Assembly (NCBI RefSeq): GCF_016019885.1
Contig: NZ_JAEANY010000003.1
Span: 62,001-126,000 of the forward strand
Origin: Aurantiacibacter sediminis
GTDB lineage: Bacteria; Pseudomonadota; Alphaproteobacteria; Sphingomonadales; Sphingomonadaceae
Length of the DNA: 64,000 nucleotides
Reading direction: 5' to 3'
Shown here in pieces: positions 1 through 64,000 of the stretch. The translations under genes were made by a program, and so were the position numbers. Position 1 is the first letter of the stretch, and each line of letters starts with the position of its first letter. The notes beneath the pieces are model-generated. The model had not been told where the DNA came from and did not search any database. It worked only from the letters and a program-made list of their open reading frames with translations.

Positions 1-699
1 GAAGCAGGTATCAAGACGACCTTCTGGGATGGGCGCGCGCGGGTGAACCTAGGCGGCTTCATCTATGATCTAAACGATGCGCAGCTAACGGCTGTGGGCG
101 GCAACGTGAATGCGAACCGCCTGATCAATGCCGACAATGTGCGCGGATATGGTTTCGAACTCGATGCGCAGCTCGCCCCGGCGGACGGCCTCACATTCAC
201 CGCTGGGCTCAGCTACAACGACACCGAGATTCAGGATAGCGACCTCACCACTGCTGCTTGCGGCGGCACACGAGTCGATACGTTCCCGGATGTCTCGCTG
301 TGTACAGTTCTCGATCCGATCGTGACCCCTGCTGCACCTTTTGCGGCCGCCATCGTGAACATCGACGGCAACAGCCTGCCGCAGGCGCCCAAATGGATTG
401 CAAACTGGACGGCGCGCTATGAATTCCCGGTGGGTGACGGCGATGTCTATATCTTTACCGACTGGGCATACCGCTCGCAGATCAACTTCTTCCTCTACGA
501 AAGCGTCGAATTCCAGGATGACAGCCTGTTGGAAGGCGGCCTGCGCGTCGGCTGGGAGAACGACCGATACGAAGTCGCGGTCTTCGCACGCAACATCACC
601 GATGATGAAAGCGCCGTGAGCGGCATCGACTTCAACAACCTCACCGCAATGGTCAACGAACCGCGTGTATTCGGCATTTTTGCCGGAGTGCGGTTCTAA
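1..699 (+). CDS. TonB-dependent receptor, C-terminal part (cut by window edge)
   Basis: The reading frame is open from base 1, so this is the last 232 residues of a larger protein. TonB-dependent receptors are 22-stranded outer-membrane barrels that take up siderophores, vitamins or sugars using TonB energy. Visible here are alternating beta-strand patterns, a segment near residues 30-45 (NADNVRGYGFELDAQ) typical of late barrel strands, and a C-terminal end in GVRF with a terminal Phe, the usual signal for outer-membrane insertion. The plug domain, TonB box and signal peptide lie outside the window, so the substrate cannot be named. The first Met in frame, at 43, is internal and not a start. 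Confidence 0.85.
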   Translation, partial: EAGIKTTFWDGRARVNLGGFIYDLNDAQLTAVGGNVNANRLINADNVRGYGFELDAQLAPADGLTFTAGLSYNDTEIQDSDLTTAACGGTRVDTFPDVSLCTVLDPIVTPAAPFAAAIVNIDGNSLPQAPKWIANWTARYEFPVGDGDVYIFTDWAYRSQINFFLYESVEFQDDSLLEGGLRVGWENDRYEVAVFARNITDDESAVSGIDFNNLTAMVNEPRVFGIFAGVRF

Positions 700-706
700 G
701 CGGGTT

Positions 707-1186
707 TCAGGCTTCGCCGCCGAACGGCTTGTTCAGCTGGACGATTTTCCAGTTGAGCACGGTGGCGAAGCTGACCCACGCGAGATAGGGCACGATCAGC
801 CATGGCGCGAGGTCATCGTATCGGCCAAGCGTCAGCACCAACGCGAGTACGCTCGCCCACAGGATAGGTACTTCATACAGCGCCCAATCGGGCCGCTTGA
901 GTGTGAAGAACATCGGCGACCAGACGAAATTGGCGACGCCATTGATCACGTAAAGCGCGATGAGCAGCGATGTCTCACCCACCGCCTCGGCCCCGTCCCA
1001 ACTGCGCACGAAGGCCCATGCGGCCAACGCAAAGATCGTTGTCCATGCCGGGCCGAATAGCCAGTCAGGCGGCTGCCAGCTCGGCTTCTTGAGATCGTAA
1101 TACCACTCGCCAATCGTGGTGAGCAGCCCTCCCCCCGCCGCGAGAATGAGCGCCCATGCGATGGCGAAGATGAGGGGGAAGGTCAT
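707..1186 (-). CDS. tspO: TspO/MBR family tryptophan-rich sensory protein
   Basis: 159 residues, the usual length of bacterial TspO. It has five hydrophobic segments and the family's aromatic motifs: KPSWQPPDWLFGPAWT near residues 34-49 and NFVWSPMFF in the middle. TspO/MBR proteins are membrane proteins that bind porphyrins and sterol-like ligands and modulate tetrapyrrole-linked regulation in alphaproteobacteria. The start codon overlaps the stop of the upstream gene (1183-1725) by four bases, so the two are probably co-transcribed, downstream of pgi. Family assignment is firm. The physiological ligand here is not known, although the cell makes heme by the Shemin route (hemA at 12.9 kb). 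Confidence 0.9.
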   Translation of the reverse strand: MTFPLIFAIAWALILAAGGGLLTTIGEWYYDLKKPSWQPPDWLFGPAWTTIFALAAWAFVRSWDGAEAVGETSLLIALYVINGVANFVWSPMFFTLKRPDWALYEVPILWASVLALVLTLGRYDDLAPWLIVPYLAWVSFATVLNWKIVQLNKPFGGEA

Positions 1187-1725
1187 TCGCTCGGCGCTTC
1201 GAAGTCACGATGGACGTAAGGCGCTAATAACACAAAATCCTGGGCCTGAAGTAACAGGATCGTCTTCAATCGATCTTGCACCGTAAAGGCGTCGACGTAG
1301 ACGTTGAAGATGCTGCCCCACATGTCACTGCCACAGTGGCCCATCTCGATGGCATTTCCTTTCAGCATATCACTGCAAAGCCAAGGGCCGCGCTGGCCCC
1401 AATACATGCCACCAACCGCATCTCCTTCGCCGTCTCCGACCATATTGAAGCCCTCCGTCGTCAACAGTTGGCCAAGGACTTCGGCGATTGCTTGTGGCTC
1501 TTCGTAGTGAAAACCGCCCTCTGAACTGACGACCGAAAGCGTGGCACCTTCGGCCAGCAGGTCTCTCGCCGCTACAAATTCGCCTCGGGCGAGCAATGCA
1601 AAGAATTGACCCGGGGCTGTCAGGTGATCGGTTGGAGCTGGCGAACAAGCCGAAACTCCAGCGCTTGCAGCAAGGGTGGATGCGACTGCAGCGCCAACAA
1701 ACAAGTCTCTGCGTGTCATTGGCAT
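1183..1725 (-). CDS. Hypothetical exported protein with twin-arginine/lipobox leader
   Basis: 180 residues, not recognised beyond its leader. Residues 4-5 are a twin arginine (TRRDLF), followed by an Ala-rich hydrophobic stretch and VSAC at about residues 24-27. It could therefore be a Tat substrate and possibly a lipoprotein. The mature part has several Trp, Cys and Met residues (for example MYWGQRGPWLCSDM), suggesting a compact folded domain. A nuclear-transport-factor-2-like fold is possible from its length and composition, but this is a guess. It sits four bases after pgi and overlaps tspO by four bases, so all three probably form one transcript. Confidence 0.6.
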   Translation of the reverse strand: MPMTRRDLFVGAAVASTLAASAGVSACSPAPTDHLTAPGQFFALLARGEFVAARDLLAEGATLSVVSSEGGFHYEEPQAIAEVLGQLLTTEGFNMVGDGEGDAVGGMYWGQRGPWLCSDMLKGNAIEMGHCGSDMWGSIFNVYVDAFTVQDRLKTILLLQAQDFVLLAPYVHRDFEAPSE

Positions 1726-1729
1726 TGCA

Positions 1730-3250
1730 TCAACCCACCCCCGCGGCCTTCAGCAGCGCTTCTGTACTCGCATCAAATCGCTCGCCGCCTTTCTCGATCT
1801 TCTTCGCGATTTCCTTGCCGAGTTCGACGCCGAACTGGTCGAAGGGATTGATGTCCATCAGCACCGCGTTGGCGAAGGTGCGATGTTCGTGAAAGGCGAT
1901 CAGCGCACCGAAGGTGGCCGCGTCGATATCGTCGCACAGGATTGTCGCGCTGGGGCGGTTGCCCGGATAGTTGCGGTGCGGATCGTCTGAGCTTTTGCCT
2001 GCCATCAGCGCCGCGCCTTGGGCGAAGCAGTTCATCAGCAGGATCGTGTGGTGCGCCGCGTCCAGCGTGTCGCCCGGCTCGATGCTGGCGATGAAGTCGA
2101 TCGGCACCAGATGCGTGCCTTGGTGGAGAAGCTGGAAGACGGCATGCTGCGCGTCCGTCCCCACTCCGCCCCAGGTGATCGGCGCGGTTGGGCCGCTGGG
2201 TTTGCCATCCACCGTCACGCTCTTGCCGTTCGATTCCATTTCGAGCTGCTGGAGGTAATCGGGCAGCAGCCGCAGCCGCTCATCATAGGCAAACACCGCG
2301 CGGGTCTGCGCCCCTTTGATCCGGGCATAGAGCAGGTCTGCAAAGGCTGCGCGGAGCGGCAGATTGTCGCGCCCGTCAGTGTCGCGAAAGTGCTGGTCGA
2401 ATGCCGCTGCGCCATCGAGCATGGCTTGAAAATCTTCCCAGCCCACGGCGACCGCCACGGGAAAGCCGATGGATGACCACAGTGAATAGCGCCCGCCGAC
2501 GCTTTCGGCGAAAGGCAGGATGCGCGTTTCGTCCACGCCCCATTCCACGGCTTTCTCCGGCGCAGCAGTGAGCGCGATCACGCGGCCGCTCGCATCGGAA
2601 ACGCCATTGTCAGCGAGCCATTTGAGCGCGCTCTGCGCGTTGGTCATCGTCTCGATCGTGGTGAACGTCTTGGAGGCGACTGCGACGAATGTGGTCTGCG
2701 GATCGCAGGCTTCGAACGCTTCTTCCAGCGCTACACCGTCAATGTTGGACACGACATGGACATCCACCAGCGGCAGGTCCCGCGCGAGCGCGTCTACAGC
2801 AAGGTCCGGCCCCAGCGCGCTGCCGCCGATGCCGACATGGATCAAATGCTTGATTTCGCCGAACGCACCTTCGTGCAAAGCGTTGACGAGGAGCCGCATG
2901 CGCTCGCGCAGTGCCTCTGCTTCCTCGACCGAACTGTCTTTGCCGACCCCGCGCAGCGCGGAGTGCTCTGCGGCGCGGCCTTCCGTGGGATTCACGACCT
3001 CGCCAGCGAACATCTTCGCACGCATCTCGGCAAAATCGCTCGCCCTGGCCAGAGCTTCGAAATCGGCGAGAATCTCGTCGGTTAGATGCGTCTTCGACCA
3101 GTCGAACAATATGCCCGGCATGTCTCCGCCCAGCTCCAGCCGCGTTGCCAGCTTGTCGACCCGGTCACAGTCGTCTGCGAACAGTTCTTCCAGCGTCGGA
3201 TCGGGATGGAGAGCAACCTTTTCCCAGGCTTCATCGCGCGACAGGGCCAA
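1730..3250 (-). CDS. pgi: Glucose-6-phosphate isomerase
   Basis: Interconverts glucose 6-phosphate and fructose 6-phosphate in the cytoplasm. About 506 residues, normal for the bacterial enzyme. Both family signatures are visible: SVGGRYSLWSSIGFP in the middle and NPFDQFGVELGKEIAKK near the C-terminus, the latter holding the catalytic Lys region. The frame opens with TTG at 3256, but GGA lies almost against it. The TTG at 3250 has the same AAAGGA at a normal distance, so I place the start there. It is followed after four bases by the exported-protein gene, suggesting co-transcription. The enzyme supplies glucose 6-phosphate for trehalose synthesis (otsA at 23.2 kb). Confidence 0.95.
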   Translation of the reverse strand: MALSRDEAWEKVALHPDPTLEELFADDCDRVDKLATRLELGGDMPGILFDWSKTHLTDEILADFEALARASDFAEMRAKMFAGEVVNPTEGRAAEHSALRGVGKDSSVEEAEALRERMRLLVNALHEGAFGEIKHLIHVGIGGSALGPDLAVDALARDLPLVDVHVVSNIDGVALEEAFEACDPQTTFVAVASKTFTTIETMTNAQSALKWLADNGVSDASGRVIALTAAPEKAVEWGVDETRILPFAESVGGRYSLWSSIGFPVAVAVGWEDFQAMLDGAAAFDQHFRDTDGRDNLPLRAAFADLLYARIKGAQTRAVFAYDERLRLLPDYLQQLEMESNGKSVTVDGKPSGPTAPITWGGVGTDAQHAVFQLLHQGTHLVPIDFIASIEPGDTLDAAHHTILLMNCFAQGAALMAGKSSDDPHRNYPGNRPSATILCDDIDAATFGALIAFHEHRTFANAVLMDINPFDQFGVELGKEIAKKIEKGGERFDASTEALLKAAGVG

Positions 3251-3289
3251 AACCAAATCCTTTCTAGCAGCTTCGTCACACGGCTAGGC

Positions 3290-3330
3290 GCTTCGCATCC
3301 GAATGAAAACCGCGAATTGCTATGCGAAGC
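3290..3330. promoter_or_regulatory. Inverted repeat between pgi and lepB
   Basis: GCTTCGCAT at 3290-3298 is matched exactly by ATGCGAAGC at 3322-3330, with 23 bases between. The right arm runs into a 10-bp palindrome AAGCATGCTT (3327-3336) and a TTGACC (3335-3340) that could be a -35 element for lepB, although no good -10 follows. It lies between two divergent genes and could be an operator. Not matched to any known regulator. Confidence 0.3.
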
Positions 3331-3371
3331 ATGCTTGACCTTCGCCGCGCTGCGCAACATGACCCAAACCG

Positions 3372-4220
3372 ATGACTGAAGAGCATATCAGAGAGATCGA
3401 CGAGCCCGCCGGTGCGAAGAGCAAGCCGGAGGCGAAAGAAGAAAAAGAAGACTGGAAAAGCTTCGGCTGGTTCCTGGTCAAGCTGGTGATCGTGGTGCTG
3501 ATTTTCCGCACCTTCTTCTTTACCAGCTTCAATATTCCGTCGGAAAGCATGATGCCGCGCCTGCTGGTTGGCGATTACCTGTTCAGCCAGAAATGGTCCT
3601 ACGGTTATTCCAGCGCCTCGCTCCCCTTTGGAATCGACGCGGGCGACGGGCGGATCTTCGGTAGCCAGCCGAATCGCGGCGACATCGTGATTTTCAAGCA
3701 TCCGATCGATCGCTCCGACTATATCAAGCGCGTCATCGGCCTGCCGGGCGATACGGTGCAGATGGTGGACGGCGTATTGCATCTGAACAGCGCACCTGTC
3801 GGGATGGAGCGCATTGAGGATTATGTCCTGCCCGTAACGCCCAACCACCAGTGCAGGGCGCAGCGCTTCGCCACCACCACAGAAGACGGCGCGCCAGCCT
3901 GCGCCTATCCGCAGTTCCGCGAGACGCTGCCGGGCGGTGCCTCCTACAACATCATGGATCTGGGCGAATTGCCGCAGGACAACACCGCGCCCGTGGTCGT
4001 GCCCGAAGGCATGCTTTTTCTGATGGGTGACAATCGGGACAACTCGCTCGACAGCCGCTTTCCCGCAGAGCCGGGTCGCGGGATTGGCCTCGTGCCGCAA
4101 GAAAACCTCGTCGCCGAAGCCAGCTTTATGTATTGGTCCACCGATGGGAATGCCGAATGGCTGCTGCCGTGGACGTGGTTCTCGGCTGCGCGCTGGGGCC
4201 GGATCGGGGACGGCATTTGA
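3372..4220 (+). CDS. lepB: Signal peptidase I
   Basis: Membrane-bound serine protease that removes signal peptides from exported proteins. 282 residues. A charged N-terminus is followed by one membrane segment (about 30-52), then the catalytic Ser region IPSESMMPR (Ser59), the catalytic Lys in YIKRVIGLPGD (Lys119), and the conserved box MGDNRDNSLDSR near residue 222. The Ser/Lys dyad is intact. The stop TGA shares four bases with the TTG start of rnc, and era follows, giving the common lepB-rnc-era operon. The divergent pgi promoter region lies upstream. Confidence 0.96.
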   Translation: MTEEHIREIDEPAGAKSKPEAKEEKEDWKSFGWFLVKLVIVVLIFRTFFFTSFNIPSESMMPRLLVGDYLFSQKWSYGYSSASLPFGIDAGDGRIFGSQPNRGDIVIFKHPIDRSDYIKRVIGLPGDTVQMVDGVLHLNSAPVGMERIEDYVLPVTPNHQCRAQRFATTTEDGAPACAYPQFRETLPGGASYNIMDLGELPQDNTAPVVVPEGMLFLMGDNRDNSLDSRFPAEPGRGIGLVPQENLVAEASFMYWSTDGNAEWLLPWTWFSAARWGRIGDGI

Positions 4221-4888
4221 GCAAGCTCGACCGCGCGACGCGTGACTGGCTGGAGGATGCTGGCTTTGCCGTGAATGACGAGAGCCTGTGGCGTGAAGCG
4301 CTGACCCATGGCAGCACCGGCGAAGCGCGCGACTACCAGCGGCTCGAATTCCTGGGCGACCGCGTCCTTGGCCTTACCATCGCGCATCGGCTGTATGAGA
4401 CTGGCCGGAATGATGAAGGCCGCATGGCGCAGCGCCTGAACGCACTCGTCAGCAAGCAGACCTGCGCTGACCGCGCCCGCGACATCGGTGTCTCCGATCA
4501 TGTCATCATGGGCAAGCAAGCCCGCGAGGACGGCGCACAGAATAGCGACAATGTGCTTGGCGACATTATGGAAGCCCTGCTGGGTGCCAGCTTTCTTGAG
4601 AACGGCTTTGCCCGCACAGAGCAGCTTATCTGCGATTTGTGGGAAGACCCGCTCAACGGAAAAACCGGCAAGAGCAAGCATCCAAAAAGCGCCCTGCAGG
4701 AATGGGCAGCGGGCAATCAGCGCAGGCCGCCCGAATACGAAGTGACCGACGTGCAAGGCCCCGACCATGCACGCCGCTTCACCGTCAAGGTGAGCGTTTA
4801 CAAAGTCGGTGAAGTCGAAGCGACCGCCAGCGGAAAGCGCGATGCGGAAACCGAAGCCGCAAAACTGTTTATGGAGAAATTCGGATGA
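4217..4888 (+). CDS. rnc: Ribonuclease III
   Basis: Double-strand-specific endoribonuclease that processes rRNA precursors and structured mRNAs. 223 residues. The catalytic signature RLEFLGDRVLGL is at about 40-51, the second acidic cluster GDIMEALLGA about 64 residues later, and a double-stranded-RNA-binding domain ends the protein (KSALQEWAAG to the C-terminus). The open frame runs further upstream inside lepB, but the TTG at 4217 overlaps the lepB stop by four bases and gives the normal N-terminus (LSKLDRATRDWLED), so I use it. It overlaps era by ATGA at its 3' end. Confidence 0.95.
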   Translation: MSKLDRATRDWLEDAGFAVNDESLWREALTHGSTGEARDYQRLEFLGDRVLGLTIAHRLYETGRNDEGRMAQRLNALVSKQTCADRARDIGVSDHVIMGKQAREDGAQNSDNVLGDIMEALLGASFLENGFARTEQLICDLWEDPLNGKTGKSKHPKSALQEWAAGNQRRPPEYEVTDVQGPDHARRFTVKVSVYKVGEVEATASGKRDAETEAAKLFMEKFG

Positions 4889-5787
4889 GCCAGCCAGAGA
4901 CCAAATGCGGCCTAGTTGCCGTGATCGGTGCTCCCAACGCGGGCAAGTCCACGCTGGTCAACCAATTGGTGGGCCAGAAGGTTGCAATCACTTCCGCCAA
5001 GGCGCAAACGACCCGCGCGCGTCTACTGGGCATAGCACTGCATGAGGGCACACAGATCCTGCTGGTCGATACACCGGGAATTTTCGAACCCAAGCGCAGG
5101 CTGGATCGCGCGATGGTGAGCGCCGCATGGGAAGGCACCACCGCTGCCGACGCTGTGTTGCTGGTCGTCGATCCAGTCAAGCAGCGCCGGCACGAGCTGA
5201 TGCCCTTGCTGGAATTGCTGAAAGACCGCCCGGAGCGCAAGATCCTCGTGCTCAACAAGGTCGACGTGAGCAAAAAAGAGCCGCTGCTGGAGCTGGCGCA
5301 GGAATTGACCCAGATCGCCGATTTTGCGGAGATTTATTTCGTGTCCGCGCTGACCGGCGATGGCGTTCCCGAGCTGAAAGAGCATCTCGCTTCGCTGATG
5401 CCAGAGGGGCCTTGGCACTATCCCGAGGATCAGGTGTCAGACGCGTCTGAACGCCTGCTCGCTGCGGAAGTGACGCGCGAACAGCTTTACCGGCAGCTGC
5501 ACGAAGAATTGCCGTATGATGCCGCCGTGCGCCCAGAAAGCTACGAACAGCGCGAGGATGGAAGCGTTGAGATCCGGCAGCAGATTGTGATTGCGCGAGA
5601 TAGTCAGAAGCCCATCGTGCTGGGCAAAGGCGGTAGGCGTATCAAGGAAATTGGTGAAGCGGCGCGCAAGGAACTTGCCGACATTCTCGGCCAGAAAGTC
5701 CACCTCTTCCTTCATGTGAAGGTGGATGAACGCTGGGCAGAGAACCGCGAAATGTACGAGGAAATGGGACTCGACTGGGTAAAATAA
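4885..5787 (+). CDS. era: GTPase Era
   Basis: Ras-like GTPase with a KH domain that binds the 3' end of 16S rRNA and assists 30S assembly. 300 residues. The P-loop GAPNAGKST is at 12-20, followed by switch region DTPGIFEP, NKVD, and a C-terminal KH domain with VLGKGGRRIKEIG. The start overlaps the rnc stop (ATGA), so RNase III and Era are translationally coupled, which fits their shared role in rRNA maturation. It ends 25 bases from a convergent response-regulator gene with no clear terminator between them. Confidence 0.97.
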   Translation: MSQPETKCGLVAVIGAPNAGKSTLVNQLVGQKVAITSAKAQTTRARLLGIALHEGTQILLVDTPGIFEPKRRLDRAMVSAAWEGTTAADAVLLVVDPVKQRRHELMPLLELLKDRPERKILVLNKVDVSKKEPLLELAQELTQIADFAEIYFVSALTGDGVPELKEHLASLMPEGPWHYPEDQVSDASERLLAAEVTREQLYRQLHEELPYDAAVRPESYEQREDGSVEIRQQIVIARDSQKPIVLGKGGRRIKEIGEAARKELADILGQKVHLFLHVKVDERWAENREMYEEMGLDWVK

Positions 5788-5812
5788 AATTGCCGGAGCA
5801 GCCCTACCCGCC

Positions 5813-6469
5813 TCAGATCACGCCAAGCTTTTGCAGTTTCGACGTAATAGCCGCCTCATCGAACGGTTTGACGATATAATCATCCGCCCCGGCGCCAATG
5901 CCCTTGTGGATGTCGCCCGCCTCACCTTTTGATGTGCAGAATACGACTTTTACCGCTCCCCCACCCGGCTTTTCGCGCAGCGCGGTAACGAAGCTTGGGC
6001 CGTCCATGACGGGCATGTCCCAGTCTGTCAGGACAAGATCAGGCATGGTCTGTTTACAGCGCAGGAGCGCTTCTTCGCCGTGTTCGGCCTCGATTACGGT
6101 GAAGCCCAGATCGCTCGCGATCTTGCTTGCGACTTTGCGGATCACCCGGCTGTCATCGACTACCAGGCAGGTTTTGCCCGATGCTTGAGGCTTAGCGCCG
6201 CCCGAACGCGCCGCCTTGGCCGCTTCGACGATGGCATCGGTATCGTTGGCTGGGGTATCATTTGCAGGCGCACTGGCCGGGGCCGCCTCGAGCGGAGCCT
6301 CTTCGGTCAGGTCAAGCACGTCCTCAACCTGCTCGAACTCCTGCTCTTCCAGCTCTTCAGCTGCGGCTGCCTGCGAAGCCTTGCGGTTGGCGGCGAGACG
6401 CTCAGCCAATGTCGGAGGAGCGGCCTTGCTGGCGCGGGGACCGGTGCTGCGCTTGATCAAATGTTGCAT
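5813..6469 (-). CDS. CheY-like response regulator with long disordered N-terminus
   Basis: 218 residues. The first 95 are Ala/Glu/Pro-rich and probably disordered, with a net acidic patch (EELEEQEFEQVEDVLDL). The receiver domain occupies about 98-218 with the acidic pair DD at 105-106, the phosphoacceptor Asp149 in VLTDWDMPVMDG, Thr/Ser in FCTSKGE and the Lys in VKPFD. No output domain follows, so signalling is by protein contact. Two-part proteins of this kind are common in sphingomonads, but I cannot name the partner kinase. No chemotaxis genes are nearby. Confidence 0.85.
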   Translation of the reverse strand: MQHLIKRSTGPRASKAAPPTLAERLAANRKASQAAAAEELEEQEFEQVEDVLDLTEEAPLEAAPASAPANDTPANDTDAIVEAAKAARSGGAKPQASGKTCLVVDDSRVIRKVASKIASDLGFTVIEAEHGEEALLRCKQTMPDLVLTDWDMPVMDGPSFVTALREKPGGGAVKVVFCTSKGEAGDIHKGIGAGADDYIVKPFDEAAITSKLQKLGVI

Positions 6470-6486
6470 GGCATTGCCTCCCCTAC

Positions 6487-6729
6487 TCAGAACCGTCCGC
6501 CGGCAACGGCGGTTGGCATGGTTGCAGCGGAAGCGGCGCGAACGTGGAGATATGGCGTCCAGACATCGCCAAACTCGGCTTTCTGATACCAGACGTCGAG
6601 CACGTCGTAGGTTTCGTAAACGCCCGTGTCTTCGCGCAGGCGAATGCTTTCGCCAATGCGCGGCACGGAAGCAAAGCGCAGTCGCTGCTGCGACTGGTGC
6701 GTTTCGTTCTGAATTTCAATCTCGATCAC
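6487..6729 (-). CDS. Small conserved-looking protein of unknown function
   Basis: 80 residues from a GTG start, mixed charged/aromatic composition (VWYQKAEFGDVWTPYLHV). No signal peptide, membrane segment or metal motif. It is probably real: it fills the space between topA and the response regulator, and its composition is protein-like. An overlapping frame gives a 78-residue alternative that looks Ser/Arg/Pro-rich and less likely. A hairpin (6733-6759) lies immediately before the start codon. Function unknown. Confidence 0.55.
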   Translation of the reverse strand: MIEIEIQNETHQSQQRLRFASVPRIGESIRLREDTGVYETYDVLDVWYQKAEFGDVWTPYLHVRAASAATMPTAVAGGRF

Positions 6730-6732
6730 GGT

Positions 6733-6759
6733 GCAGGCCCTTCAGTGAGAAAGGCCTGC
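6733..6759 (-). other. Hairpin just upstream of the 80-residue gene
   Basis: GCAGGCC (6733-6739) and GGCCTGC (6753-6759) pair perfectly with a 13-base loop. On the minus strand it ends four bases before the GTG start at 6729 and covers the likely ribosome-binding AAGGG. It could end topA transcription weakly, as there is no T-run, or control translation of the small gene. Confidence 0.35.
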
Positions 6760-6814
6760 CTACCGCTCAAGGGTTGAGGATTTACAAACGCCGGAAAGCC
6801 GAGCGCGAAAATGG

Positions 6815-9367
6815 TTACTTTTTTGCAGCCGCCTTCTTTTTGGCCGGTGCCTTTTTCTTCGCGGCAGGTTTCTTCTTGGCAGGAGCCTTTCGTTTCTTTT
6901 TCGCAGGCCCTTTGGCCGCTTTTTCCGCGATCAGGGCGAGCGCCTCATCCAGCGTCAGGCTGTCCTTGTCCTTATCCTTCGGGATCGTCGCATTGACATT
7001 GCCGTCGGTAACATACGCACCATAGCGACCATCCATCAGCTTCACGTCGTCGCCCGCCTCGGTCTTTCCGAACACTTTTAACGGTTCGCGGCTGCCCCGC
7101 CCGCGCCCGCCTTTGCTGGCGGCTTCGGCGAGCATGGTGACGGCTGCATTCATCCCGACATCGAAGACATCGCGCGTGCCTGACAGTTTCGCATATTTGC
7201 CGTCATGTCGAAGATATGGACCGTAGCGACCGATAGCCGCTTCGATGTCCTTGCCGGTTTCCGGGTGCTGACCAACGATGCGCGGCAGACCGAGCAGCTT
7301 CACCGCCCATTCGAGATCGAAATCATCGAGGTCCTTCGGAATTGAGGCGCGCTTGGCTTCCTTGCCCTCTCCGATCTGCACATAGGGGCCGAAGCGTCCC
7401 GACTTGCGTTCGATGACTTCACCCGTTTCGGGGTGTTCGCCCATCGCGCCGTCGTCTGATCCGTCATCCTTGCCGGGTTGGCCGAATTTCCGGCGGAATG
7501 TACATTCCGGATAATTGTCGCAGCCGATAAAGGCGCCGTAGCGGCCGCCGCGCAGATGGAGTTCGCCGCCATCGCGCCCCTGCTCTGCACACAGCGGGCA
7601 CCAGCGCGGCGCATGGCCATCCTCGCGTTCGGGGAAGAGAAAGTCGGACAGGAATTCATCGAGCACTTCGGTCACTTCCGAAGGCTGACGCTCCATCACT
7701 TCATCGCTCTTCGGTTTGAAGTCTCGCCAGAAATTGCTCAGCAATGTCTTGTATTCAGCGCGGCCGCCGGAGACATCGTCAAGCTCCTCTTCCATCTCCG
7801 CCGTAAAGTCGTAGGCGACATAGCGCGGGAAAAAGCGTTCGAGAAATGCTGTTAGCAGGCGGCCAGAATCCTCTGCGAAGAAACGGTTTTTCTCCATGCG
7901 CACGTAATCGCGATCACGCAGCGTCTGGATTGTCGAGGCATAGGTCGAAGGCCGCCCGATGCCGAGTTCTTCAAGCCGTTTGACGAGGCTAGCTTCGGAG
8001 AAGCGCGGCGGTGGCTGGGTGAAGTGCTGGACCGCTTCGACCGCTTTCTTCGCCGGGCTATCGCCCTTGCGCATCACCGGCAGCAGATTGTCATCGTCGC
8101 TGTCCGATTTGTCGTCGAAGCTTTCTGAATACACCGCAAGGAAACCGGGGAATTTCACCACCTGCCCGGTCGCGCGCAGTTCATGCTTGCCAGTCGGATC
8201 GCGCATGGTGACGGTGGTGCGCTCAAGCTGGGCGGTCGCCATCTGGCTCGCCATCGCGCGCTTGTAGATCAGATCGTAAAGCTTCGCCTCGTCACCAGAG
8301 CCCGCGCGATCGCGGCTGAAATTGGTAGGACGGATCGCTTCGTGCGCTTCTTGCGCGTTTTTCGCCTTCGACTGATAGAAGCGCGGCTTTTCCGGACGAT
8401 ACTCCTCTGAGAAACGCTCCGAAATCGCATCGCGCGCAGCCATGATGGCGCTCATGTCCATTTGCACACCGTCGGTACGCATGTAGGTGATCGCGCCTGC
8501 CTCATACAGAGATTGCGCACAGCGCATCGTGTGGCTGGCGGAGTAACCGAGCTTGCGCGCCGCTTCCTGCTGCAAGGTCGACGTGGTGAATGGCGGCGCG
8601 GGGCTGCGCTTGAGCGGTTTGGTCTCGACCTCTTCCACTGTGAAGCGGCCGTCCTCGACAGCTTTTTTCGCAGCGTCGGCAGTGCCCTTGTCGCCGATGG
8701 AAAGCCGCTCCAGCTTCTTGCCGTCATAGCGCACCAAACGGCCATCGAATGCCGTTCCATCGTGCTCCATCTTGGCCGTGACCGACCAATACTCGTCCGC
8801 CTTGAAGACTTCGATTTCGCGTTCGCGCTCACAGATCAGGCGCAGCGCGACCGACTGCACACGTCCCGCCGATTTCGCACCAGGCAGCTTGCGCCACAGC
8901 ACCGGGCTGAGCGTAAAGCCAAAAAGGTAGTCCAGCGCGCGGCGACCAAGGTAAGCGTCGATCAGGTCCTGATCGAGCTCGCGCGGCGATTTCATCGCTT
9001 CGGTCACCGCCTGCTTGGTGATTGCGTTGAACGTTACCCGCTCGACATTGGACGGCAGTGCCTTGCGCTTTTTCAGCAGCTCGAGAACGTGCCAGCTGAT
9101 CGCTTCGCCTTCACGGTCAGGGTCGGTCGCCAGAATCAGGCGATCACTGTCCTTCGCCGCATCGGCGATGGCTTTTACCTGTTTGCGATTGCGCTGGTCG
9201 GAATAGACCTCCCAATCCATCGCAAATTCCTCGTCCGGGCGCACGCTCCCATCCTTGGGCGGCAAATCGCGGACGTGGCCATAGCTAGCGAGAACCTTAA
9301 AGTCCTTGCCCAGATATTTCTCGATGGTTTTCGCCTTGGCTGGCGATTCTACGATGACAAGTTGCAT
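6815..9367 (-). CDS. topA: DNA topoisomerase I
   Basis: Type IA topoisomerase that relaxes negative supercoils. 850 residues. The Toprim domain starts at residue 1 (LVIVESPAKAKTIEKYL) with the acidic triad in TDPDREGEA near 80. The active-site Tyr lies in GAITYMRTDG near 297. One four-Cys zinc ribbon follows (CPLC then CDNYPEC, around 590-625), then TopoC repeats (FGPYVQIGEG, YGPYLRHDGK, YGAYVTDG). The tail of about 30 residues is almost only Lys/Ala/Pro, typical of alphaproteobacterial TopA and probably a non-specific DNA contact. It lies in a plsY-dprA-membrane protein-topA run on the minus strand. Confidence 0.97.
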   Translation of the reverse strand: MQLVIVESPAKAKTIEKYLGKDFKVLASYGHVRDLPPKDGSVRPDEEFAMDWEVYSDQRNRKQVKAIADAAKDSDRLILATDPDREGEAISWHVLELLKKRKALPSNVERVTFNAITKQAVTEAMKSPRELDQDLIDAYLGRRALDYLFGFTLSPVLWRKLPGAKSAGRVQSVALRLICEREREIEVFKADEYWSVTAKMEHDGTAFDGRLVRYDGKKLERLSIGDKGTADAAKKAVEDGRFTVEEVETKPLKRSPAPPFTTSTLQQEAARKLGYSASHTMRCAQSLYEAGAITYMRTDGVQMDMSAIMAARDAISERFSEEYRPEKPRFYQSKAKNAQEAHEAIRPTNFSRDRAGSGDEAKLYDLIYKRAMASQMATAQLERTTVTMRDPTGKHELRATGQVVKFPGFLAVYSESFDDKSDSDDDNLLPVMRKGDSPAKKAVEAVQHFTQPPPRFSEASLVKRLEELGIGRPSTYASTIQTLRDRDYVRMEKNRFFAEDSGRLLTAFLERFFPRYVAYDFTAEMEEELDDVSGGRAEYKTLLSNFWRDFKPKSDEVMERQPSEVTEVLDEFLSDFLFPEREDGHAPRWCPLCAEQGRDGGELHLRGGRYGAFIGCDNYPECTFRRKFGQPGKDDGSDDGAMGEHPETGEVIERKSGRFGPYVQIGEGKEAKRASIPKDLDDFDLEWAVKLLGLPRIVGQHPETGKDIEAAIGRYGPYLRHDGKYAKLSGTRDVFDVGMNAAVTMLAEAASKGGRGRGSREPLKVFGKTEAGDDVKLMDGRYGAYVTDGNVNATIPKDKDKDSLTLDEALALIAEKAAKGPAKKKRKAPAKKKPAAKKKAPAKKKAAAKK

Positions 9368-9462
9368 GATGTCCTGACGGTGTCCCTACACGTGTACGTA
9401 CGCGCGAGGATGATGCGGGTTTCACGAGTTCGTCAAGCGGGTGAAGCGCAGACGCTGCAAAA

Positions 9463-10119
9463 TCAAGAGAAGACTTCGGACAGCGTCGCCGTCTCGTCAC
9501 TTAACTTCTCGTAAGCTGCCATCGAAAGGCCAGCGAGCATCACCGGCAGTACGTGCACCCATATCCAGATTAGGTCGTCGGTAAAGTAAATTCCGGCGAG
9601 CTCTGCCAAGGCCGTCAGCACACCGAAGGCGATAATCCAGACGGTGCAGATCAGCGTGGCAGCAAGCGTCAGATGAACGGTGTTATTGTAGCTCGCGCGC
9701 CAGCTATCGCCGATAGCCTCGATCAAGTTCTGCCGCCGCGCGACGAGGAAAGTCGGCGCCATGATCCATTTGCCGATCAGGATCAGGCCCGGAATGACGA
9801 AGAAGTTGAGACCGATTGAAATGGGGATGGACAGCAGCACGGCCAATACGGCGAACTCGACTGTCCGCCAGCCGCTGTCATGCATCATCCCGGCTTTGCG
9901 CAGCATCGCCTGATACAGCATGTATTGCGCGACGAAATAGCCGGCCAGCACAGCGAGCATGAAAAGAAAGTCAGGAATGAGGCTGTTCGTGGGCAGCAAG
10001 GTTAGCGCGGCAAAGATCAGGAAATATATCGCCAGCTCACGCTTGATTGTGCCGAGCGCGCGAAAAGCCCCACCGAGCAATTCGCCGACATTCGCCTGCT
10101 TTTCCTGGATAAACGCCAT
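9463..10119 (-). CDS. Multi-pass membrane protein of unknown function
   Basis: 218 residues with about five or six hydrophobic segments (for example YFLIFAALTLL, LAVLAGYFVAQYML, VLLSIPISIGLNFFVIPGL). An N-terminal stretch FIQEKQANVGELLGGAFRAL resembles the cytoplasmic start of poorly characterised membrane proteins related to the glycerophosphodiesterase membrane-domain fold. That is a loose resemblance only. It lies between dprA and topA on the same strand with 24- and 95-base gaps, so co-transcription is likely. No catalytic motif is visible. Confidence 0.7.
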   Translation of the reverse strand: MAFIQEKQANVGELLGGAFRALGTIKRELAIYFLIFAALTLLPTNSLIPDFLFMLAVLAGYFVAQYMLYQAMLRKAGMMHDSGWRTVEFAVLAVLLSIPISIGLNFFVIPGLILIGKWIMAPTFLVARRQNLIEAIGDSWRASYNNTVHLTLAATLICTVWIIAFGVLTALAELAGIYFTDDLIWIWVHVLPVMLAGLSMAAYEKLSDETATLSEVFS

Positions 10120-10143
10120 TTTCGCCGACCCACACCAATCCGC

Positions 10144-11268
10144 TCAGCCGACAAGGCTGACGCGTCCGGCTGCATGTCTGACGAGTTTTCCTGCGATCTC
10201 AAGCTCCAGGAGCGCCATTTGCACAGCGCCGGCGCTTTCGCCGGATTGGCGGATCAGCTCATCCACGGCGACGGGAGCGGTGGTGAGCATGCTGGCGATA
10301 TCGGCGCTGTCGGTGCTTTCATCTGCCTCGAAATCGAGAAAATCTGCGGTGTGAACGGGTTCGCGGAAGCGCGAGCGTGGCACGCCATCGAAGCCGGAAA
10401 GCAGCTCCACCACATCCTCTGCCGATTGCACCAGGACAGCGCCTTCGCGGATCAGGTGGTTGCAGCCCTGACTGCGCGCTTCGAGCGGACTTCCTGGGAT
10501 TGCCATGACTTCGCGCCCCGCTTCGCCCGCTAATCTCGCGGTGATGAGCGACCCTGAGCGCGGCGCCGCTTCGACCACAAGCGTACCGATGGCGAGCCCT
10601 GCGATGATGCGATTGCGCTTCGGGAAGTGCTGGCCGCGCGGCTGCGTACCCGGCGCCTCTTCTGCGATGAGCAAGGCATCGCTGGCGATCTGCTCCTGCA
10701 ATTTGGCGTGCTGCGGCGGATAGGCGATGTCGATTCCGCTGGCGATCACCCCGATGGTGTGCGGCATCGCGCCTTCGTGGCAAGCACCGTCGATTCCTCG
10801 GGCGAGACCGGAAACGACGGTGAAGCCCGCCTCTCCCAACTCACGAGAAAAATCGCGCGCCAATTTTACCGCTGCGGCAGAGGCATTGCGTGCACCGACC
10901 ATCGCGACGCATGGCTTTGCCGCCAAGGCCATATCGCCCCGAACGGTGATGATCGGCGGCGCTCCATCGATTTCTGCAAGCAGAGCCGGATAATCGGGGC
11001 TGTCATGAAAAACATAGCGCGCCCCGGCCCCGCGCGCGACGCTGACTTCGTTTTCGATCCGTACACGAGGCGCAGGCTTGTAGTCGCGCTTCGCCCCGCG
11101 CTGAGCGAGGTCGGGCAAAGCCTCCAGCGCTTGCACCGCCTTACCGAAGCGTTTGAGAAGCTGGAAATAGGTGACCGGGCCGATATTGGCGGAGCGCAGC
11201 AGGCGAATGCGGGCGAACGCCTCTTCCTGCGAAATCCGCTCCGGATTGGTAGTCACCGCTTCGCTCAC
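10144..11268 (-). CDS. dprA: DNA-processing protein DprA
   Basis: Binds incoming single-stranded DNA during natural transformation and loads RecA. 374 residues. The Rossmann-like core is visible: VAMVGARNASAAA, VVSGLARGIDGACHEGA, GTIGVIASGID-type turn, and ITARLAGEAGREVMAIPGSP. A C-terminal winged-helix-like domain (TTAPVAVDELIRQSGESAGAV) is also present. The start overlaps the plsY stop (ATGA). plsY-dprA-topA is a common order in sphingomonads. Other competence genes are not in the window, so transformation is not proven. Confidence 0.94.
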   Translation of the reverse strand: MSEAVTTNPERISQEEAFARIRLLRSANIGPVTYFQLLKRFGKAVQALEALPDLAQRGAKRDYKPAPRVRIENEVSVARGAGARYVFHDSPDYPALLAEIDGAPPIITVRGDMALAAKPCVAMVGARNASAAAVKLARDFSRELGEAGFTVVSGLARGIDGACHEGAMPHTIGVIASGIDIAYPPQHAKLQEQIASDALLIAEEAPGTQPRGQHFPKRNRIIAGLAIGTLVVEAAPRSGSLITARLAGEAGREVMAIPGSPLEARSQGCNHLIREGAVLVQSAEDVVELLSGFDGVPRSRFREPVHTADFLDFEADESTDSADIASMLTTAPVAVDELIRQSGESAGAVQMALLELEIAGKLVRHAAGRVSLVG

Positions 11269-11876
11269 GTCTTGCTGCCGACTTTCGGTTCCTCACCGCG
11301 CATCAGCCGCCCGATATTGGCGCGGTGCAGCCAGATAATGAGGACGGCAATGGCTGCGAGGACGGTGATGAAATGCTCGTAGCCCAGCACAGCTGCGGCG
11401 ATAGCAGCGGCGCAAACCGCGCTCATTCCGGCGACGGAACTGATGCGGAAGATGGCCAGCACGGCAATCCACACCAAGGCATAGGCAAGGCCGATGGGCC
11501 AGGCGAGGCCAAAGCTGACGCCTGCATTTGTCGCAACGCCCTTCCCGCCCTTGAAGCCTAGCCAGACCGGGAAGCAGTGACCCAGAACAGCTCCGATGGC
11601 CGCGAGCGGAACCGGCCCCCATGATGCTTCTGGCAGCGAAGTGCCTTGATCAAAGATTGCTAAAGCAATCAGCACTGGCACCAGCCCCTTGGCGAAATCG
11701 AGCAGGAGCGTCGCCGCTGCGAGCCATTTGCTGCCCGTCCGCAGGACATTGGTAGCGCCGATATTGCCCGATCCGATCGAGCGGATATCGCCTTTGCCAG
11801 CGGCTTTTGCGAGCAGCAGACCGAAGGGTATCGAGCCCGAGATGTAACCGAGCAGCAAAGCGAGCACATGATCCAT
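11265..11876 (-). CDS. plsY: Acyl-phosphate:glycerol-3-phosphate acyltransferase PlsY
   Basis: Inner-membrane enzyme that transfers an acyl group from acyl-phosphate to glycerol 3-phosphate, the first step of phospholipid synthesis. 203 residues with five or more membrane segments and the three conserved loops: GSIPFGLLLA, GSGNIGATNVLR and GHCFPVWLGFKGGKGVAT. The open frame continues 257 codons upstream, but that part is antisense to murI. The ATG at 11876 gives the standard N-terminus (MDHVLALLLGYISGSIPFG). It is the first gene of the plsY-dprA-topA run, divergent from murI. Confidence 0.96.
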   Translation of the reverse strand: MDHVLALLLGYISGSIPFGLLLAKAAGKGDIRSIGSGNIGATNVLRTGSKWLAAATLLLDFAKGLVPVLIALAIFDQGTSLPEASWGPVPLAAIGAVLGHCFPVWLGFKGGKGVATNAGVSFGLAWPIGLAYALVWIAVLAIFRISSVAGMSAVCAAAIAAAVLGYEHFITVLAAIAVLIIWLHRANIGRLMRGEEPKVGSKT

Positions 11877-11951
11877 GCGCAGGACCCTAGCCTTTCGCCA
11901 AACACTTGGGAAAGCCCAAACTTGTCGAAATCGGAGGAACCCATTACGCGC

Positions 11952-12755
11952 ATGAGCCACATGGAAATTCCCGCTTCCTCTCCCATTCTGCTGTTCGATT
12001 CCGGTCTGGGCGGGCTGTCGGTGCTGTCCGCCCTGCGAAAGACGCTGCCAGATGCGCCGGTAATCTACGCCGCAGACACTGCCGGCTTGCCCTATGGCGA
12101 GAAAAGCGAGGCAGAGATCGCAGCGCGGGTTGCAGGCCTGCTGGGCCGGATGAGCGAGCGATTTTACCCGCGCCTGATCTGCATTGCCTGCAACACCGCA
12201 TCGACCATAGCGCTCGGCATGGTGCGGGATGTGCTGCATGTCCCGATTGTCGGCACCGTCCCGGCGATCAAGCCAGCTGCTGCAATTACCAAGACAGGCA
12301 CGATCGGCCTCCTCGGCACGGCTGCAACGATACGTCAGCGATATGTCGACGACCTTGAAGCGAAGTTTGCTCAGGACAAACGCCTGATCCGCCACGCCGC
12401 GCCTGAGCTGGTCGGGGCTGCCGAAGCCAAGCTGCGCGGCCATACGCCGGACGTGGCTATCTTCGAGCGCGCCATCGCGGGGATGAAAGCCACTACCGAT
12501 GGAGTGGAAATCGACACAGTGGTGCTCGCCTGCACGCACTTCCCGCTTGTGCAGGCGGAACTGGCCGCGCAGATGAAAGTTGGCGTGCAGTTCATCGATG
12601 GCGCAGAGGGCATTGCGAAGCGCATCGCATCGCTTACTCAGGGACAAACATTTGAGCGAAGCGATGCCGACAAAGCAGTCGTGACCGGCGCGGTGGATGA
12701 CGCGCTCCCAGCCGCTCTTGCTCCCTACGGCATCGGCAGCGTTACGCAGTTCTGA
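11952..12755 (+). CDS. murI: Glutamate racemase
   Basis: Makes D-glutamate for peptidoglycan from L-glutamate. 267 residues. Both catalytic cysteines are in context: the first in CIACNTAST, the second in [11 protein letters not shown]. The N-terminal substrate loop [13 protein letters not shown] is also present. The frame begins at 11868, but ATG at 11952 follows GGAGG-like sequence (11933-11938) and matches the family N-terminus. It is divergent from plsY and followed by hemA on the same strand after 158 bases. Confidence 0.95.
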
Positions 12756-12913
12756 TACGTGTTTTCGGGCAGGTGTGGATGCGCCTCCCCTCGGAGCTGC
12801 GATTTGTTGAGAATCCCTCGCAAACTTCGCCCTTCAAACACCCGCGATGTTTGACTAAGTGGCATTCGCAAATGGCCGTGCCCGCTACGCACGGCGCCGT
12901 TTGGACGCTGACC
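12756..12913 (+). other. hemA leader region with a 7-bp hairpin
   Basis: 158 bases without a gene. GCCGTGC (12875-12881) and GCACGGC (12889-12895) form a perfect hairpin 18 bases before the hemA start. A TTGACT (12851-12856) could be a -35 element but has no convincing -10. No FNR/FixK-type TTGAT-N4-ATCAA box is visible. Confidence 0.3.
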
Positions 12914-14134
12914 TTGAATTACGATCAGATTTTCGATTCCGCGATTGACCGCCTTCACACCGAAGGTCGGTACCGTGTGTTTATCGATATTCTGCGTAAC
13001 AAGGGCGCATTCCCGAATGCGCGCTGCTTTGCAGGGCATAATGGCCCGAAGCCCATCACCGTGTGGTGCTCAAACGATTACCTGGCAATGGGCCAGCACC
13101 CGAAGGTCATCGGCGCGATGGAAGAGGCGCTGCACGATGTTGGCGCAGGCTCCGGCGGCACGCGTAACATCGGCGGCAACACGCATTACCATGTCCAGCT
13201 GGAGCAGGAACTGGCACAGCTTCACGGCAAGGAAGCCGCGCTGCTTTTCACCAGCGGATATGTCTCGAACGACGCCACGCTGTCGACGCTCGCGAAGCTG
13301 CTGCCGGGCTGCATCATCTTCTCCGATGAGTTGAACCATGCGAGCATGATCGCCGGGATCCGCAATTCAGGCTGCGAAAAGCGTGTTTTCCGGCACAATG
13401 ACCTCGCCCATCTCGAAGAGCTGTTGGCCGCTGAAGATCACGATACGCCCAAGGTCATTGCATTCGAAAGCGTATATTCGATGGATGGCGATGTCGCGCC
13501 GATCCACGCGATTTGCGACCTCGCAGAGAAGTACAACGCCCTCACCTATATCGACGAGGTGCACGCTGTCGGCATGTATGGCGATCACGGCGGCGGCATT
13601 TCGGAGAGAGACGAGGCAGCGCACCGCATCGACCTGATCGAAGGTACGCTGGGCAAGGCGTTCGGCGTCATGGGCGGCTATGTCGCCTCCAGCCAGAAAG
13701 TCATCGACTGCATTCGCTCCTACGCGCCCGGATTTATCTTCACCACCTCACTCAGCCCCGCGCTTGTTGCAGGCGTGCTGGCGGCCGTTCGCCACCTCAA
13801 GCAAAGCAGCGCAGAGCGCGAGGCACAGCAGGCCAATGCCGCGCTTCTGAAAAAGCATTTCCGCGATGCCGGACTGCCGGTGATGGACAGCACCACGCAT
13901 ATCGTCCCGCTGATGGTAGGCGATCCGGTGCGGGCGAAAAAGATCAGCGACATCCTGCTCGCCGAATACGGTGCATATGTGCAGCCGATCAACTTCCCCA
14001 CAGTGCCGCGCGGTACGGAGCGGCTGCGCTTCACGCCCGGCCCCGCCCATACCGAAGCGATGATGGCTGAGCTGACTGAAGCCCTTGTCGAAATCTGGGA
14101 TCGGCTCGAACTGGAATTGCGCGAAGCTGCGTAG
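12914..14134 (+). CDS. hemA: 5-aminolevulinate synthase
   Basis: PLP enzyme that condenses glycine and succinyl-CoA to 5-aminolevulinate, the entry to heme in alphaproteobacteria. 406 residues, the family length. [20 protein letters not shown] (substrate site), [11 protein letters not shown] (PLP contacts) and the Schiff-base Lys in [13 protein letters not shown] near residue 247 are all present. The frame is open further upstream, but TTG at 12914 gives the usual start ([15 protein letters not shown]) with a weak GGAC upstream. Heme made here serves the ccm operon at 55-60 kb. Confidence 0.95.
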
Positions 14135-14243
14135 TTTCGCGGTGGTGTTCGCCACCCAATCTTAAATCCATAGTAACCAAAATCCGCCATAATCGATGCA
14201 GAAGACCGGGAAACCCGGCGCAAAGGATAATCGCGGACGAATT

Positions 14244-16445
14244 ATGGCTGTTGGCAATCTGTTGAGAGGCTTTGGCGGATCGAGCGCCTCCAAGCCTGCT
14301 GCCCGCGTCGTTTCTGCCGAAGATGCCCAGCGCCGCCTCGAGATACTCGATGATTATGAGCGCACAGGGCTATCGTGGATCTGGGCGACAGACCAGGACG
14401 ATCGCCTGATCTACTTCTCTCCCAGCGCTGCCGAGCACTTGAAAGAGGGTCTGGACGAGCTTCTCGACAATCCGCTGGCCGAACTGTTCGAAATCGACCC
14501 CGACAATGCAGACCGCTCGGACCGACCGCTCAATTTCCAGCTTAAGGCCCGCAACAAGATTGCCGATTTGCCTGCACGCCTGATTGCCGAGCGTAGTATG
14601 GCCGCGGGCAAAGAGCGCTGGTGGGCACTTTCCGGCCATCCCAAATTCGACAAAAGCGGCAAATTCCTCGGCTATCGCGGCAGTGCGAAAGACATCACGC
14701 AGGCCTATCAGCGCGCACGCGAGGACTCGCGCCTTGCAGAATATGATTCGCTTACTGGCCTTGCCAATCGTCATCGCATGAACCGCAAGCTTGAGAGCAC
14801 TCTGGCCGCATACAAGAGCGCCAAAAGATCTTGCGCATTGATGATGATGGATCTCGACAAGTTCAAGCAGGTCAATGACACGATGGGTCACCCTGCCGGT
14901 GACGAATTGCTGCGGCAGGTCGCAGAGCGCTTGCGCGCAATCGTCGGTGACAGAGGCGAGATCGGTCGACTTGGCGGCGATGAATTCCAACTCATCCTGC
15001 CTGACATCGATGACCGCGGCACGCTGGGCGATCTGTCGGACAAGATCATCCAGATGCTGTCCTCCGCCTACCAGATCGATGGAAAGCGCGCGATCATCGG
15101 CGCTTCGGTGGGCATATCGGTTGCGCCCTATGATGGCGTCGAAGCCGAGGAAATCCTCAACAATGCCGACCTGGCGCTGTACGCCGCGAAGAATAGCGGA
15201 CGCGGCACGTATCGCTTCTATTCTGCCGATCTAAAAGGCGTTGAGCAGGAACGCAGCGAATTGCTCGACGATCTGCGCCAGGCGCTCGCCACGGACCAGC
15301 TCAATCTGCATTACCAGCCTGTCGTCCGAACATCGGACAATCATGTGGTCGGATTTGAAGCATTGATGCGCTGGGAGCATCCCGGTCGCGGCTTTGTCAG
15401 CCCCGGCGTGTTCATTCCCGCAGCCGAAGAAACGGACCTCATCAACCAGCTAGGCCAGTGGGCGCTGCGCCGCGCGTGCGAGGACGCAATGCAGTGGCCG
15501 GAAAAGGCGCGCGTCGCGGTGAATGTTTCGGCCAAGCAATTCGCCAATAAAGGCTTTCCGGCCATCGTGACGCAGGCGATCGCTGAGTCCGGCATTGATC
15601 CCGACCGCTTGGAATTGGAACTGACCGAAACCGTCTTCATGGGCGATACCGAAACGACCGATGCAACTTTCAAAACGCTAAAGGGCCTTGGCGTGCGGCT
15701 TGCGCTGGATGATTTCGGGACCGGTTATTCCTCGCTTAGTTATTTGCGGTCGGCCCCCTTCGACAAGATCAAGGTAGACAAGAGCTTCGTCGATACCTGC
15801 ACCCAGAAGAACGAGAACAGCTCGAAAATCATCACAGCTATCATCGGCCTGTCCAAGGCGCTCGGAATGGAAACGACGGTGGAAGGTGTCGAGGCCTTCG
15901 ATCAGCTCAAAGTCGTCTGCGACAAGGGCGCGCAATACGTTCAGGGCTGGATCTATTCCAAAGCCCTGCCGCAGGATCAGATTCTAGAAGGCATCGCCAC
16001 GGGCGGTTTCAAAATCGAACCCAATGGCCCGGAGACATACCGCCCGGAACGCCGCAGCGTTTTCCGCCGGATCGGCGTAATTCATGAAGATCATCGCTAT
16101 GATGCCGTCATGAAGGACCTGTCGCAGACCGGTTCGCTGATTGAAGGGCTCGTCGGCGTGCCCAAGGGAACGGGCCTCGTGCTCGATCTGGGTGCAGGAC
16201 AACTGGTCGTATGCACAGTGGCGCGATCGAAAGACGCGACTTTCGCTGTCGAATTCGAAACACCGCTGGTCAGCGATGGAGCCGGCGGCCTTGTGACCCG
16301 TCACCGTATCTCGCCCTACGCTCTCGCAGCTGCCGGAATGCCGCTCGCCGCGCTGCCGCCCGGCAATTACCCGCTTTCGCTAGGCGAAGAAGGCGCGCCG
16401 AAAAGCCAGCCGCAATTCATGCAGGTTACGGTTTCGAGGGCATAG
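14244..16445 (+). CDS. PAS-GGDEF-EAL-PilZ cyclic-di-GMP protein
   Basis: 733 residues from the ATG at 14244; an in-frame ATG at 14196 would add 16 residues. Order: PAS domain (about 35-160), GGDEF with RLGGDEFQLI (diguanylate cyclase signature intact), EAL with GFEALMRW, NVSAKQF, ELTETVF and LALDDFGTGYSSL (phosphodiesterase residues intact), then PilZ with RRSVFRR and DLSQTGSLIEG (c-di-GMP-binding RxxxR and D/NxSxxG). No membrane segment. It can therefore sense through PAS, make and degrade c-di-GMP, and bind it. Which activity dominates cannot be read from sequence. Confidence 0.93.
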   Translation: MAVGNLLRGFGGSSASKPAARVVSAEDAQRRLEILDDYERTGLSWIWATDQDDRLIYFSPSAAEHLKEGLDELLDNPLAELFEIDPDNADRSDRPLNFQLKARNKIADLPARLIAERSMAAGKERWWALSGHPKFDKSGKFLGYRGSAKDITQAYQRAREDSRLAEYDSLTGLANRHRMNRKLESTLAAYKSAKRSCALMMMDLDKFKQVNDTMGHPAGDELLRQVAERLRAIVGDRGEIGRLGGDEFQLILPDIDDRGTLGDLSDKIIQMLSSAYQIDGKRAIIGASVGISVAPYDGVEAEEILNNADLALYAAKNSGRGTYRFYSADLKGVEQERSELLDDLRQALATDQLNLHYQPVVRTSDNHVVGFEALMRWEHPGRGFVSPGVFIPAAEETDLINQLGQWALRRACEDAMQWPEKARVAVNVSAKQFANKGFPAIVTQAIAESGIDPDRLELELTETVFMGDTETTDATFKTLKGLGVRLALDDFGTGYSSLSYLRSAPFDKIKVDKSFVDTCTQKNENSSKIITAIIGLSKALGMETTVEGVEAFDQLKVVCDKGAQYVQGWIYSKALPQDQILEGIATGGFKIEPNGPETYRPERRSVFRRIGVIHEDHRYDAVMKDLSQTGSLIEGLVGVPKGTGLVLDLGAGQLVVCTVARSKDATFAVEFETPLVSDGAGGLVTRHRISPYALAAAGMPLAALPPGNYPLSLGEEGAPKSQPQFMQVTVSRA

Positions 16446-16460
16446 CTCCCTCGCTTGGCC

Positions 16461-17666
16461 TTAACGCAGGCTCACCACATTGTCGCTGGCGCGCGGATCG
16501 GGACGATCGCCGCGATAGAGGCTGGCCATGGGCTCGTCTTCAACGATGGCCGCTTCGACTGCGCCAAAACCGTTGAAATCCGTCTTCATCGCCGCGCCGT
16601 ATGCACCGAGCATGCCGATTTCGATGTAGTCACCAGCCTGAATGTCCTCGGGCAGCATGAAGGGACCCTTCATGTAATCGGCATCATCGCAAGTCGGGCC
16701 ATAAAAGGCGAACTCGGTCAACGGCTTGATCAAATCGTCTTCCAGTGCACGTACCGGGAAGCGCCAATCGACATGGGCTGCATCGAACAGGGCGCCGTAA
16801 GAGCCGTCGTTGATGTAAAGCTCATTGTCGCGACGCTTTTCGACGCGCACGATGATGGAGGAATATTCGGCGCAAAGTGCGCGGCCGGGCTCTGCCCAAA
16901 GTTCCGCCGAATAGGAAATCGGCAACGCTTCGAAATGGCGATGGATCATCACGAAGAAATCTTCCAGCGCGGGCGGTTCAAGATCGGGATAGACACTGGG
17001 AAAGCCGCCGCCGACATCGACAATGTCCACAGTGACCGCAGCCTCTGCAATCGCGGCACGAACGCGTTCCAGCGCCTGCACATAGGCGAATGGCGTCATC
17101 GCCTGACTGCCAACATGGAAGCAGACGCCCAGCGCATCGCAATGCTGACGTGTCGCTTGCAGCAGCGGCGCGGCATCGGCAAGGTCGACACCGAATTTGG
17201 ACGCGAGCGAAAGCTGCGAATGCTCGGATGACACGCGCAGGCGGACCAGCAGGTTCAGATCACTCGCGGCATTACCATGCTCATCGGTGGTCGCGGCGAC
17301 GATCTTTTCCAGCTCTTCGACCGTGTCGAGGCTGTAGGTCTTCACCCCGTGATCGAAATAGGCTTCCTTGATCGCGCGCGGGGTCTTGACCGGGTGCATA
17401 AAGCACAGCGTCGCGTCCGGCAGCAGGCCGCGTACGAGACGCACTTCACCAATCGAAGCGACATCGTAATGCGTAACGCCATTGTCCCACAGGATCTGGA
17501 TAAGATCGGGCGACGGATTTGCCTTTACCGCATACATCGATGTGCCCGGAAACTTCTCGGTGAAGAAGCGGGCGGCGCGCGCAGCAGCATGCGGGCGATT
17601 GAGGATAACGGGTTCGTCCGGCGCGAGTGCGCGAACTACAGCCTTGGCATCAGAATATTGGTGCAA
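16461..17666 (-). CDS. Ornithine/lysine decarboxylase, fold type III PLP
   Basis: 401 residues, related to eukaryotic-type ornithine decarboxylase. The PLP Lys is in MYAVKANPSPD (Lys48), the glycine loop in VDVGGGFPS, and the catalytic Cys/Asp in YGPTCDDADYM near the C-terminus. It decarboxylates ornithine to putrescine; lysine activity is possible in this family. Start is TTG at 17666 with AGGGGG upstream. The DHS-like gene at 19.4 kb could use the putrescine. The promoter carries an inverted repeat and the leader shows attenuation-like elements (17693-17779). Confidence 0.9.
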   Translation of the reverse strand: MHQYSDAKAVVRALAPDEPVILNRPHAAARAARFFTEKFPGTSMYAVKANPSPDLIQILWDNGVTHYDVASIGEVRLVRGLLPDATLCFMHPVKTPRAIKEAYFDHGVKTYSLDTVEELEKIVAATTDEHGNAASDLNLLVRLRVSSEHSQLSLASKFGVDLADAAPLLQATRQHCDALGVCFHVGSQAMTPFAYVQALERVRAAIAEAAVTVDIVDVGGGFPSVYPDLEPPALEDFFVMIHRHFEALPISYSAELWAEPGRALCAEYSSIIVRVEKRRDNELYINDGSYGALFDAAHVDWRFPVRALEDDLIKPLTEFAFYGPTCDDADYMKGPFMLPEDIQAGDYIEIGMLGAYGAAMKTDFNGFGAVEAAIVEDEPMASLYRGDRPDPRASDNVVSLR

Positions 17667-17692
17667 TTCAAGGGACCCCCTAAGGCGTTAAA

Positions 17693-17734
17693 CCAAAAAG
17701 CTCAAAGCAGGCTGCCTTGCGGAGGGTGTCCCAT
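17693..17734 (-). promoter_or_regulatory. Ornithine decarboxylase leader: mini-ORF and terminator-like hairpin
   Basis: On the minus strand an ATG at 17734 begins a 10-codon reading frame (MGHPPQGSLL) ending at 17702. It has no clear ribosome-binding site. Its last codons fold as CAAGGCA-GCC-TGCTTTG (17719-17703), followed by AGCTTTTTGG, which looks like a weak intrinsic terminator. This lies 27 bases before the decarboxylase start, so it could attenuate transcription. The stem is short and the mini-ORF may be chance. Confidence 0.3.
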
Positions 17735-17738
17735 GGGG

Positions 17739-17779
17739 CAGCGAAAGCGCGCGTATAGATCGCTTTCGCTGAACTGCAA
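17739..17779 (-). promoter_or_regulatory. Ornithine decarboxylase promoter with 11-bp inverted repeat around the -10
   Basis: On the minus strand TTGCAG (17779-17774), 16 bases, TATACG (17757-17752) fit a housekeeping promoter. CAGCGAAAGCG (17739-17749) and CGCTTTCGCTG (17761-17771) are exact inverted repeats placed on either side of the -10. Such a dyad across the promoter suggests a repressor operator. The predicted start is near 17745, giving a leader of about 78 bases. Confidence 0.5.
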
Positions 17780-17802
17780 GTGAAATCGAAGACGCAGATC
17801 GG

Positions 17803-18354
17803 TCAGGAAAATTGAACATTCGGCACTTGGTCAACAACACCCTTTTCGCTGTCGTCCAACCGGTGGAAATCGGCCTCTTCGAAGCCAAGCATTCCGGCGA
17901 ACAAAACCGCCGGAAAACTCTCACGCCCGGTGTTGTAGCGTGACACCGCAGCATTGAGCGCCCTGCGGGCAGCAGCAAGCTTATCCTCTACATCGGATAG
18001 CTCCCGCTGAAGTTCCTGAAAATTGCTGCTAGCTTTTAGGTCTGGATAGGCTTCCCCAAGCGCGAGGAGCTTGTCTAGCGCTACGCGAAGGGTCTGCTCA
18101 TCGGCGGAATTGATCGATCCGCTGGCGGCATGGTTGCGCGCGGCGATCACGCTTTCCAGCGTCTCCTGCTCATGCGCGGCATAGCCTTTCACCGTGCTGA
18201 CGAGATTGGGGATAAGATCATGGCGCTGGCGCAGCTGCGCATCGATATCCGCCACGCCCTGATTTACATTCTGCCGGAGGGCGACCAGCTTATTGTAGAT
18301 CCCGATCCCGAGTATCACGAGAACCACTGCGATCCCGAGCAAAATGAATTCCAT
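17803..18354 (-). CDS. lemA: LemA family protein
   Basis: 183 residues. One N-terminal membrane anchor (about 3-20) is followed by the LemA core: YNKLVALRQNVNQGVADIDAQLRQRHDLIPNLV at about 21-53, then coiled helices including ETLESVIAARNHA. LemA proteins are widespread, anchored by the N-terminus with a helical periplasmic or cytoplasmic body; the molecular role is unclear. It is divergent from the DUF3137 gene at 18429. LemA and DUF3137 genes are often neighbours, which suggests a joint function. Confidence 0.92.
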   Translation of the reverse strand: MEFILLGIAVVLVILGIGIYNKLVALRQNVNQGVADIDAQLRQRHDLIPNLVSTVKGYAAHEQETLESVIAARNHAASGSINSADEQTLRVALDKLLALGEAYPDLKASSNFQELQRELSDVEDKLAAARRALNAAVSRYNTGRESFPAVLFAGMLGFEEADFHRLDDSEKGVVDQVPNVQFS

Positions 18355-18428
18355 GAGTTTACCCTACCCTTCCATTTGTAAATCGACCTGTGCCATGACT
18401 TCGGGCCAAGGAAAAGGGGATTGGGCAA

Positions 18429-19382
18429 ATGATTGAGCGTCCGGATGTGGATGCATTGCTGGCGGGCGAGTTGGGGCAGTGGCTGGAAGAGCAGAAGGCT
18501 GTTCGCGAAGAGGCCAAGAAGAAAACGTGGAACAGACGCTTCATCGCGCTGGCCATCGTCTTGCCTTTCCTCGTTTTCATCTGGATCACTTTCCGTCCCG
18601 ATGCCGGGATCATGATCTGGGCGACATTCCTGCTCGGCGGCATCGGGATTGCCTGGGCGCAGGCGCCGGTTTTCAAAGCGATCAAGGACGTAAAGGTCGG
18701 CATCAACGATGCGATCGCCGATACGCTTGGTCTCGCATATTCGCATGACTGCAAACCGGGCATGCCAGTCGAACTGGCCAAGGCGTGCAAGCTATTACCG
18801 CGTCATAATCGCTCTCATTTCGAAGACGAGTGGAGCGGCGACATCGGCGGCATCCCTTTCATGCTGCAAGAAGCGAAGCTGCAGGAGCGACGGGGCTCTG
18901 GCAAGAACCGCCGCTGGGTCACCGTGTTTCAAGGCGTGGTGATGAGCATCGGTTACAAGCGCCGCTTTCACGGCACCACGCTGCTGGTCCGCGACAATGC
19001 CCATCGCACCTTTTTCGGCGGCAAGCGGGACAGCATCAAGATCGCCGGTATGGAATTGGACTATGCCGACATGACTCATCCCGATTTCGAAGACCGCTTC
19101 GATATCTACACGACCGATCAGGTCGAGGCGCGGCATCTTATCGATCCGCTCTATGTCGAGCGGCTCATCGCTCTCGAACGCAGCTATCGCGGCGAAGGTG
19201 TTGCCACCATCTTCCATGAAGGCAGCCTCGTCGTCACCCTGAAGACCGGCAATATGTTCGAAAGCGGCAGCATCGATGCCGACGATGATCGGCGGCTGAT
19301 CCAGCGCACCGTCGATCAATTCGCGCGCATTTCGGACCTCGCCAAGGAACTGAACAGCCGCGAGCCGCTAACGGGTATTTAG
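18429..19382 (+). CDS. DUF3137 domain protein, membrane anchored
   Basis: 317 residues. An N-terminal coiled stretch is followed by two hydrophobic segments (about 36-52 and 57-75: RFIALAIVLPFLVFIW and IMIWATFLLGGIGIAW), then a DUF3137-like soluble domain with RRWVTVFQGVVMSIGY. Function unknown. It is divergent from lemA (74 bases apart), a repeated pairing in bacteria. The stop overlaps the convergent DHS-like gene by four bases, so the two transcripts must overlap. Confidence 0.8.
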   Translation: MIERPDVDALLAGELGQWLEEQKAVREEAKKKTWNRRFIALAIVLPFLVFIWITFRPDAGIMIWATFLLGGIGIAWAQAPVFKAIKDVKVGINDAIADTLGLAYSHDCKPGMPVELAKACKLLPRHNRSHFEDEWSGDIGGIPFMLQEAKLQERRGSGKNRRWVTVFQGVVMSIGYKRRFHGTTLLVRDNAHRTFFGGKRDSIKIAGMELDYADMTHPDFEDRFDIYTTDQVEARHLIDPLYVERLIALERSYRGEGVATIFHEGSLVVTLKTGNMFESGSIDADDDRRLIQRTVDQFARISDLAKELNSREPLTGI

Positions 19383-20440
19383 GCGTCCTTATTGAACAGG
19401 TTGGCCCAACGGCGCTTGTCGCGGGTTTTCCAGTGGCCGCGGTGGTAGGCATCGCTGGCAAGCAGCGGCATGACCGAACCCGCCTCTGCGAACACCATCT
19501 GCTCGATCGCGGTCGAGACCTTACCCCAGCTCGCCGCCTCTTGAAGCGTCGAGGATGAGCAGGCGCCGTCACGCACATCGGCGACGGTGATCTGCACAGC
19601 GTATTTGTGCACCGAGACATCTTCATGGCCGAGGATCTCTGCACAGACGACCGTATCCTGGATGAAGTTCTTGGGCACACCGCCGCCGACCATCAGCAGG
19701 CCGCTTTCGCCGCCTTTGATCTTGATGTCGGTCAGCTCGCGGAAGTCGGCCACTGCGTCGATCATCAGATAAGGCTCGCCCTTCTCCATCTGGTCGACCT
19801 GGTGCTTCACCAGGCCAAACCCGGCGGAGCTGTCCACGAAGGCGGGGCAGAAGATCGGCACGTCATGTTCGTAGGCGAGTTTGACGAGGCTGTTCTCCTT
19901 CTTACCATGCTCGACAAGGTACTTACCCATTTCGCGGATGAACGCGCGGCTGGAATACGGCCCCGGCGGCAGGTCGTTGGCGATCTTGTTGATCGTGAAG
20001 TCGCAATCCTGCAGCTGCTCTTCGTCGATATAGGTGTCGTAAATCCGGTCGATATAGAGCGAACGCAGCGTGTCATCATCGGGCACTTCCAGTGCTTGGT
20101 AGTGCTTGTGTCCAAGCCCTTCGAAGAAGTCCATGTCGACGATCGTTGCGCCCGTCGCCACCACGCAATCGACCATGTTGTTGCGGATCAGCTCCGCATA
20201 CAGATCCATGCAGCCGCCCGCGCTGGTGGAACCGGCGATGACGAGGAAGATGGTGCAATCCTTGTCGGCCAGCATCTGGTTGTAGATGCCGGTCGCATTG
20301 GCGAGATCGCGGCTGGTAAAGCTCATCTTCTTCATCTGGTCAACGATGGGACGCGCGTCGAAGCTGGTGATGTCGATGTGTTCGACCTCGGTGCTCAGCA
20401 GTTCAGCTTTGCGGGTGTCGTTGATGGGCTTGTCATTCAT
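19379..20440 (-). CDS. Deoxyhypusine-synthase-like enzyme, putative homospermidine synthase
   Basis: 353 residues. The family's active-site Lys is present in VGGGVPKNFIQD (Lys257), with an NAD-binding region IAGSTSAGGCMDLYAE (69-84). Bacteria lack the eIF5A partner, and bacterial DHS-like proteins are known or proposed to move an aminobutyl group from one polyamine to another, giving homospermidine or related products. Sphingomonads contain homospermidine, and an ornithine decarboxylase lies 2 kb away, so I favour this role (inference). Start ATG 20440 has AGGAG 10 bases upstream, better than the upstream frame start at 20473. An EcfG-type promoter precedes it. Confidence 0.85.
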   Translation of the reverse strand: MNDKPINDTRKAELLSTEVEHIDITSFDARPIVDQMKKMSFTSRDLANATGIYNQMLADKDCTIFLVIAGSTSAGGCMDLYAELIRNNMVDCVVATGATIVDMDFFEGLGHKHYQALEVPDDDTLRSLYIDRIYDTYIDEEQLQDCDFTINKIANDLPPGPYSSRAFIREMGKYLVEHGKKENSLVKLAYEHDVPIFCPAFVDSSAGFGLVKHQVDQMEKGEPYLMIDAVADFRELTDIKIKGGESGLLMVGGGVPKNFIQDTVVCAEILGHEDVSVHKYAVQITVADVRDGACSSSTLQEAASWGKVSTAIEQMVFAEAGSVMPLLASDAYHRGHWKTRDKRRWANLFNKDA

Positions 20441-20473
20441 GAATCGGGAAACTCCTGTCCGGTTTGCCCGCAA

Positions 20474-20499
20474 AACGGGTCATATGACTTCCCCGTTCC
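20474..20499 (-). promoter_or_regulatory. EcfG-type general stress promoter for the DHS-like gene
   Basis: On the minus strand GGAAC (20499-20495), exactly 17 bases, then CGTT (20477-20474) followed by TT. This equals the alphaproteobacterial sigma-EcfG consensus GGAAC-N16/17-CGTT. The spacer contains a 10-bp palindrome GTCATATGAC. The -10 lies 33 bases before the ATG at 20440, with AGGAG in between. Confidence 0.65.
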
Positions 20500-20520
20500 C
20501 GATTTCGCCGAAAGAGGCAA

Positions 20521-20538
20521 GGTGTGACAGGTGTGACA
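20521..20538 (+). repeat. Tandem 9-base repeat GGTGTGACA
   Basis: GGTGTGACA occurs twice head to tail, 20521-20529 and 20530-20538, followed by GTGTCCTGA. It lies in the divergent region between the DHS-like gene and the threonine dehydratase, 133 bases before the latter. It could be a regulator site. No protein is assigned. Confidence 0.3.
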
Positions 20539-20670
20539 GTGTCCTGAGGGCAAAACTCCATCGCGCATGCGGGTCCTGCAAAGGCGCGAAATTCTGCGGA
20601 AAAACACCGGATCGAAAGCATTTCGCCGCAATGACCTGCGTGACAGTTTGTAGGAAAGGCCTAAGACATC

Positions 20671-21642
20671 GTGACGATGGAAAACACCCAACGAGAGCCA
20701 ACCCGCGAAGGCGTGATCCGCGCTGCCGAGAAGATCGCCGCGATCCTGCCGCCGACCCCGTTGCTGGCCTTCGAAGCGCAAGGCAGAACCGTCTACGCCA
20801 AGGCCGATTGCCTGCAACCTATCGGAGCTTTCAAGATACGCGGCGCGTGGCATAGGCTGACTGACCTCAGCGATGCAGAGAAAGCTGCCGGGGTTGTCGC
20901 CGTTTCCAGCGGCAATCACGCGCAAGGCATCGCCTGGGCCGCACGCGAACTTGGCATCGAAGCCACCATCGTGATGCCGGAGGATGCCCCGCGTGTGAAA
21001 CTGGAGCGCACGGCCAGCTACGGCGCACGTGTCGTCACCTACGATCGCATGACTGAAAACCGCGAGGAGATCGCGAAGGCGCTTTCGGAAGAGAAAGGCG
21101 CGGTCTACGCCCATGCCTATGGCGATCCGTGGGTCATCGAAGGCCAGGGCGGCGCCGGGATCGAGATCGCCGACCAGATGCTGGCGCAAACCAATCGGCC
21201 GGTGTCGCGCATCCTGGCATGCTGCGGAGGCGGCGGCCTGACAGCGGGGCTTGCCCTCGCCTGCCCCGATGCAAGCGTCATCCCGTGCGAGCCCGAAGGA
21301 TGGGACGATGTCTGTCGCAGCCTCGAAACGGGCGAAATCCAGAGCGTGGGCGACAATCCGCCGCCCACCGCCTGCGACGCGATCCAGACATTCCGCACCT
21401 TCCCGATCAATTTCAACGTCATGAAAGAGCACTGCCGCGAATGGGCGCGCGTTTCGGAAGAAGACATTCGCAATGCCCAGCGCTTCGCCTTTTCCCATCT
21501 GCGCATCGTGGTGGAACCGGGCGGTGCAGCTGCGCTGGCGGCTGTCCTTGCCGGCAAGGTCGAAGTCGACGATGCGACGGCAGTGATGATAACCGGCGGC
21601 AATGTGGATGCAGCATCCTTCGCAGCAGTCCTGCAAGGCTGA
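20671..21642 (+). CDS. Threonine/serine dehydratase family PLP enzyme
   Basis: 323 residues, fold type II. The PLP Lys is in PIGAFKIRGAW (Lys55), substrate loop SSGNHAQG, and phosphate-binding loop CCGGGGLTAGLA. The protein ends without the regulatory ACT domains of biosynthetic IlvA, so it is catabolic threonine/serine dehydratase or serine racemase-like. Start is GTG 20671 with AGGAAAGG upstream; ATG 20677 is an alternative. It is alone in orientation toward the MAPEG pair. Exact substrate cannot be told from motifs. Confidence 0.88.
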   Translation: MTMENTQREPTREGVIRAAEKIAAILPPTPLLAFEAQGRTVYAKADCLQPIGAFKIRGAWHRLTDLSDAEKAAGVVAVSSGNHAQGIAWAARELGIEATIVMPEDAPRVKLERTASYGARVVTYDRMTENREEIAKALSEEKGAVYAHAYGDPWVIEGQGGAGIEIADQMLAQTNRPVSRILACCGGGGLTAGLALACPDASVIPCEPEGWDDVCRSLETGEIQSVGDNPPPTACDAIQTFRTFPINFNVMKEHCREWARVSEEDIRNAQRFAFSHLRIVVEPGGAAALAAVLAGKVEVDDATAVMITGGNVDAASFAAVLQG

Positions 21643-21735
21643 ACCGCCATGGTGGACACAAGATAGGTTGCAATTGACAATCTAATTTCAGGCGGTCACC
21701 TTTTCGCCCGTCATGAACGGGGAGGAGTTTTTCCC

Positions 21736-22179
21736 ATGAACACTGCATTTCTCGCGCCGGCAGCGGCGCTCGCGATCTGGTCCATGATCATGCTGTTCTG
21801 GATGGCGGGAACGCGCTTTCCGGCCATGAAGAAGATGCGCGCCTCCAAGGGCAGCAGCGGCATGGTGAGCAAATCCAGGGCCGGTGGCCGCGGACAGGAC
21901 CTTGAAGGCCTGATCCCCGACGAGGTGAACTGGAAGGCGCACAATTACACCCACCTGATGGAGCAGCCGACCGTCTTTTATGCCGTCGTCTTCATCCTTG
22001 CGCTTGCGGGTGCTGGCTCCTTCGAACTGGTGCTAGCGTGGGCATATGTTGTGCTGCGCGTCATCCACTCGCTGTGGCAGGCGCTCGTAAACACGATACC
22101 GGTCCGGTTGCTGATCTTCACGGCCGGCAGCGTGATCCTATTGTTCCTCGCCGTGCGCGCCCTGATACTCACGATTTGA
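21736..22179 (+). CDS. MAPEG family membrane protein (first copy)
   Basis: 147 residues with four hydrophobic segments. The conserved helix region NWKAHNYTHLMEQPTVFYAVVF marks membrane-associated proteins in eicosanoid and glutathione metabolism; I quote it only as the motif around residues 64-85. Bacterial members are glutathione transferase/peroxidase-like or uncharacterised. Ribosome site GGGGAGGAG is just upstream. A TTGACA at 21673-21678 could be its -35 element. The second MAPEG gene starts 11 bases after the stop and shares the same core motif, so the pair is a tandem duplication. Confidence 0.87.
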   Translation: MNTAFLAPAAALAIWSMIMLFWMAGTRFPAMKKMRASKGSSGMVSKSRAGGRGQDLEGLIPDEVNWKAHNYTHLMEQPTVFYAVVFILALAGAGSFELVLAWAYVVLRVIHSLWQALVNTIPVRLLIFTAGSVILLFLAVRALILTI

Positions 22180-22189
22180 GAGACCCACC

Positions 22190-22639
22190 ATGGTGACCAT
22201 CCTCCAACCCGTCGTGGCGCTCGTCGTCTGGACGCTCGTGATGTGCCTCTGGATGTATGCCACGCGCCTTCCCGCAATGGCCGCCGCCAAGGTGGATCCG
22301 GACAGTCTTGCGCAGGATCGCGACATGTCGCTCGAAAAGGTTCTTGAACCGAGAACCCAATGGAAAGCGCATAATTTCAACCACCTGCATGAAGCACCTA
22401 CGGTGTTTTATGCAATCATGCTGACGCTCGCCTTGCTGAGCACGCAGCCTGAAACCGACCTTGCCGGAAACGGCCTGGTGGCATTGCTGGGCTGGAGCTA
22501 TGTCGCATTGCGTGTCACGCATTCAGTGGTGCAGGCCACCTGGAACAAGGTCGCCGTTCGCTTTGCCCTTTTCAGCCTTTCCCAGATCACCCTGATCGGC
22601 CTTGCGGGAATAGCAATTCTCACGGTCTTTGGCCTGTAA
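22190..22639 (+). CDS. MAPEG family membrane protein (second copy)
   Basis: 149 residues, four hydrophobic segments, with the core motif QWKAHNFNHLHEAPTVFYA (about 64-82) matching the first copy almost residue for residue. Outside the motif the two proteins differ a lot, so the duplication is old or the two have separate jobs. A possible arrangement is a hetero-trimer, since MAPEG proteins are trimers. This is inference. Both genes are probably co-transcribed. No other glutathione gene is adjacent. Confidence 0.87.
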   Translation: MVTILQPVVALVVWTLVMCLWMYATRLPAMAAAKVDPDSLAQDRDMSLEKVLEPRTQWKAHNFNHLHEAPTVFYAIMLTLALLSTQPETDLAGNGLVALLGWSYVALRVTHSVVQATWNKVAVRFALFSLSQITLIGLAGIAILTVFGL

Positions 22640-22722
22640 GGGTTACTGACTAGGCAACCATATACGCCTCTTCGACAGTCCTGCGGCATTAGTGTGGCAA
22701 GCTGGCCCGAGGAGGACCAAAC

Positions 22723-23178
22723 ATGGCTTATATACTCGTTGTCGACGATGACGATATCATTGCCGAACACGCCGCACAGATATTGATCGATTCGGGCCAT
22801 GCCTGTGGCTGGGTCAGCGATACAAAAGCGGCTTTGCAGGTGCTTACCCGCCGCAAGCCCGATCTTATACTGCTCGATCAGAATATGCCGGGCGAAAATG
22901 GGAGCTCGCTGCTGCGCCGCCTGCGTAACAGTCCGCGTTTCTTCGACATTCCGGTAGTCATGCTGACAGGCGTGCACGGTATCAAGGACGAGCAGGTCGC
23001 CTATTACAACGGCGCACAGGATTACATCCGCAAGCCGTTCAGTGAGAAAATGCTCATCTTCCGCGTCAGGCAGGTGCTCCGCTCGCGAGAGGCAGGTGCC
23101 CGGCGCGGTGGCCGGGCTCTCTTCGCGGATGTAGATCCAGAACCGGTCATGCCGCCATCCAGCTCGCGGCTGCTCTGA
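22723..23178 (+). CDS. Single-domain response regulator
   Basis: 151 residues, receiver domain only (about 3-122). Acidic pocket DDDD at 8-11, phosphoacceptor Asp52 in LILLDQNMPGENG, Thr in MLTGVHG and Lys in IRKPFSE. A basic tail of about 25 residues ending in SSRLL follows the domain. No output domain, so it acts by protein contact or as a phosphate shuttle. It has a strong GAGGAGGA ribosome site. It is convergent with otsA three bases away. Partner kinase unknown. Confidence 0.9.
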   Translation: MAYILVVDDDDIIAEHAAQILIDSGHACGWVSDTKAALQVLTRRKPDLILLDQNMPGENGSSLLRRLRNSPRFFDIPVVMLTGVHGIKDEQVAYYNGAQDYIRKPFSEKMLIFRVRQVLRSREAGARRGGRALFADVDPEPVMPPSSSRLL

Positions 23179-23181
23179 AGC

Positions 23182-24582
23182 TTAGCTCGCCAGACTGGCA
23201 AGATCGCTGACGAAATTGTCCGTCCAGCGCTGAATATTCTCTTCGCGCACGCTTTTCAGCTGGTTCTGGTGGCGCATCCTGCGCTCCTCCAGCGGCATAT
23301 CGAGCGCCTTGGCAATATTGTGCGCCAAATCATCCGAACTATGCGGATTGATCAGCAAAGCGCCCTCCCCGTCGCAATCGAGCTGCTGGGCGGCCCCCGC
23401 AAAGCGCGAGAGGATCAGCACCCCGGGATCGGCAGGATCCTGCGCAGCGATATATTCCTTCGCAACGAGATTCATTCCGTCACGCAACGGCGTCACCAGG
23501 CCAATCTTGGAAGCGCGGTAGAAACCGAACAGCTCTTCCTGACTGTAACCGCGATTGACGTAGCGAACCGGCACGAGGTCGACTTCACTCCGCGCGCCGT
23601 TGATCTGACCCGCCTTCTGCTCGAGCGTGGCGCGAATATCCTGATAGCTGCCGATGTCTTCGCGGCTGGGCGGCGCAATCTGGATAAAAACAAGATCGCG
23701 AACACGCTCTGGATAGCGGTCGAAGAAACGCGAAATTCCGTCGAGCCGTTCGGGCAGGCCTTTCGAATAGTCGAGCCGGTCGACGCCGATCATCGCGGTG
23801 CGGTTGCGGGTTGAGGTGATCAGGCGTTTTTCCGCCTTCGCCGCATCTTCGGTTTCGCCCTTGCTCGCAAAGAAATCGAAATCGATGCCGATGGGATAGG
23901 CGCGGGCATAGGTCGTGCGGCCTTCGAAGGTAATCGCGCCGGTCTCGTGATGCACTTCAGCGCCCAGTTCCTTCCCGCAATAATGCAGGAAGCTCTCAAG
24001 CCAGGTGTCGTTCTGGAAGCCGAGCAAATCGTAATGCAGCATCGCGCGCACCAGTCGCTCGTGATAGGGCAGCGAGACGAACAGATTGGTCGGCGGCCAC
24101 GGCGTGTGGAGGAAGAAGCCGATGCGGTTCTCGGTGCCCATGCTGCGGAGGCGCTCGGCGAGCGGCAGCATGTGATAATCGTGCACCCACACCTGATCGT
24201 CAGGCTCGATCAGCGGCAGGACGCTTTCTGCGATCCGCTCGTTAACCCTCTCATATCCTTTGGCAAATTCGCGCTCGTAGCGAGCGAGGTCGATGCGGTA
24301 GTGGAAGAGCGGCCACAGGGTCGAATTGGCGTAGCCGTTGTAATATTCCTCAATGTCCTGCTTTTCGAGGTCGATTGTGGCAGTGGTGACGCCTTCGGCC
24401 GAGCGGACGTAATTGACGCTGCCGGTGAATTTGTCCGTCTCCTGCCCCGACCATCCGAACCAGATGCCGCCATTGGCTTTCAGTGCGGAATTGAGCGCGC
24501 CGGCGAGCCCTCCTTGCGCGCCAGCCACCCCGCGCGCCTTGGGTACGGCGACGCGGTTCGAAATGACGACAAGTCTTGGCAA
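23182..24582 (-). CDS. otsA: Trehalose-6-phosphate synthase
   Basis: Transfers glucose from UDP-glucose to glucose 6-phosphate, giving trehalose 6-phosphate. 466 residues, a GT20 family glycosyltransferase. Visible: the N-terminal LVVISNRVAVPK, GGLAGALNSAL loop, VWVHDYHMLPLAERLR, GVDRLDYSKGLPERL and the C-terminal nucleotide site DGMNLVAKEYIAAQ. It is the third gene of the otsB-GH15-otsA operon, 21 bases after the GH15 stop. Trehalose is an osmoprotectant and stress protectant. Confidence 0.96.
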   Translation of the reverse strand: MPRLVVISNRVAVPKARGVAGAQGGLAGALNSALKANGGIWFGWSGQETDKFTGSVNYVRSAEGVTTATIDLEKQDIEEYYNGYANSTLWPLFHYRIDLARYEREFAKGYERVNERIAESVLPLIEPDDQVWVHDYHMLPLAERLRSMGTENRIGFFLHTPWPPTNLFVSLPYHERLVRAMLHYDLLGFQNDTWLESFLHYCGKELGAEVHHETGAITFEGRTTYARAYPIGIDFDFFASKGETEDAAKAEKRLITSTRNRTAMIGVDRLDYSKGLPERLDGISRFFDRYPERVRDLVFIQIAPPSREDIGSYQDIRATLEQKAGQINGARSEVDLVPVRYVNRGYSQEELFGFYRASKIGLVTPLRDGMNLVAKEYIAAQDPADPGVLILSRFAGAAQQLDCDGEGALLINPHSSDDLAHNIAKALDMPLEERRMRHQNQLKSVREENIQRWTDNFVSDLASLAS

Positions 24583-24603
24583 AATTTCCCCTAGCCCGCC
24601 TGT

Positions 24604-26418
24604 TCAGCGGATCGTGTTCCAACTCTTCGATAACAGGCCAGCGCAGTTGATCGTTCCGACGAGCGAGTAAGTTTGCGGAAAATTGCCCCACAATTCGCCG
24701 GTTTCGAAGTCCATATCCTCGCTCAGCAGGCCTGACTTTGTGCGGTGGCCGAGCATGGTGGTGAAGAGCTCGCGCGCTTCATCCTTGCGGTCCATCAGTG
24801 CCAGTGCTTCGATCAGCCAGAAGGTGCAGATGTTGAAGGCCGTTTCGGGCGCGCCGAAATCATCCTCTGCGGCATAGCGCAGCATGTGTTCGCCGCGCCG
24901 AAGCTCGCGCTCGATCTGCTCGAATGTGGCGACGAACCGCGGATCGTCAGGCTCGACATAGCGCAGTTCGAGCAGCTGGAGCAGGCTCGCATCGAGGTAA
25001 TCGCTTTCGAAGCTGGCGCCGTAATGTCCGCCTTCCCCGTTTTCTTTCCACGCCTTGTCTTCGATCTTCTCGGTGATCGCTTTCGCCCTCTCACGCCAGA
25101 ATTCGGCGCGGTCCGGCTTGCCAATTTGTTCGGCAACCTTGGACAGGCGATCGCAGGCCGCCCAGCTCATGACCGCGGAATAGGTATGAACCTCTTGCCG
25201 GGTGCGGAATTCCCACAGGCCTGCATCGGGCTGATCGTGCATTTTCCACGCTGCCTCGCCCACTTCCTCCAGACTTTCGAAATCGCGCTCATCCGCCATG
25301 CGCAGCAGGCGACGGTCGAAGAAACCCTGTGCGGTAGGAAGCACGATCTGGCCATAGGCGTCATGCTGGATCTGCTTGTAGGCGGCATTGCCGATGCGCA
25401 CGGGCCCCATGCCGCGATAACCAGCGAGATAGGCAGCTGTGGTTTCATTCAGCTCGCCCTCGCCCATCACCGAATAGAGCGGCTGGATCTGCCCGCCTTT
25501 CGCGCCATCGACGATATTGCGGAGATAGCCGAGGTATTTCTCTAGCACATCGAGCGCGCCAAGCCGGTTCAGGGCCTGCACGGTGTAATAGCTGTCCCGG
25601 ATCCAGCAGTAGCGGTAATCCCAATTTCGCTCGCTGCCGGGCGCTTCAGGGATCGAGGTCGTGAGCGCCGCCACAATCGCGCCGGTCTCTTCATGCTGGC
25701 AGAGCTTCAGCGTGATGGCGCAGCGGATCACCTCATCCTGCCATTCGTAGGGTGTCGCTAGCCCGCGCGACCAGTGCTGCCAGTATTTGCGCGTGCTCTG
25801 CTCCATCCGCCGGATTTCTTCGCGCAGATTGCCCGTGAAGGGTTCATCCGGACCAAGGAAGAAATGCGTATCGCCTTCGATGCGAAAGGTACGGTTTTCG
25901 AGGATGTAGCCCACTGGCGCATCGGTGCTAAGCCGCAGCGCCTGGTCGCCGAGCAGATAGCGAATGTGATTGGTGCCATTGGTGGTTTCTGCGAGCGCCG
26001 CGCCGTGGTTCTTCATCGGGCGCAAGATGATCCGAATACGTGGACTTCCAGACACCGGGCGCACGATGCGGGAGAAGGCGACCGGGCGATACATCCGGCC
26101 CTTACCTTCAAATCGCGGACAGAAATCAAGGATTTCGACAGCGCTGCCGTCTTCCGCCTTAAGCGTGGTCAGCAGGATCGGCGTATTGCGGATATATTCC
26201 TGCCGCGCGCCGACCTGTCCTTCCAGCTCGAAGCGCCAGGTACCGGCATCCTGCTGATCACTGTTCAGAAGCGCACAGAATGTCGGATCGCCATCGACAC
26301 GTGGGACACAGCCCCAGACGAGCGCTCCGCGCGTGTCGATCAGGCCGGAGACCTGACAATTGCCAATGGGCCACAGCTCAAGACTGCTTTGATGCTCGCT
26401 CGCTAATGTATCACTCAC
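24604..26418 (-). CDS. GH15 family glucoamylase/trehalase-like hydrolase
   Basis: 604 residues. The N-terminal part (SLELWPIGNCQVSGLID) and the catalytic core RNWDYRYCWIRDSYYTVQAL are those of bacterial GH15 alpha-glycosidases; a catalytic acid Glu lies in AGLWEFR near residue 400. Some bacterial GH15 proteins are trehalases, others glucoamylases; the position between otsB and otsA suggests a trehalose-related substrate. The frame begins at 26430, but GTG at 26418 forms a GTGA overlap with the otsB stop and is the better start. No signal peptide, so it acts in the cytoplasm. Confidence 0.9.
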   Translation of the reverse strand: MSDTLASEHQSSLELWPIGNCQVSGLIDTRGALVWGCVPRVDGDPTFCALLNSDQQDAGTWRFELEGQVGARQEYIRNTPILLTTLKAEDGSAVEILDFCPRFEGKGRMYRPVAFSRIVRPVSGSPRIRIILRPMKNHGAALAETTNGTNHIRYLLGDQALRLSTDAPVGYILENRTFRIEGDTHFFLGPDEPFTGNLREEIRRMEQSTRKYWQHWSRGLATPYEWQDEVIRCAITLKLCQHEETGAIVAALTTSIPEAPGSERNWDYRYCWIRDSYYTVQALNRLGALDVLEKYLGYLRNIVDGAKGGQIQPLYSVMGEGELNETTAAYLAGYRGMGPVRIGNAAYKQIQHDAYGQIVLPTAQGFFDRRLLRMADERDFESLEEVGEAAWKMHDQPDAGLWEFRTRQEVHTYSAVMSWAACDRLSKVAEQIGKPDRAEFWRERAKAITEKIEDKAWKENGEGGHYGASFESDYLDASLLQLLELRYVEPDDPRFVATFEQIERELRRGEHMLRYAAEDDFGAPETAFNICTFWLIEALALMDRKDEARELFTTMLGHRTKSGLLSEDMDFETGELWGNFPQTYSLVGTINCAGLLSKSWNTIR

Positions 26419-27155
26419 AATTGCAACCAATGGTGCACTGCAGCAGGACTGGCAAGACCGTATCGCGCGTTTTCGCTCGGCCGATCCCCCACGGCGATGC
26501 CGAACCCGCCCAATTCATTCGCGGCGCGCATGCCGTCTTCGTCTGTGACGTCATCGCCGATGAAGACAGGCGTAGACCCAGCGAAGAGCGTTGTTTCCAT
26601 GAAAGCACGCACCGCGCTCGCCTTGTTCGCCTCGTCGGCCACGAATTCGATCACGCATTTGCCTTGCTTCACGATGATGCCCCGCTCTTCCGCAAGAGCC
26701 TGCGCAAATTGCAGCCCTTTATGTTCGAGCGTCGGGTCGGACCGATAGTGTAGCGCCGCCCCGTGGGTCTTCACCTCCAGGGAAAAGCCGTGGGCTTCGG
26801 CAAACTCAGCGATGCTATCGCGCGTGTCTTTCGCCAAATCCTTCGGTTCCGCACCGATCGCCGCACCGCCTGCATCCCGGCAATCGCTCCCGTGGGACCC
26901 AGCCCGCGCAACGGAGAGCTCACCCGTATGCTTTTCAAGATCGGCGAGCGCCCGCCCGCTCACCACGGCAAGTCTGCCCTCCAATCGTTCATGCAACGAG
27001 CCGAGGCGCTGCGAAAGATCGCCCGGCACTTCGATGCTATCCGGAGTGTCGGCGATGTCGACCAGAGTTCCGTCGAAATCGAGGAAAAGCGCAATCGATT
27101 GCTCTTCATTGAGAGTATCGAGTGCAGGCGGCGGAGGGAGCGAATTGGAGACCAT
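26415..27155 (-). CDS. otsB: Trehalose-6-phosphate phosphatase
   Basis: Removes phosphate from trehalose 6-phosphate. 246 residues, a HAD-superfamily enzyme. Motif I FLDFDGTLVDIA carries both catalytic Asp; VVSGRALADL is the cap region; FIGDDVTDEDGM is motif IV near the end. The frame extends upstream to 27266, but ATG 27155 gives the usual 20-odd residues before motif I. There is no clear ribosome-binding site, and a promoter-like pair ends about 9 bases before the ATG, so the message may be leaderless. It is first in the otsB-GH15-otsA operon. Confidence 0.94.
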   Translation of the reverse strand: MVSNSLPPPPALDTLNEEQSIALFLDFDGTLVDIADTPDSIEVPGDLSQRLGSLHERLEGRLAVVSGRALADLEKHTGELSVARAGSHGSDCRDAGGAAIGAEPKDLAKDTRDSIAEFAEAHGFSLEVKTHGAALHYRSDPTLEHKGLQFAQALAEERGIIVKQGKCVIEFVADEANKASAVRAFMETTLFAGSTPVFIGDDVTDEDGMRAANELGGFGIAVGDRPSENARYGLASPAAVHHWLQL

Positions 27156-27163
27156 GAAGGGTC

Positions 27164-27191
27164 TGTCTAACGCGATGCTGGCATCCGTCAA
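27164..27191 (-). promoter_or_regulatory. Candidate promoter for the trehalose operon
   Basis: On the minus strand TTGACG (27191-27186), 16 bases, TAGACA (27169-27164). The start of transcription would fall at or within a few bases of the otsB ATG (27155), and no Shine-Dalgarno sequence is seen, which is consistent with a leaderless mRNA. Further upstream are a 10-bp palindrome CGCAATTGCG (27266-27275) and an 8-bp hairpin (27285-27305). Confidence 0.4.
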
Positions 27192-27284
27192 ACAGGGCAA
27201 TTCGGCCAGCACGCCAAGAATTTGCGAGCCAAACGCCTCCGGTGCGCCTATGGGGGCCGCAATCACGCAATTGCGATTGCTTCC

Positions 27285-27305
27285 GCACGCCGTTTTTCGG
27301 CGTGC
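27285..27305. other. Perfect 8-bp hairpin between otsB and helicase gene
   Basis: GCACGCCG (27285-27292), TTTTT loop, CGGCGTGC (27298-27305). It lies in the divergent 201-base region, 52 bases before the helicase ATG. No T-run follows on either strand, so it is not a standard terminator. It could be an operator dyad or a leader hairpin. Confidence 0.3.
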
Positions 27306-27356
27306 CCGCGCCGTTCACGCTGAACTGGCGCGGTCATTTTAGTTTAGGTTCGATAG

Positions 27357-29165
27357 ATGAAATTCCCTCCCCTTCCCGCCAGTCTTGAGGCTGCCCTTGC
27401 CGAGCGCGGCTATGAAAGCGCAACACCCGTCCAGGCGGAAGTGATGCAGCCCGATGCCGCGGGCCGCGATCTTATCGTTTCCGCGCAGACCGGATCGGGC
27501 AAGACCATCGCATTCGGTATTGCCATGGCCGAGGACCTGCTCGGCAGTGAAGACACAATCTCCTTTGCAATCCGCCCCGCCGCACTCATCATCGCGCCGA
27601 CGCGCGAACTGGCCTTGCAGGTCAGCCGCGAACTCGCGTGGCTCTACGCCAAGGCGGGCGCCCGCATCGCGACCTGTGTCGGCGGCATGAACCCGCAGCA
27701 GGAACGCAAGAACCTGCGCTCTGGCGCGACTATCGTGGTGGGAACACCCGGGCGTCTGCGCGATCATCTGGAGCGCGGCGCGCTCGATTTGTCGGAATTG
27801 AAGGCCGTCGTTCTCGATGAGGCGGATGAAATGCTCGACATGGGCTTTCGCGAAGAGCTGGAGGAAATCCTCGACGCGACACCCGATACCCGCCGCACGC
27901 TGTTGTTCTCCGCCACGATGCCGCGCCCGATCGAAGCGCTGGCGCGCCGTTACCAGCAGAATGCCCTGCGGATTGCGACGATCAGCGAAGGGCGCGGACA
28001 TGGTGATATCGCCTATCAGGCCGTCACCGTCTCGCCGCCCGAAATCGAGAATGCGGTCGTCAATTTGCTGCGCTTCCATGAGGCCGAAACGGCGATCCTG
28101 TTCTGCGCAACACGCGAGAAGGTACGCCATCTGCACGCCACATTGCAGGAGCGCGGCTTTGCGGTCGTTGCCCTTTCCGGTGAGCATTCGCAGCAGGAAC
28201 GCAATCAGGCGCTCCAGGCGCTACGCGATCGCCGTGCCCGCGTATGTGTCGCTACCGATGTGGCGGCGCGCGGCATCGATCTTCCGACGTTGAGCCTTGT
28301 TGTGCACGTCGAGATACCGCGCGATGCCGAGACTTTGCAGCACCGTTCCGGCCGTACAGGCCGCGCGGGAAACAAAGGCACGGCGGTGATGATCGTGCCG
28401 TTTTCGCGGCGCAAGCGCGTTGAATCCATGCTGCGCCACGCCAAGATCACGGCCGAATGGACCGACGCGCCCGATCGCGATGCCATCAAGGCGAAAGACC
28501 GCGAGCGCCTTCTCGAAAAGCTGCTTGCGCCGGTTGAGGTGGATGACGGCGATCGGGAACTCGCTGAGCGCCTGCTGGCAGAACGCACTCCGGTAGAGAT
28601 CGCCGCCATGCTGGTGCAGGCGCACCGTGCGAGCATGCCCGAACCCGAAGATTTGATCGCCAATACGCCCGAAGCGCGGCGTGAGGCCCAGAAGGATCGC
28701 CATCGCCCAGGCTTTGAAGACACGGTGTGGTTCCGCATGGGGCTGGGCCGTCGCCAGAACGCCGATCCGCGCTGGATCCTGCCGCTGCTTTGCCGCCGGG
28801 GTCACATCACCCGCAATGAAATCGGCGCGATCCGCATCGGGCCGGACGAAACCTTTTTCCAGATCCCGCGCCAGATTGCCGACAAATTCGCCGATGCCGC
28901 CGCACGCTCTGCGCAGAGTGACGATGACGAGGATCCGGTGCTGATCGAACGCTCTGAAAGCGGGCCTCGTGAAGTTGCTCGCGGCAATCGCAAGCGGGGA
29001 CACGGAAAGTCGCATGGCGACGGACCGCGGGTAAAGGCGAAGCGCAATTTCAAGAAGTCGGACAAAGGCAAAGGTTCGTTCAAGCCGGGCAAGCGTGACA
29101 AGCAGGGTAAGCCGCACAAGGGCCCCAAGGGACCGAAACCCTCCGCCAAAAAACAGAGGGACTAA
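27357..29165 (+). CDS. DEAD-box RNA helicase with C-terminal RNA-binding domain
   Basis: 602 residues. Q motif GYESATPVQAEVM, Walker A AQTGSGKT, PTRELALQ, GTPGRL, LDEADEMLDMGF, SAT, and the second RecA domain with ATDVAARGIDLP and HRSGRTGRAG. Around residues 460-520 a DbpA-type RNA-binding domain (RWILPLLCRRGHITRNEIGAIRI) follows. The tail is Lys/Gly-rich and basic. DbpA/CsdA-like proteins remodel rRNA during ribosome assembly or help in the cold; which applies is not certain. Confidence 0.93.
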   Translation: MKFPPLPASLEAALAERGYESATPVQAEVMQPDAAGRDLIVSAQTGSGKTIAFGIAMAEDLLGSEDTISFAIRPAALIIAPTRELALQVSRELAWLYAKAGARIATCVGGMNPQQERKNLRSGATIVVGTPGRLRDHLERGALDLSELKAVVLDEADEMLDMGFREELEEILDATPDTRRTLLFSATMPRPIEALARRYQQNALRIATISEGRGHGDIAYQAVTVSPPEIENAVVNLLRFHEAETAILFCATREKVRHLHATLQERGFAVVALSGEHSQQERNQALQALRDRRARVCVATDVAARGIDLPTLSLVVHVEIPRDAETLQHRSGRTGRAGNKGTAVMIVPFSRRKRVESMLRHAKITAEWTDAPDRDAIKAKDRERLLEKLLAPVEVDDGDRELAERLLAERTPVEIAAMLVQAHRASMPEPEDLIANTPEARREAQKDRHRPGFEDTVWFRMGLGRRQNADPRWILPLLCRRGHITRNEIGAIRIGPDETFFQIPRQIADKFADAAARSAQSDDDEDPVLIERSESGPREVARGNRKRGHGKSHGDGPRVKAKRNFKKSDKGKGSFKPGKRDKQGKPHKGPKGPKPSAKKQRD

Positions 29166-29203
29166 AAGCGGCAACGATCGGTGGGGTCCTGCGTTGATAG
29201 GAA

Positions 29204-29223
29204 AACGCTTTGCGAAAAAGCAT
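29204..29223 (+). repeat. 20-base motif, copy 1 of 2
   Basis: AACGCTTTGCGAAAAAGCAT, 30 bases before the NAD-binding-protein start. It contains the small dyad GCTT...AAGC. An almost identical copy (19 of 20 bases) is at 42195-42214 between pgsA and the LplT-like gene. Both copies are intergenic. Confidence 0.4.
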
Positions 29224-29252
29224 TCCATCCACTTCAATCGCAGGATAGTCCC

Positions 29253-29852
29253 ATGAATGTTCTTATTGCCGGCTCCACCGGAGCAACCGGCCTTCGCCTT
29301 ACCCGGCAACTCGCCGAGGCTGGTCACAATCCTATCGCGATGCACCGCGCATCCTCTGACACGTCACAATTGCCCAAAGGTGTTGCGACGCGAGAAGCCG
29401 ATCTGACTGAGCTTTCCAATGATGTGTGCGACGGCGCAGAAGTCGTCGTCTTCGCTGCCGGCTCGGGCGGCGATACCAGCGCAGAAATGACGGATAAGGT
29501 CGACCGTGACGGTGCGAAGAAGCTGGTCGATATTGCTGTAAACAGCGGGGTAAAGCATTTCGTGATGCTCAGCTCGGTCGGCGCAGTTGATCCTGATCCG
29601 GAATCCGATCTCGCGCATTATCTGCAAGCCAAGCATGAGGCGGACGAGCACCTGATGGCTTCGGGCTTGTCCTACACCATCGTGCGTCCCGTTGCCCTCA
29701 CCGATGACGAGGGATCGCGCGATATGAATCTGGGCGACGACGTGGACCCGAGCGGCAAGGCAGCACGCGGCGATGTCGCAGCAATCCTCGCTCGCGCGGT
29801 GAATGACGAGACGCTCGCGGGGAAGGTCTTCCTTATTGAAAGCCGCATATGA
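29253..29852 (+). CDS. NAD(P)-binding atypical SDR protein
   Basis: 199 residues. Rossmann motif LIAGSTGATGLRL at the N-terminus (residues 4-16), VVVFAAGSGGDTS, then HFVMLSSVGAVDP and YTIVRPVALTDD. This is the atypical short-chain dehydrogenase group (NmrA/SDR_a5-like), often redox sensors or reductases of unknown substrate. ATG at 29253 is chosen because the Rossmann strand starts right there; the frame upstream from 29181 holds no family residues. It lies just before tRNA-Met, which is on the opposite strand. Confidence 0.85.
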   Translation: MNVLIAGSTGATGLRLTRQLAEAGHNPIAMHRASSDTSQLPKGVATREADLTELSNDVCDGAEVVVFAAGSGGDTSAEMTDKVDRDGAKKLVDIAVNSGVKHFVMLSSVGAVDPDPESDLAHYLQAKHEADEHLMASGLSYTIVRPVALTDDEGSRDMNLGDDVDPSGKAARGDVAAILARAVNDETLAGKVFLIESRI

Positions 29853-29869
29853 TCGCTATTGCTGGGATT

Positions 29870-29946
29870 TGGTAGCGGAGGAGGGACTTGAACCCCCGAC
29901 ACGCGGATTATGATTCCGCTGCTCTAACCACCTGAGCTACTCCGCC
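29870..29946 (-). tRNA. tRNA-Met (CAT), elongator type
   Basis: 77 bases with an encoded CCA end (29870-29872 read on the minus strand). The acceptor stem GGCGGAG pairs with CTCCGCT. D-arm AGCTC...GAGC, anticodon stem GCGGA/TCCGC with loop ATCATAA (anticodon CAT), variable loop, T-arm with TTCAAGT loop. It begins with G rather than the C1-A72 mismatch of initiator tRNA, so it is elongator Met; lysidine-modified Ile is less likely. Confidence 0.93.
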
Positions 29947-29985
29947 CCAAAAGGGATGCACGCGCGGCGCGCTGTGCAGGCGGCG

Positions 29986-30014
29986 CATTTAGGTGGGCTT
30001 TCACGCCCGGTCAA
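29986..30014 (-). promoter_or_regulatory. Candidate promoter of tRNA-Met
   Basis: On the minus strand TTGACC (30014-30009), 17 bases, TAAATG (29991-29986). The -10 lies 39 bases before the mature tRNA 5' end, a normal distance for a processed 5' leader. Confidence 0.5.
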
Positions 30015-30066
30015 CTGGCGAAATGGCCTCTGTGCAAAATCCTCTGCCGATTATTGCGCCGTTCTG

Positions 30067-30591
30067 TCAGGCGTCGGCGCGCCCGCGGAAGGTGAAGGTG
30101 CCGAGGTGATCCCACGGGCCGCCCTGATAGGCGTGCAGTTCAAGCCCCGGGAAGGTGAAATCCCGCTCGATGACTTGCGGCGCCAGCTCCGCCTGCAGCG
30201 CCTTGGCTTCCTTGCTTGTCACCTTGTTTTGGACGGTCACATGCAAGCGTGGGCTGTGCTGGTCCTGGCTGGTGAGCATGCCGTGAAAGCGATTGGCAAT
30301 CTCGTCTCGCACGCGGCGCATGGCATCGCTCTCCAGCTTCAGCGCAGTGCCGCCGCCAAGGCTCATGATCCCCGCCAATCGCGCCGGAACGGGCGCATAT
30401 TCGCGCGCCATCGTGATGAGACATTCGCGCACTTCGCCCTCGCAGCTCGGCGGTAGCGAGTGAAACAGCGTGACGTGCGCGTCGAGATAATTGCGCTCTG
30501 GCGGGAAATGCTCCTGACGCAGGCGATTGGCCCAGCCCTGCAAGTCCTTGGGCAGCTGCGCAGTGACGATCAGGGGAGCATTCTCAGCCAA
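30067..30591 (-). CDS. 2'-5' RNA ligase / 2H phosphoesterase family protein
   Basis: 174 residues. Two HxT/S motifs of the 2H phosphoesterase fold are visible: HVTLFHSLPP at about residues 39-48 and LHVTVQNKV at about 114-122. These enzymes open cyclic phosphates or act on 2'-5' linkages in RNA; the natural substrate is usually unknown. The start is TTG at 30591, six bases after the mltG stop, so the two are co-transcribed. Pro/Arg-rich helices between the motifs are family-like. Confidence 0.88.
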   Translation of the reverse strand: MAENAPLIVTAQLPKDLQGWANRLRQEHFPPERNYLDAHVTLFHSLPPSCEGEVRECLITMAREYAPVPARLAGIMSLGGGTALKLESDAMRRVRDEIANRFHGMLTSQDQHSPRLHVTVQNKVTSKEAKALQAELAPQVIERDFTFPGLELHAYQGGPWDHLGTFTFRGRADA

Positions 30592-30597
30592 TCGCGA

Positions 30598-31566
30598 TCA
30601 CATCTCGCCGCGTTCCCGGCGCAGAGCAAACCAGCGCTCGACGGCGGCATTATGTCCATCGATTGTCGAATTGAAATCATGACCCCCAGTTCCATCGGCG
30701 ACCATGAAGATCGCGTCCGTCTCTGCCGGGTTCAGCACGGCGGCAATGCTTTCCCGCCCCGGATTGGTGATGGGGCCAGCTGGCAGACCAGGCATTTGAT
30801 ATGTGTTGTAGTCATTGATGTCGTCGATCTCCGACTGGCGGATGCGCCGCCCCAGCGGGCGACCGCGCGTGATCGGATAGATAATCGTGGGATCAGCCTG
30901 CAGCCAGATGCCCTGGCGGATACGGTTGGAATAGAGCCCGGCGACCATTTCGCGCTCTTCAGGCACGCCCGTTTCCTTCTCAACGATGCTGGCGAGGATC
31001 ACCGCCTCCTCCGGGCTGCTGACGACAGTATTGGGTCCACGCTGCGGCCAGAGCTCGGCGAGAACCTCGTCCATTGCCCGCTGCATGCGTGCAAGCACGG
31101 CGATCCGCTCCTCACCGCGCTCGAACTGATAGGTGTCGGGCAGTACGGAGCCTTCGTCGGGCACAGGGATTTCGCCGACGAGCAGGTCTTCCGCCATCAG
31201 CATGTCATGGATGATGACGCTGGGCGTGCCTTCGGGGATAGTGACGCGATAGGCGATGGCTTCGCCGTGCTGGAAAGTGTCGAGGATGGAGGCTGGGCTT
31301 GCGCCAGCTGGCAGTGCAAACTCGCCCGCCTTTATCGGATCGCCGCCGCCGAACACTTTTGCGCGCAGCAGGAAGGCATCGGCGGAGGCAATGTGCCCCT
31401 CCTCTTCCAGCAGTCCTGCGACTGACGTCAGCGATGCGCCCGAGGGCACGGTGAAGGCGACTTCTTCCTCGACCGAGGATGTGCCCCACCAGCCCCAGGC
31501 GAACCAGCCCAGCACGGCGACGAACACCAATATGCCCGCCGCGACCAGGCCGCCCAGTTTCTTCAT
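30598..31566 (-). CDS. mltG: Endolytic murein transglycosylase MltG
   Basis: Inner-membrane lytic transglycosylase that cuts nascent peptidoglycan strands and sets glycan length. 322 residues: one N-terminal membrane segment (about 5-28), a LysM-like region (VPSGASLTSVAGLLEEEG), then the YceG fold with the catalytic Glu in ILASIVEKETGVPEERE near residue 190 and GLPAGPITNPGR. It follows fabF by one base, so it is translated from the fabF transcript, the usual fabF-mltG order. Confidence 0.94.
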   Translation of the reverse strand: MKKLGGLVAAGILVFVAVLGWFAWGWWGTSSVEEEVAFTVPSGASLTSVAGLLEEEGHIASADAFLLRAKVFGGGDPIKAGEFALPAGASPASILDTFQHGEAIAYRVTIPEGTPSVIIHDMLMAEDLLVGEIPVPDEGSVLPDTYQFERGEERIAVLARMQRAMDEVLAELWPQRGPNTVVSSPEEAVILASIVEKETGVPEEREMVAGLYSNRIRQGIWLQADPTIIYPITRGRPLGRRIRQSEIDDINDYNTYQMPGLPAGPITNPGRESIAAVLNPAETDAIFMVADGTGGHDFNSTIDGHNAAVERWFALRRERGEM

Positions 31567-31567
31567 G

Positions 31568-32830
31568 TCAGTCCTCTACGCGCTTCATCACCAGCGACGC
31601 ATTGGTGCCACCAAAGCCGAAGCTGTTGTTAAGTACTGCTTTCACTTCGCGCTTTTTCGCGGTGAGCGGAACGAGATCGACGCCTTCGGTGCCATCATCC
31701 GGATTGTGGAGGTTCAGCGTCGGCGGGACAACCTGATCGCGCATGGCGAGGATGCAGAAGATGCTCTCCACCGCGCCTGCACCGCCCAGCAAGTGGCCGA
31801 TCGCAGACTTGGTGCTGCTCATGGACGCACCGCCCAGATCGTCGCCCAGTACGCGGCGCACCGCGGCAAGCTCGATCGTGTCGGCCATGGTGCTGGTGCC
31901 ATGCGCGTTCACGTAATCGATGTCTGCTGGTTCAAGCCCTGCCTTCTTCAGCGCCATGCGCATCGCGTTCTCGGCGCCCTTGCCTTCGGGATGCGGTGCG
32001 GTGACGTGATAGGCATCGCCCGAGAGGCCGTAGCCCACGACTTCGGCGTAAATCGTCGCACCGCGTGCCTTGGCGTGTTCATATTCCTCGAGCACGACGA
32101 CACCTGCGCCCTCGCCCATTACAAAGCCCTCGCGGTCCTTGTCATAGGGGCGGCTCGCCTCGGTCGGGCGGTCATTGAAACCGGTGTTGAGCGCGCGGGC
32201 CTGCGCGAACCCGGCGATGCCGATGGGGCAAATGGTCGCCTCTGCGCCGCCAGCCAGCATGATGTCAGCATCGTCATCGCGGATCATCCGTGCCGCGTCT
32301 CCGATCGAGTGAGCCCCGGTGGAGCATGCCGTCACAACCGCGTGGTTGGGCCCCATCAGGCCGTATTTGATGCTGACCTGACCGGAGATCAGATTGATCA
32401 GGCGGCCATGCACGAAGTGCGGAGAGACACGGCCCGGGCCGCGATTGGCGAGATTGTTTGATTCCAGCTCGATACCCGGCAACCCGCCGATGCCCGAACC
32501 GATCGAGCAGCCTGCGCGCAGTTTCTGCTCATCGGTCAGTTCGGTCAGGCCAGCGTCTTCCAGTGCCTGCCCGGCCGCGTCGATGCCGAATACGATGAAC
32601 GGGTCTACCTGCCGTTGAATCTTGCCATCCACACGCTTGTCCGGATCGAAGCCCCATGGGTGATCGGCAGGCTTTACCTCGCCCGCGATAGTGCATTTCT
32701 GGTCCGCCGGATCGAATTTGGTGATCTGGCCGATCCCGCTTTCACCCGCGATCAGGTTTTTCCAACTGGTTGCGACATCACCGCCTAAAGGGGTGACAAG
32801 GCCAAGGCCAGTTACGACGACACGCCGCAT
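31568..32830 (-). CDS. fabF: 3-oxoacyl-ACP synthase II
   Basis: Condenses malonyl-ACP with acyl-ACP in fatty-acid elongation. 420 residues from the ATG at 32830, which gives the family N-terminus MRRVVVTGLGLVTPLGG (the frame opens five codons earlier). Catalytic Cys in VTACSTGAHSIG, His in NAHGTSTMADTIE and the second His in KSAIGHLLGGAGA form the intact triad. It lies 124 bases after acpP, separated by a terminator-like hairpin, and is followed by mltG. Confidence 0.97.
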   Translation of the reverse strand: MRRVVVTGLGLVTPLGGDVATSWKNLIAGESGIGQITKFDPADQKCTIAGEVKPADHPWGFDPDKRVDGKIQRQVDPFIVFGIDAAGQALEDAGLTELTDEQKLRAGCSIGSGIGGLPGIELESNNLANRGPGRVSPHFVHGRLINLISGQVSIKYGLMGPNHAVVTACSTGAHSIGDAARMIRDDDADIMLAGGAEATICPIGIAGFAQARALNTGFNDRPTEASRPYDKDREGFVMGEGAGVVVLEEYEHAKARGATIYAEVVGYGLSGDAYHVTAPHPEGKGAENAMRMALKKAGLEPADIDYVNAHGTSTMADTIELAAVRRVLGDDLGGASMSSTKSAIGHLLGGAGAVESIFCILAMRDQVVPPTLNLHNPDDGTEGVDLVPLTAKKREVKAVLNNSFGFGGTNASLVMKRVED

Positions 32831-32849
32831 ATATCTTCTCCGCAATCAA

Positions 32850-32880
32850 GAAAGGCCCAGCCATAATGGCTGAGCCTTCC
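32850..32880 (-). terminator. Terminator-like hairpin between acpP and fabF
   Basis: The stem runs 32852-32863 and 32867-32878 (12 bp with one wobble, loop of three bases). On the minus strand it is followed by TTTC then TTGATT. The T-run is broken, so termination is probably partial: it would give much acpP message and a smaller acpP-fabF read-through. Confidence 0.6.
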
Positions 32881-32954
32881 ATACCCCTTCACGTTCATCG
32901 CAGCCGTTTGGCCGTCTTAACGATGCGGGGTGAGTTCAAAGGGTCAGCCAGCTC

Positions 32955-33191
32955 TTAGCTAGTGTGTTCCTCAATGTACTTGTTGGCGTCGCCAACCGTG
33001 TTGATCTTTTCGGCAGCGTCGTCCGGAATTTCCACACCGAACTCTTCTTCGAAAGCCATCACCAGCTCAACGATGTCGAGGCTGTCGGCACCCAGGTCGT
33101 CGATGAAGCTGGCTTCCGGAGTCACCTTGTCTTCTTCCACACCGAGATGCTCGACGACGATCTTCTTCACGCGGTCAGCGGTATCGCTCAT
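32955..33191 (-). CDS. acpP: Acyl carrier protein
   Basis: Carries acyl chains on a phosphopantetheine arm in fatty-acid and lipid-A synthesis. 78 residues, acidic, with the modification site Ser in [19 protein letters not shown] (about residue 36). It has a strong GAGGG ribosome site. It lies upstream of fabF, as in most proteobacteria, with a hairpin between them that probably lowers fabF expression relative to acpP. Confidence 0.98.
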
Positions 33192-33435
33192 GTATTCCCT
33201 CTCAAACTTGGGGTTTCAAATGTCCCTTTCGCCCTAATGAACGGGCGCGACAAGCGCAAGGGCCTGCAACACCTCTGTCTGATGGTTGTTTTGCAAGTAC
33301 CTCAATGGCGATGACGCGGGAAGTGTCCGCATTTCCACCTTAGCGATGAAGGGAGGCTGGGCAGCGACCAGTGGGGGAAACATACTCACCGCCATCCATT
33401 GGTTAGACAAGCAACTGATAAAAAGGAGATTTTTC

Positions 33436-33870
33436 ATGTCTGCCAATAGTGTACTCAAGTCACTCACAGATACCGCATTTGATTCGGTTGAGGGTTACCG
33501 CAAAGCCGCCGAAAAGGCCGATAGCCCCCAGCTAAAAAAGGCCCTGAATGAGCGTCTGCAAAAGCGCGAACAGACCGTTTCGCAGCTTAATGCAGAAATT
33601 CAGCGCCAAGGCGGCGATCTTGTCACCAAGGGCACGATGACCGGCGAAGTGCATCAGGCGTTCCTGTCCATCAGCGATGCATTTGAAAATGGTGACGAAG
33701 CAGCCGCCGAACGTGTCGAAGAGGGCGAAGATTACCTAAAGGGTAAGTTCAAAGACGCGCTTGAAGACGATGATCTCGATCCGCAATCGCGCGCAGTAGT
33801 GCAGCAGTGCTATGCCGAGATTAGCGAAGGCGAACAGTTCGGCGACATGATTGAGCGCCAACACGGATAA
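33436..33870 (+). CDS. DUF2383 (PA2169-type) four-helix protein
   Basis: 144 residues, entirely helical by pattern, Glu/Lys/Gln-rich, with no signal peptide. It matches the PA2169/DUF2383 group of ferritin-like four-helix proteins (SLTDTAFDSVEGYRKAAEKA near residues 9-28). The function is not established; homologues are often linked to stress or stationary phase. The ATG at 33436 has AAGGAG 9 bases upstream, so I reject the longer frame from 33286. A degenerate stress-promoter-like sequence lies upstream. A strong terminator follows at 33907. Confidence 0.82.
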   Translation: MSANSVLKSLTDTAFDSVEGYRKAAEKADSPQLKKALNERLQKREQTVSQLNAEIQRQGGDLVTKGTMTGEVHQAFLSISDAFENGDEAAAERVEEGEDYLKGKFKDALEDDDLDPQSRAVVQQCYAEISEGEQFGDMIERQHG

Positions 33871-33906
33871 CGTACGACGCATTTAGCGTTCGCAGGAACA
33901 CGAAGA

Positions 33907-33938
33907 GGCGCGGTTCTTTCGGGAGCCGCGCCCTTTTT
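33907..33938 (+). terminator. Intrinsic terminator after the DUF2383 gene
   Basis: GGCGCGG (33907-33913) and CCGCGCC (33926-33932) form a perfect 7-bp GC stem, followed by C and TTTTT. It lies 37 bases after the stop codon, a standard Rho-independent terminator. Confidence 0.85.
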
Positions 33939-33975
33939 CGTGCGTCGAGCATTTGCTGAATAAAGGAGCGTCCCG

Positions 33976-34365
33976 ATGCGTCGAATTTTGATTGTCGCCT
34001 TATGTGCACCGCTCACAGCCTGTGCGACGACTTATCTCGAAGTCCCGTTCCCGACGTATGAATACTCCGGCATCGATCTGCTGGCCGGCGTTAGCGGACG
34101 AGTGGAACTATCGGATAAGTGCCTGTTGATTTACCGAGAGGGCGCGGAGCCCGGCACACCTCCGGCAAATCTGGTCATGCCGCTCGGCACGCGGCTGCAG
34201 GGCAGCAGGATCACGCTCCCCGAAGAAAATGGCGGTGCCAGCTTCCGTCTCGGCGAGACGATCCGCGTACAGGGCGGCTTTCACGAGCTTGACGGAACGC
34301 ACTCACGCAGCCGCAATCCGGGCGGATGTGCGGGCACGTCGTTTACGGTGAACCGGCTGTATTGA
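33976..34365 (+). CDS. Small putative lipoprotein
   Basis: 129 residues. Signal peptide ILIVALCAPLTAC with lipobox LTAC, so Cys17 would be lipidated. The mature part has two more Cys (CLLIYRE and GGCAGTSF) and a beta-strand-like pattern. No family recognised. The role is unknown; outer- or inner-membrane attachment is expected from the signal. It has a GGAG ribosome site. It lies between a terminator and the convergent aspS gene. Confidence 0.65.
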   Translation: MRRILIVALCAPLTACATTYLEVPFPTYEYSGIDLLAGVSGRVELSDKCLLIYREGAEPGTPPANLVMPLGTRLQGSRITLPEENGGASFRLGETIRVQGGFHELDGTHSRSRNPGGCAGTSFTVNRLY

Positions 34366-34377
34366 GCGGACCGAAAG

Positions 34378-36237
34378 TCAGCTTTCCTGCGGCGGTGCGT
34401 CGCGCGATGTGGAATTGCGGTTCATATCGATTTTTTCCGCCACGCTCGCCGCCTTCTGCATTTCGAGCGCTTCGCCGGTCAGACGGATATGCACATCGCG
34501 CAGCTGTTTGGGGCTGACGACAGAGGGCGCACCCATCATCAGGTCTTGCGCCTTCTGGTTGAGCGGGAAAGCAATCACTTCGCGGATATTCGGCTCGTCA
34601 GCCAGCAGCATCACGATGCGGTCGATACCGGGAGCCGAGCCACCGTGCGGGGGCGCGCCAAGCTTGAACGCCTCGATCATGCCGGAGAAATTCGCGTCGA
34701 CCTCTTCCTTGGAATAGCCCGCGACTTCGAATGCCTTGTACATGATTTCCGGCTTGTGATTACGAATTGCGCCTGATGACAGCTCGTAGCCATTGCAGAC
34801 GATGTCATACTGCCACGCCTTGATCTCAAGCGGATCGGTGTTTTCCAGCGCCTCCATCTCGCCCTGCGGCATGGAGAAGGGGTTGTGGCTGAAATCCACT
34901 TTCTTCAGCTCTTCGTCGTACTCGAACATCGGGAAATCGACGATCCAGCAGAATTTGAAGCAATCCTGCTCGATCAGTTCCAGCGTTTCGCCAACGCGGG
35001 TGCGTGCGGCACCTGCCAGCTTGGCGGCTTCCTTTTCCTTGCCCGCAGCAAAGAACAGGCCGTCATTGCCGCCAAGGCCGAGCTCTTCATAAAGCTTCGC
35101 CATGTTTTCCGGGCCGTGGTTCTTGGCGATCGGACCACCGAACTCCCCGCCCTTGCGGGTGACATAGCCGAGACCTGCAAAGCCTTCGCGCTTCGCCCAA
35201 TCATTCATCTCGTCGAAGAACTTGCGGCTCTTTTCATTGGTGTTCGGAGCCGGGATCGCGCGGATCACGCCGCCGCCGCCAACGATCTTTTCAAAGATGC
35301 CGAAGCCCGACTGGGTGAAATGGTGCGAAACGTCGCTGATGATGATCGGGTTGCGAAGGTCCGGCTTATCCGTGCCGTATTTCAGCATGGTTTCGGCGTA
35401 AGGAATACGCGGGAACTCACCTGCGGGCGTAACCGACTTGCCGCCGGAGAACTCCTCGAAAACGCCGGCCAGCACCGGCTCGATGGCATTGAACACGTCT
35501 TCCTGCGTGACGAAGCTCATCTCGAAGTCGAGCTGGTAGAATTCAGGGCTGCGATCGGCGCGAAGGTCTTCATCGCGGAAACAGGGGGCGATCTGAAAGT
35601 AACGGTCGAAACCGGCGACCATCAGCAGCTGCTTGAACATCTGCGGAGCCTGCGGCAGCGCGTAGAACGTGCCCGGGTGCAGGCGGCTCGGCACAAGGTA
35701 GTCGCGCGCGCCTTCGGGCGATGAGGCACCGAGGATCGGCGTCTGGAATTCGGAGAAACCCTGATCGGTCATGCGGCGGCGCAGCGAAGTGATCACCTGG
35801 TTGCGCAGCATGATATTCTTGTGCAGCCGCTCACGACGCAGATCGACGAAGCGGTACTTCAGGCGCGTTTCTTCCGGATAATCTTCGGCAGAATTCACGA
35901 TCAGCGGCAGTTCGTCCGCCTTGCTCTGCACGGTTACCGAGCGCGCAAAGACTTCGATGTCGCCGGTCGGCAGGTTCGCGTTCACCGCTTCCGCATCGCG
36001 CGCCTTCACCTCGCCATCGATGGTGATGACACTTTCCAGCCGCAGCGAGTCCAGCAGTTCGAGCGCGGGGGAATCCTCATCCGCCACGATCTGGGTGATG
36101 CCGTAGTGATCGCGCAGATCCACGAACAGCACGCCGCCATGGTCACGCTTGCGGTGAATCCAGCCGGACAGGCGGACAGCGTCACCTACATTCGACTTGT
36201 CGAGTTGTGCGCAATTGTGGGTACGATAGGCGTGCAT
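34378..36237 (-). CDS. aspS: Aspartyl-tRNA synthetase
   Basis: Class II synthetase charging tRNA-Asp. 619 residues, the bacterial type with an insertion domain. N-terminal OB-fold ([26 protein letters not shown]), motif 2 in [14 protein letters not shown], and motif 3 [14 protein letters not shown] near 530-545. Whether it also charges tRNA-Asn cannot be told here. Start at ATG 36237 gives the normal [11 protein letters not shown] 9-bp inverted repeat (36274-36317) lies upstream, between aspS and the divergent rnd. Confidence 0.97.
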
Positions 36238-36273
36238 CGGGACTCTTTCCATTTCGGGGGCTATAACCTAAGG

Positions 36274-36317
36274 GCGCGCGCAGGCGCTGCCACGGGCATA
36301 AAGCTTTGTGCGCGCGC
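36274..36317. promoter_or_regulatory. Inverted repeat between aspS and rnd
   Basis: GCGCGCGCA (36274-36282) and TGCGCGCGC (36309-36317) match exactly with 26 bases between. The arms are low-complexity GC alternation, so chance pairing is quite possible. TATAAC at 36262-36267 lies just outside it and could be a -10 on either strand. Confidence 0.2.
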
Positions 36318-36410
36318 TAACAGGGTATGCACGGCGCTTTGTCAAGATTCGCATCTCGACAGGCAGAGTGCGGCAGGCACGGTGAACCGGCCAAACAGAA
36401 ATGAAGATAC

Positions 36411-37613
36411 ATGAAAATCCATCCCCTTATTACCGATAGCAAAGACCTCGCCGAGCTGTGCAAGCGATTGGCGAAGGGCGATTTCATCTGCGTGGACACA
36501 GAGTTCATGCGCGAGAACACATATTACCCGCTGCTGTGCCTGGTGCAGGTCGGCAATGAGGAAGAGGCCGCAGCTATCGATCCGCTGGCCGATGGGATCG
36601 ACATCCAGCCGCTGTGGGATCTGCTGACCGACAATGATGAGGTGCTGAAGATTTTTCACGCCGGCGGGCAGGATGTGGAAATCGTCTTCAATTTTACCGG
36701 CAAGACCCCCTACCCCATTTTTGATACGCAAATCGCGATGATGGCGATCAGCCAGTCCGAACAGATCGGTTACGCCAATCTGGTCGAAAGCTGGCTCAAC
36801 AAGACGATCGACAAAGGCGCGCGTTTTACCGATTGGAGCCGCCGCCCGCTGACCGACCGGCAGATCGAATATGCGATTGGCGATGTTACCTATCTGGCGC
36901 AGATTTTCCCGAAGATCCTCGAAAAGCTGATCAAGACCGATCGCGGCCATTGGCTGAATGCGGAGATGGAAAAGCTCGCCGATCCAAGCAATTACGCGAA
37001 CAATGTCGAAAATGCATGGCGGCGCATCCGCGCCCCGGGCCGCAATCCGGCGGTGCTCGGTCGCCTGAAGGATCTGGCCGCGTGGCGAGAGAAAGAGGCG
37101 CAGGACAAGGACATCCCGCGCGGGCGCATTATTCGCGACGAAACCCTCGCCGATATCGCCAGCCATCCGCCAAAGAAGCAGGCAGACCTGTCCAAAGTGC
37201 GCGGCCTTTCGCAGGCGTGGAAAGAGAATGACATCGGCAAGCGCCTGATGCGGGTCCTCAAGAATGCAGAGCCCCTGCCAGCCGAGGAAATGCCGACCAA
37301 GGCCAAGCGCGGTGCACCTTTGGGCAAGGAAGGTGCGCTGGTGGCTGACCTGCTGAAGCTGCTCCTGAAAATCCGCGCCCGCGAAATCGAAGTCGCTTCG
37401 CGCCTGCTGACCAAGGCCGATGAGCTGGAAGCCTTGGCCGCCGGTATACGCAAGTTGCAGATCCTCGAAGGCTGGCGCTTTGAAGTCTTCGGCAAAGACG
37501 CGCTTGAACTGGTCGAAGGCAAGCTTGGCTTCGCCGTGGAGAACGGTCGCCTCAAAATGACTCGCTTCGATGACGCGAAAGCCGAATTGGCAGAGGCGGC
37601 TGAGGCGCAATAG
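36411..37613 (+). CDS. rnd: Ribonuclease D
   Basis: 3'-5' exoribonuclease that matures tRNA 3' ends. 400 residues. DEDD exonuclease fold: FICVDTEFMRENTYY (Asp29, Glu31), IFHAGGQDVEIVF, the Tyr/Asp motif in YAIGDVTYLAQIF. An HRDC domain covers about 210-290 (AWREKEAQDKDIPRGRIIRD). It is divergent from aspS and followed after five bases by oxyR on the same strand, probably in one transcript. Confidence 0.94.
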   Translation: MKIHPLITDSKDLAELCKRLAKGDFICVDTEFMRENTYYPLLCLVQVGNEEEAAAIDPLADGIDIQPLWDLLTDNDEVLKIFHAGGQDVEIVFNFTGKTPYPIFDTQIAMMAISQSEQIGYANLVESWLNKTIDKGARFTDWSRRPLTDRQIEYAIGDVTYLAQIFPKILEKLIKTDRGHWLNAEMEKLADPSNYANNVENAWRRIRAPGRNPAVLGRLKDLAAWREKEAQDKDIPRGRIIRDETLADIASHPPKKQADLSKVRGLSQAWKENDIGKRLMRVLKNAEPLPAEEMPTKAKRGAPLGKEGALVADLLKLLLKIRAREIEVASRLLTKADELEALAAGIRKLQILEGWRFEVFGKDALELVEGKLGFAVENGRLKMTRFDDAKAELAEAAEAQ

Positions 37614-37618
37614 AGGCC

Positions 37619-38515
37619 ATGAGCACCTACCTCCCCACCATCAAACAGCTGCAATATCTTGTTGCCCTCCATGAGCATCAGCATTTTGGCCGCGCGGCAG
37701 AGGCGAGCTTCGTTTCGCAATCGACGCTGTCCGCAGGGATCCGCGAACTGGAATCGCTGCTCGGCGTGACGCTGGTGGAGCGCAGTCGCCGGGTTGTGCG
37801 CTTTACGCCGCTGGGCAAAAACGTGGTCGACAAGGCGCACCGCGTGCTGCGTGAGACAGAGGAACTGGCAGAATTGGTTCAGGCCGCCGGAAAGCCGCTC
37901 TCGGGCGAATTGCGCATGAGCGTGATCCCCACAATCGCGCCATTTTTCCTGCCGCGCATCCTGCCACGCCTGCGCAGGGAACGGCCCCAGCTAAAGCTCT
38001 TCCTGCGCGAGGAGACATCCGACCACGCCATCGAATCGCTCCATCACGGACGCGCGGATTGCGTGCTGCTTGCCTTGCCTTTCGCGACTGGCGAAGTGGA
38101 GAGCGAAATCATCCAGGATGATGCGCTGCATGTCGCTTTCCCAAAGGATGATCCGCGCGATCCGCCTGCTGAAATCCCGCCCAATATGATCGATGAGGGG
38201 CGCCTGCTGCTGCTCGAGGACGGGCACTGCCTGAAAGAGCATGCGCTCGCCGCCTGTAATCGACCCGAAATGCGCGCGAGTGCGACGATGATCGGCACCA
38301 GCCTGCACACGCTTGTGCAGATGGTCGATAACGGCCTCGGTCTCACCATGCTGCCGCAAATGGCGATCGATGCGGGCATCCTGCACGAGACTGATGTGGT
38401 CGCGCGTCCGCTCAAAGGCACGAATACTAGCCGGCAGATCGCGCTCGTCTGGCGCGCCAATTCGCCGCGTGCGGATGAATTCAAGCTGCTGGCCGAGGAA
38501 TTGCGCGCGGGTTGA
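37619..38515 (+). CDS. oxyR: Hydrogen-peroxide-sensing LysR regulator OxyR
   Basis: 298 residues. An N-terminal LysR helix-turn-helix (AAEASFVSQSTLSAGIRELES) is followed by a substrate-binding-like domain. The two redox cysteines of OxyR are both present, Cys204 in LLEDGHCLKEHALAAC and Cys213 at the end of that motif, 9 positions apart as in the E. coli protein (199 and 208). It can therefore form the regulatory disulfide. No catalase or peroxidase gene is adjacent. It probably shares a transcript with rnd. Confidence 0.93.
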   Translation: MSTYLPTIKQLQYLVALHEHQHFGRAAEASFVSQSTLSAGIRELESLLGVTLVERSRRVVRFTPLGKNVVDKAHRVLRETEELAELVQAAGKPLSGELRMSVIPTIAPFFLPRILPRLRRERPQLKLFLREETSDHAIESLHHGRADCVLLALPFATGEVESEIIQDDALHVAFPKDDPRDPPAEIPPNMIDEGRLLLLEDGHCLKEHALAACNRPEMRASATMIGTSLHTLVQMVDNGLGLTMLPQMAIDAGILHETDVVARPLKGTNTSRQIALVWRANSPRADEFKLLAEELRAG

Positions 38516-38594
38516 TGGCCTGCGCCTTCCCACTCCTTTCCTAAAGGTCTAAGCGTCTCCTGAGGCTGCAAACCCGCGGCCCTGATTTGGGGGA

Positions 38595-39653
38595 ATGATC
38601 GTGGAAACCATCGGCTACGCTGCGCGCGACACAAGCGGCACATTATCGGCGTATAAATTTGAACGACGCGACGACTTGCAGCCGGACGATGTTGCCATCG
38701 AAATCCTCTTCTGCGGCATCTGCCATTCGGACCTGCATTTCGCGCGGGACGATTGGGGGATGACGAACTATCCGATCGTGCCGGGCCATGAGATCGTTGG
38801 GCGTGTCACAGCGCTTGGCGACAAAGTGGAAGGGCATGAGGTCGGCGACCTGGTGGCCGTGGGCTGCATGGTCGACAGTTGTCAGAAATGCGACCAGTGC
38901 AAGGCCGATCACGAGCAGTTCTGCCGTGAAGGCATGACCATGACCTACGGGTCAGAGGACAAGCATCTCGGCGGCATCACCCAGGGCGGTTTTTCCAAGC
39001 ATATTGTCGTGTCGGAAAACTTTGTTCTGCACGTGCCCGAAGGGCTCGACCCTGCGGCGGCTGCACCGATCCTATGCGCCGGCATTACCGTTTATTCGCC
39101 GATGAAAGCCGCTGGCGTCGGCAAGGATAGCCGCGTGGCGGTCGTCGGTCTTGGCGGCCTTGGGCATATGGCGGTCAAGGTTGCAGCGGCCATGGGCGCT
39201 GAAGTCACCGTGCTCTCGCGAACGCCGGACAAGCAGAAAGACGCGCAGGACCTCGGTGCACAAAAGTTTCTCATCTCGAGTGATGAAGAGGCGATGGAGG
39301 AGGCTGCATCATCCTTCGATGTCATCATCGACACCGTTCCCGTGCAGCATGACATCAATTCATACTTGCCCCTGCTGGATATCGGCGGAGAGCTGGTGAT
39401 CGTTGGCCAGATCGGCATGCTCGATGAGCCAAATACAGGCCCTCTGCTCTTCGGAGGCAAGCGCATCACCGGCTCATTGATTGGCGGAATTGCCGAAACG
39501 CAGGAAGTGCTCGATTTCTGCGCCGAGAAAGGCGTCGCGCCGGAGATCGAAATGATCGACATCCAGAACATCAATGATGCAATGGAACGGCTCGAAAATG
39601 CAGACGTACGTTACCGCTTTGTGATCGACATGGCGAGTTTGCAGGGCGGCTGA
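38595..39653 (+). CDS. Zinc-dependent alcohol/aldehyde dehydrogenase (CAD-type)
   Basis: 352 residues. The catalytic zinc motif CGICHSDLHF and GHEIVGRV, the structural zinc set CMVDSCQKCDQC...C (residues about 95-115), and the NADP-binding GLGGLGHMAVKVAAAMG are all intact. This is the cinnamyl-alcohol-dehydrogenase group (YahK/AdhA-like), typically reducing aldehydes with NADPH. The physiological aldehyde is not known. It follows oxyR by about 80 bases, which would suit detoxification of oxidative-stress aldehydes, but this is inference. Confidence 0.92.
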   Translation: MIVETIGYAARDTSGTLSAYKFERRDDLQPDDVAIEILFCGICHSDLHFARDDWGMTNYPIVPGHEIVGRVTALGDKVEGHEVGDLVAVGCMVDSCQKCDQCKADHEQFCREGMTMTYGSEDKHLGGITQGGFSKHIVVSENFVLHVPEGLDPAAAAPILCAGITVYSPMKAAGVGKDSRVAVVGLGGLGHMAVKVAAAMGAEVTVLSRTPDKQKDAQDLGAQKFLISSDEEAMEEAASSFDVIIDTVPVQHDINSYLPLLDIGGELVIVGQIGMLDEPNTGPLLFGGKRITGSLIGGIAETQEVLDFCAEKGVAPEIEMIDIQNINDAMERLENADVRYRFVIDMASLQGG

Positions 39654-39709
39654 CAAGCCGCGGCTCCCGCTCAAAGAGGCGTCAACGATCATATCTTGCG
39701 AAGTTCGGA

Positions 39710-39715
39710 TATAAT
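39710..39715 (+). promoter_or_regulatory. TATAAT -10 element before the beta-lactamase-like gene
   Basis: An exact TATAAT lies 28 bases before the ATG at 39743. No good -35 is seen at the usual distance. It could be the -10 of a promoter helped by an activator. Confidence 0.4.
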
Positions 39716-39742
39716 CGGGCGTTCGCTCATTGCCTTGATGTA

Positions 39743-40855
39743 ATGAGAAAACTCGCCCTTCTTCCGCTCGCCGCCGTAGTTCTCCTCTCCGCATGCTCCT
39801 CACCTGACGAGCAGCCCACCGGCGAGCCAAGCGAAGCAAGCGCTAGCGCGGATCCGGAAGTGAGCGAGCAAACGCCCGAGCCGCCTGAACCAGTGGCCCC
39901 GCAAGTGGCAGAAGCGCGCGATGCGCTGACCCAGCAGGTCACCAGCATTGCCGAGGATTTTGGCGGCACCGTCGGAATAGCAGTGGTCGATGTGCAGGAC
40001 GGATGGAACACGGGCTTTGAAGAGACCGCGCTGCTTCCCCAACAAAGCGTCAGCAAACTGTGGGTCAGCCTCGCGGCGCTGGAAATGGTCGATCGTGGCG
40101 AGCTCGATCTCGATTCGACGATCGTCATCCGCCGCGAAGACCTGACCCTGTTTCACCAGCCCCTTCGCGCTGAGGTGCTGCGTGCCGGGGTGAAGTTTAC
40201 CGATGCCGCAGACCTTATCGAACGCGCCATTACCGAAAGCGATAACACCGCCAATGACGTTCTTCTGTGGCAAGTCGGCGGGCCTGACAGCGTGCGGGAA
40301 ATCCTAGAGAGTAAGGGGTTGGACAATATCCGCTTCGGGCCGGGCGAACGCGCCATGCAAAGCGGCATCGCTGGCCTCAATTGGAAGCAGGAATATGCCT
40401 ATACGCGGCACGGTTTTTACGAAGCGCGCGATGCGATTCCTGATACTCTCCGAAAGGTCGCCTTTCAAAACTATCTGGATGATCCCGTCGACGGGGCAAC
40501 TCCGCTAGCCATTGCTCAGGCCCTCGCGGCACTCGCGCGTGGCGAGCTGCTTTCCGAAGCGTCCACCCAGCGCTTCATCGCCACGCTGGAGCGCACGAAA
40601 AGCGGTCCGCGCCGCCTGAAAGCGGGTGCGCCGGATGGTTGGACCGTCGCGCATAAGACAGGCACCGGACAAATCTATGACGGCAGGCAGGCCGGCTATA
40701 ACGACGTTGGTCTCGTCACGTCGCCTGACGGGCGAACCTATGCCATCGCCATCATGATCGGCGAAACCCGCCGCCCCGTGCCTGCGCGGATGGACATGAT
40801 GCAATCCGTCACCCGCGCGGTGGCCCAATTCGACCGAGCACTGCCGGACAGCTGA
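39743..40855 (+). CDS. Class A beta-lactamase-like lipoprotein with altered omega loop
   Basis: 370 residues. Lipoprotein signal with LLSAC (Cys18), then a Pro/Glu/Ala linker (about 20-55). Active-site SVSK (Ser102-Lys105), SDN (166-168) and KTG (305-307) are present. The general-base Glu202 lies exactly 36 residues after the SDN Ser, as Glu166 does in TEM, but in GPGERAMQ rather than the usual RWExxLN, so Asn170 is replaced by Gln. About 35 extra residues follow before the KTG domain. It could be a beta-lactamase or a related serine hydrolase. Confidence 0.85.
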   Translation: MRKLALLPLAAVVLLSACSSPDEQPTGEPSEASASADPEVSEQTPEPPEPVAPQVAEARDALTQQVTSIAEDFGGTVGIAVVDVQDGWNTGFEETALLPQQSVSKLWVSLAALEMVDRGELDLDSTIVIRREDLTLFHQPLRAEVLRAGVKFTDAADLIERAITESDNTANDVLLWQVGGPDSVREILESKGLDNIRFGPGERAMQSGIAGLNWKQEYAYTRHGFYEARDAIPDTLRKVAFQNYLDDPVDGATPLAIAQALAALARGELLSEASTQRFIATLERTKSGPRRLKAGAPDGWTVAHKTGTGQIYDGRQAGYNDVGLVTSPDGRTYAIAIMIGETRRPVPARMDMMQSVTRAVAQFDRALPDS

Positions 40856-40867
40856 TAATATCAGCTG
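40849..40867. terminator. 19-base palindrome at a convergent gene junction
   Basis: CAGCTGATA-A-TATCAGCTG covers the stop codons of both the beta-lactamase-like gene and the convergent lipoprotein gene. The stem of 9 bp would form in both transcripts, but no T-run follows. A bidirectional stop or mRNA-end structure is possible. Confidence 0.4.
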
Positions 40868-41550
40868 GAAGGGCGAAGCCGGAGCTGTGTGTCCGGCCCG
40901 AAGAACGCACCGCGGCTGTTGGCGAAATCATCGGGTTGCTCGATCCCGTCCATATACACGCGCATCAGGATTTCGGTATCGAGACCCAGAGCGGGTGAAT
41001 TCGCGCGATAGTATTCCCAGCAGGTCTCAGCCGGTCCGCCTTCGACGACCTCTTCAATGTCGGATCGCAGGTTGGCGAAACCGGGATTTACGCTCCCATC
41101 GGGGAAATAGCGGATCGAGCGGTCATTGGCAGAGAGCGAGGCCAGATTGTCATCGGAATCGTAGACGTCGATAGTGCTCGCATAGGTGTCTTCGCTCTTG
41201 CGAATGCACAGTCGTCCATCTTCAAGGAAAAGGCGCTGCCTGCTTGTGGTTTTCCCGCCATTGAAGCCGGAAATCCAATCCTGAACCACGCCATCTTCAG
41301 TAATGCGATTGAGGCTCGCAACACTCGTGCATGTCCCGGAAGACGCTTCGTAATTGACGCACCATTGAGAGCCGCTGCGAAGCTCTTCGATGAAAGCCGA
41401 GGCGTTTACGTAGGAGCCTTCCGGGATTTCGGGCACCGCTTCAATCGCGGCATCTGCGCTGCCCTCTCCCATCAGCGGCTGCGCTTCGTCCGTCGCGGCT
41501 TCATTGCATCCCGCCAGAACGATCGTGAGTGCCAGAAATCCCTTTCGCAT
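40861..41550 (-). CDS. Putative lipoprotein of unknown function
   Basis: 229 residues from ATG 41550, which has AGGGGGG just upstream; the longer frame to 41778 is antisense to pgsA. Signal FLALTIVLAGC with lipobox at Cys15. The mature part has five more Cys in places (QWCVNYEASSGTC, LCIRKS, ETCWEYYR) and a pattern of short strands. No family named. It is downstream of pgsA on the same strand (29 bases), possibly co-transcribed. Confidence 0.7.
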   Translation of the reverse strand: MRKGFLALTIVLAGCNEAATDEAQPLMGEGSADAAIEAVPEIPEGSYVNASAFIEELRSGSQWCVNYEASSGTCTSVASLNRITEDGVVQDWISGFNGGKTTSRQRLFLEDGRLCIRKSEDTYASTIDVYDSDDNLASLSANDRSIRYFPDGSVNPGFANLRSDIEEVVEGGPAETCWEYYRANSPALGLDTEILMRVYMDGIEQPDDFANSRGAFFGPDTQLRLRPSS

Positions 41551-41579
41551 TTTACCCCCCTGGTGTGGTGCGATTTCAA

Positions 41580-42173
41580 TCAATCCATGTGTTTGAGCCC
41601 GACGCGCAGGTAATCCCATCCGGTAATCACTGTCAAAATCGCTGCGCCCCAAAGGGTCGTCAAGCCGACGGTATGCGGCACATTTGCATCGATATCGCCG
41701 ATCATCACAGTCCAGTCGGGCAGTCCCTGCCCCAGAATCAGCGAACCAAGCGCAATCAGCTGGAAAGTCGTCTTCCACTTGGCGAGCTTGCTGACGGGGA
41801 CGCTCACCTGCAATCCGCCGAGAAATTCGCGCAGGCCCGACACTGCGATTTCCCGCACGAGAATGATGAGCCCTGCCAGCACATGCATGTCGCCCACATA
41901 GGGGCCGCGCAGCACGCCCATCGCGGTGAGGACAAGTATGACGGTCGCGACCATGATCTTGTCCGCAATGGGATCCAGAAAAATGCCCAGCTTACTGACC
42001 GCTCCGCTCGAACGAGCAAGCAGGCCGTCGAAATAGTCGGTTATACCCATGGCGCAGTACAGCGCGAAGGCGAACAGATACCCTAATTCCCATCCCGGCC
42101 ACCACAGGAGGTAAGCGAGCAAGGGAAGCGCAAGAATGCGCGATAGCGTCAGGATATTCGGCAGGGTCCACAT
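41580..42173 (-). CDS. pgsA: CDP-diacylglycerol--glycerol-3-phosphate 3-phosphatidyltransferase
   Basis: First committed step of phosphatidylglycerol and cardiolipin synthesis, at the inner membrane. 197 residues with several membrane segments. The CDP-alcohol phosphatidyltransferase signature D-x2-DG-x2-AR-x8-G-x3-D-x3-D is complete: DYFDGLLAR then GIFLDPIADK. The start at ATG 42173 (MWTLPNILTLSR) has GGGTGAG upstream and is better than the longer frame at 42224. It is divergent from an LplT-like transporter, also a phospholipid function. Confidence 0.95.
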   Translation of the reverse strand: MWTLPNILTLSRILALPLLAYLLWWPGWELGYLFAFALYCAMGITDYFDGLLARSSGAVSKLGIFLDPIADKIMVATVILVLTAMGVLRGPYVGDMHVLAGLIILVREIAVSGLREFLGGLQVSVPVSKLAKWKTTFQLIALGSLILGQGLPDWTVMIGDIDANVPHTVGLTTLWGAAILTVITGWDYLRVGLKHMD

Positions 42174-42194
42174 GCTCACCTTCCCTAGCCTGTT

Positions 42195-42214
42195 AACGCT
42201 TCGCGAAAAAGCAT
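42195..42214 (+). repeat. 20-base motif, copy 2 of 2
   Basis: AACGCTTCGCGAAAAAGCAT, differing by one base from the copy at 29204-29223. It lies 22 bases upstream of pgsA (opposite strand) and 65 bases upstream of the LplT-like gene. It contains a TTCGCGAA palindrome and a GCTT...AAGC dyad. Confidence 0.4.
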
Positions 42215-42278
42215 AGTCACTCAAGACAATCGGTTATAAACCCCTGCGGAGTGGCTTGGGCCGGGAAAAGGCGAGACT

Positions 42279-43604
42279 TTGTACGATTCACGACATCTCC
42301 TGAAAGTCCGGCGTTTCCTGCCGCTTTTCGTCACCCAGCTGCTCAATGCTTTCAATGACAATCTGTACAAGACCACGATGGTCTTCTTCGTGGTCTACAC
42401 GGTCTATAATTCTGCCGATGCGGAGCTGATGTTCTCCAGCGTGGCGTCTGGTGTCTTTATCCTCCCCTTCTTCCTGCTGTCCGCCATTGCCGGGCAATTG
42501 GCCGACATGCGCGACAAGGCGATGCTGATCAGGCGGATCAAATTTGCCGAGGTCATATTGATGCTGATTGGCGCCGCTGGCCTGTTCATGGCGTGGTACG
42601 GCATAGCGGTCGACACGATCGCGATCCCGCTGCTGATGCTGACGCTGTTCGGCACAGGCGTGCAGTCGGCGTTTTTCGGCCCGATCAAATACGCAATCCT
42701 TCCGCAGCATCTTAAGCGTGACGAGGTTCTCGCGGGCACAGGTTTAGTCGAAGCCGGAACATATATCGCGATCATGAGCGGCGTGATCCTTGCAGGCGTG
42801 CTGTCGGAACGCGTCGAAATTGCGGCCTTCGCTATCATCGGTTTCGCGCTGATCGGCTATCTGGTCGCTCGGCAAGTGCCGCCTGCTCCGCCGCAGGGCG
42901 AGATCGAGGCGATCGACTTCAATCCTTTCACTTCATCCTGGCGGATGATCAATCATATCAGGAAGCACCGCGAGGTTTTCTATGCAATCATCGCGATCAG
43001 CTTTTTCTGGACGATAGGCTCGGTCCTGTTCATCCAGTTCCCGCCGCTCGCGAAGAACGTGCTCTATGCCGATGCGCGAGTGGCGAGCCTGTTCCTCGTC
43101 TTCTTTTCCATCGGCGTAGCGATTGGATCGGTGGCGGTGAACATGCTGCTGAAAGGCCGGGTGTCGGCGCGATACTCGCCGATTTCCGTCACACTGATGG
43201 GCGTCATGGTCACCGCGTTCTACTTCGTGTGCCGCGCGTGGAACGCGATGGTGGAAGACGAAACACTAATGGATATCGCGACTTTCCTCACCTACCCCCT
43301 CGCCTGGGCGGTGCTGGCCAGCCTGCTGCTGGTGGCGATTTTCGGCGGGATGTTCGTGGTGCCGCTTTACGCCTTCCTCACAACAAAAGTGCCCAAATCG
43401 CAGACCAGCCGCGCCGTCGCTGCGAACAACATCATCAATTCAGGTGCCATGGTGGTGGGTGCGCTGCTGGCGCTCGCGCTCAGCGCGATGGGCGTGCCGC
43501 TCGCCGAACAATTGCTGCTTAGCGCAGGCATGTGCGCGATTTCAGCGTGGCTCGGGCGGATGCTCTACCGCGCGGAAACCGGCGAAATCGCTCTTGACGA
43601 TTAA
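42279..43604 (+). CDS. MFS transporter, LplT-like (lysophospholipid flippase type)
   Basis: 441 residues with about 12 membrane segments. The N-terminal VTQLLNAFNDNLYKTTMVFF matches the lysophospholipid transporter group (cf. the FNDN motif of LplT), and GPIKYAILPQHL is also typical. LplT homologues move lysophospholipids across the inner membrane for re-acylation; in many genomes they are fused or next to an acyltransferase. None is present here. Start is TTG at 42279. It is divergent from pgsA, so both lipid genes could share control. Confidence 0.85.
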   Translation: MYDSRHLLKVRRFLPLFVTQLLNAFNDNLYKTTMVFFVVYTVYNSADAELMFSSVASGVFILPFFLLSAIAGQLADMRDKAMLIRRIKFAEVILMLIGAAGLFMAWYGIAVDTIAIPLLMLTLFGTGVQSAFFGPIKYAILPQHLKRDEVLAGTGLVEAGTYIAIMSGVILAGVLSERVEIAAFAIIGFALIGYLVARQVPPAPPQGEIEAIDFNPFTSSWRMINHIRKHREVFYAIIAISFFWTIGSVLFIQFPPLAKNVLYADARVASLFLVFFSIGVAIGSVAVNMLLKGRVSARYSPISVTLMGVMVTAFYFVCRAWNAMVEDETLMDIATFLTYPLAWAVLASLLLVAIFGGMFVVPLYAFLTTKVPKSQTSRAVAANNIINSGAMVVGALLALALSAMGVPLAEQLLLSAGMCAISAWLGRMLYRAETGEIALDD

Positions 43605-43807
43605 CCGAAGAAAGTGAGCGTCGCGACGAAGCCTGCGGTGTAGGTCGCGGCAACCGTTTCCATGTCCTTGCGCGTCAGGCCGAGCTTCATGCGCCACGGA
43701 ACCATCCGCTCCACTTCATTGGCGCGGTGCAGCACATGCGGTGGAAGCGAGGCCCGGAAAGGGTGGCGGGCCGACTCATCGGTAAGGACCAGTGAACGTC
43801 TCATCAT
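43601..43807 (-). CDS. Small protein of unknown function
   Basis: 68 residues. A charged N-terminal part (RRSLVLTDESARHPF) and a C-terminal weakly hydrophobic end (VAATYTAGFVATLTFFG) that could be a tail anchor. Its stop overlaps the LplT-like stop by four bases on the other strand. No family recognised. A CtrA-box-like pair lies just upstream. The ORF is short, so it may still be spurious, but length, start and promoter-like signal make it plausible. Confidence 0.45.
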   Translation of the reverse strand: MMRRSLVLTDESARHPFRASLPPHVLHRANEVERMVPWRMKLGLTRKDMETVAATYTAGFVATLTFFG

Positions 43808-43813
43808 TCGGTC

Positions 43814-43828
43814 TTAACCTTTTGCTAA
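43814..43828 (-). promoter_or_regulatory. CtrA-box-like site
   Basis: TTAACC (43814-43819) and CTAACC (43825-43830) give TTAA-N7-CTAA, one base off the CtrA consensus TTAA-N7-TTAA. It lies 7 bases upstream of the 68-residue gene. CtrA is the cell-cycle regulator of alphaproteobacteria; its presence in this genome is assumed, not shown. Confidence 0.3.
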
Positions 43829-43932
43829 CCATTTTGGGTATCGCACGAATTTAGCTGTCCAAACACGGGACGGATCGCGTTCTGCCCGGATATTTCTGTG
43901 GATGAAGGGGTTGGCGAAAGCCGCTCGTCTCT

Positions 43933-43948
43933 GGTTGCAGCTGCAACC
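43933..43948. promoter_or_regulatory. Perfect 16-bp palindrome before the TPP enzyme gene
   Basis: GGTTGCAGCTGCAACC is a perfect, uninterrupted inverted repeat whose end is 21 bases before the ATG of the TPP enzyme. A dimeric repressor or activator site is likely. No regulator gene is adjacent. Confidence 0.55.
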
Positions 43949-43969
43949 GGTCAGGGCTAACCATCCGGC

Positions 43970-45637
43970 ATGACGACATCCGCCACTCGCAGCGCATCGC
44001 GCCTGCTGATCGATTGCCTTGTTGAACAGGGCTGTGACCGCGTTTTCACCGTGCCGGGCGAAAGCTTCCTGCCTGCACTCGATGCTTTGGCCGAGACGGA
44101 TGCAATCGATACCGTGACTTGCCGTCAGGAAGGCGGCGTAACCTTCATGGCCTGCGCAGATGGCGCGATGACCGGCAGGCCCGGCGTGGCTTTCGTCACC
44201 CGCGGCCCGGGCGCGACAAACGCGAGCATCGGCGTGCATGTCGCCATGCAGGATTCGCAGCCGATGATCCTGTTTGTGGGCGATGTTGATCGCAGGATGA
44301 AGGACCGCGAAGGTTTCCAAGAAGTCGACTTCCCGGCGTTCTTCGGCCCAATCGCCAAATGGGCCGCCAAGATCGACCATGCCGACCGTATTCCCGAATA
44401 TGTCGCTCGCGCCTGGTCGACGGCGATTTCGGGCCGCCCTGGCCCGGTGGTGCTCGCCCTTCCGGAAGACATGCTGCACGAAGAAGATGTCACTGCACCG
44501 GTCCGCCCAGCCGTCACCAAGCCCGCACAGGCGCCCTGCCCCGATGCCATGGCGACGATGATGCGGATGATCGGCGATGCGGCGTCCCCAGTCGCCATCG
44601 TCGGCGGAGCGGGCTGGAATGAGCGCACGCGCCATTACTTCACCGAATTTGCCGAGCGGATCGGCCTTCCGGTTGCGACGGCTTTCCGGCGGCAGGATGC
44701 GATATCGCCCTCCTCCAGCGTCTATGCCGGCAATCTCGGCTACGGCCCCAATCCCAAGCTGACAAGCCGCGTAAAAGACGCCGATCTGCTAATTGTCGTG
44801 GGCGCGCGAATGGGTGAGGCGACGACCGATGGCTATGCGCTGGTCACGCCCGATCACCCCGATCAGGCGCTCGTGCATATCCATCCAGACCCTAACGAGC
44901 TTGGCCGCGTATATCGCACGGACCTGCCGATTTGTGCGGATATGCCCGAATTCGCCGAATGCGCAGCTCTTTGGGAAGATGAGGACATCATTGCATTCGA
45001 CGCCGGACCTACCGCCCACGCCGAATGGCTCGAATGGAATACGCCGCGCGAGGAAGCGCAGTTCACACTCGATCTGGCACTTGCCATGCGCAAGGCGCGC
45101 GAGCTGCTTCCGCTGGACAGCATCATCTGCAACGGCGCTGGCAATTTTGCGGGCTGGTGGCACCGCTACTGGCCCTACGCGGGATATCCATCGCAACTCG
45201 CGCCAACTGCTGGGGCGATGGGATACGGTGTGCCCGCAGCTGTCGCCGCCGCGCGCCGCTTCCCCGATCGCACGGTCGTTGCCGCTGCCGGGGATGGCGA
45301 TTTCCTGATGAATGCGCAGGAGCTGGCGACCGCTGCGCAATACAATCTGGACGTGCTGGTGATCGTCTTCGACAACAGCACCTACGGCACTATCCGGATG
45401 CACCAGGAACGCGAATATCCGGGGCGCGAGGCTTCAACGCACCTCGTCAATCCCGACTTCGCGCTGATGGCGCAGAGCTATGGCGGTTGGTGCCAGCGGG
45501 CGGAAACCAACGCCGAGTTCGATGCCGCGCTGGAAGAGGCGATGAGCCGCAAGGGCATTCGCCTAATTCATTGCATTACCGATATCGAGCAGCTTTCCGC
45601 GGCAGGAGCGACAGTGAGCGGCTTGCGCGAACGCTGA
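43970..45637 (+). CDS. Thiamine-pyrophosphate enzyme, acetolactate-synthase-like
   Basis: 555 residues. N-terminal Pyr domain with VFTVPGESFLPALDAL and RQEGGVTFMACADG; central FAD/DHAP-like domain; C-terminal PP domain with GDGDFLMNAQELATAAQYN (TPP-binding GDG...N) and DNSTYGTIRMHQE. The family includes acetolactate synthase, glyoxylate carboligase, benzoylformate decarboxylase and related enzymes. No small regulatory subunit (ilvN) is next to it, so biosynthetic acetolactate synthase is unlikely. Substrate not identifiable. It is a single gene with a 16-bp operator-like palindrome upstream. Confidence 0.88.
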   Translation: MTTSATRSASRLLIDCLVEQGCDRVFTVPGESFLPALDALAETDAIDTVTCRQEGGVTFMACADGAMTGRPGVAFVTRGPGATNASIGVHVAMQDSQPMILFVGDVDRRMKDREGFQEVDFPAFFGPIAKWAAKIDHADRIPEYVARAWSTAISGRPGPVVLALPEDMLHEEDVTAPVRPAVTKPAQAPCPDAMATMMRMIGDAASPVAIVGGAGWNERTRHYFTEFAERIGLPVATAFRRQDAISPSSSVYAGNLGYGPNPKLTSRVKDADLLIVVGARMGEATTDGYALVTPDHPDQALVHIHPDPNELGRVYRTDLPICADMPEFAECAALWEDEDIIAFDAGPTAHAEWLEWNTPREEAQFTLDLALAMRKARELLPLDSIICNGAGNFAGWWHRYWPYAGYPSQLAPTAGAMGYGVPAAVAAARRFPDRTVVAAAGDGDFLMNAQELATAAQYNLDVLVIVFDNSTYGTIRMHQEREYPGREASTHLVNPDFALMAQSYGGWCQRAETNAEFDAALEEAMSRKGIRLIHCITDIEQLSAAGATVSGLRER

Positions 45638-45640
45638 GGC

Positions 45641-46387
45641 TCAGCGCATCGTCATCCCGCCATCGACCATATATTGCGATCCGGTCACGTAGCTGGCGTG
45701 GTCGCTGAGCAGAAATAGAGCGACCTGCGCCGATTCCTCCGCCGTGCCGAACCGGCCGAGCGGGACCTGCTCCTTGATCATGTCGCTGAAGTTCTCGATC
45801 TCGTCTTCACTGAGATCCATGCCATCGAAGAAATTCGTCTCGATCGGCCCCGGCGCGATGGAGTTGACGCGAATATTTTTCTCCGCGAGCGCCGCGGCCC
45901 AGCTGCGAACCAGTGCGGTGACAGCAGCCTTGGTCGCCGCATAAACCGCACCCTGCGCCTGTCCGAGATAAGGCGAAACGGAGGCCGTCACGACGACCGA
46001 GGCATCTTTATTCAGATGCGGGATCAGCTTCGCCATCTGCAGCACCGGACCGCGTACATTGACATTGTTCATCGCATCGAAGGTGTCGGATGTCACATCC
46101 TCATTCGGCTCGAACTTACCGAAGCCGGCATTGAGCCAAAGGCCGTCGAGGCCGCCCATGTCTTTCGCTCTTTCAGCCAGTTCCTGAGCCGCGGCAGGGT
46201 CGGACGCGTCATTCCGCAGTACAAGCGACTCCGGAGGGAGCGAACGCCCAGCTTCATCGAGGTGATCCTGGCTCGTGCCGGTCACGCCCACTTCGCCGCC
46301 TTCATCGACGATCATCTTTGCGCCAGCGAGGCCCATGCCGCTCGTGCCGCCGGTGATAAGAATGCGTTTGCCTGTAAACCTGCCCAT
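45641..46387 (-). CDS. SDR family oxidoreductase
   Basis: 248 residues, classical short-chain dehydrogenase. Cofactor loop ILITGGTSGMGLAG, WLNAGFG (NNAG-like), catalytic Ser in VVVTASVSPY and YAATKAA (YxxxK). The C-terminal VTGSQYMVDGGMTMR is typical. ATG 46387 follows AGGAG, rejecting the longer frame to 46447. An EcfG-type promoter lies 33 bases upstream, and its neighbour is the CsbD gene with the same kind of promoter. Substrate unknown. Confidence 0.9.
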   Translation of the reverse strand: MGRFTGKRILITGGTSGMGLAGAKMIVDEGGEVGVTGTSQDHLDEAGRSLPPESLVLRNDASDPAAAQELAERAKDMGGLDGLWLNAGFGKFEPNEDVTSDTFDAMNNVNVRGPVLQMAKLIPHLNKDASVVVTASVSPYLGQAQGAVYAATKAAVTALVRSWAAALAEKNIRVNSIAPGPIETNFFDGMDLSEDEIENFSDMIKEQVPLGRFGTAEESAQVALFLLSDHASYVTGSQYMVDGGMTMR

Positions 46388-46419
46388 GCCAAATCTCCTA
46401 TGTGGGAATATGCTTGGGC

Positions 46420-46445
46420 AACGGGCCTGCCGCGCGCGCGGTTCC
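46420..46445 (-). promoter_or_regulatory. EcfG-type stress promoter for the SDR gene
   Basis: On the minus strand GGAAC (46445-46441), exactly 17 bases, CGTT (46423-46420). The -10 lies 33 bases before the ATG at 46387, with AGGAG between, the same layout as the promoter of the DHS-like gene. Confidence 0.55.
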
Positions 46446-46449
46446 ACGA

Positions 46450-46480
46450 AAAAGGGCCACGCTTTGCGCGCGGCCCTTTT
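46450..46480 (-). terminator. Intrinsic terminator after the CsbD gene
   Basis: AAAAGGGCC (46450-46458) and GGCCCTTTT (46472-46480) pair perfectly. On the minus strand, downstream of CsbD, the stem ends with TTTTT, a typical Rho-independent terminator. It lies just upstream of the SDR promoter. Confidence 0.8.
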
Positions 46481-46506
46481 CGGTAATCATTGTTGAAGAG
46501 CAGCGA

Positions 46507-46677
46507 TCAGATGTCGTTGCCCATTTTGCCTTTGACTTCGCCCTTTAACTGCTGGCCCTTGCCCTTGGCTTCCTGCTGCTTGCCTTCTGCCTTGGTTTCC
46601 GGATCGTCGGACTTCTGCTTGGCTTTGCCTACGGCTTCGTTGACGTTGCCCTTAACTTTGTCGGTGAATTCACCCAT
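46507..46677 (-). CDS. CsbD family stress protein
   Basis: 56 residues, highly charged with Lys/Glu/Gln/Gly and the CsbD core KVKGNVNEAVGKAKQKSDD. CsbD-like proteins are small stress-induced proteins of unknown molecular role. ATG 46677 has GGAG upstream, giving 56 residues; the longer frame to 46722 would lengthen it by 15 residues without family match. An exact EcfG-type promoter lies 54 bases upstream, and a terminator follows, so it is a monocistronic stress gene. Confidence 0.88.
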   Translation of the reverse strand: MGEFTDKVKGNVNEAVGKAKQKSDDPETKAEGKQQEAKGKGQQLKGEVKGKMGNDI

Positions 46678-46730
46678 GGTTGATCTCCGCAAATTGGTGG
46701 CAGCGGGTATCGCCGCCTTCACACTTTTTC

Positions 46731-46755
46731 AACGGCCCAATGTGGTGATCGTTCC
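46731..46755 (-). promoter_or_regulatory. EcfG-type stress promoter for CsbD
   Basis: On the minus strand GGAAC (46755-46751), exactly 16 bases, CGTT (46734-46731) then G. It matches the sigma-EcfG consensus without mismatch. CsbD-type genes are common members of alphaproteobacterial general stress regulons. Confidence 0.65.
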
Positions 46756-46758
46756 GGT

Positions 46759-47169
46759 TTAGGATTCTGACATCGCTATAATTTTTTTCCATTCTTCAGC
46801 AGTGATTTCAGCAACTGAAAGGCGCGATAGGCGCACCAGCTCGATGCCTTCAAGATCCGGATTGGCCTTGATGGCCTTTAGCGTCACCGGGTTCTCGACT
46901 GGCTTTACCGGCTTCACTTTCACCGTCGGCCATTTACCTTCAGGATCGGTCGGATCAATCAGTCCTGCTTCGCTTACCTCTGCGATGCCGACAATTTCCA
47001 GCCCCTTGTTGGAATGGTAGAAAAAGCACTGGTCGCCCTTCTCCATCGCTTTCAGATTATTCGCGGCGCGATGGTTTCGCACACCGTCCCACACGGTTTC
47101 CTTGTCGCGGTTGAGATCGTCCCAGGAATATTTGAACGGTTCCGATTTTATAAGCCAGTAATTGGGCAA
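46759..47169 (-). CDS. EVE domain-containing protein
   Basis: 136 residues, a single EVE domain of the PUA-like fold (NYWLIKSEPFKYSWDDL at the start, DGVRNHRAANNL, FYHSNKGLEIVGIAEV). EVE/YTH-like domains bind modified nucleotides in RNA or DNA; the ligand here is unknown. The start is TTG at 47169 with a strong AGGAGG upstream. The longer frame to 47223 is rejected. It is alone between CsbD and the divergent GGDEF-EAL gene. Confidence 0.88.
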   Translation of the reverse strand: MPNYWLIKSEPFKYSWDDLNRDKETVWDGVRNHRAANNLKAMEKGDQCFFYHSNKGLEIVGIAEVSEAGLIDPTDPEGKWPTVKVKPVKPVENPVTLKAIKANPDLEGIELVRLSRLSVAEITAEEWKKIIAMSES

Positions 47170-47285
47170 AGTGTCCTCCTGATTGCGCGGCGCAGACCTA
47201 ACCGCTGGAACCGGATTTCGCAATTAACCGATCGTTGAAGATGATGCGGCATAACCGGATGCGAGCTTAGGGGGCATGACTTATC

Positions 47286-48962
47286 TTGTTCGCAAAAGAT
47301 GAGAGCCAGTTGGACGCAGTGGCAGAGGCAAACAGCCTCGCGCCGGCCCAGCGTGACATCGTCACGCTGGGCATCGCCATTGCCGCCATCATACTGTTCG
47401 TCGGAACGGGCGGCATTGTCATGCCGCAAATCGTCCGATCATGGATGGGCACGGGCGCCCCGCCCGACATGCTTCTGACCAATGCAGTGCTGCTCAATAT
47501 CGCCCTCCTGATCTTTGGCTGGCGCCGCTACAAGGATCTACAATGCGAAGTCGAGGAGCGCCGGAAGGCAGAAGCGCGCGCGCGCGAACTGGCAGAGCGC
47601 GATCCGCTCACTGGCAGTCTTAATCGGCGGAGTGGGCCGCCCGCAATCGACAGGCTGCGCGCCGAAGCGCTGGAGTGTGACCAGCATGTCGCGATCCTTC
47701 TTATCGACCTCGACAATTTCAAGCAGATCAATGATTTGCACGGCCATCAGGCAGGCGATACGGTCTTGCAGACACTCACGCAGCGCATTGAGGAAAAGCT
47801 TCCAATCGGCGGCATCCTCATTCGCATCGGCGGCGATGAATTTGCCTGCGCGGTGCCTTTCTCCGCCAATGAGCGCGACAAAGTTAGCGCGTTGGCAGAA
47901 ACGCTCGTCGAGACCGTTTCTGACGAAATTCCTTATAACGAACTGACGCTGTCCGCCACCGTTTCCATCGGCATAGCTCATTCAAACTGCAGCGATGGCG
48001 TGGTGATGACGGCCGACAAGCTGATCCACCGCGCCGATATCGCCATGTATCATGCGAAAAAACGCGGGCGTAATCGCTTCTTCTGGTTCGAGCCACCGAT
48101 GGAAGACGAGCTGCGCTTTCGCAACGAGCTGGAAGTCGGCATCCGTGAAGGCCTCAAAAACGGCGAATTTGTGCCGTTTTATGAGCAACAGGTCGATCTT
48201 GAGACCGGCGACATTGTCGGCTTCGAAATGCTAGCGCGCTGGCGTTCTCCGAAGCTTGGCCTCGTGTCCCCTGAGGTGTTCATCCCGATTGCGGAGGAGA
48301 TCGACCTCATCGGCGAACTTTCCGAAACCCTGATCAAAAAGGCTTTGCGCGACGCGAACGGATGGCATCCGGATATCTCGCTTTCGGTCAATATCTCGCC
48401 AATACAGCTTCGCGATCCTTGGTTCGCGCAAAAGCTGCTGCAAATCCTTGTCGAGATTGGATTTCCCCCTTCTCGACTTGAAATCGAAATCACGGAAAGC
48501 TGTCTGCACGAGAATATCGGCGCAGTGCGCACCATTTTCAGCAGCCTGAAAAATCAGGGCATCCGTATCAGCCTGGATGATTTTGGCACCGGCTATTCGA
48601 GCTTGTCACAGCTGCGCTCGCTGCCATTCGACCGGCTGAAGATCGATCGCAGTTTCGTGACCGAAATCGCGCAGGAAGATGTGAGCAGCGAGCTTGTCCG
48701 CGCTATCGTTTCGCTCGGCAAAGGGCTGTCACTTCCCGTCACGGCAGAGGGCATTGAAAACGGCCGGGTTCAGGACGCGCTGAAGGGCCTCGGCGGGATA
48801 AAGGGTCAGGGCTATCTTTTTGGTCGCCCGGAAGATGCGGGAACGACCCGCAACCGCCTCGCCAAGTTGGGCTTGCTAGCTCGGGACAATGAAGTGGCGC
48901 AACTTCCTTCAACTTCCAGCACGGTGAGCACCGATCAGGTCGATAAGCGCCTGGCAAGCTAG
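47286..48962 (+). CDS. Membrane GGDEF-EAL cyclic-di-GMP protein
   Basis: 558 residues. Two N-terminal membrane segments (about 19-47 and 60-80), then GGDEF with RIGGDEFACAV near residue 180 and an EAL domain in which the signature reads GFEMLARW, followed by NISPIQLR, EITESCL and SLDDFGTGYSSL. Both active-site sets look intact. Start is TTG 47286; TTG 47310 is an alternative. Genes for targets are not nearby. It is the second c-di-GMP protein in the window. Confidence 0.9.
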   Translation: MFAKDESQLDAVAEANSLAPAQRDIVTLGIAIAAIILFVGTGGIVMPQIVRSWMGTGAPPDMLLTNAVLLNIALLIFGWRRYKDLQCEVEERRKAEARARELAERDPLTGSLNRRSGPPAIDRLRAEALECDQHVAILLIDLDNFKQINDLHGHQAGDTVLQTLTQRIEEKLPIGGILIRIGGDEFACAVPFSANERDKVSALAETLVETVSDEIPYNELTLSATVSIGIAHSNCSDGVVMTADKLIHRADIAMYHAKKRGRNRFFWFEPPMEDELRFRNELEVGIREGLKNGEFVPFYEQQVDLETGDIVGFEMLARWRSPKLGLVSPEVFIPIAEEIDLIGELSETLIKKALRDANGWHPDISLSVNISPIQLRDPWFAQKLLQILVEIGFPPSRLEIEITESCLHENIGAVRTIFSSLKNQGIRISLDDFGTGYSSLSQLRSLPFDRLKIDRSFVTEIAQEDVSSELVRAIVSLGKGLSLPVTAEGIENGRVQDALKGLGGIKGQGYLFGRPEDAGTTRNRLAKLGLLARDNEVAQLPSTSSTVSTDQVDKRLAS

Positions 48963-49018
48963 TAGAGTTCGGGTTCCTACCCATTGCGCAACACCGCCCT
49001 GCCCCCTAGGTGGCGGAT

Positions 49019-49834
49019 ATGCGCGTCCCCTTCATCAAGATGCATGGCCTGGGCAATGATTTCATCATGCTCGATGCGCGTGAAACGCCGCTGCCCGGCC
49101 CGCTTGAGAACGCCACGGTCAAGGCATTGGCAGACCGGCGCGAAGGAATTGGCTGCGACCAACTGATCTTAATGGAGCCCGATGACACTGCGACGATCCG
49201 CATGCGCATTTACAATTCCGATGGCGCCGAAGTTGAGGCCTGCGGCAATGGTGCGCGTGCGGCCGGTATGCTGCTTGGTGAAGAAGCGACGATCGCCACG
49301 GCTGGAGGCATGATCGCCACCCGGCCAGATGCGAGCGGTATTTCTGTCGATATGGGCGTGCCGCGTTTCGAGTGGGATGCCATCCCCCTCGCCTATCCAA
49401 TGGATACGGAGCGCCTGCCGCTGGGCTGGGGCACGCTCGAGGCTCCGTTAGCGATCAATGTCGGCAATCCACACGTGGTATTTTTTGTCGATGATGCGGA
49501 TGCAGTACCGCTGGAAGCGCTCGGACCGCAGATCGAGATGGACAGCGTCTTTCCAGAGCGGATTAATGTGAATGTCGCCGAGGTCGTCGAGCGCGCAAGC
49601 ATGCGCCTGCGTGTATGGGAACGCGGTGCTGGCCTGACCCGCGCTTGTGGGACCGGAGCCTGTGCCAGTGCAGTTGCGGCGATGCGGCGTGGCTTGGTGG
49701 ATCGCGAAGTGACCGTCCACCTGCCCGGCGGCCCTCTCATCATAGCTTGGGGCGACGACGATCGCATCATCATGACCGGCGGCGCGACGGAGGCCTTCCG
49801 CGGCACTTTCGCATGGGACGATTACGCCGGATGA
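49019..49834 (+). CDS. dapF: Diaminopimelate epimerase
   Basis: Converts LL- to meso-diaminopimelate for lysine and peptidoglycan. 271 residues. The two catalytic Cys are in EACGNGARAAG and in RACGTGACASA; the N-terminal KMHGLGNDFIMLD is standard. ATG 49019 follows AGGTGG, better than the GTG at 49010. The stop overlaps the mtaB start (ATGA). Confidence 0.96.
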   Translation: MRVPFIKMHGLGNDFIMLDARETPLPGPLENATVKALADRREGIGCDQLILMEPDDTATIRMRIYNSDGAEVEACGNGARAAGMLLGEEATIATAGGMIATRPDASGISVDMGVPRFEWDAIPLAYPMDTERLPLGWGTLEAPLAINVGNPHVVFFVDDADAVPLEALGPQIEMDSVFPERINVNVAEVVERASMRLRVWERGAGLTRACGTGACASAVAAMRRGLVDREVTVHLPGGPLIIAWGDDDRIIMTGGATEAFRGTFAWDDYAG

Positions 49835-51003
49835 GCGCCGAGGTCATTTCGCTGGGCTGCCGCCTCAATATCGCCGAGAGCGAGCGTATTCGCGACATGA
49901 TGTCGGGCGAAGACGATGTCGTCGTCGTCAATAGCTGCGCGGTGACCATGGAGGCTGTCCGCCAGACCCGGCAGGCCATTCGCCGCGCGCGCAAGGCTCG
50001 GCCCGATGCGCGGCTGCTGGTGACAGGCTGCGCCGCCGATATCGAGCGCGAGCAGCTGGCCGCCATGCCCGAAGTCGATGGGCTGGTGCCGAACACCCAA
50101 AAGCTCGATGCACGCGCATGGAACGTGCCCGAACGCGCCGAGCCTGCACCCAAACAGCGCACCCGCGCCTTTATTGCGGTGCAGAATGGCTGCGATCATG
50201 CCTGCACCTTCTGCGTAATCCCGCAGGGCCGTGGTGCAAGCCGCTCCATGACCATCCCCGCCGTGCTGCGCGAAGTGGAGCGGCATCTCGAACAGGGCGC
50301 GCCCGAAATCGTGCTGACGGGTGTCGATGTGACGTCATGGGGCCATGACCTCCCCGGCACGCCGCCGCTCGGCGATCTGGTTGCCGCCGTGCTGGACGCA
50401 TTCCCGGATTTGCGACGCCTGCGCATGTCCTCGATCGACGGGGCCGAAGTCGATTCCAGGCTGTTCCATCTCTTCGCGAGCGAGCCGCGCGTGATGCCGC
50501 ATCTGCATCTCTCGCTACAGCATGGTGCCGATCTCATTCTCAAACGCATGAAGCGCCGCCATTCACGCGCCGATGCTCTGGTGCTTGTCAGCGGCTTGCG
50601 GGAGCGCCGCCCCGAACTGGTCATGGGGGCCGATATCATCGCCGGCTTCCCGACTGAATCGGAAGCGCATCACGCCGATAATCTCAGCATCATCCGCGAG
50701 CTGCGGATTGTGCACGGCCATATCTTCCCATATTCACCGCGTCCCAACACGCCTGCGGCGCGCATGCCGCAGCTGGACAAGGGCCTGATCAAGGAGCGTG
50801 CGGCCGAACTGCGCGCGGCTGTTGGCGCAGTTCGCAATGAGTTTCTGGAAAGCCTTGTAGGCACTCCGCTCAGCGTCCTCGCCGAACGCGACGGCTGCGG
50901 CTATGCCGAAAACTTCGCCCGCGTCGCTTTGCCCGCGAGCACCGAAGCGGGCACAATCGCGACCATCACTCCGCAATCAATCGAGGAAGGCATTCTCACG
51001 TGA
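49831..51003 (+). CDS. mtaB: tRNA methylthiotransferase MtaB
   Basis: Radical-SAM enzyme that adds a methylthio group to N6-threonylcarbamoyladenosine-37 of tRNA. 390 residues. The N-terminal cluster Cys are in SLGCRLN, NSCAVT and VTGCAA; the radical-SAM motif CDHACTFCVIPQGRG is complete near residue 123. A TRAM-like end is short. ATG 49831 overlaps dapF by four bases; the much longer frame from 49615 is antisense-like extension. It overlaps ftsY by GTGA. Confidence 0.93.
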   Translation: MSAEVISLGCRLNIAESERIRDMMSGEDDVVVVNSCAVTMEAVRQTRQAIRRARKARPDARLLVTGCAADIEREQLAAMPEVDGLVPNTQKLDARAWNVPERAEPAPKQRTRAFIAVQNGCDHACTFCVIPQGRGASRSMTIPAVLREVERHLEQGAPEIVLTGVDVTSWGHDLPGTPPLGDLVAAVLDAFPDLRRLRMSSIDGAEVDSRLFHLFASEPRVMPHLHLSLQHGADLILKRMKRRHSRADALVLVSGLRERRPELVMGADIIAGFPTESEAHHADNLSIIRELRIVHGHIFPYSPRPNTPAARMPQLDKGLIKERAAELRAAVGAVRNEFLESLVGTPLSVLAERDGCGYAENFARVALPASTEAGTIATITPQSIEEGILT

Positions 51004-52145
51004 GCAAAAGCTGGACGGAAAAACTGTTTGGCGGTTTCCGCAAGACATCAGACCGCTTATCGGAGAATTTGTCAGCCGCCGTCGAGTCCGCCGAACCTGT
51101 TGTCGAGGATGAGGAGGTCGAGGAGGAGCCGGACACTGACCTTGAGCCGGAACCGGAACCCGAACCAACGCCAGAGCCCGATCCACTGCATGAAGCTGAG
51201 CCGGAGGTCTCGCCCGAACCTGCCTCAGCACCTGCTCCTCAGCCTGAACCCACGCCGGCAGCTTCCGCAGAGCCCGCTTCGATCGTTTCAAAGGTCGCAA
51301 CGACGATCCGTTCCACCCGGCTCGACGATACAACGCTCGACGAGATCGAAGATGCGCTAATTATTTCGGACCTCGGCCCGTCCGCCGCAGCGCGCATTCG
51401 CGACAAGCTCGCGGAGAAGCGCTTTGGCTCGGTCATTACGGAGCGCGAACTGAAAGAGGCCGTTGCCGACGAAATCGCCGCGATCCTGCGGCCCGTCGCC
51501 AAGCCGCTCGATATCACTGCCTTCCCCCGCCCGCAGGTCATCCTGGTCATCGGCGTGAATGGCAGCGGCAAGACCACCACCATCGCGAAACTCGGCCATT
51601 GGCTGATGGAAGACGATTACGAGGTGATGCTGGCAGCGGGCGACACTTTCCGCGCGGCAGCCATCGGCCAGCTCAAAATCTGGGCAGAGCGTATCGGTGC
51701 GCCGATCATGACCGGGCCGGAGGGCGGCGATCCCTCCGCCATCGTATTCGACGCAGTAAAGCGCGCGACCGAAATCGGTACCGATGCGCTAATTGTCGAC
51801 ACGGCAGGCCGCCTTCAGAACAAACGCGAGCTGATGGATGAGCTGGCGAAGATCCGCAAAGTGCTCGGCCGGCTGAACCCGGAGGCTCCGCACGACGTGC
51901 TGCTCGTGCTCGATGCGACGAACGGCCAGAACGCACTCAGCCAGATCGAGATTTTCAAGGAAGTCGCAGGCGTTACCGGCCTCATCATGACGAAGCTCGA
52001 CGGCACAGCGCGCGGCGGCGTGCTGGTCGCGGCGGCCGAGCAATATGGCCTGCCGATCCACGCCATCGGCGTTGGCGAAACGCTCGACGATTTGCGGCCT
52101 TTCGATCCAGACCTTGTGGCGCGCGTGATTGCAGGAGTGGCCTGA
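51000..52145 (+). CDS. ftsY: Signal recognition particle receptor FtsY
   Basis: GTPase that docks SRP-ribosome complexes at the membrane. 381 residues from a GTG start overlapping mtaB. The N-terminal A domain (about 25-95) is Glu/Pro-rich, a run of acidic PEPE-type repeats. The NG domain has GVNGSGKTTTIAKL (G1), DTAGRLQNKRELMDEL, and TKLDGTARGG. All GTPase motifs are intact. The next gene starts with the last base of the stop codon (TGATG). Confidence 0.96.
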   Translation: MSKSWTEKLFGGFRKTSDRLSENLSAAVESAEPVVEDEEVEEEPDTDLEPEPEPEPTPEPDPLHEAEPEVSPEPASAPAPQPEPTPAASAEPASIVSKVATTIRSTRLDDTTLDEIEDALIISDLGPSAAARIRDKLAEKRFGSVITERELKEAVADEIAAILRPVAKPLDITAFPRPQVILVIGVNGSGKTTTIAKLGHWLMEDDYEVMLAAGDTFRAAAIGQLKIWAERIGAPIMTGPEGGDPSAIVFDAVKRATEIGTDALIVDTAGRLQNKRELMDELAKIRKVLGRLNPEAPHDVLLVLDATNGQNALSQIEIFKEVAGVTGLIMTKLDGTARGGVLVAAAEQYGLPIHAIGVGETLDDLRPFDPDLVARVIAGVA

Positions 52146-52810
52146 TGACAGCAGAAACCCCGCAGCAAGCCGTCGCAAGCGAAAAGCCGAAAAGCGGCTG
52201 GCTCAATGTCGCAGTCGATTACGGGCCGCTGCTCGTATTTTTCCTGACTTACAAATTCTATTCGCCCGAAGACGGCACGGACACGGCAGCCGAAATCTTC
52301 GCCGTCATTCGCGGCACCGGCGCATTTATCGTCGCTGCCGTCATCGCGCTTGCAGTGAGCAAATGGCGGCTCGGCAAAGTCAGCCCGATGTTGTGGCTAT
52401 CGACAGCCATGATCGTGGGCTTCGGCGCGCTGACGATCTATTTCCAGGACGAACGCTTCATCCAGTGGAAGCCGACGATCATCTACGGGATTTTCGCCGT
52501 CGTGCTGCTGGTTGGTTATGCCAATGGCAAATCGCTGCTGAAGATCTTGCTGGAAGCCGCCTTCGAAGGCTTGAACGATGAAGGATGGCTCAAGCTTTCT
52601 CGCAATTGGGGCTTTTTTTTCATAGTGCTGGGCGCGCTGAATACGGTGCTTATTTTCGCAGTGAGCTTCGAAACGTGGCTCGGCATGAAGTTGTGGCTAT
52701 TCCTGCCGCTGACATTCGTCTTCACCTTCACGCAGGTGCCGATGCTGATGAAGCATGGTTTGAATGTGGAAGAGAACGACCCGTGCGACGACACGCCTCC
52801 ACCGGGCTGA
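52145..52810 (+). CDS. Septation/inner-membrane protein, YciB/IspZ family
   Basis: 221 residues with about six membrane segments. Family marks: NVAVDYGPLLVFFLTYKFY near the start, and IQWKPTIIYGIFAVVLL. YciB-like proteins affect envelope and septation in enterobacteria; their biochemical role is unclear. It overlaps ftsY by one base (TGATG), so it is translated from the dapF-mtaB-ftsY transcript. The end is a 25-residue acidic tail (EENDPCDDTPPPG). Confidence 0.88.
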   Translation: MTAETPQQAVASEKPKSGWLNVAVDYGPLLVFFLTYKFYSPEDGTDTAAEIFAVIRGTGAFIVAAVIALAVSKWRLGKVSPMLWLSTAMIVGFGALTIYFQDERFIQWKPTIIYGIFAVVLLVGYANGKSLLKILLEAAFEGLNDEGWLKLSRNWGFFFIVLGALNTVLIFAVSFETWLGMKLWLFLPLTFVFTFTQVPMLMKHGLNVEENDPCDDTPPPG

Positions 52811-52812
52811 AT

Positions 52813-52840
52813 TTGACGAATTGCACCAATGGTGTATTAG
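52813..52840 (+). promoter_or_regulatory. Promoter with operator-like palindrome in the spacer
   Basis: TTGACG (52813-52818), 16 bases, TATTAG (52835-52840). The spacer holds CACCAATGGTG (52824-52834), an 11-base inverted repeat. The predicted transcription start falls at about 52846, inside the 5' arm of a large hairpin. It would drive the coiled-coil gene at 52988. Confidence 0.5.
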
Positions 52841-52843
52841 AGC

Positions 52844-52899
52844 ATCAACACGGCGAGAGAGCGACGGTTTCAGCACCTCTGCTCCCTCGCTGTGTTGAT
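52844..52899 (+). ncRNA. Large near-perfect hairpin, leader or small RNA candidate
   Basis: ATCAACAC (52844-52851) pairs with GTGTTGAT (52892-52899), and the pairing continues inward through a G-T wobble, GCGAG/CTCGC, one mismatch and GAG/CTC, giving about 17 of 18 pairs with a 20-base loop. It starts near the predicted start of transcription, 88 bases before the next gene. No T-run follows, so it is not a normal terminator. Confidence 0.4.
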
Positions 52900-52987
52900 T
52901 CACAATCACAGCAGCATCCAAGCGAGCCAGTAGTCATTCTGCGCTCGTCGCGCTGTGTCGTCTGCATCTTTCAGTCAGGAGTTGGTT

Positions 52988-53281
52988 ATGAGCCAATCGG
53001 GAATACATATCGGCGACGTCCGCAAGCTTTTACATCGAGTGGTCGATGACTGGCGCCTCATAGAGCGCAAGGCAGTCCGAGACAGGCTGAGGGATTGCGA
53101 AGATCGGCTTGAGAAGCTGGAGTATCGGAGGGCTCAGTCCGGCACAGCCGACATGAAGGCGCGTCTGATAGAACAACGCGATCGATTCAGGAGCCGAATC
53201 GACGCCAGAAATGAGATGCTCGATGAGGCGCACAGGCAAATGGCCGAATTCATCGACAACAGCGAGGCCAACGCAAATTAG
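52988..53281 (+). CDS. Small coiled-coil protein of unknown function
   Basis: 97 residues, rich in Arg, Glu and Asp with heptad-like spacing (RDRLRDCEDRLEKLEYRR and RLIEQRDRFRSRIDARNEM), so probably a helical coiled coil. ATG 52988 has AGGAG 7 bases upstream; the longer GTG frame from 52955 is less likely. No family named. It is preceded by a promoter with an internal palindrome and a large leader hairpin, and is followed by the convergent kup gene 9 bases away. Confidence 0.65.
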   Translation: MSQSGIHIGDVRKLLHRVVDDWRLIERKAVRDRLRDCEDRLEKLEYRRAQSGTADMKARLIEQRDRFRSRIDARNEMLDEAHRQMAEFIDNSEANAN

Positions 53282-53290
53282 CGCTTACGC

Positions 53291-55183
53291 CTAAATCTCC
53301 ACCTGGCTCCCCAGCTCGACCACACGGTTGGTGGGGAGCCGGAAGAATTCCATCGGCGTGGCTGCGTTGCGCATCATCCATGCGAACAGCTTCTCTCGCC
53401 ACACGGCCATGCCGGGCTTGTCTGCAGTCAGCAGTGTCTGGCGGCTGAGGAAAAAGCTGGTCTTCATCATATTGAACGGACCGCCGCACATCTCTCGGCT
53501 GGCGAGCGCTTTGGGCACGTCGGTCTCTTCCATGAAGCCATAATGCAGGATGACGCGGAAGAAGCCATCGCCGAGTTCCATGATCTCGCATCGCTCCGAC
53601 GGGTCGACATAGGGAACGTCCGCGATATCGACTGTCAGCACCACTATGCGTTCATGCAGCACCTTATTGTGCTTGATATTGTGAAGCAGCGCAGAGGGTG
53701 TGCCACTGCTGCCCGAATTCATAAAGATCGCCGTGCCTTCGACCCGCGCACTGCTGGACCGCGCGGATTTGGCAAAGATATCGAGCGGCAAGCTCATTTC
53801 CGTCATGCGTTCGCGCATGAGCTTGCGGCCTTTCGCCCATGTGGTGAGAATGGTGAAGGCAATCGCGCCCACCAGTAGCGGGAACCAGCCGCCATCGGGC
53901 ACCTTGGTGAGGTTGGCCGCGAAATAGGCGCCGTCGACAATCAGGAAGACCAGCACCACCGGGATAGCGATCCACTTTGGCCATTTCCAAACGCCGATAA
54001 AGAGCACCGCCATCAGCAAAGTGTCAATGGTGACTGCGCCCGTCACCGCGATCCCATAGGCGCTGGCGAGGTTGGACGAGTTCTGGAACGTCAGGACAAG
54101 GATGATGACCGCAACCATCAGCGCCCAATTGATCACCGGGATATAGATCTGGCCGGAATGCTCGTCCGAAGTGTGGCGGATGGAAAGGCGCGGCACGAAG
54201 CCCAGCTGGATCGCCTGGTGCGTAATGCTGAACGCGCCGGAAATAACCGCCTGGCTGGCGATAAAGGTCGCGCAGGTGGCGAGGATCACCAGCGGCAGGC
54301 GATAAGCCTCATCCGCCAGGAAGAAGAACGGGTTCATGATCGCCTGCTCGGCCGCTTCGGTCGGCAGGCCCATGATCATCGCGCCCTGGCCGAAATAGTT
54401 CAGCAGCAGGCACGGCATGACAAAGCCGAACCAGCTCAGCTTCATCGGGCCGCGACCGAAATGACCCATATCTGAATACAGCGCCTCGGCGCCCGTCACC
54501 GCCAGCACGACCGAGCCGAGCGCGAGGAAAGCAAACCATTTGTCGGTGATGAAAAACTGGATCGCGTACCACGGGTTCAGCGCCCAGAGGATTTCCGGAG
54601 TGTTGAAAATCTGGCCGATGCCCAGCACCGCAATCACTGTGAAATAGATAATCATCACAGGCGCGAACAGCGCGCCCACCTTTGCCGTGCCGCGCTGCTG
54701 CAACACGAACAGGCAGACGAGCAGAACAAGCGCGATGGGAATGACATACGGCTGCAGGCCCTGGTCCACCACCGTCAGCCCTTCCACCGCAGACAGCACC
54801 GAAATGGCGGGCGTAATCATGCTGTCGCCGTAGAAAAGCGCCGTCGCGAAAACGCCAAGCAACACAATCAGCCAGCCATATTTGGTCTTGCCGATATTGC
54901 GGGAAAGCAGTGCCACCAGCGCAAGGCTGCCGCCCTGCCCGTTATTATCGGCGCGCATCAGGATGGAGACATATTGGATCGCCACCACCAGCGTCATGGA
55001 CCAGAAGATTAGGCTGACAACGCCAAGAATGTGCAGATCGTCAATCGGCAGCGTGTGCGCGCCGCGGAACGTCTCGCGAAAGGCGTAAAGCGGGCTGGTG
55101 CCGATATCGCCGAAAACGATACCGATCGCGCCGGCAGCAAGCTTCAGCTTGGCGGAATCGGTTTTATTCTCGGTTTGGCTCAT
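53291..55183 (-). CDS. kup: Low-affinity potassium transporter Kup
   Basis: 630 residues with about 12 membrane segments and a C-terminal soluble part. N-terminal [19 protein letters not shown] is the Kup family signature, with [18 protein letters not shown] and later TAFNSS-type loops. Transports K+ with protons. Standalone gene with its own start; the ccm operon lies upstream on the same strand but ends 117 bases before kup. Confidence 0.95.
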
Positions 55184-55300
55184 ATGGATTCAGGCCTGAT
55201 CAACGGCTTTTGCCCAATGTGACTTTTCGCCCCCGTCCGGCGAAGCGCGCCCACTAGCAGCGTGTGGCGAGCGCGGCAATGCTGCGGCGCATATATGTCC

Positions 55301-55966
55301 CTATTCCGTCGGCGGCGCAGAATGCTGCGCGGGCAATCCGCCCATCGCGCCGAGCATGCCGTCAATGCGTTCAAGCCGCTCACCCAGAGCCGCGCGGCCG
55401 GGCGCACCTTCCGGCGCAGCATCATAAGCACCGCGCCAGATTTGCTGTGCTTCTGCCAAACGTCCCTGCCGAACCAGTGACACACCAAGGAAATAGCTGG
55501 GCGCGACATGGTCGGGCTTCACCATGCGAGCCTGGTTGTAAGCGTAGAGCGCAGGGGCGGTCAGCACGCCATCGGCATGCTCGGCCAGCGCATTCCCCAG
55601 TGCAATCCACGCTTCGAAATCACCGGCATTGGCGCTGGTGATGCCGGAAAGGATTGTCGCTGCCTCGCTATAGCGTCCGCGCGCCGCATAAGCGTCTGCC
55701 TGGTACATGGCATCGGCCCGGCTGCGCTCATTATCGCCGATAAATTCGCGGCGCGCGCCGACAATATCATATTGCCCCGCATCCGGCCCCGCAGCGGCCT
55801 CTTTCGGTGCTGAAGCCATGTCGGGGCTCGCTTGAACAGCATAGCCGACCAGACCGAAAGTGAGCGCTGCGGCAAGGCTTGCCCAGACCGACCTGCCAGG
55901 GCGAAAAATCAGAACCGCCAAAGCAAAGCAAATGACAGCGAGCGCGATCGCAGTGACCCAGGTCAT
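55301..55966 (-). CDS. ccmI: TPR protein, short CcmI-like cytochrome c maturation factor
   Basis: 221 residues. Two N-terminal membrane segments (ALAVICFALAVLIF and SLAAALTFGLVGYAV), then TPR-like repeats (ADAMYQADAYAARGRYSEAATIL and YFLGVSLVRQGRLAEAQQIW). CcmI chaperones apocytochrome c; full-length forms have about 400 residues, so this is a short version. Start ATG 55966 overlaps the ccmH stop by four bases. It is the last gene of the ccm operon. Confidence 0.8.
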   Translation of the reverse strand: MTWVTAIALAVICFALAVLIFRPGRSVWASLAAALTFGLVGYAVQASPDMASAPKEAAAGPDAGQYDIVGARREFIGDNERSRADAMYQADAYAARGRYSEAATILSGITSANAGDFEAWIALGNALAEHADGVLTAPALYAYNQARMVKPDHVAPSYFLGVSLVRQGRLAEAQQIWRGAYDAAPEGAPGRAALGERLERIDGMLGAMGGLPAQHSAPPTE

Positions 55967-56388
55967 GCGCGCGCCTTCCCGACCCGGCGCACGAGTACCG
56001 CAATGGCGATGAGGACGAGTAGGCCCGGCAGGACGAATAACGGCCAAGTCGTGGCGCTAATTTCCGGCTCATAACTGATATAATCGCCATAGCGCGAAAT
56101 CAGATAGGCGCGGACTTCCTCCGGGCTTTCTCCGCCGGCAAGGCGCGTGCGGACCTGGTGTCGCATATCGCCTGCCACGGGCGCATCGCTATCGGCGATG
56201 GACTGGCTCTGGCACTGCAGGCAGCGCAGCGTATACATCAACTCGCGCGCGGTCTCCTCCAGTTCGGGATCATCGAGCTGGGTATAGGCATAGGGCGCAG
56301 GCGGCATGTTGGACTGCGCGGCGAGTGGTGAGGCCATGCCAGAGAGAGTCAAGATTACGAATGCGAATAGCTGCGCAATGCGTTTCAC
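55963..56388 (-). CDS. ccmH: Cytochrome c maturation protein CcmH
   Basis: Periplasmic membrane-anchored thioredoxin-like protein that reduces apocytochrome c for heme attachment. 141 residues: signal peptide, then the redox motif LRCLQCQSQSIADSDAP near residue 53, then one C-terminal membrane segment (WPLFVLPGLLVLIAIAVLV). It overlaps ccmI and ccmG by four bases on either side. All residues expected for CcmH are intact. Confidence 0.95.
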   Translation of the reverse strand: MKRIAQLFAFVILTLSGMASPLAAQSNMPPAPYAYTQLDDPELEETARELMYTLRCLQCQSQSIADSDAPVAGDMRHQVRTRLAGGESPEEVRAYLISRYGDYISYEPEISATTWPLFVLPGLLVLIAIAVLVRRVGKARA

Positions 56389-56927
56389 GATCCGCTCCCC
56401 GCTTTGCGTAATTCTTCCATCAGTACTGGGATGTCACCCTCGGCGACTATGCCGATATGCTGGTAAGTAATGCGACCGCTGCCATCGACGACAAAGGTTT
56501 CGGGCACGCCTGATGCGCCAAGCGCGAACTGAATTTCGGAAATGTCATCGCGCCCGATGCGGGTGAAAGGATTGCCGTAAGCGCTCAGGAAACGCGCGAC
56601 GTCTTCCTCTCTGTCCCGCAGGGCAATCGCATGGATAGTTGCTCCTTGCCGCTCAAGCGCTTCGAGCTGCGGCGCTTCTACCCGGCACGGGATGCACCAA
56701 CTACCGAAGAGGTTGAGCAGCGCAGGCTCTCCATTGGCGAAATCGGCGGAGGAAAGGCCCGGTCGATCTGCGAAAGCCGGCTCGAGGTCGAATTCGGGGA
56801 TCTGCTCGCCCACCATGGCGCTGCGCACAAATTCATCCTTGGGCTGGGACAATTGATACGCGAACAGCGCGAACAGCGACCCGGCGATGGCGACGATGAT
56901 CCAGAGCGTGATGCGCAGCTGCTTCAT
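56385..56927 (-). CDS. ccmG: Thiol:disulfide interchange protein CcmG/DsbE
   Basis: Membrane-anchored periplasmic thioredoxin that delivers reductant to apocytochrome c or CcmH. 180 residues: one N-terminal anchor, then the redox motif WCIPCRVEAPQLEAL near residue 77 and a cis-Pro region VPETFVVDGSG. It overlaps ccmF (upstream) by four bases and ccmH (downstream) by four bases. Confidence 0.95.
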   Translation of the reverse strand: MKQLRITLWIIVAIAGSLFALFAYQLSQPKDEFVRSAMVGEQIPEFDLEPAFADRPGLSSADFANGEPALLNLFGSWCIPCRVEAPQLEALERQGATIHAIALRDREEDVARFLSAYGNPFTRIGRDDISEIQFALGASGVPETFVVDGSGRITYQHIGIVAEGDIPVLMEELRKAGSGS

Positions 56928-58882
56928 GCGAGCGCCCCTTCGGGCAATTCCTCGTCCACCTTTTCACCGGATGCCTGTTGCCGGCGACGGCGAACATCGC
57001 CCACCACGCGGCCGACAAGCGACAGGGTCCCGCCCAGAGCAATCAGCAATCCGCCATACCAGATGAATGTCACAAATGGCTTCCACCAGAGGCGCAGCTG
57101 CCAGCGGCCATCATCGCCCTGATTGCCCACAGCGACATAGAGCTGGCCATTCCAGCGCGTCAGCAGAGCGACTTCGCTCGTCTGCATCGTGGGAGTCCAG
57201 AAATTACGCGATTGCGGGCGCGCCTCCTGCGCGGCGCCGCCTTCGTAGGACATCAGTAAATTGGCCTGCATCGCCGTCCAATTGGGCCCGGCGACCGCGT
57301 TCACGGTCTGCAACTGGCCGGTCCAAGGGCCGACTTCGATGACATCGCCGATATTCGCAGCGACCAGCCGTTCTTCCTGGAAAGCGGTGTCCGCCGACAT
57401 TCCGAAAATGGCGACCGCGATGCCGAAATGGGCGATGCACATGCCCCAGATGGTAAGCGGCGTACGGCCCAGCGCGCGGCCAAAGAGCGGCGCAAAGCTT
57501 GCCACCGCAAGACCGGCGGCCAGCACGAGGCCAAGGAATGGAAGCAGGCCGATATTGTCGAAGAAAAGCGAACAGGCGAGCACCGCCACCATGACCACGC
57601 CGACGATCGCAAGCGGTTTTGTGAGTCGCCCCGCCCTGTCATTGCGCCAGCGCAGAAGCGGGCCGACCATCAGCACCAGCATCATCGGCAGGAAGAAAAT
57701 CGCGCTCACCGGATTGAAATAAGGCGGGCCGACCGAGACGCGGACATCGAACGCTTCTGTAAAAAGCGGATAGAGCGTGCCGATCAGCACGACGCCGAGG
57801 ATCGCTGTGAGGCCGATATTGTTGACCACCAGAGCGCCTTCACGGCTGAGCGCGCTAAACCGTTCGCCTTCCGCAATCGTGTTGGCGCGCAGGGCAAAGA
57901 GCACCAGTGCTCCGCCGATATAGAGCACCAGAAGTGCAAGGATGAAGCTGCCGCGCTGAGGGTCCACAGCGAAGGCGTGGACGCTCGTCAAAATGCCCGA
58001 TCGCACAAGGAATGTACCCACCATGCTCATGGAGAAAGCAATCACGCCGAGCATGATGGTCCATGTGCGCAAAGCATCACGCGCCGCGAGCACGCTTGCC
58101 GAATGCAGCAGAGCGGTCGCAGCCAGCCATGGCATAAGCGAAGCATTCTCCACCGGATCCCAGAACCACCAGCCGCCCCAGCCGAGCTCGTAATACGCCC
58201 AGTAGGAACCTGCGGTGATGCCGACGGTGAGGAAAATCCACGCTGCCAGCACCCAAGGCCGCATTACGCGGGCGAAATCTGGAGTCACATTGCGCGTCAA
58301 CAGAGCCGCAAGCGCGAAGCTGAAAGCAATCGAAAGGCCGACATAGCCGATGTAAAGCGTGGGCGGATGGAAGGCCAGGCCGACATCCTGCAGCAGCGGG
58401 TTAAGGCCATTGCCTTCCGGCGGGATCTCCACCAGCCGCTCAAACGGGTTGGAGCTGAGCAGCAGGAAGGCATAGAATCCCAAACCGACGAAGGCCTGCG
58501 CAGCCAGCGTCGCCATCATCGTCTTTTCGGGCAGGCGCCGCTCGATCAGCGCAATCGCACCGCCAGCCAGCGCCATGACGGTGATCCACAGCAACATGGA
58601 ACCTTCATGATTGCCCCAGGCGCCCGACAGCTTGAAAATCATCGGCTTCATCGAATGCGAATTGGTCGCAACCAGCTTCACCGAGAGGTCGGTAACCGCA
58701 AAAGCGTAGAGCAATGCGCCGAAGGCTACGGTGCAGAGAAACGCCTGCAATGCAGCCGCTGGCCGAGCGAGCGCGGCAATTTCTGCAGTTTCGGTTCGCG
58801 ATCCCACGAGACCTGCGAACAATTGCAGCAAAGCCAGGGCAGCTGCCAGCCAGAGGGCTGCAAGGCCGATTTCAGGTATCAC
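56924..58882 (-). CDS. ccmF: Heme lyase subunit CcmF
   Basis: Large membrane protein that, with CcmH/I, joins heme to apocytochrome c. 652 residues with about 15 membrane segments. The WWD domain WGGWWFWDPVENASLMPW is in the middle, with conserved His-bearing loops around it (AWGNHEGSM near residue 90). It starts four bases inside the ccmE stop and overlaps ccmG. Confidence 0.96.
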   Translation of the reverse strand: MIPEIGLAALWLAAALALLQLFAGLVGSRTETAEIAALARPAAALQAFLCTVAFGALLYAFAVTDLSVKLVATNSHSMKPMIFKLSGAWGNHEGSMLLWITVMALAGGAIALIERRLPEKTMMATLAAQAFVGLGFYAFLLLSSNPFERLVEIPPEGNGLNPLLQDVGLAFHPPTLYIGYVGLSIAFSFALAALLTRNVTPDFARVMRPWVLAAWIFLTVGITAGSYWAYYELGWGGWWFWDPVENASLMPWLAATALLHSASVLAARDALRTWTIMLGVIAFSMSMVGTFLVRSGILTSVHAFAVDPQRGSFILALLVLYIGGALVLFALRANTIAEGERFSALSREGALVVNNIGLTAILGVVLIGTLYPLFTEAFDVRVSVGPPYFNPVSAIFFLPMMLVLMVGPLLRWRNDRAGRLTKPLAIVGVVMVAVLACSLFFDNIGLLPFLGLVLAAGLAVASFAPLFGRALGRTPLTIWGMCIAHFGIAVAIFGMSADTAFQEERLVAANIGDVIEVGPWTGQLQTVNAVAGPNWTAMQANLLMSYEGGAAQEARPQSRNFWTPTMQTSEVALLTRWNGQLYVAVGNQGDDGRWQLRLWWKPFVTFIWYGGLLIALGGTLSLVGRVVGDVRRRRQQASGEKVDEELPEGALA

Positions 58883-59367
58883 TGACCGGTGCCCGCCACG
58901 CTGTCCTGCAATTCGGCGCGCATTTCCTCGCTGCTCATGCCTTCAAGCTCGCGCGGCATGTAATTCTCATCATGCTTGGCGAGCAGCGTATCGGCCACGA
59001 AAACGCCGTCTGTATTCAACCGGCCATCCGCCACCACGCCGGACCCTTCGACGAAGAGATCGGGCTTGATCCCAGTATAGACCGCCTGCACCCGCTCGCC
59101 ATCGCCGGCGACGACGAATTCGACGGTGACCCCGTCTTCCTGCATCTGCATGGAGCCCTGCTCCACCATGCCGCCAAGCCGAATTGCCTGCCCCGGCTCG
59201 GGCGGATTGGCGGCGATATCGGCGGGCATGTAGAAATAATTCGCCTGATCGCGCAGCGCGACCATCGCAAGGAGCGTCGCGCCGATCAGCGCGGCGACAG
59301 CGAGAACAATCAGCACAAGTCGCTGATGCTTGGGTTTCAGACCGCCTCTGGCGCCGTCAGCACTCAT
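58879..59367 (-). CDS. ccmE: Heme chaperone CcmE
   Basis: Holds heme covalently on a His and passes it to CcmF. 162 residues: one N-terminal anchor (about 17-37), OB-fold body, and the heme-binding motif KHDENYMP with His132 and Tyr136 near the C-terminus. It overlaps ccmD and ccmF by four bases each. Confidence 0.95.
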   Translation of the reverse strand: MSADGARGGLKPKHQRLVLIVLAVAALIGATLLAMVALRDQANYFYMPADIAANPPEPGQAIRLGGMVEQGSMQMQEDGVTVEFVVAGDGERVQAVYTGIKPDLFVEGSGVVADGRLNTDGVFVADTLLAKHDENYMPRELEGMSSEEMRAELQDSVAGTGQ

Positions 59368-59504
59368 TTGCCTTTTACCTTGTCCCTGCGCGCTTCAGCC
59401 TTGCGCATCGTGAGCCAGCTCTGGCCGACCAGCAGCAGCGTCGCGATGATGGTGACCGCAAACGCAGCGTAAACGAATAGCATCTGGTCGAGCGATTCTC
59501 TCAC
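59364..59504 (-). CDS. ccmD: Heme exporter protein CcmD, very short gene
   Basis: 46 residues from GTG 59504. One membrane segment (LFVYAAFAVTIIATLLLVG, residues 9-27) followed by a basic cytoplasmic tail (MRKAEARRDKVKGK). The start overlaps the ccmC stop (GTGA) and its stop overlaps the ccmE start (ATGA), the exact CcmD position. CcmD helps release holo-CcmE from CcmABC. Annotation programs with a length cut-off would miss it. Confidence 0.88.
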   Translation of the reverse strand: MRESLDQMLFVYAAFAVTIIATLLLVGQSWLTMRKAEARRDKVKGK

Positions 59505-60247
59505 GCCGTTGCTCCTTCGGTGGTAAACTCCGCCTTCTGAGCCTTGCGCCGCAAGCGGGCCTCCGCCTGTACCTCGGCCAAAATAGTGCGCATCCGGGCG
59601 AGGACAACACCGCCGAACAGCAGTGAAAAGCCCAGAACGGCGATCAGCAGAGGCGTAAGAAACACCCCGTCAATCGAACTACCGCCAGTCGTGATGCTAG
59701 GCGGCTGGTGCAGCGAGTTCCACCACACCACCGAGCGATTGATGATCGGCACATTAATCGCGCCCACCAGGCCGAAGATCGCAGCGATACGGCTGGACTG
59801 CCCTTCCCGCGCCAGCGAGCCGGAGAGCGCGATATAGCCGAAATACAGAAACAGCAGGACGAGCATGGAAGTAAGCCGACCGTCCCACACCCACCAGGTG
59901 CCCCATGTGGGGCGGCCCCAGATGGACCCGGTGACAAGGCAGATGAAAGTGAAGACTGCGCCCGGCACAGCCGCCGCGCGCGCTGCAATCGCCGCCAGCG
60001 GATGCCGCCATACAAGCTCTACAAGGCTGGCAATCGCAATCGCCGTCCATCCACCCATGCCGAGCCATGCAGCGGGCACGTGCACGAACAGGATGCGCAC
60101 GGTATCGCCCATCAGACGATCGGGCGGGACGTTGTAAAAGCCCCATAGAAGGGCGACGCCGGTGACCAAGAGCCCGGACACGAGCAGCAGCGGCGTCAGC
60201 CACTTGGCGATCCGCAAAAAGCGGGCTGGATTGGCGTAGAGATGCAT
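59501..60247 (-). CDS. ccmC: Heme exporter/transfer protein CcmC
   Basis: Membrane protein with six segments that loads heme onto CcmE. 248 residues with the WWD motif WGRPTWGTWWVWDGRLTS near the middle and His residues before and after. It is the first gene of the operon here; ccmA and ccmB, which usually precede it, are not in the window, and the next gene upstream is unrelated. Confidence 0.95.
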   Translation of the reverse strand: MHLYANPARFLRIAKWLTPLLLVSGLLVTGVALLWGFYNVPPDRLMGDTVRILFVHVPAAWLGMGGWTAIAIASLVELVWRHPLAAIAARAAAVPGAVFTFICLVTGSIWGRPTWGTWWVWDGRLTSMLVLLFLYFGYIALSGSLAREGQSSRIAAIFGLVGAINVPIINRSVVWWNSLHQPPSITTGGSSIDGVFLTPLLIAVLGFSLLFGGVVLARMRTILAEVQAEARLRRKAQKAEFTTEGATA

Positions 60248-60365
60248 GTGTCGTCAGTTACGATCCGTTGCCTGCATCAATGGCACTTGCAACGCGCGGC
60301 GGCAAGCCAAACCAAAGACCGTCTCCGAGGAATTTTACCGTCCAAGTGCCCAGACGGCTGGACAA

Positions 60366-61430
60366 TCACCCGCGTCCGATCAGCTCGCGCGCCATCGCGT
60401 CGGCCACTTCGTTGGACGGGCGGCCTTCGGCCTCGCTCTTTTCCCAGATCGACTGCAGGCGGCCCGGGATCTGCGCGATGCGTTCATGCACCTGTTCAAT
60501 CGTGCATTTCTTGCCTGCCTGACGACAGAGATATTCCCAGCTGACATTGATGATGCCGCCGGCATTAATGACGTAATCCGGCGCATAAAGGATGCCGCGC
60601 GCATGCAGCAGCTTGCCATGTTCAGGCCGTGCGAGCTGGTTGTTTGCTCCCCCTGCAACGATGGCGCAATCGAGCGCTGCGATACTGTCTTCATGCAAGA
60701 CCGCACCGAGCGCATTCGGGCTGAGCACATCGCACGGCGTCGACATGATGGTATTCACGTCCACCACTTCGCCGCCTGTCTCTTGCGCCAGATCCTGCGC
60801 GCTTTCAGCATGGATATCCGCCAGGATCAGCTGCGCGCCGTCCTTGGCGAGCAATCGGGCCACTCCGCCGCCCACAGAACCGCAGCCCTGCACCGCAACG
60901 CGCACACCGTCCATGCTGTCCCTGCCCATTTTGTGGGCGACAGCAGCCTTGATACCGAGATAGATGCCGTGCGCCGTAAACGGCCCGGGATCGCCGCCCG
61001 CATCGCCTTCATCGGCGGGAAGTCCGCAAACATGCGCGGTGCGCTTTGAAATTTCGACCATGTCGGCTTCGCTTGCTCCGACATCTTCTGCGGTGACATA
61101 ATTGCCGCCCAGCGCCTCGACCGCATCGCCGAAAGCGTGGAGCATCTCGGTCGTCTTGGTGCCGTCCTTGTCGAGCACCACGACAGCCTTGCCGCCCCCC
61201 ATGGGCAGGCCCGCCATCGCATTCTTGAAGCTCATGCCGCGTGACAGGCGCAGCGCATCGCGCATGGCCATTTCGGGCTCGGCATAATGCCAGAAGCGGG
61301 TTCCGCCAGCGCCGGGGCCAAGATGGGTGGAATGGAGCGCGATAATTGCGGTCAGGCCACTGGCGCGATCATGCACGACCTCGACGCGTTCGTGTTCGTC
61401 CCAGTCGGCTTCGTTCCACAATGCTGGCAT
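60366..61430 (-). CDS. Glu/Leu/Phe/Val dehydrogenase (leucine-dehydrogenase-like)
   Basis: 354 residues. The catalytic region GPGAGGTRFW, GMSFKNAMAGLPMGGGKAVV (substrate Lys pair) and the NAD loop VAVQGCGSVGGGVAR match the amino-acid dehydrogenase family; size fits leucine dehydrogenase rather than glutamate dehydrogenase. It deaminates a branched-chain or aromatic amino acid to its keto acid with NAD. ATG 61430 is the family start; the longer frame to 61523 crosses tRNA-His. Confidence 0.9.
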   Translation of the reverse strand: MPALWNEADWDEHERVEVVHDRASGLTAIIALHSTHLGPGAGGTRFWHYAEPEMAMRDALRLSRGMSFKNAMAGLPMGGGKAVVVLDKDGTKTTEMLHAFGDAVEALGGNYVTAEDVGASEADMVEISKRTAHVCGLPADEGDAGGDPGPFTAHGIYLGIKAAVAHKMGRDSMDGVRVAVQGCGSVGGGVARLLAKDGAQLILADIHAESAQDLAQETGGEVVDVNTIMSTPCDVLSPNALGAVLHEDSIAALDCAIVAGGANNQLARPEHGKLLHARGILYAPDYVINAGGIINVSWEYLCRQAGKKCTIEQVHERIAQIPGRLQSIWEKSEAEGRPSNEVADAMARELIGRG

Positions 61431-61478
61431 GTCGCGCCCCTCATCACCCGTATGATCGGCAGCGAAGCAGGGAGAAAA

Positions 61479-61556
61479 TGGGGCGATCGAGGGGTCTCGA
61501 ACCCCCGACCTCCGGTACCACAAACCGGCGCTCTAACCAACTGAGCTACGATCGCC
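61479..61556 (-). tRNA. tRNA-His (GTG)
   Basis: 78 bases including the extra G at position -1, which pairs with C73 as in all tRNA-His, and an encoded CCA. Acceptor GCGATCG pairs with CGATCGC; anticodon loop TTGTGGT gives GTG; T-loop TTCGAGA. It lies just upstream of the leucine-dehydrogenase-like gene on the same strand. Confidence 0.95.
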
Positions 61557-61588
61557 ACACTATACGCAAGCGCATGCCAAGGCTTGGC

Positions 61589-61616
61589 GCTTTACGGGCC
61601 TGCGCTGGCCGGTCAA
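61589..61616 (-). promoter_or_regulatory. Candidate promoter of tRNA-His
   Basis: On the minus strand TTGACC (61616-61611), 16 bases, TAAAGC (61594-61589). The -10 is about 33 bases before the mature tRNA, similar to the layout for tRNA-Met. Confidence 0.45.
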
Positions 61617-61652
61617 GCGGCTATCAACGCGGGGGCGAGCCAATTGCACAAC

Positions 61653-61672
61653 TTGCTTTTCATGCAAAGCAA
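61653..61672. promoter_or_regulatory. 7-bp inverted repeat upstream of the hydroxylase gene
   Basis: TTGCTTT (61653-61659), six bases, AAAGCAA (61666-61672). It lies 80 bases before the ATG at 61752, inside an AT-richer stretch of an otherwise GC-rich region. A regulator site is possible. No regulator gene is adjacent. Confidence 0.35.
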
Positions 61673-61751
61673 AAAGTGTGCATCGGGGCCAGACACGCAA
61701 GATTATTTCGTGGGCCTTTTCGCTGAGCGCCTCTCGCTCTATGCCGGAGCC

Positions 61752-62396
61752 ATGTCGAGTCTCGCCGCGAATCCGGGCGCAACCAGCCCCGAATACCTCT
61801 TGCAGCACAAGGGCGTGCGCCGTGTACCATCGCCGCGCGCGATCGTGCTGCACTGCCCGAATTTATTACCGCCGGACCTGTGCGCGGAACTTGTCCGCCT
61901 GATCGACAAGGATCGCCGCCCCTCTACCATCGCCGATGCCAATGGCGATAATTACTTCCGCACGAGCGAAACCTGCGATCTCGAAGCGAGCGAGCCAGCC
62001 GTGCGGGATCTCGAAGCGCGGCTTTTCAAGCTTAACGGCATTGATCCGGCGCATGGCGAGCCGGTTCAGGGCCAGCGATACGATGTGGGGCAGGAATTCA
62101 AGGCGCATACGGATTTCTTCGAGCCCAACGGCGCTGACTTCGAACGTTTTTGCTCGGTCGCAGGCAATCGCACGTGGACATTCATGATCTATCTCAATGA
62201 TGTGGAAGCTGGCGGCGCGACGCGGTTCAAAGTGCTGAAAAAGATGTTCCAGCCAGAAATCGGCAAGCTGGTGTGCTGGGACAATCACCGCGAAGACGGC
62301 TCACTCAATCCCGCCACACTCCACCACGGCATGAAAGTGCGCAAAGGCGTGAAATATGTGATCACCAAATGGTATCGCGAGAGGGCCTGGGAATGA
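61752..62396 (+). CDS. 2OG-Fe(II) oxygenase, prolyl-4-hydroxylase-like
   Basis: 214 residues. The iron triad His119 and Asp121 (KAHTDFFEP) and a distal His in LHHGMKVRKGVKYV (about 191-192), with Lys201 for 2-oxoglutarate, are all present. This is the P4Hc domain of prolyl 4-hydroxylase; the protein target is unknown. The open frame begins at 61584, but ATG 61752 follows GGAG. Residues before it look non-family. It overlaps the GFA gene by four bases. Confidence 0.85.
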   Translation: MSSLAANPGATSPEYLLQHKGVRRVPSPRAIVLHCPNLLPPDLCAELVRLIDKDRRPSTIADANGDNYFRTSETCDLEASEPAVRDLEARLFKLNGIDPAHGEPVQGQRYDVGQEFKAHTDFFEPNGADFERFCSVAGNRTWTFMIYLNDVEAGGATRFKVLKKMFQPEIGKLVCWDNHREDGSLNPATLHHGMKVRKGVKYVITKWYRERAWE

Positions 62397-62806
62397 GTAA
62401 GCGGACGACAGGCGGCTGCCATTGCGGAGCGGTGCGGTTTGCCTTCGCAATGCCGGATGAGCCGCTGATCCGCCGCTGCAATTGCTCGATCTGCGCGATG
62501 AAGGGCATTGTGATGCTCGACGTGCCCAAAAGAGATGTTGAAGTGACGCAGGGCGAAGACGCGTTATCCACCTACACCTTCGGATCGGGCGTGGCGAAGC
62601 ACCACTTCTGTTCGCAATGCGGCATCCATGTTCTGCAGGAGCTGCGCTCCGAGCCTGAGAACGTCGCGGTCAGCTATGCCTGTATCGATGATGTTTCGAT
62701 TTACGAGCTACCGGAGGTTCCAGTTTTCGACGGGCAGAACCATCCTGCCGATACCGGTCAGTATGAGTATATCGGCGTGCTGACGCTGAAACACATCGAA
62801 AGTTGA
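62393..62806 (+). CDS. GFA/CENP-V-like zinc protein
   Basis: 137 residues. The glutathione-dependent formaldehyde-activating (GFA) fold with zinc Cys sets GGCHCGAVRF, CNCSIC and HHFCSQCG. Activity may be glutathione S-hydroxymethyl formation, but many members have other or unknown roles. ATG 62393 overlaps the hydroxylase stop (ATGA), so these two are one transcript. A bidirectional terminator follows. Confidence 0.9.
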   Translation: MSKRTTGGCHCGAVRFAFAMPDEPLIRRCNCSICAMKGIVMLDVPKRDVEVTQGEDALSTYTFGSGVAKHHFCSQCGIHVLQELRSEPENVAVSYACIDDVSIYELPEVPVFDGQNHPADTGQYEYIGVLTLKHIES

Positions 62807-62809
62807 ATC

Positions 62810-62840
62810 AAAAAGGGCGGTCCAGCAGGACCGCCCCTTT
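62810..62840. terminator. Bidirectional terminator between GFA gene and rpmE
   Basis: GGGCGGTCC (62815-62823), AGCA, GGACCGCCC (62828-62836) is a perfect 9-bp stem. It has A-runs before and a short T-run after on plus, and the T-run TTTTT follows on minus, so it serves both convergent genes, especially rpmE. Confidence 0.85.
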
Positions 62841-62862
62841 GAATGTCGCGAAGAGCGCGGGC

Positions 62863-63099
62863 TTAGTCGGCTTTCTTGCCGCCCAGCTTGATGCCGCCGA
62901 AACGCTGGTTGAACTTGGCAACACGGCCACCGTCCTGAATGCGCTGCGGACCGCCCGTCCATGCCGGGTGGCTGGTCGGATCGATTTCGAGGTTCATGGT
63001 GTCGCCTTCCTTGCCCCACGTGCTGCGGGTCTGGAATTCGGTGCCATCCGTCATTTTGACGTTGATCATGTGGTAGTCGGGATGCGTATCGGCCTTCAT
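62863..63099 (-). CDS. rpmE: 50S ribosomal protein L31
   Basis: 78 residues. The N-terminal [18 protein letters not shown] and GSWGKEG-like STWGKEG match L31; the CxxC pairs of the zinc form are absent, so this is the zinc-free (C-minus) type. ATG 63099 has AGGA upstream; the longer frame is not family. A promoter with TTGCAA-N17-TATCCG lies about 65 bases upstream. The leader also holds a 6-bp hairpin. Confidence 0.95.
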
Positions 63100-63122
63100 G
63101 GCAAAATCCTTTTGTGCGTGAA

Positions 63123-63138
63123 ACCGGTTCCGACCGGT
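63123..63138 (-). other. Hairpin in the rpmE leader
   Basis: ACCGGT (63123-63128) and ACCGGT (63133-63138), self-complementary, separated by TCCG, give a 6-bp stem with a four-base loop in the 5' leader of rpmE. L31 genes often have autoregulatory leaders; a match to those is not shown. Confidence 0.35.
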
Positions 63139-63162
63139 CGTGCAATGTTCGGAGAAAGCGCG

Positions 63163-63191
63163 CGGATAGAGTGGTAGCGAGGATTTTGCAA
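63163..63191 (-). promoter_or_regulatory. Candidate rpmE promoter
   Basis: On the minus strand TTGCAA (63191-63186), exactly 17 bases, TATCCG (63168-63163). The -10 is 64 bases before the ATG. A strong promoter is expected for a ribosomal protein gene. Confidence 0.5.
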
Positions 63192-63451
63192 TCCCTCTTT
63201 TGCGAACCCGCCTCCGCGGGTTCGTCCTCGCTAGATGCGCAGACAAGCTGCGCCCGCTGCGGGCGGCCGTTCGGCCTTGCGGGCTAGTCGCCCGTGCTCC
63301 GCAACGCCAATTGATTGAAGTGCTGGGCTCGCTGGCCAAAGGTCAGCTAAAGCGAGCAACCGCGAAGCCCACAGATGCCGCGCAGGCGGAACGCAGTCCC
63401 GCCGGAGCGAATAGCACCGAGGATGCTCGCCCGGATGGGCGAGCGTAACAA
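63192..63451. repeat. Palindrome-rich intergenic region between fabZ and rpmE
   Basis: 260 bases (352 counting the rpmE leader) without a convincing gene. It holds a perfect 9-bp hairpin CGAACCCGC/GCGGGTTCG (63203-63224) and an 8-bp one GCTCGCCC/GGGCGAGC close to the fabZ stop, plus shorter GC palindromes. The two open frames on either strand here are Arg/Ala-rich and look non-coding. It could be a dispersed palindromic repeat element or a structured 3' end of fabZ. Confidence 0.4.
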
Positions 63452-63901
63452 TCAATTAGGCGGATCGGCGATCATCGCGGTGAAGTTGACTTCACACGTC
63501 ACTTTGCCGTCGACGCTTGCCTTGCCTTCGAATTTGCAGATCTTGCTGCGCTGCTGGGTGAAGGCCACGTCGAGCTTGAGCAGGCATCCCGGCTCTACGG
63601 GCGCGCGAAACTTCGCGTTCTCGATCGCCATGAAATAGACGAGCTTGCCGCTATCGGCGAGGTCCATGGTCTCGATGCCGAGGATGCCCGCGGCCTGCGC
63701 CAACGCCTCGATCTGCAGCACGCCCGGCATGATCGGCCGCCCCGGAAAGTGACCCTGGAAGAAATCCTCGTTGAAACTCACCGCCTTGATGGCGCTGATC
63801 CGCTCTCCCTTCACGATCTCCTCGACCCGGTCGACGAGAAGCATGGGATAGCGGTGAGGCAGAGCCTTGAGCACGCGCGTAATGTCGTATGTTTCGCTCA
63901 T
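63452..63901 (-). CDS. fabZ: 3-hydroxyacyl-ACP dehydratase FabZ
   Basis: Removes water from 3-hydroxyacyl-ACP in fatty-acid elongation. 149 residues, hot-dog fold. Catalytic His and Glu lie in [20 protein letters not shown] near residues 50-69. It is preceded by the end of an OmpH/Skp-like gene, fitting the bamA-skp-(lpxD)-fabZ order of proteobacteria. It is followed by a long palindrome-rich region. Confidence 0.96.
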
Positions 63902-63922
63902 GGCCCTGCCCCGTATCCTGTT

Positions 63923-64000
63923 TTAGCGACCGCTTTCAGCTGCCGGAGCAGGGGTCTGCTGCGCGGCGGCCTGCTGCTGCTGCAGGATCGCGAGCGTCAG
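63923..64000 (-). CDS. OmpH/Skp family chaperone, C-terminal end (cut by window edge)
   Basis: Only the last 25 residues and the stop are inside: a Gln-rich helix end (LAILQQQQAAAQQ) and a Pro/Ala tail. That composition and the place directly upstream of fabZ match the periplasmic chaperone OmpH/Skp that follows bamA in this group. Identification rests mainly on position. Confidence 0.6.
   Translation of the reverse strand: MTLAILQQQQAAAQQTPAPAAESGR

Follow-up and report, generated by a model that had tools for sequence, protein, structure and literature searches.

Between yciB and kup in Aurantiacibacter sediminis lies a small orphan gene that appears to have its own promoter and a structured leader, and on balance we think that the 5'-terminal stem of this leader probably prolongs the life of the mRNA. 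The gene lies in a 64,000-nucleotide stretch of DNA, the window, which belongs to a 2.67-Mb genome (Table 1). RppH and RNase E, which start mRNA decay at the 5' end, require that end to be single-stranded. We propose that transcription from a housekeeping-type promoter, placed right after the yciB stop codon, would start at the foot of an inverted repeat; the first bases of the mRNA would then be paired within a stem, leaving hardly any single-stranded stretch at its 5' end. Such a stem would hinder RppH or RNase E and give the mRNA a longer life, which in turn would keep the small protein expressed at a high or steady level. Judged by sequence comparison, the architecture (promoter geometry, pairing, position in four genomes, and a coding open reading frame [ORF]) is well supported; transcription itself, its exact start site, and an effect of the stem on RNA stability are inferred.

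Table 1. Features of the yciB-kup region (positions in the window)
Feature	Position	Strand	Evidence or remark
yciB/ispZ (intracellular septation protein A)	52145..52810	+	Pfam PF04279, E 7.2e-53
-35 hexamer TTGACG	52813..52818	+	Seen in 4/4 carriers; TTGACA in three relatives
CACCAATGGTG palindrome inside spacer	52824..52834	.	Judged incidental; missing from three other spacers
-10 hexamer TATTAG	52835..52840	+	Relatives: TATTAT, TATTCT, TATTAT; spacer 16 nt in 4/4
P1, 5'-terminal hairpin	52844..52899	+	Folds, pair conservation, uninterrupted-stem counts
Predicted transcription start (first A of AACACGG)	52847	+	7th base past -10 hexamer; same place in 4/4 leaders
P2/P3, second predicted leader hairpin	52907..52957	+	Fold and pair changes in 3-sequence alignment
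Shine-Dalgarno CAGGAG	52976..52981	+	Identical across four genomes
97-aa orphan protein, two predicted long helices	52988..53281	+	Homologues, codon-position pattern, AlphaFold2
kup K+ transporter, convergent, closes slot	53291..55183	-	Pfam PF02705/PF22776

The initial annotation had proposed a promoter, TTGACG-N16-TATTAG, whose sequence is confirmed and which gains support from conservation. In the window, the -35 hexamer begins 2 bases past the yciB stop codon and the 16-nt spacer spans 52819-52834; all four genomes that carry the gene have TTGAC[A/G], exactly 16 bases, and TATTnn, beginning 2 to 4 nt past the yciB stop, and all four leaders have AA[C/T]ACG at the predicted +1, 7 bases on from the -10 hexamer. 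Each carrier thus has near-consensus hexamers at the 16- to 18-nt spacing of σ70-type promoters, and all three relatives match the σ70 consensus better than the window does; from its sequence, the promoter is best read as one of the vegetative, or housekeeping, type. Genome-wide, TTGAC-N17-TATT occurs four times, compared to three for the reversed control, so the window match alone is not beyond chance; the promoter is credible because it is conserved in four genomes. Near the +1 of the other three genomic matches, no uninterrupted stem exceeds 5 bp. A σ70 scan of positions 50000-56000 reported no promoter: it requires T as the last -10 base, and hence the window copy (TATTAG) went unreported.

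An operator had also been placed inside the spacer, and here the comparison went the other way. The window spacer does contain CACCAATGGTG, an 11-nt palindrome, but it is in none of the three relatives, and no comparable inverted repeat lies in their spacers. Inverted repeats with 5-bp arms and a loop of 0 to 3 are held by 2.7% of the window's 63,984 16-mers, and CACCAATGGTG was matched in 8 of 61 loci compared, all eight from the window's own genome. Given its absence from the relatives and the frequency of comparable palindromes, we rejected CACCAATGGTG as a conserved operator.

Hairpin P1 is 56 nt long and begins 3 bases before the predicted start. Its RNA fold has 23 pairs in the hairpin, and the stem called by RNAalifold has 18 pairs (52845-52898), 17 of which form in the window, one as G-U; the latter count bears out the earlier description of a 56-base hairpin with about 17 of 18 pairs at the predicted start. 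The predicted window mRNA folds from +1 with P1 intact, and its first 50 nt reach -27.8 kcal/mol (z = -5.3), as low as none of 1,000 dinucleotide shuffles. Corresponding segments from +1 reach -31.3 kcal/mol in G023 (z = -7.1), -15.7 kcal/mol in G626 (z = -2.9), and -11.0 kcal/mol in G022 (z = -0.5; 290 of 1,000 shuffles as low). Stem strength is uneven: strong in two genomes, moderate in one, and at shuffle level in G022, which has lost most inner pairs and whose whole-leader minimum-energy fold lacks P1 unless constrained. The inner stem is also lost in G626. Among overlapping 60-nt segments of the window (63,942, both strands), 42 fold better than the P1 plus strand; as a place, P1 ranks fourth, by its minus strand.

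The stem foot falls at -3 to 0 of the predicted +1 in all four genomes, although the longest uninterrupted run there in G022 is only 3 bp. With the foot at -3 to -1, the uninterrupted stem measures 14 bp in the window, 17 bp in G023, and 8 bp in G626. At 20,000 random positions, stems of at least 8 bp occurred at 0.66%, of at least 11 bp at 0.03%, and of at least 12 bp at none; this control covered a narrower span (38-52) than the one in which the carriers' stems were sought (30-60).

Over the four genomes, the outer 7-bp stem is paired in 27 of 28 cells, and in two of its pairs both partners differ: C-G is replaced by U-A in G023 and G626, and G-C by A-U in G022. Slid registers of the same stem are 29 to 54% paired. 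The shuffle control for this stem is only suggestive or neutral: of 500 shuffles, 27 reached the observed values for paired cells and for covariation score, 101 reached the count of pairs altered in both partners, and 414 reached the count of further pair types. Across the leader of three genomes, both partners differ in 7 of 30 pairs, a number matched by 5 of 500 shuffles. On independent variation of the two arms in relatives, raised earlier as a sign against the hairpin, the result is mixed: the outer seven pairs are kept or vary in concert, which speaks for the hairpin, and two of the four genomes have lost part of the inner stem, which speaks against it. In the sequences compared, pairing near the predicted 5' end is conserved; the strength of pairing is not. 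Measured from +1, the hairpin is 50, 48, 48, and 43 nt long in the four genomes. Since these lengths differ from the window's by 2, 2, and 7 nt, which are not multiples of three, we rejected coding as the explanation of the hairpin; an RNA hairpin tolerates such variation.

P2/P3, predicted in the consensus of three leaders, is suggestive of a real second structure. Three of the 10 P3 pairs changed on both sides, and G626 has a differently built hairpin at the same place. Taken whole, the leader after P1 offers weak evidence, with z scores of -1.0, -0.3, -2.7, and -1.4; the window value does not stand out from shuffles (153 of 1,000 as low), and in G022 the Shine-Dalgarno is paired instead in the minimum-energy fold.

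Of 40 genomes of the genus, three have the 97-aa ORF: the window genome and 2 of the 39 others (G022 and G023), all three belonging to the 33 with a completeness of 90% or more. A search with the window leader as DNA matched in the same three genomes, and an RNA model built from three leaders found these and none further; yciB is present in 37 of the 40, so the slot exists while the cassette is mostly missing. Searching 396 genomes of the order returned the same three and one more, G626, which belongs to a different genus of the family and is the sole carrier there (1 of 114). A 4-row profile run against 391 relatives of G626 yielded 12 hits, 11 of which (E 1.3e-4 to 9.6e-4, in open frames of 189 to 433 aa) were not counted as members. 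Samples of the family (397 genomes; protein and RNA model searches) returned only G000 and G022; the RNA model run excluded G626, whose leader was read by eye and folded. A scan of genome contigs gave one relative, the D1-12 record, which is apparently the same genome as G023. The protein was absent from the plasmid and phage records searched for a mobile origin, the leader plus ORF had no match in them, and the viral contigs searched held no relative.

All four carriers, G626 included, have the gene between yciB and kup, and beyond the window's 97-aa ORF kup lies in convergent orientation; in G022, an extra open frame intervenes between the small ORF and kup. This frame (locus L044) has 453 codons and, judged by eye, resembles an amino-acid permease. 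In an FtsY-YciB tree of 31 rows, made up of G626 and 30 of the 37 yciB loci, the carriers within the genus, three in number, form a clade with support of 98/98. This placement means that presence needs two changes, one for the clade and one for G626; from these sequences, gain, loss, and exchange of the cassette cannot be told apart on the tree. The carriers total only four sequences, three of them from one clade.

Some further observations concern the slot itself. Over the 30 loci shown (L008-L037), the yciB-kup gap (window 52811-53290) is a variable slot in the genus, nearly empty in L027 and L029 and filled with other sequence in others. GTGTCAACTT[C/T]G motifs recur in the gap, downstream of yciB, in L018, L028, L032, and L035. 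An inverted repeat, GGCTCCCCA...TGGGGAGCC, lies at window positions 53305-53340 and overlaps the kup 3' end; G022 has a similar repeat after the small ORF, although its kup is more than 1 kb further away. The repeat is possibly a shared terminator-like element.

The small downstream gene noted earlier is supported: its product is 97 aa long and predicted to be helical, and its ORF is preceded by a Shine-Dalgarno. Homologues of the protein are 70, 51, and 41% identical, and third codon positions account for 50 of 87, 65 of 127, and 56 of 108 differences between homologues. Comparison of the ORF between window and G023 gives pS of 0.81 and pN of 0.17; this excess, together with the third-position pattern, argues that the ORF is a real gene under purifying selection. 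Between window and G022, pN is 0.31 for the ORF versus 0.03 for yciB, and pS is 0.95 versus 0.50; a rate so much faster than that of yciB fits rapid evolution or exchange of divergent alleles. AlphaFold2, given three sequences, predicts two long helices (best model pLDDT 80.8; three of five models below 60). The window protein has no Pfam or NCBIfam family above the curated cutoff and no PHROG better than E 0.057. The family scans took in three homologues, among which the best weak matches were Pfam DUF3502 (E 0.0013) and PHROG 10749 (E 0.026); NCBIfam RevA matched weakly at E 0.0026, with the window protein at 17.7 bits against a cutoff of 65. The sll1863 family stress-response protein (NF052504) was a weak match in two of the three homologues scanned (best E 0.0045), but the window protein scores 13.7 bits, far below the cutoff of 35, and is not a member on these scores. 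All four weak matches (DUF3502, RevA, sll1863, and PHROG 10749) look like chance matches to a coiled coil.

Such a protein might itself act on the leader. In an autoregulatory arrangement, the small helical protein, or another RNA-binding protein, would bind P1 and/or P2/P3 and control its own translation or stability. The two-hairpin layout and the two-helix model are consistent with this, as is the finding of leader and ORF only together, the ORF, DNA, and RNA model searches having returned the same three of 40 genus genomes. However, the lack of a family assignment for the window protein in Pfam, NCBIfam, and PHROG argues against it, as does the fold search, in which 0 of 365 matches had E ≤0.001 and the matches were generic helical hairpins; moreover, the P1 loop sequence shows no conservation. 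We consider autoregulation unlikely. A bolder form, to which we give somewhat less credence still, would make leader and orphan protein a self-contained cassette that evolves far faster than its neighbor yciB: the protein would recognize its own 5' hairpins, and the whole would have been acquired or exchanged as a unit in the yciB-kup slot of at least two genera. If true, this would be a new cis-regulatory RNA/protein pair.

The P1 minus strand folds equally well, so folding alone is no proof of a role as RNA, and the inverted repeat could instead serve a dimeric regulator as its DNA operator, spanning +1 to +50. Equal pairing of the minus strand suits such an operator, as does the half-site AA[C/T]ACG, which is conserved and keeps a constant distance to the promoter. 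On the other hand, the spacing of the half-sites varies by up to 7 nt among the four genomes, which would break helical phase; some changes fall in matched pairs; and stems of 14 to 17 bp in two genomes exceed what a half-site needs. An operator at +1 therefore seems improbable to us.

About equally improbable is a small RNA that consists of P1, or of P1 to P3, and is released from the leader; the ORF would then be a secondary or shared product. Small RNAs derived from untranslated regions (UTRs) are a known kind, and a strong hairpin adjoining a promoter would suit one. Against this suggestion, already made in the initial annotation and still a possible though less likely one, the leader has no terminator-like site, and the same ORF with its Shine-Dalgarno follows in all four genomes. 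Rfam offers no family for it either: at the gathering threshold, a scan of the window returned only two tRNAs elsewhere, and permissive hits began at E 0.87.

We regard an RNA thermometer, or another translation switch that hides the ribosome-binding site, as very improbable. ROSE-type and other RNA thermometers share with this locus a structured leader before one gene. Predicted Shine-Dalgarno pairing is intermediate in three leaders (0.55-0.78 in the window, 0.44-1.0 in G022, and 0.15-0.84 in G023), so the site is not clearly open, and the minimum-energy fold of G022 pairs it with an upstream stretch. In the window, however, the Shine-Dalgarno lies outside P1 and P2/P3, and, unlike in those thermometers, the three-sequence consensus has no conserved helix over it.

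A chance inverted repeat, a dispersed element, or a yciB terminator has next to no claim: by itself, the promoter pattern occurs in the genome about as often as expected by chance, but the repeat is a single copy in the genome, its position and pairing are conserved in four genomes, and no T-run follows the stem. Specifically, the dispersed element considered in the initial annotation (repeat, REP, or MITE) fell away when a search for other copies found one match in the whole genome, the RNA model likewise finding only this place on both strands, and an intrinsic terminator was rejected since neither P1 nor P2 has a terminator-like site.

The predicted start at the stem foot, the ribosome-binding site well downstream, and the lack of a terminator suit a stabilizing stem more than they suit a small RNA, operator, thermometer, or dispersed element. 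Protection of the 5' end, offered earlier as one of several roles, is thus the one we judge most likely, the stem standing at the predicted start in four genomes. We found nothing pertinent on such leaders in this bacterial group in the literature searched, and no description of this orphan gene or leader in Rfam, the protein families, or that literature. While the mechanism itself would hardly surprise a specialist, a stem at the predicted start whose outer pairs are kept through strong divergence offers a natural system in which to test 5'-end-dependent mRNA decay, and the conserved leader indicates that this rapidly evolving orphan gene is real.

The 5'-terminal stem-loops of Escherichia coli ompA and papA are known mRNA stabilizers. 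They resemble the leader described here in having a stem at or near the mRNA 5' end, followed by a stretch with the ribosome-binding site; they differ in that our stem, long in two genomes and weak in another, precedes an orphan gene and has a role that we deduce from its placement. A review (PMC3997798) attributes the long-known stabilization by 5' structures to the reliance of RppH and RNase E on single-stranded 5' ends. Likewise, stem-loops in the 5' UTRs of recA (Acinetobacter) and vacA (Helicobacter) stabilize their mRNAs, according to PMC7509114; these too are leader hairpins before one coding gene, though the genes are unrelated to ours, and the effect is experimental there and inferred here. 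The class of mechanism is already known; the orphan gene is new.
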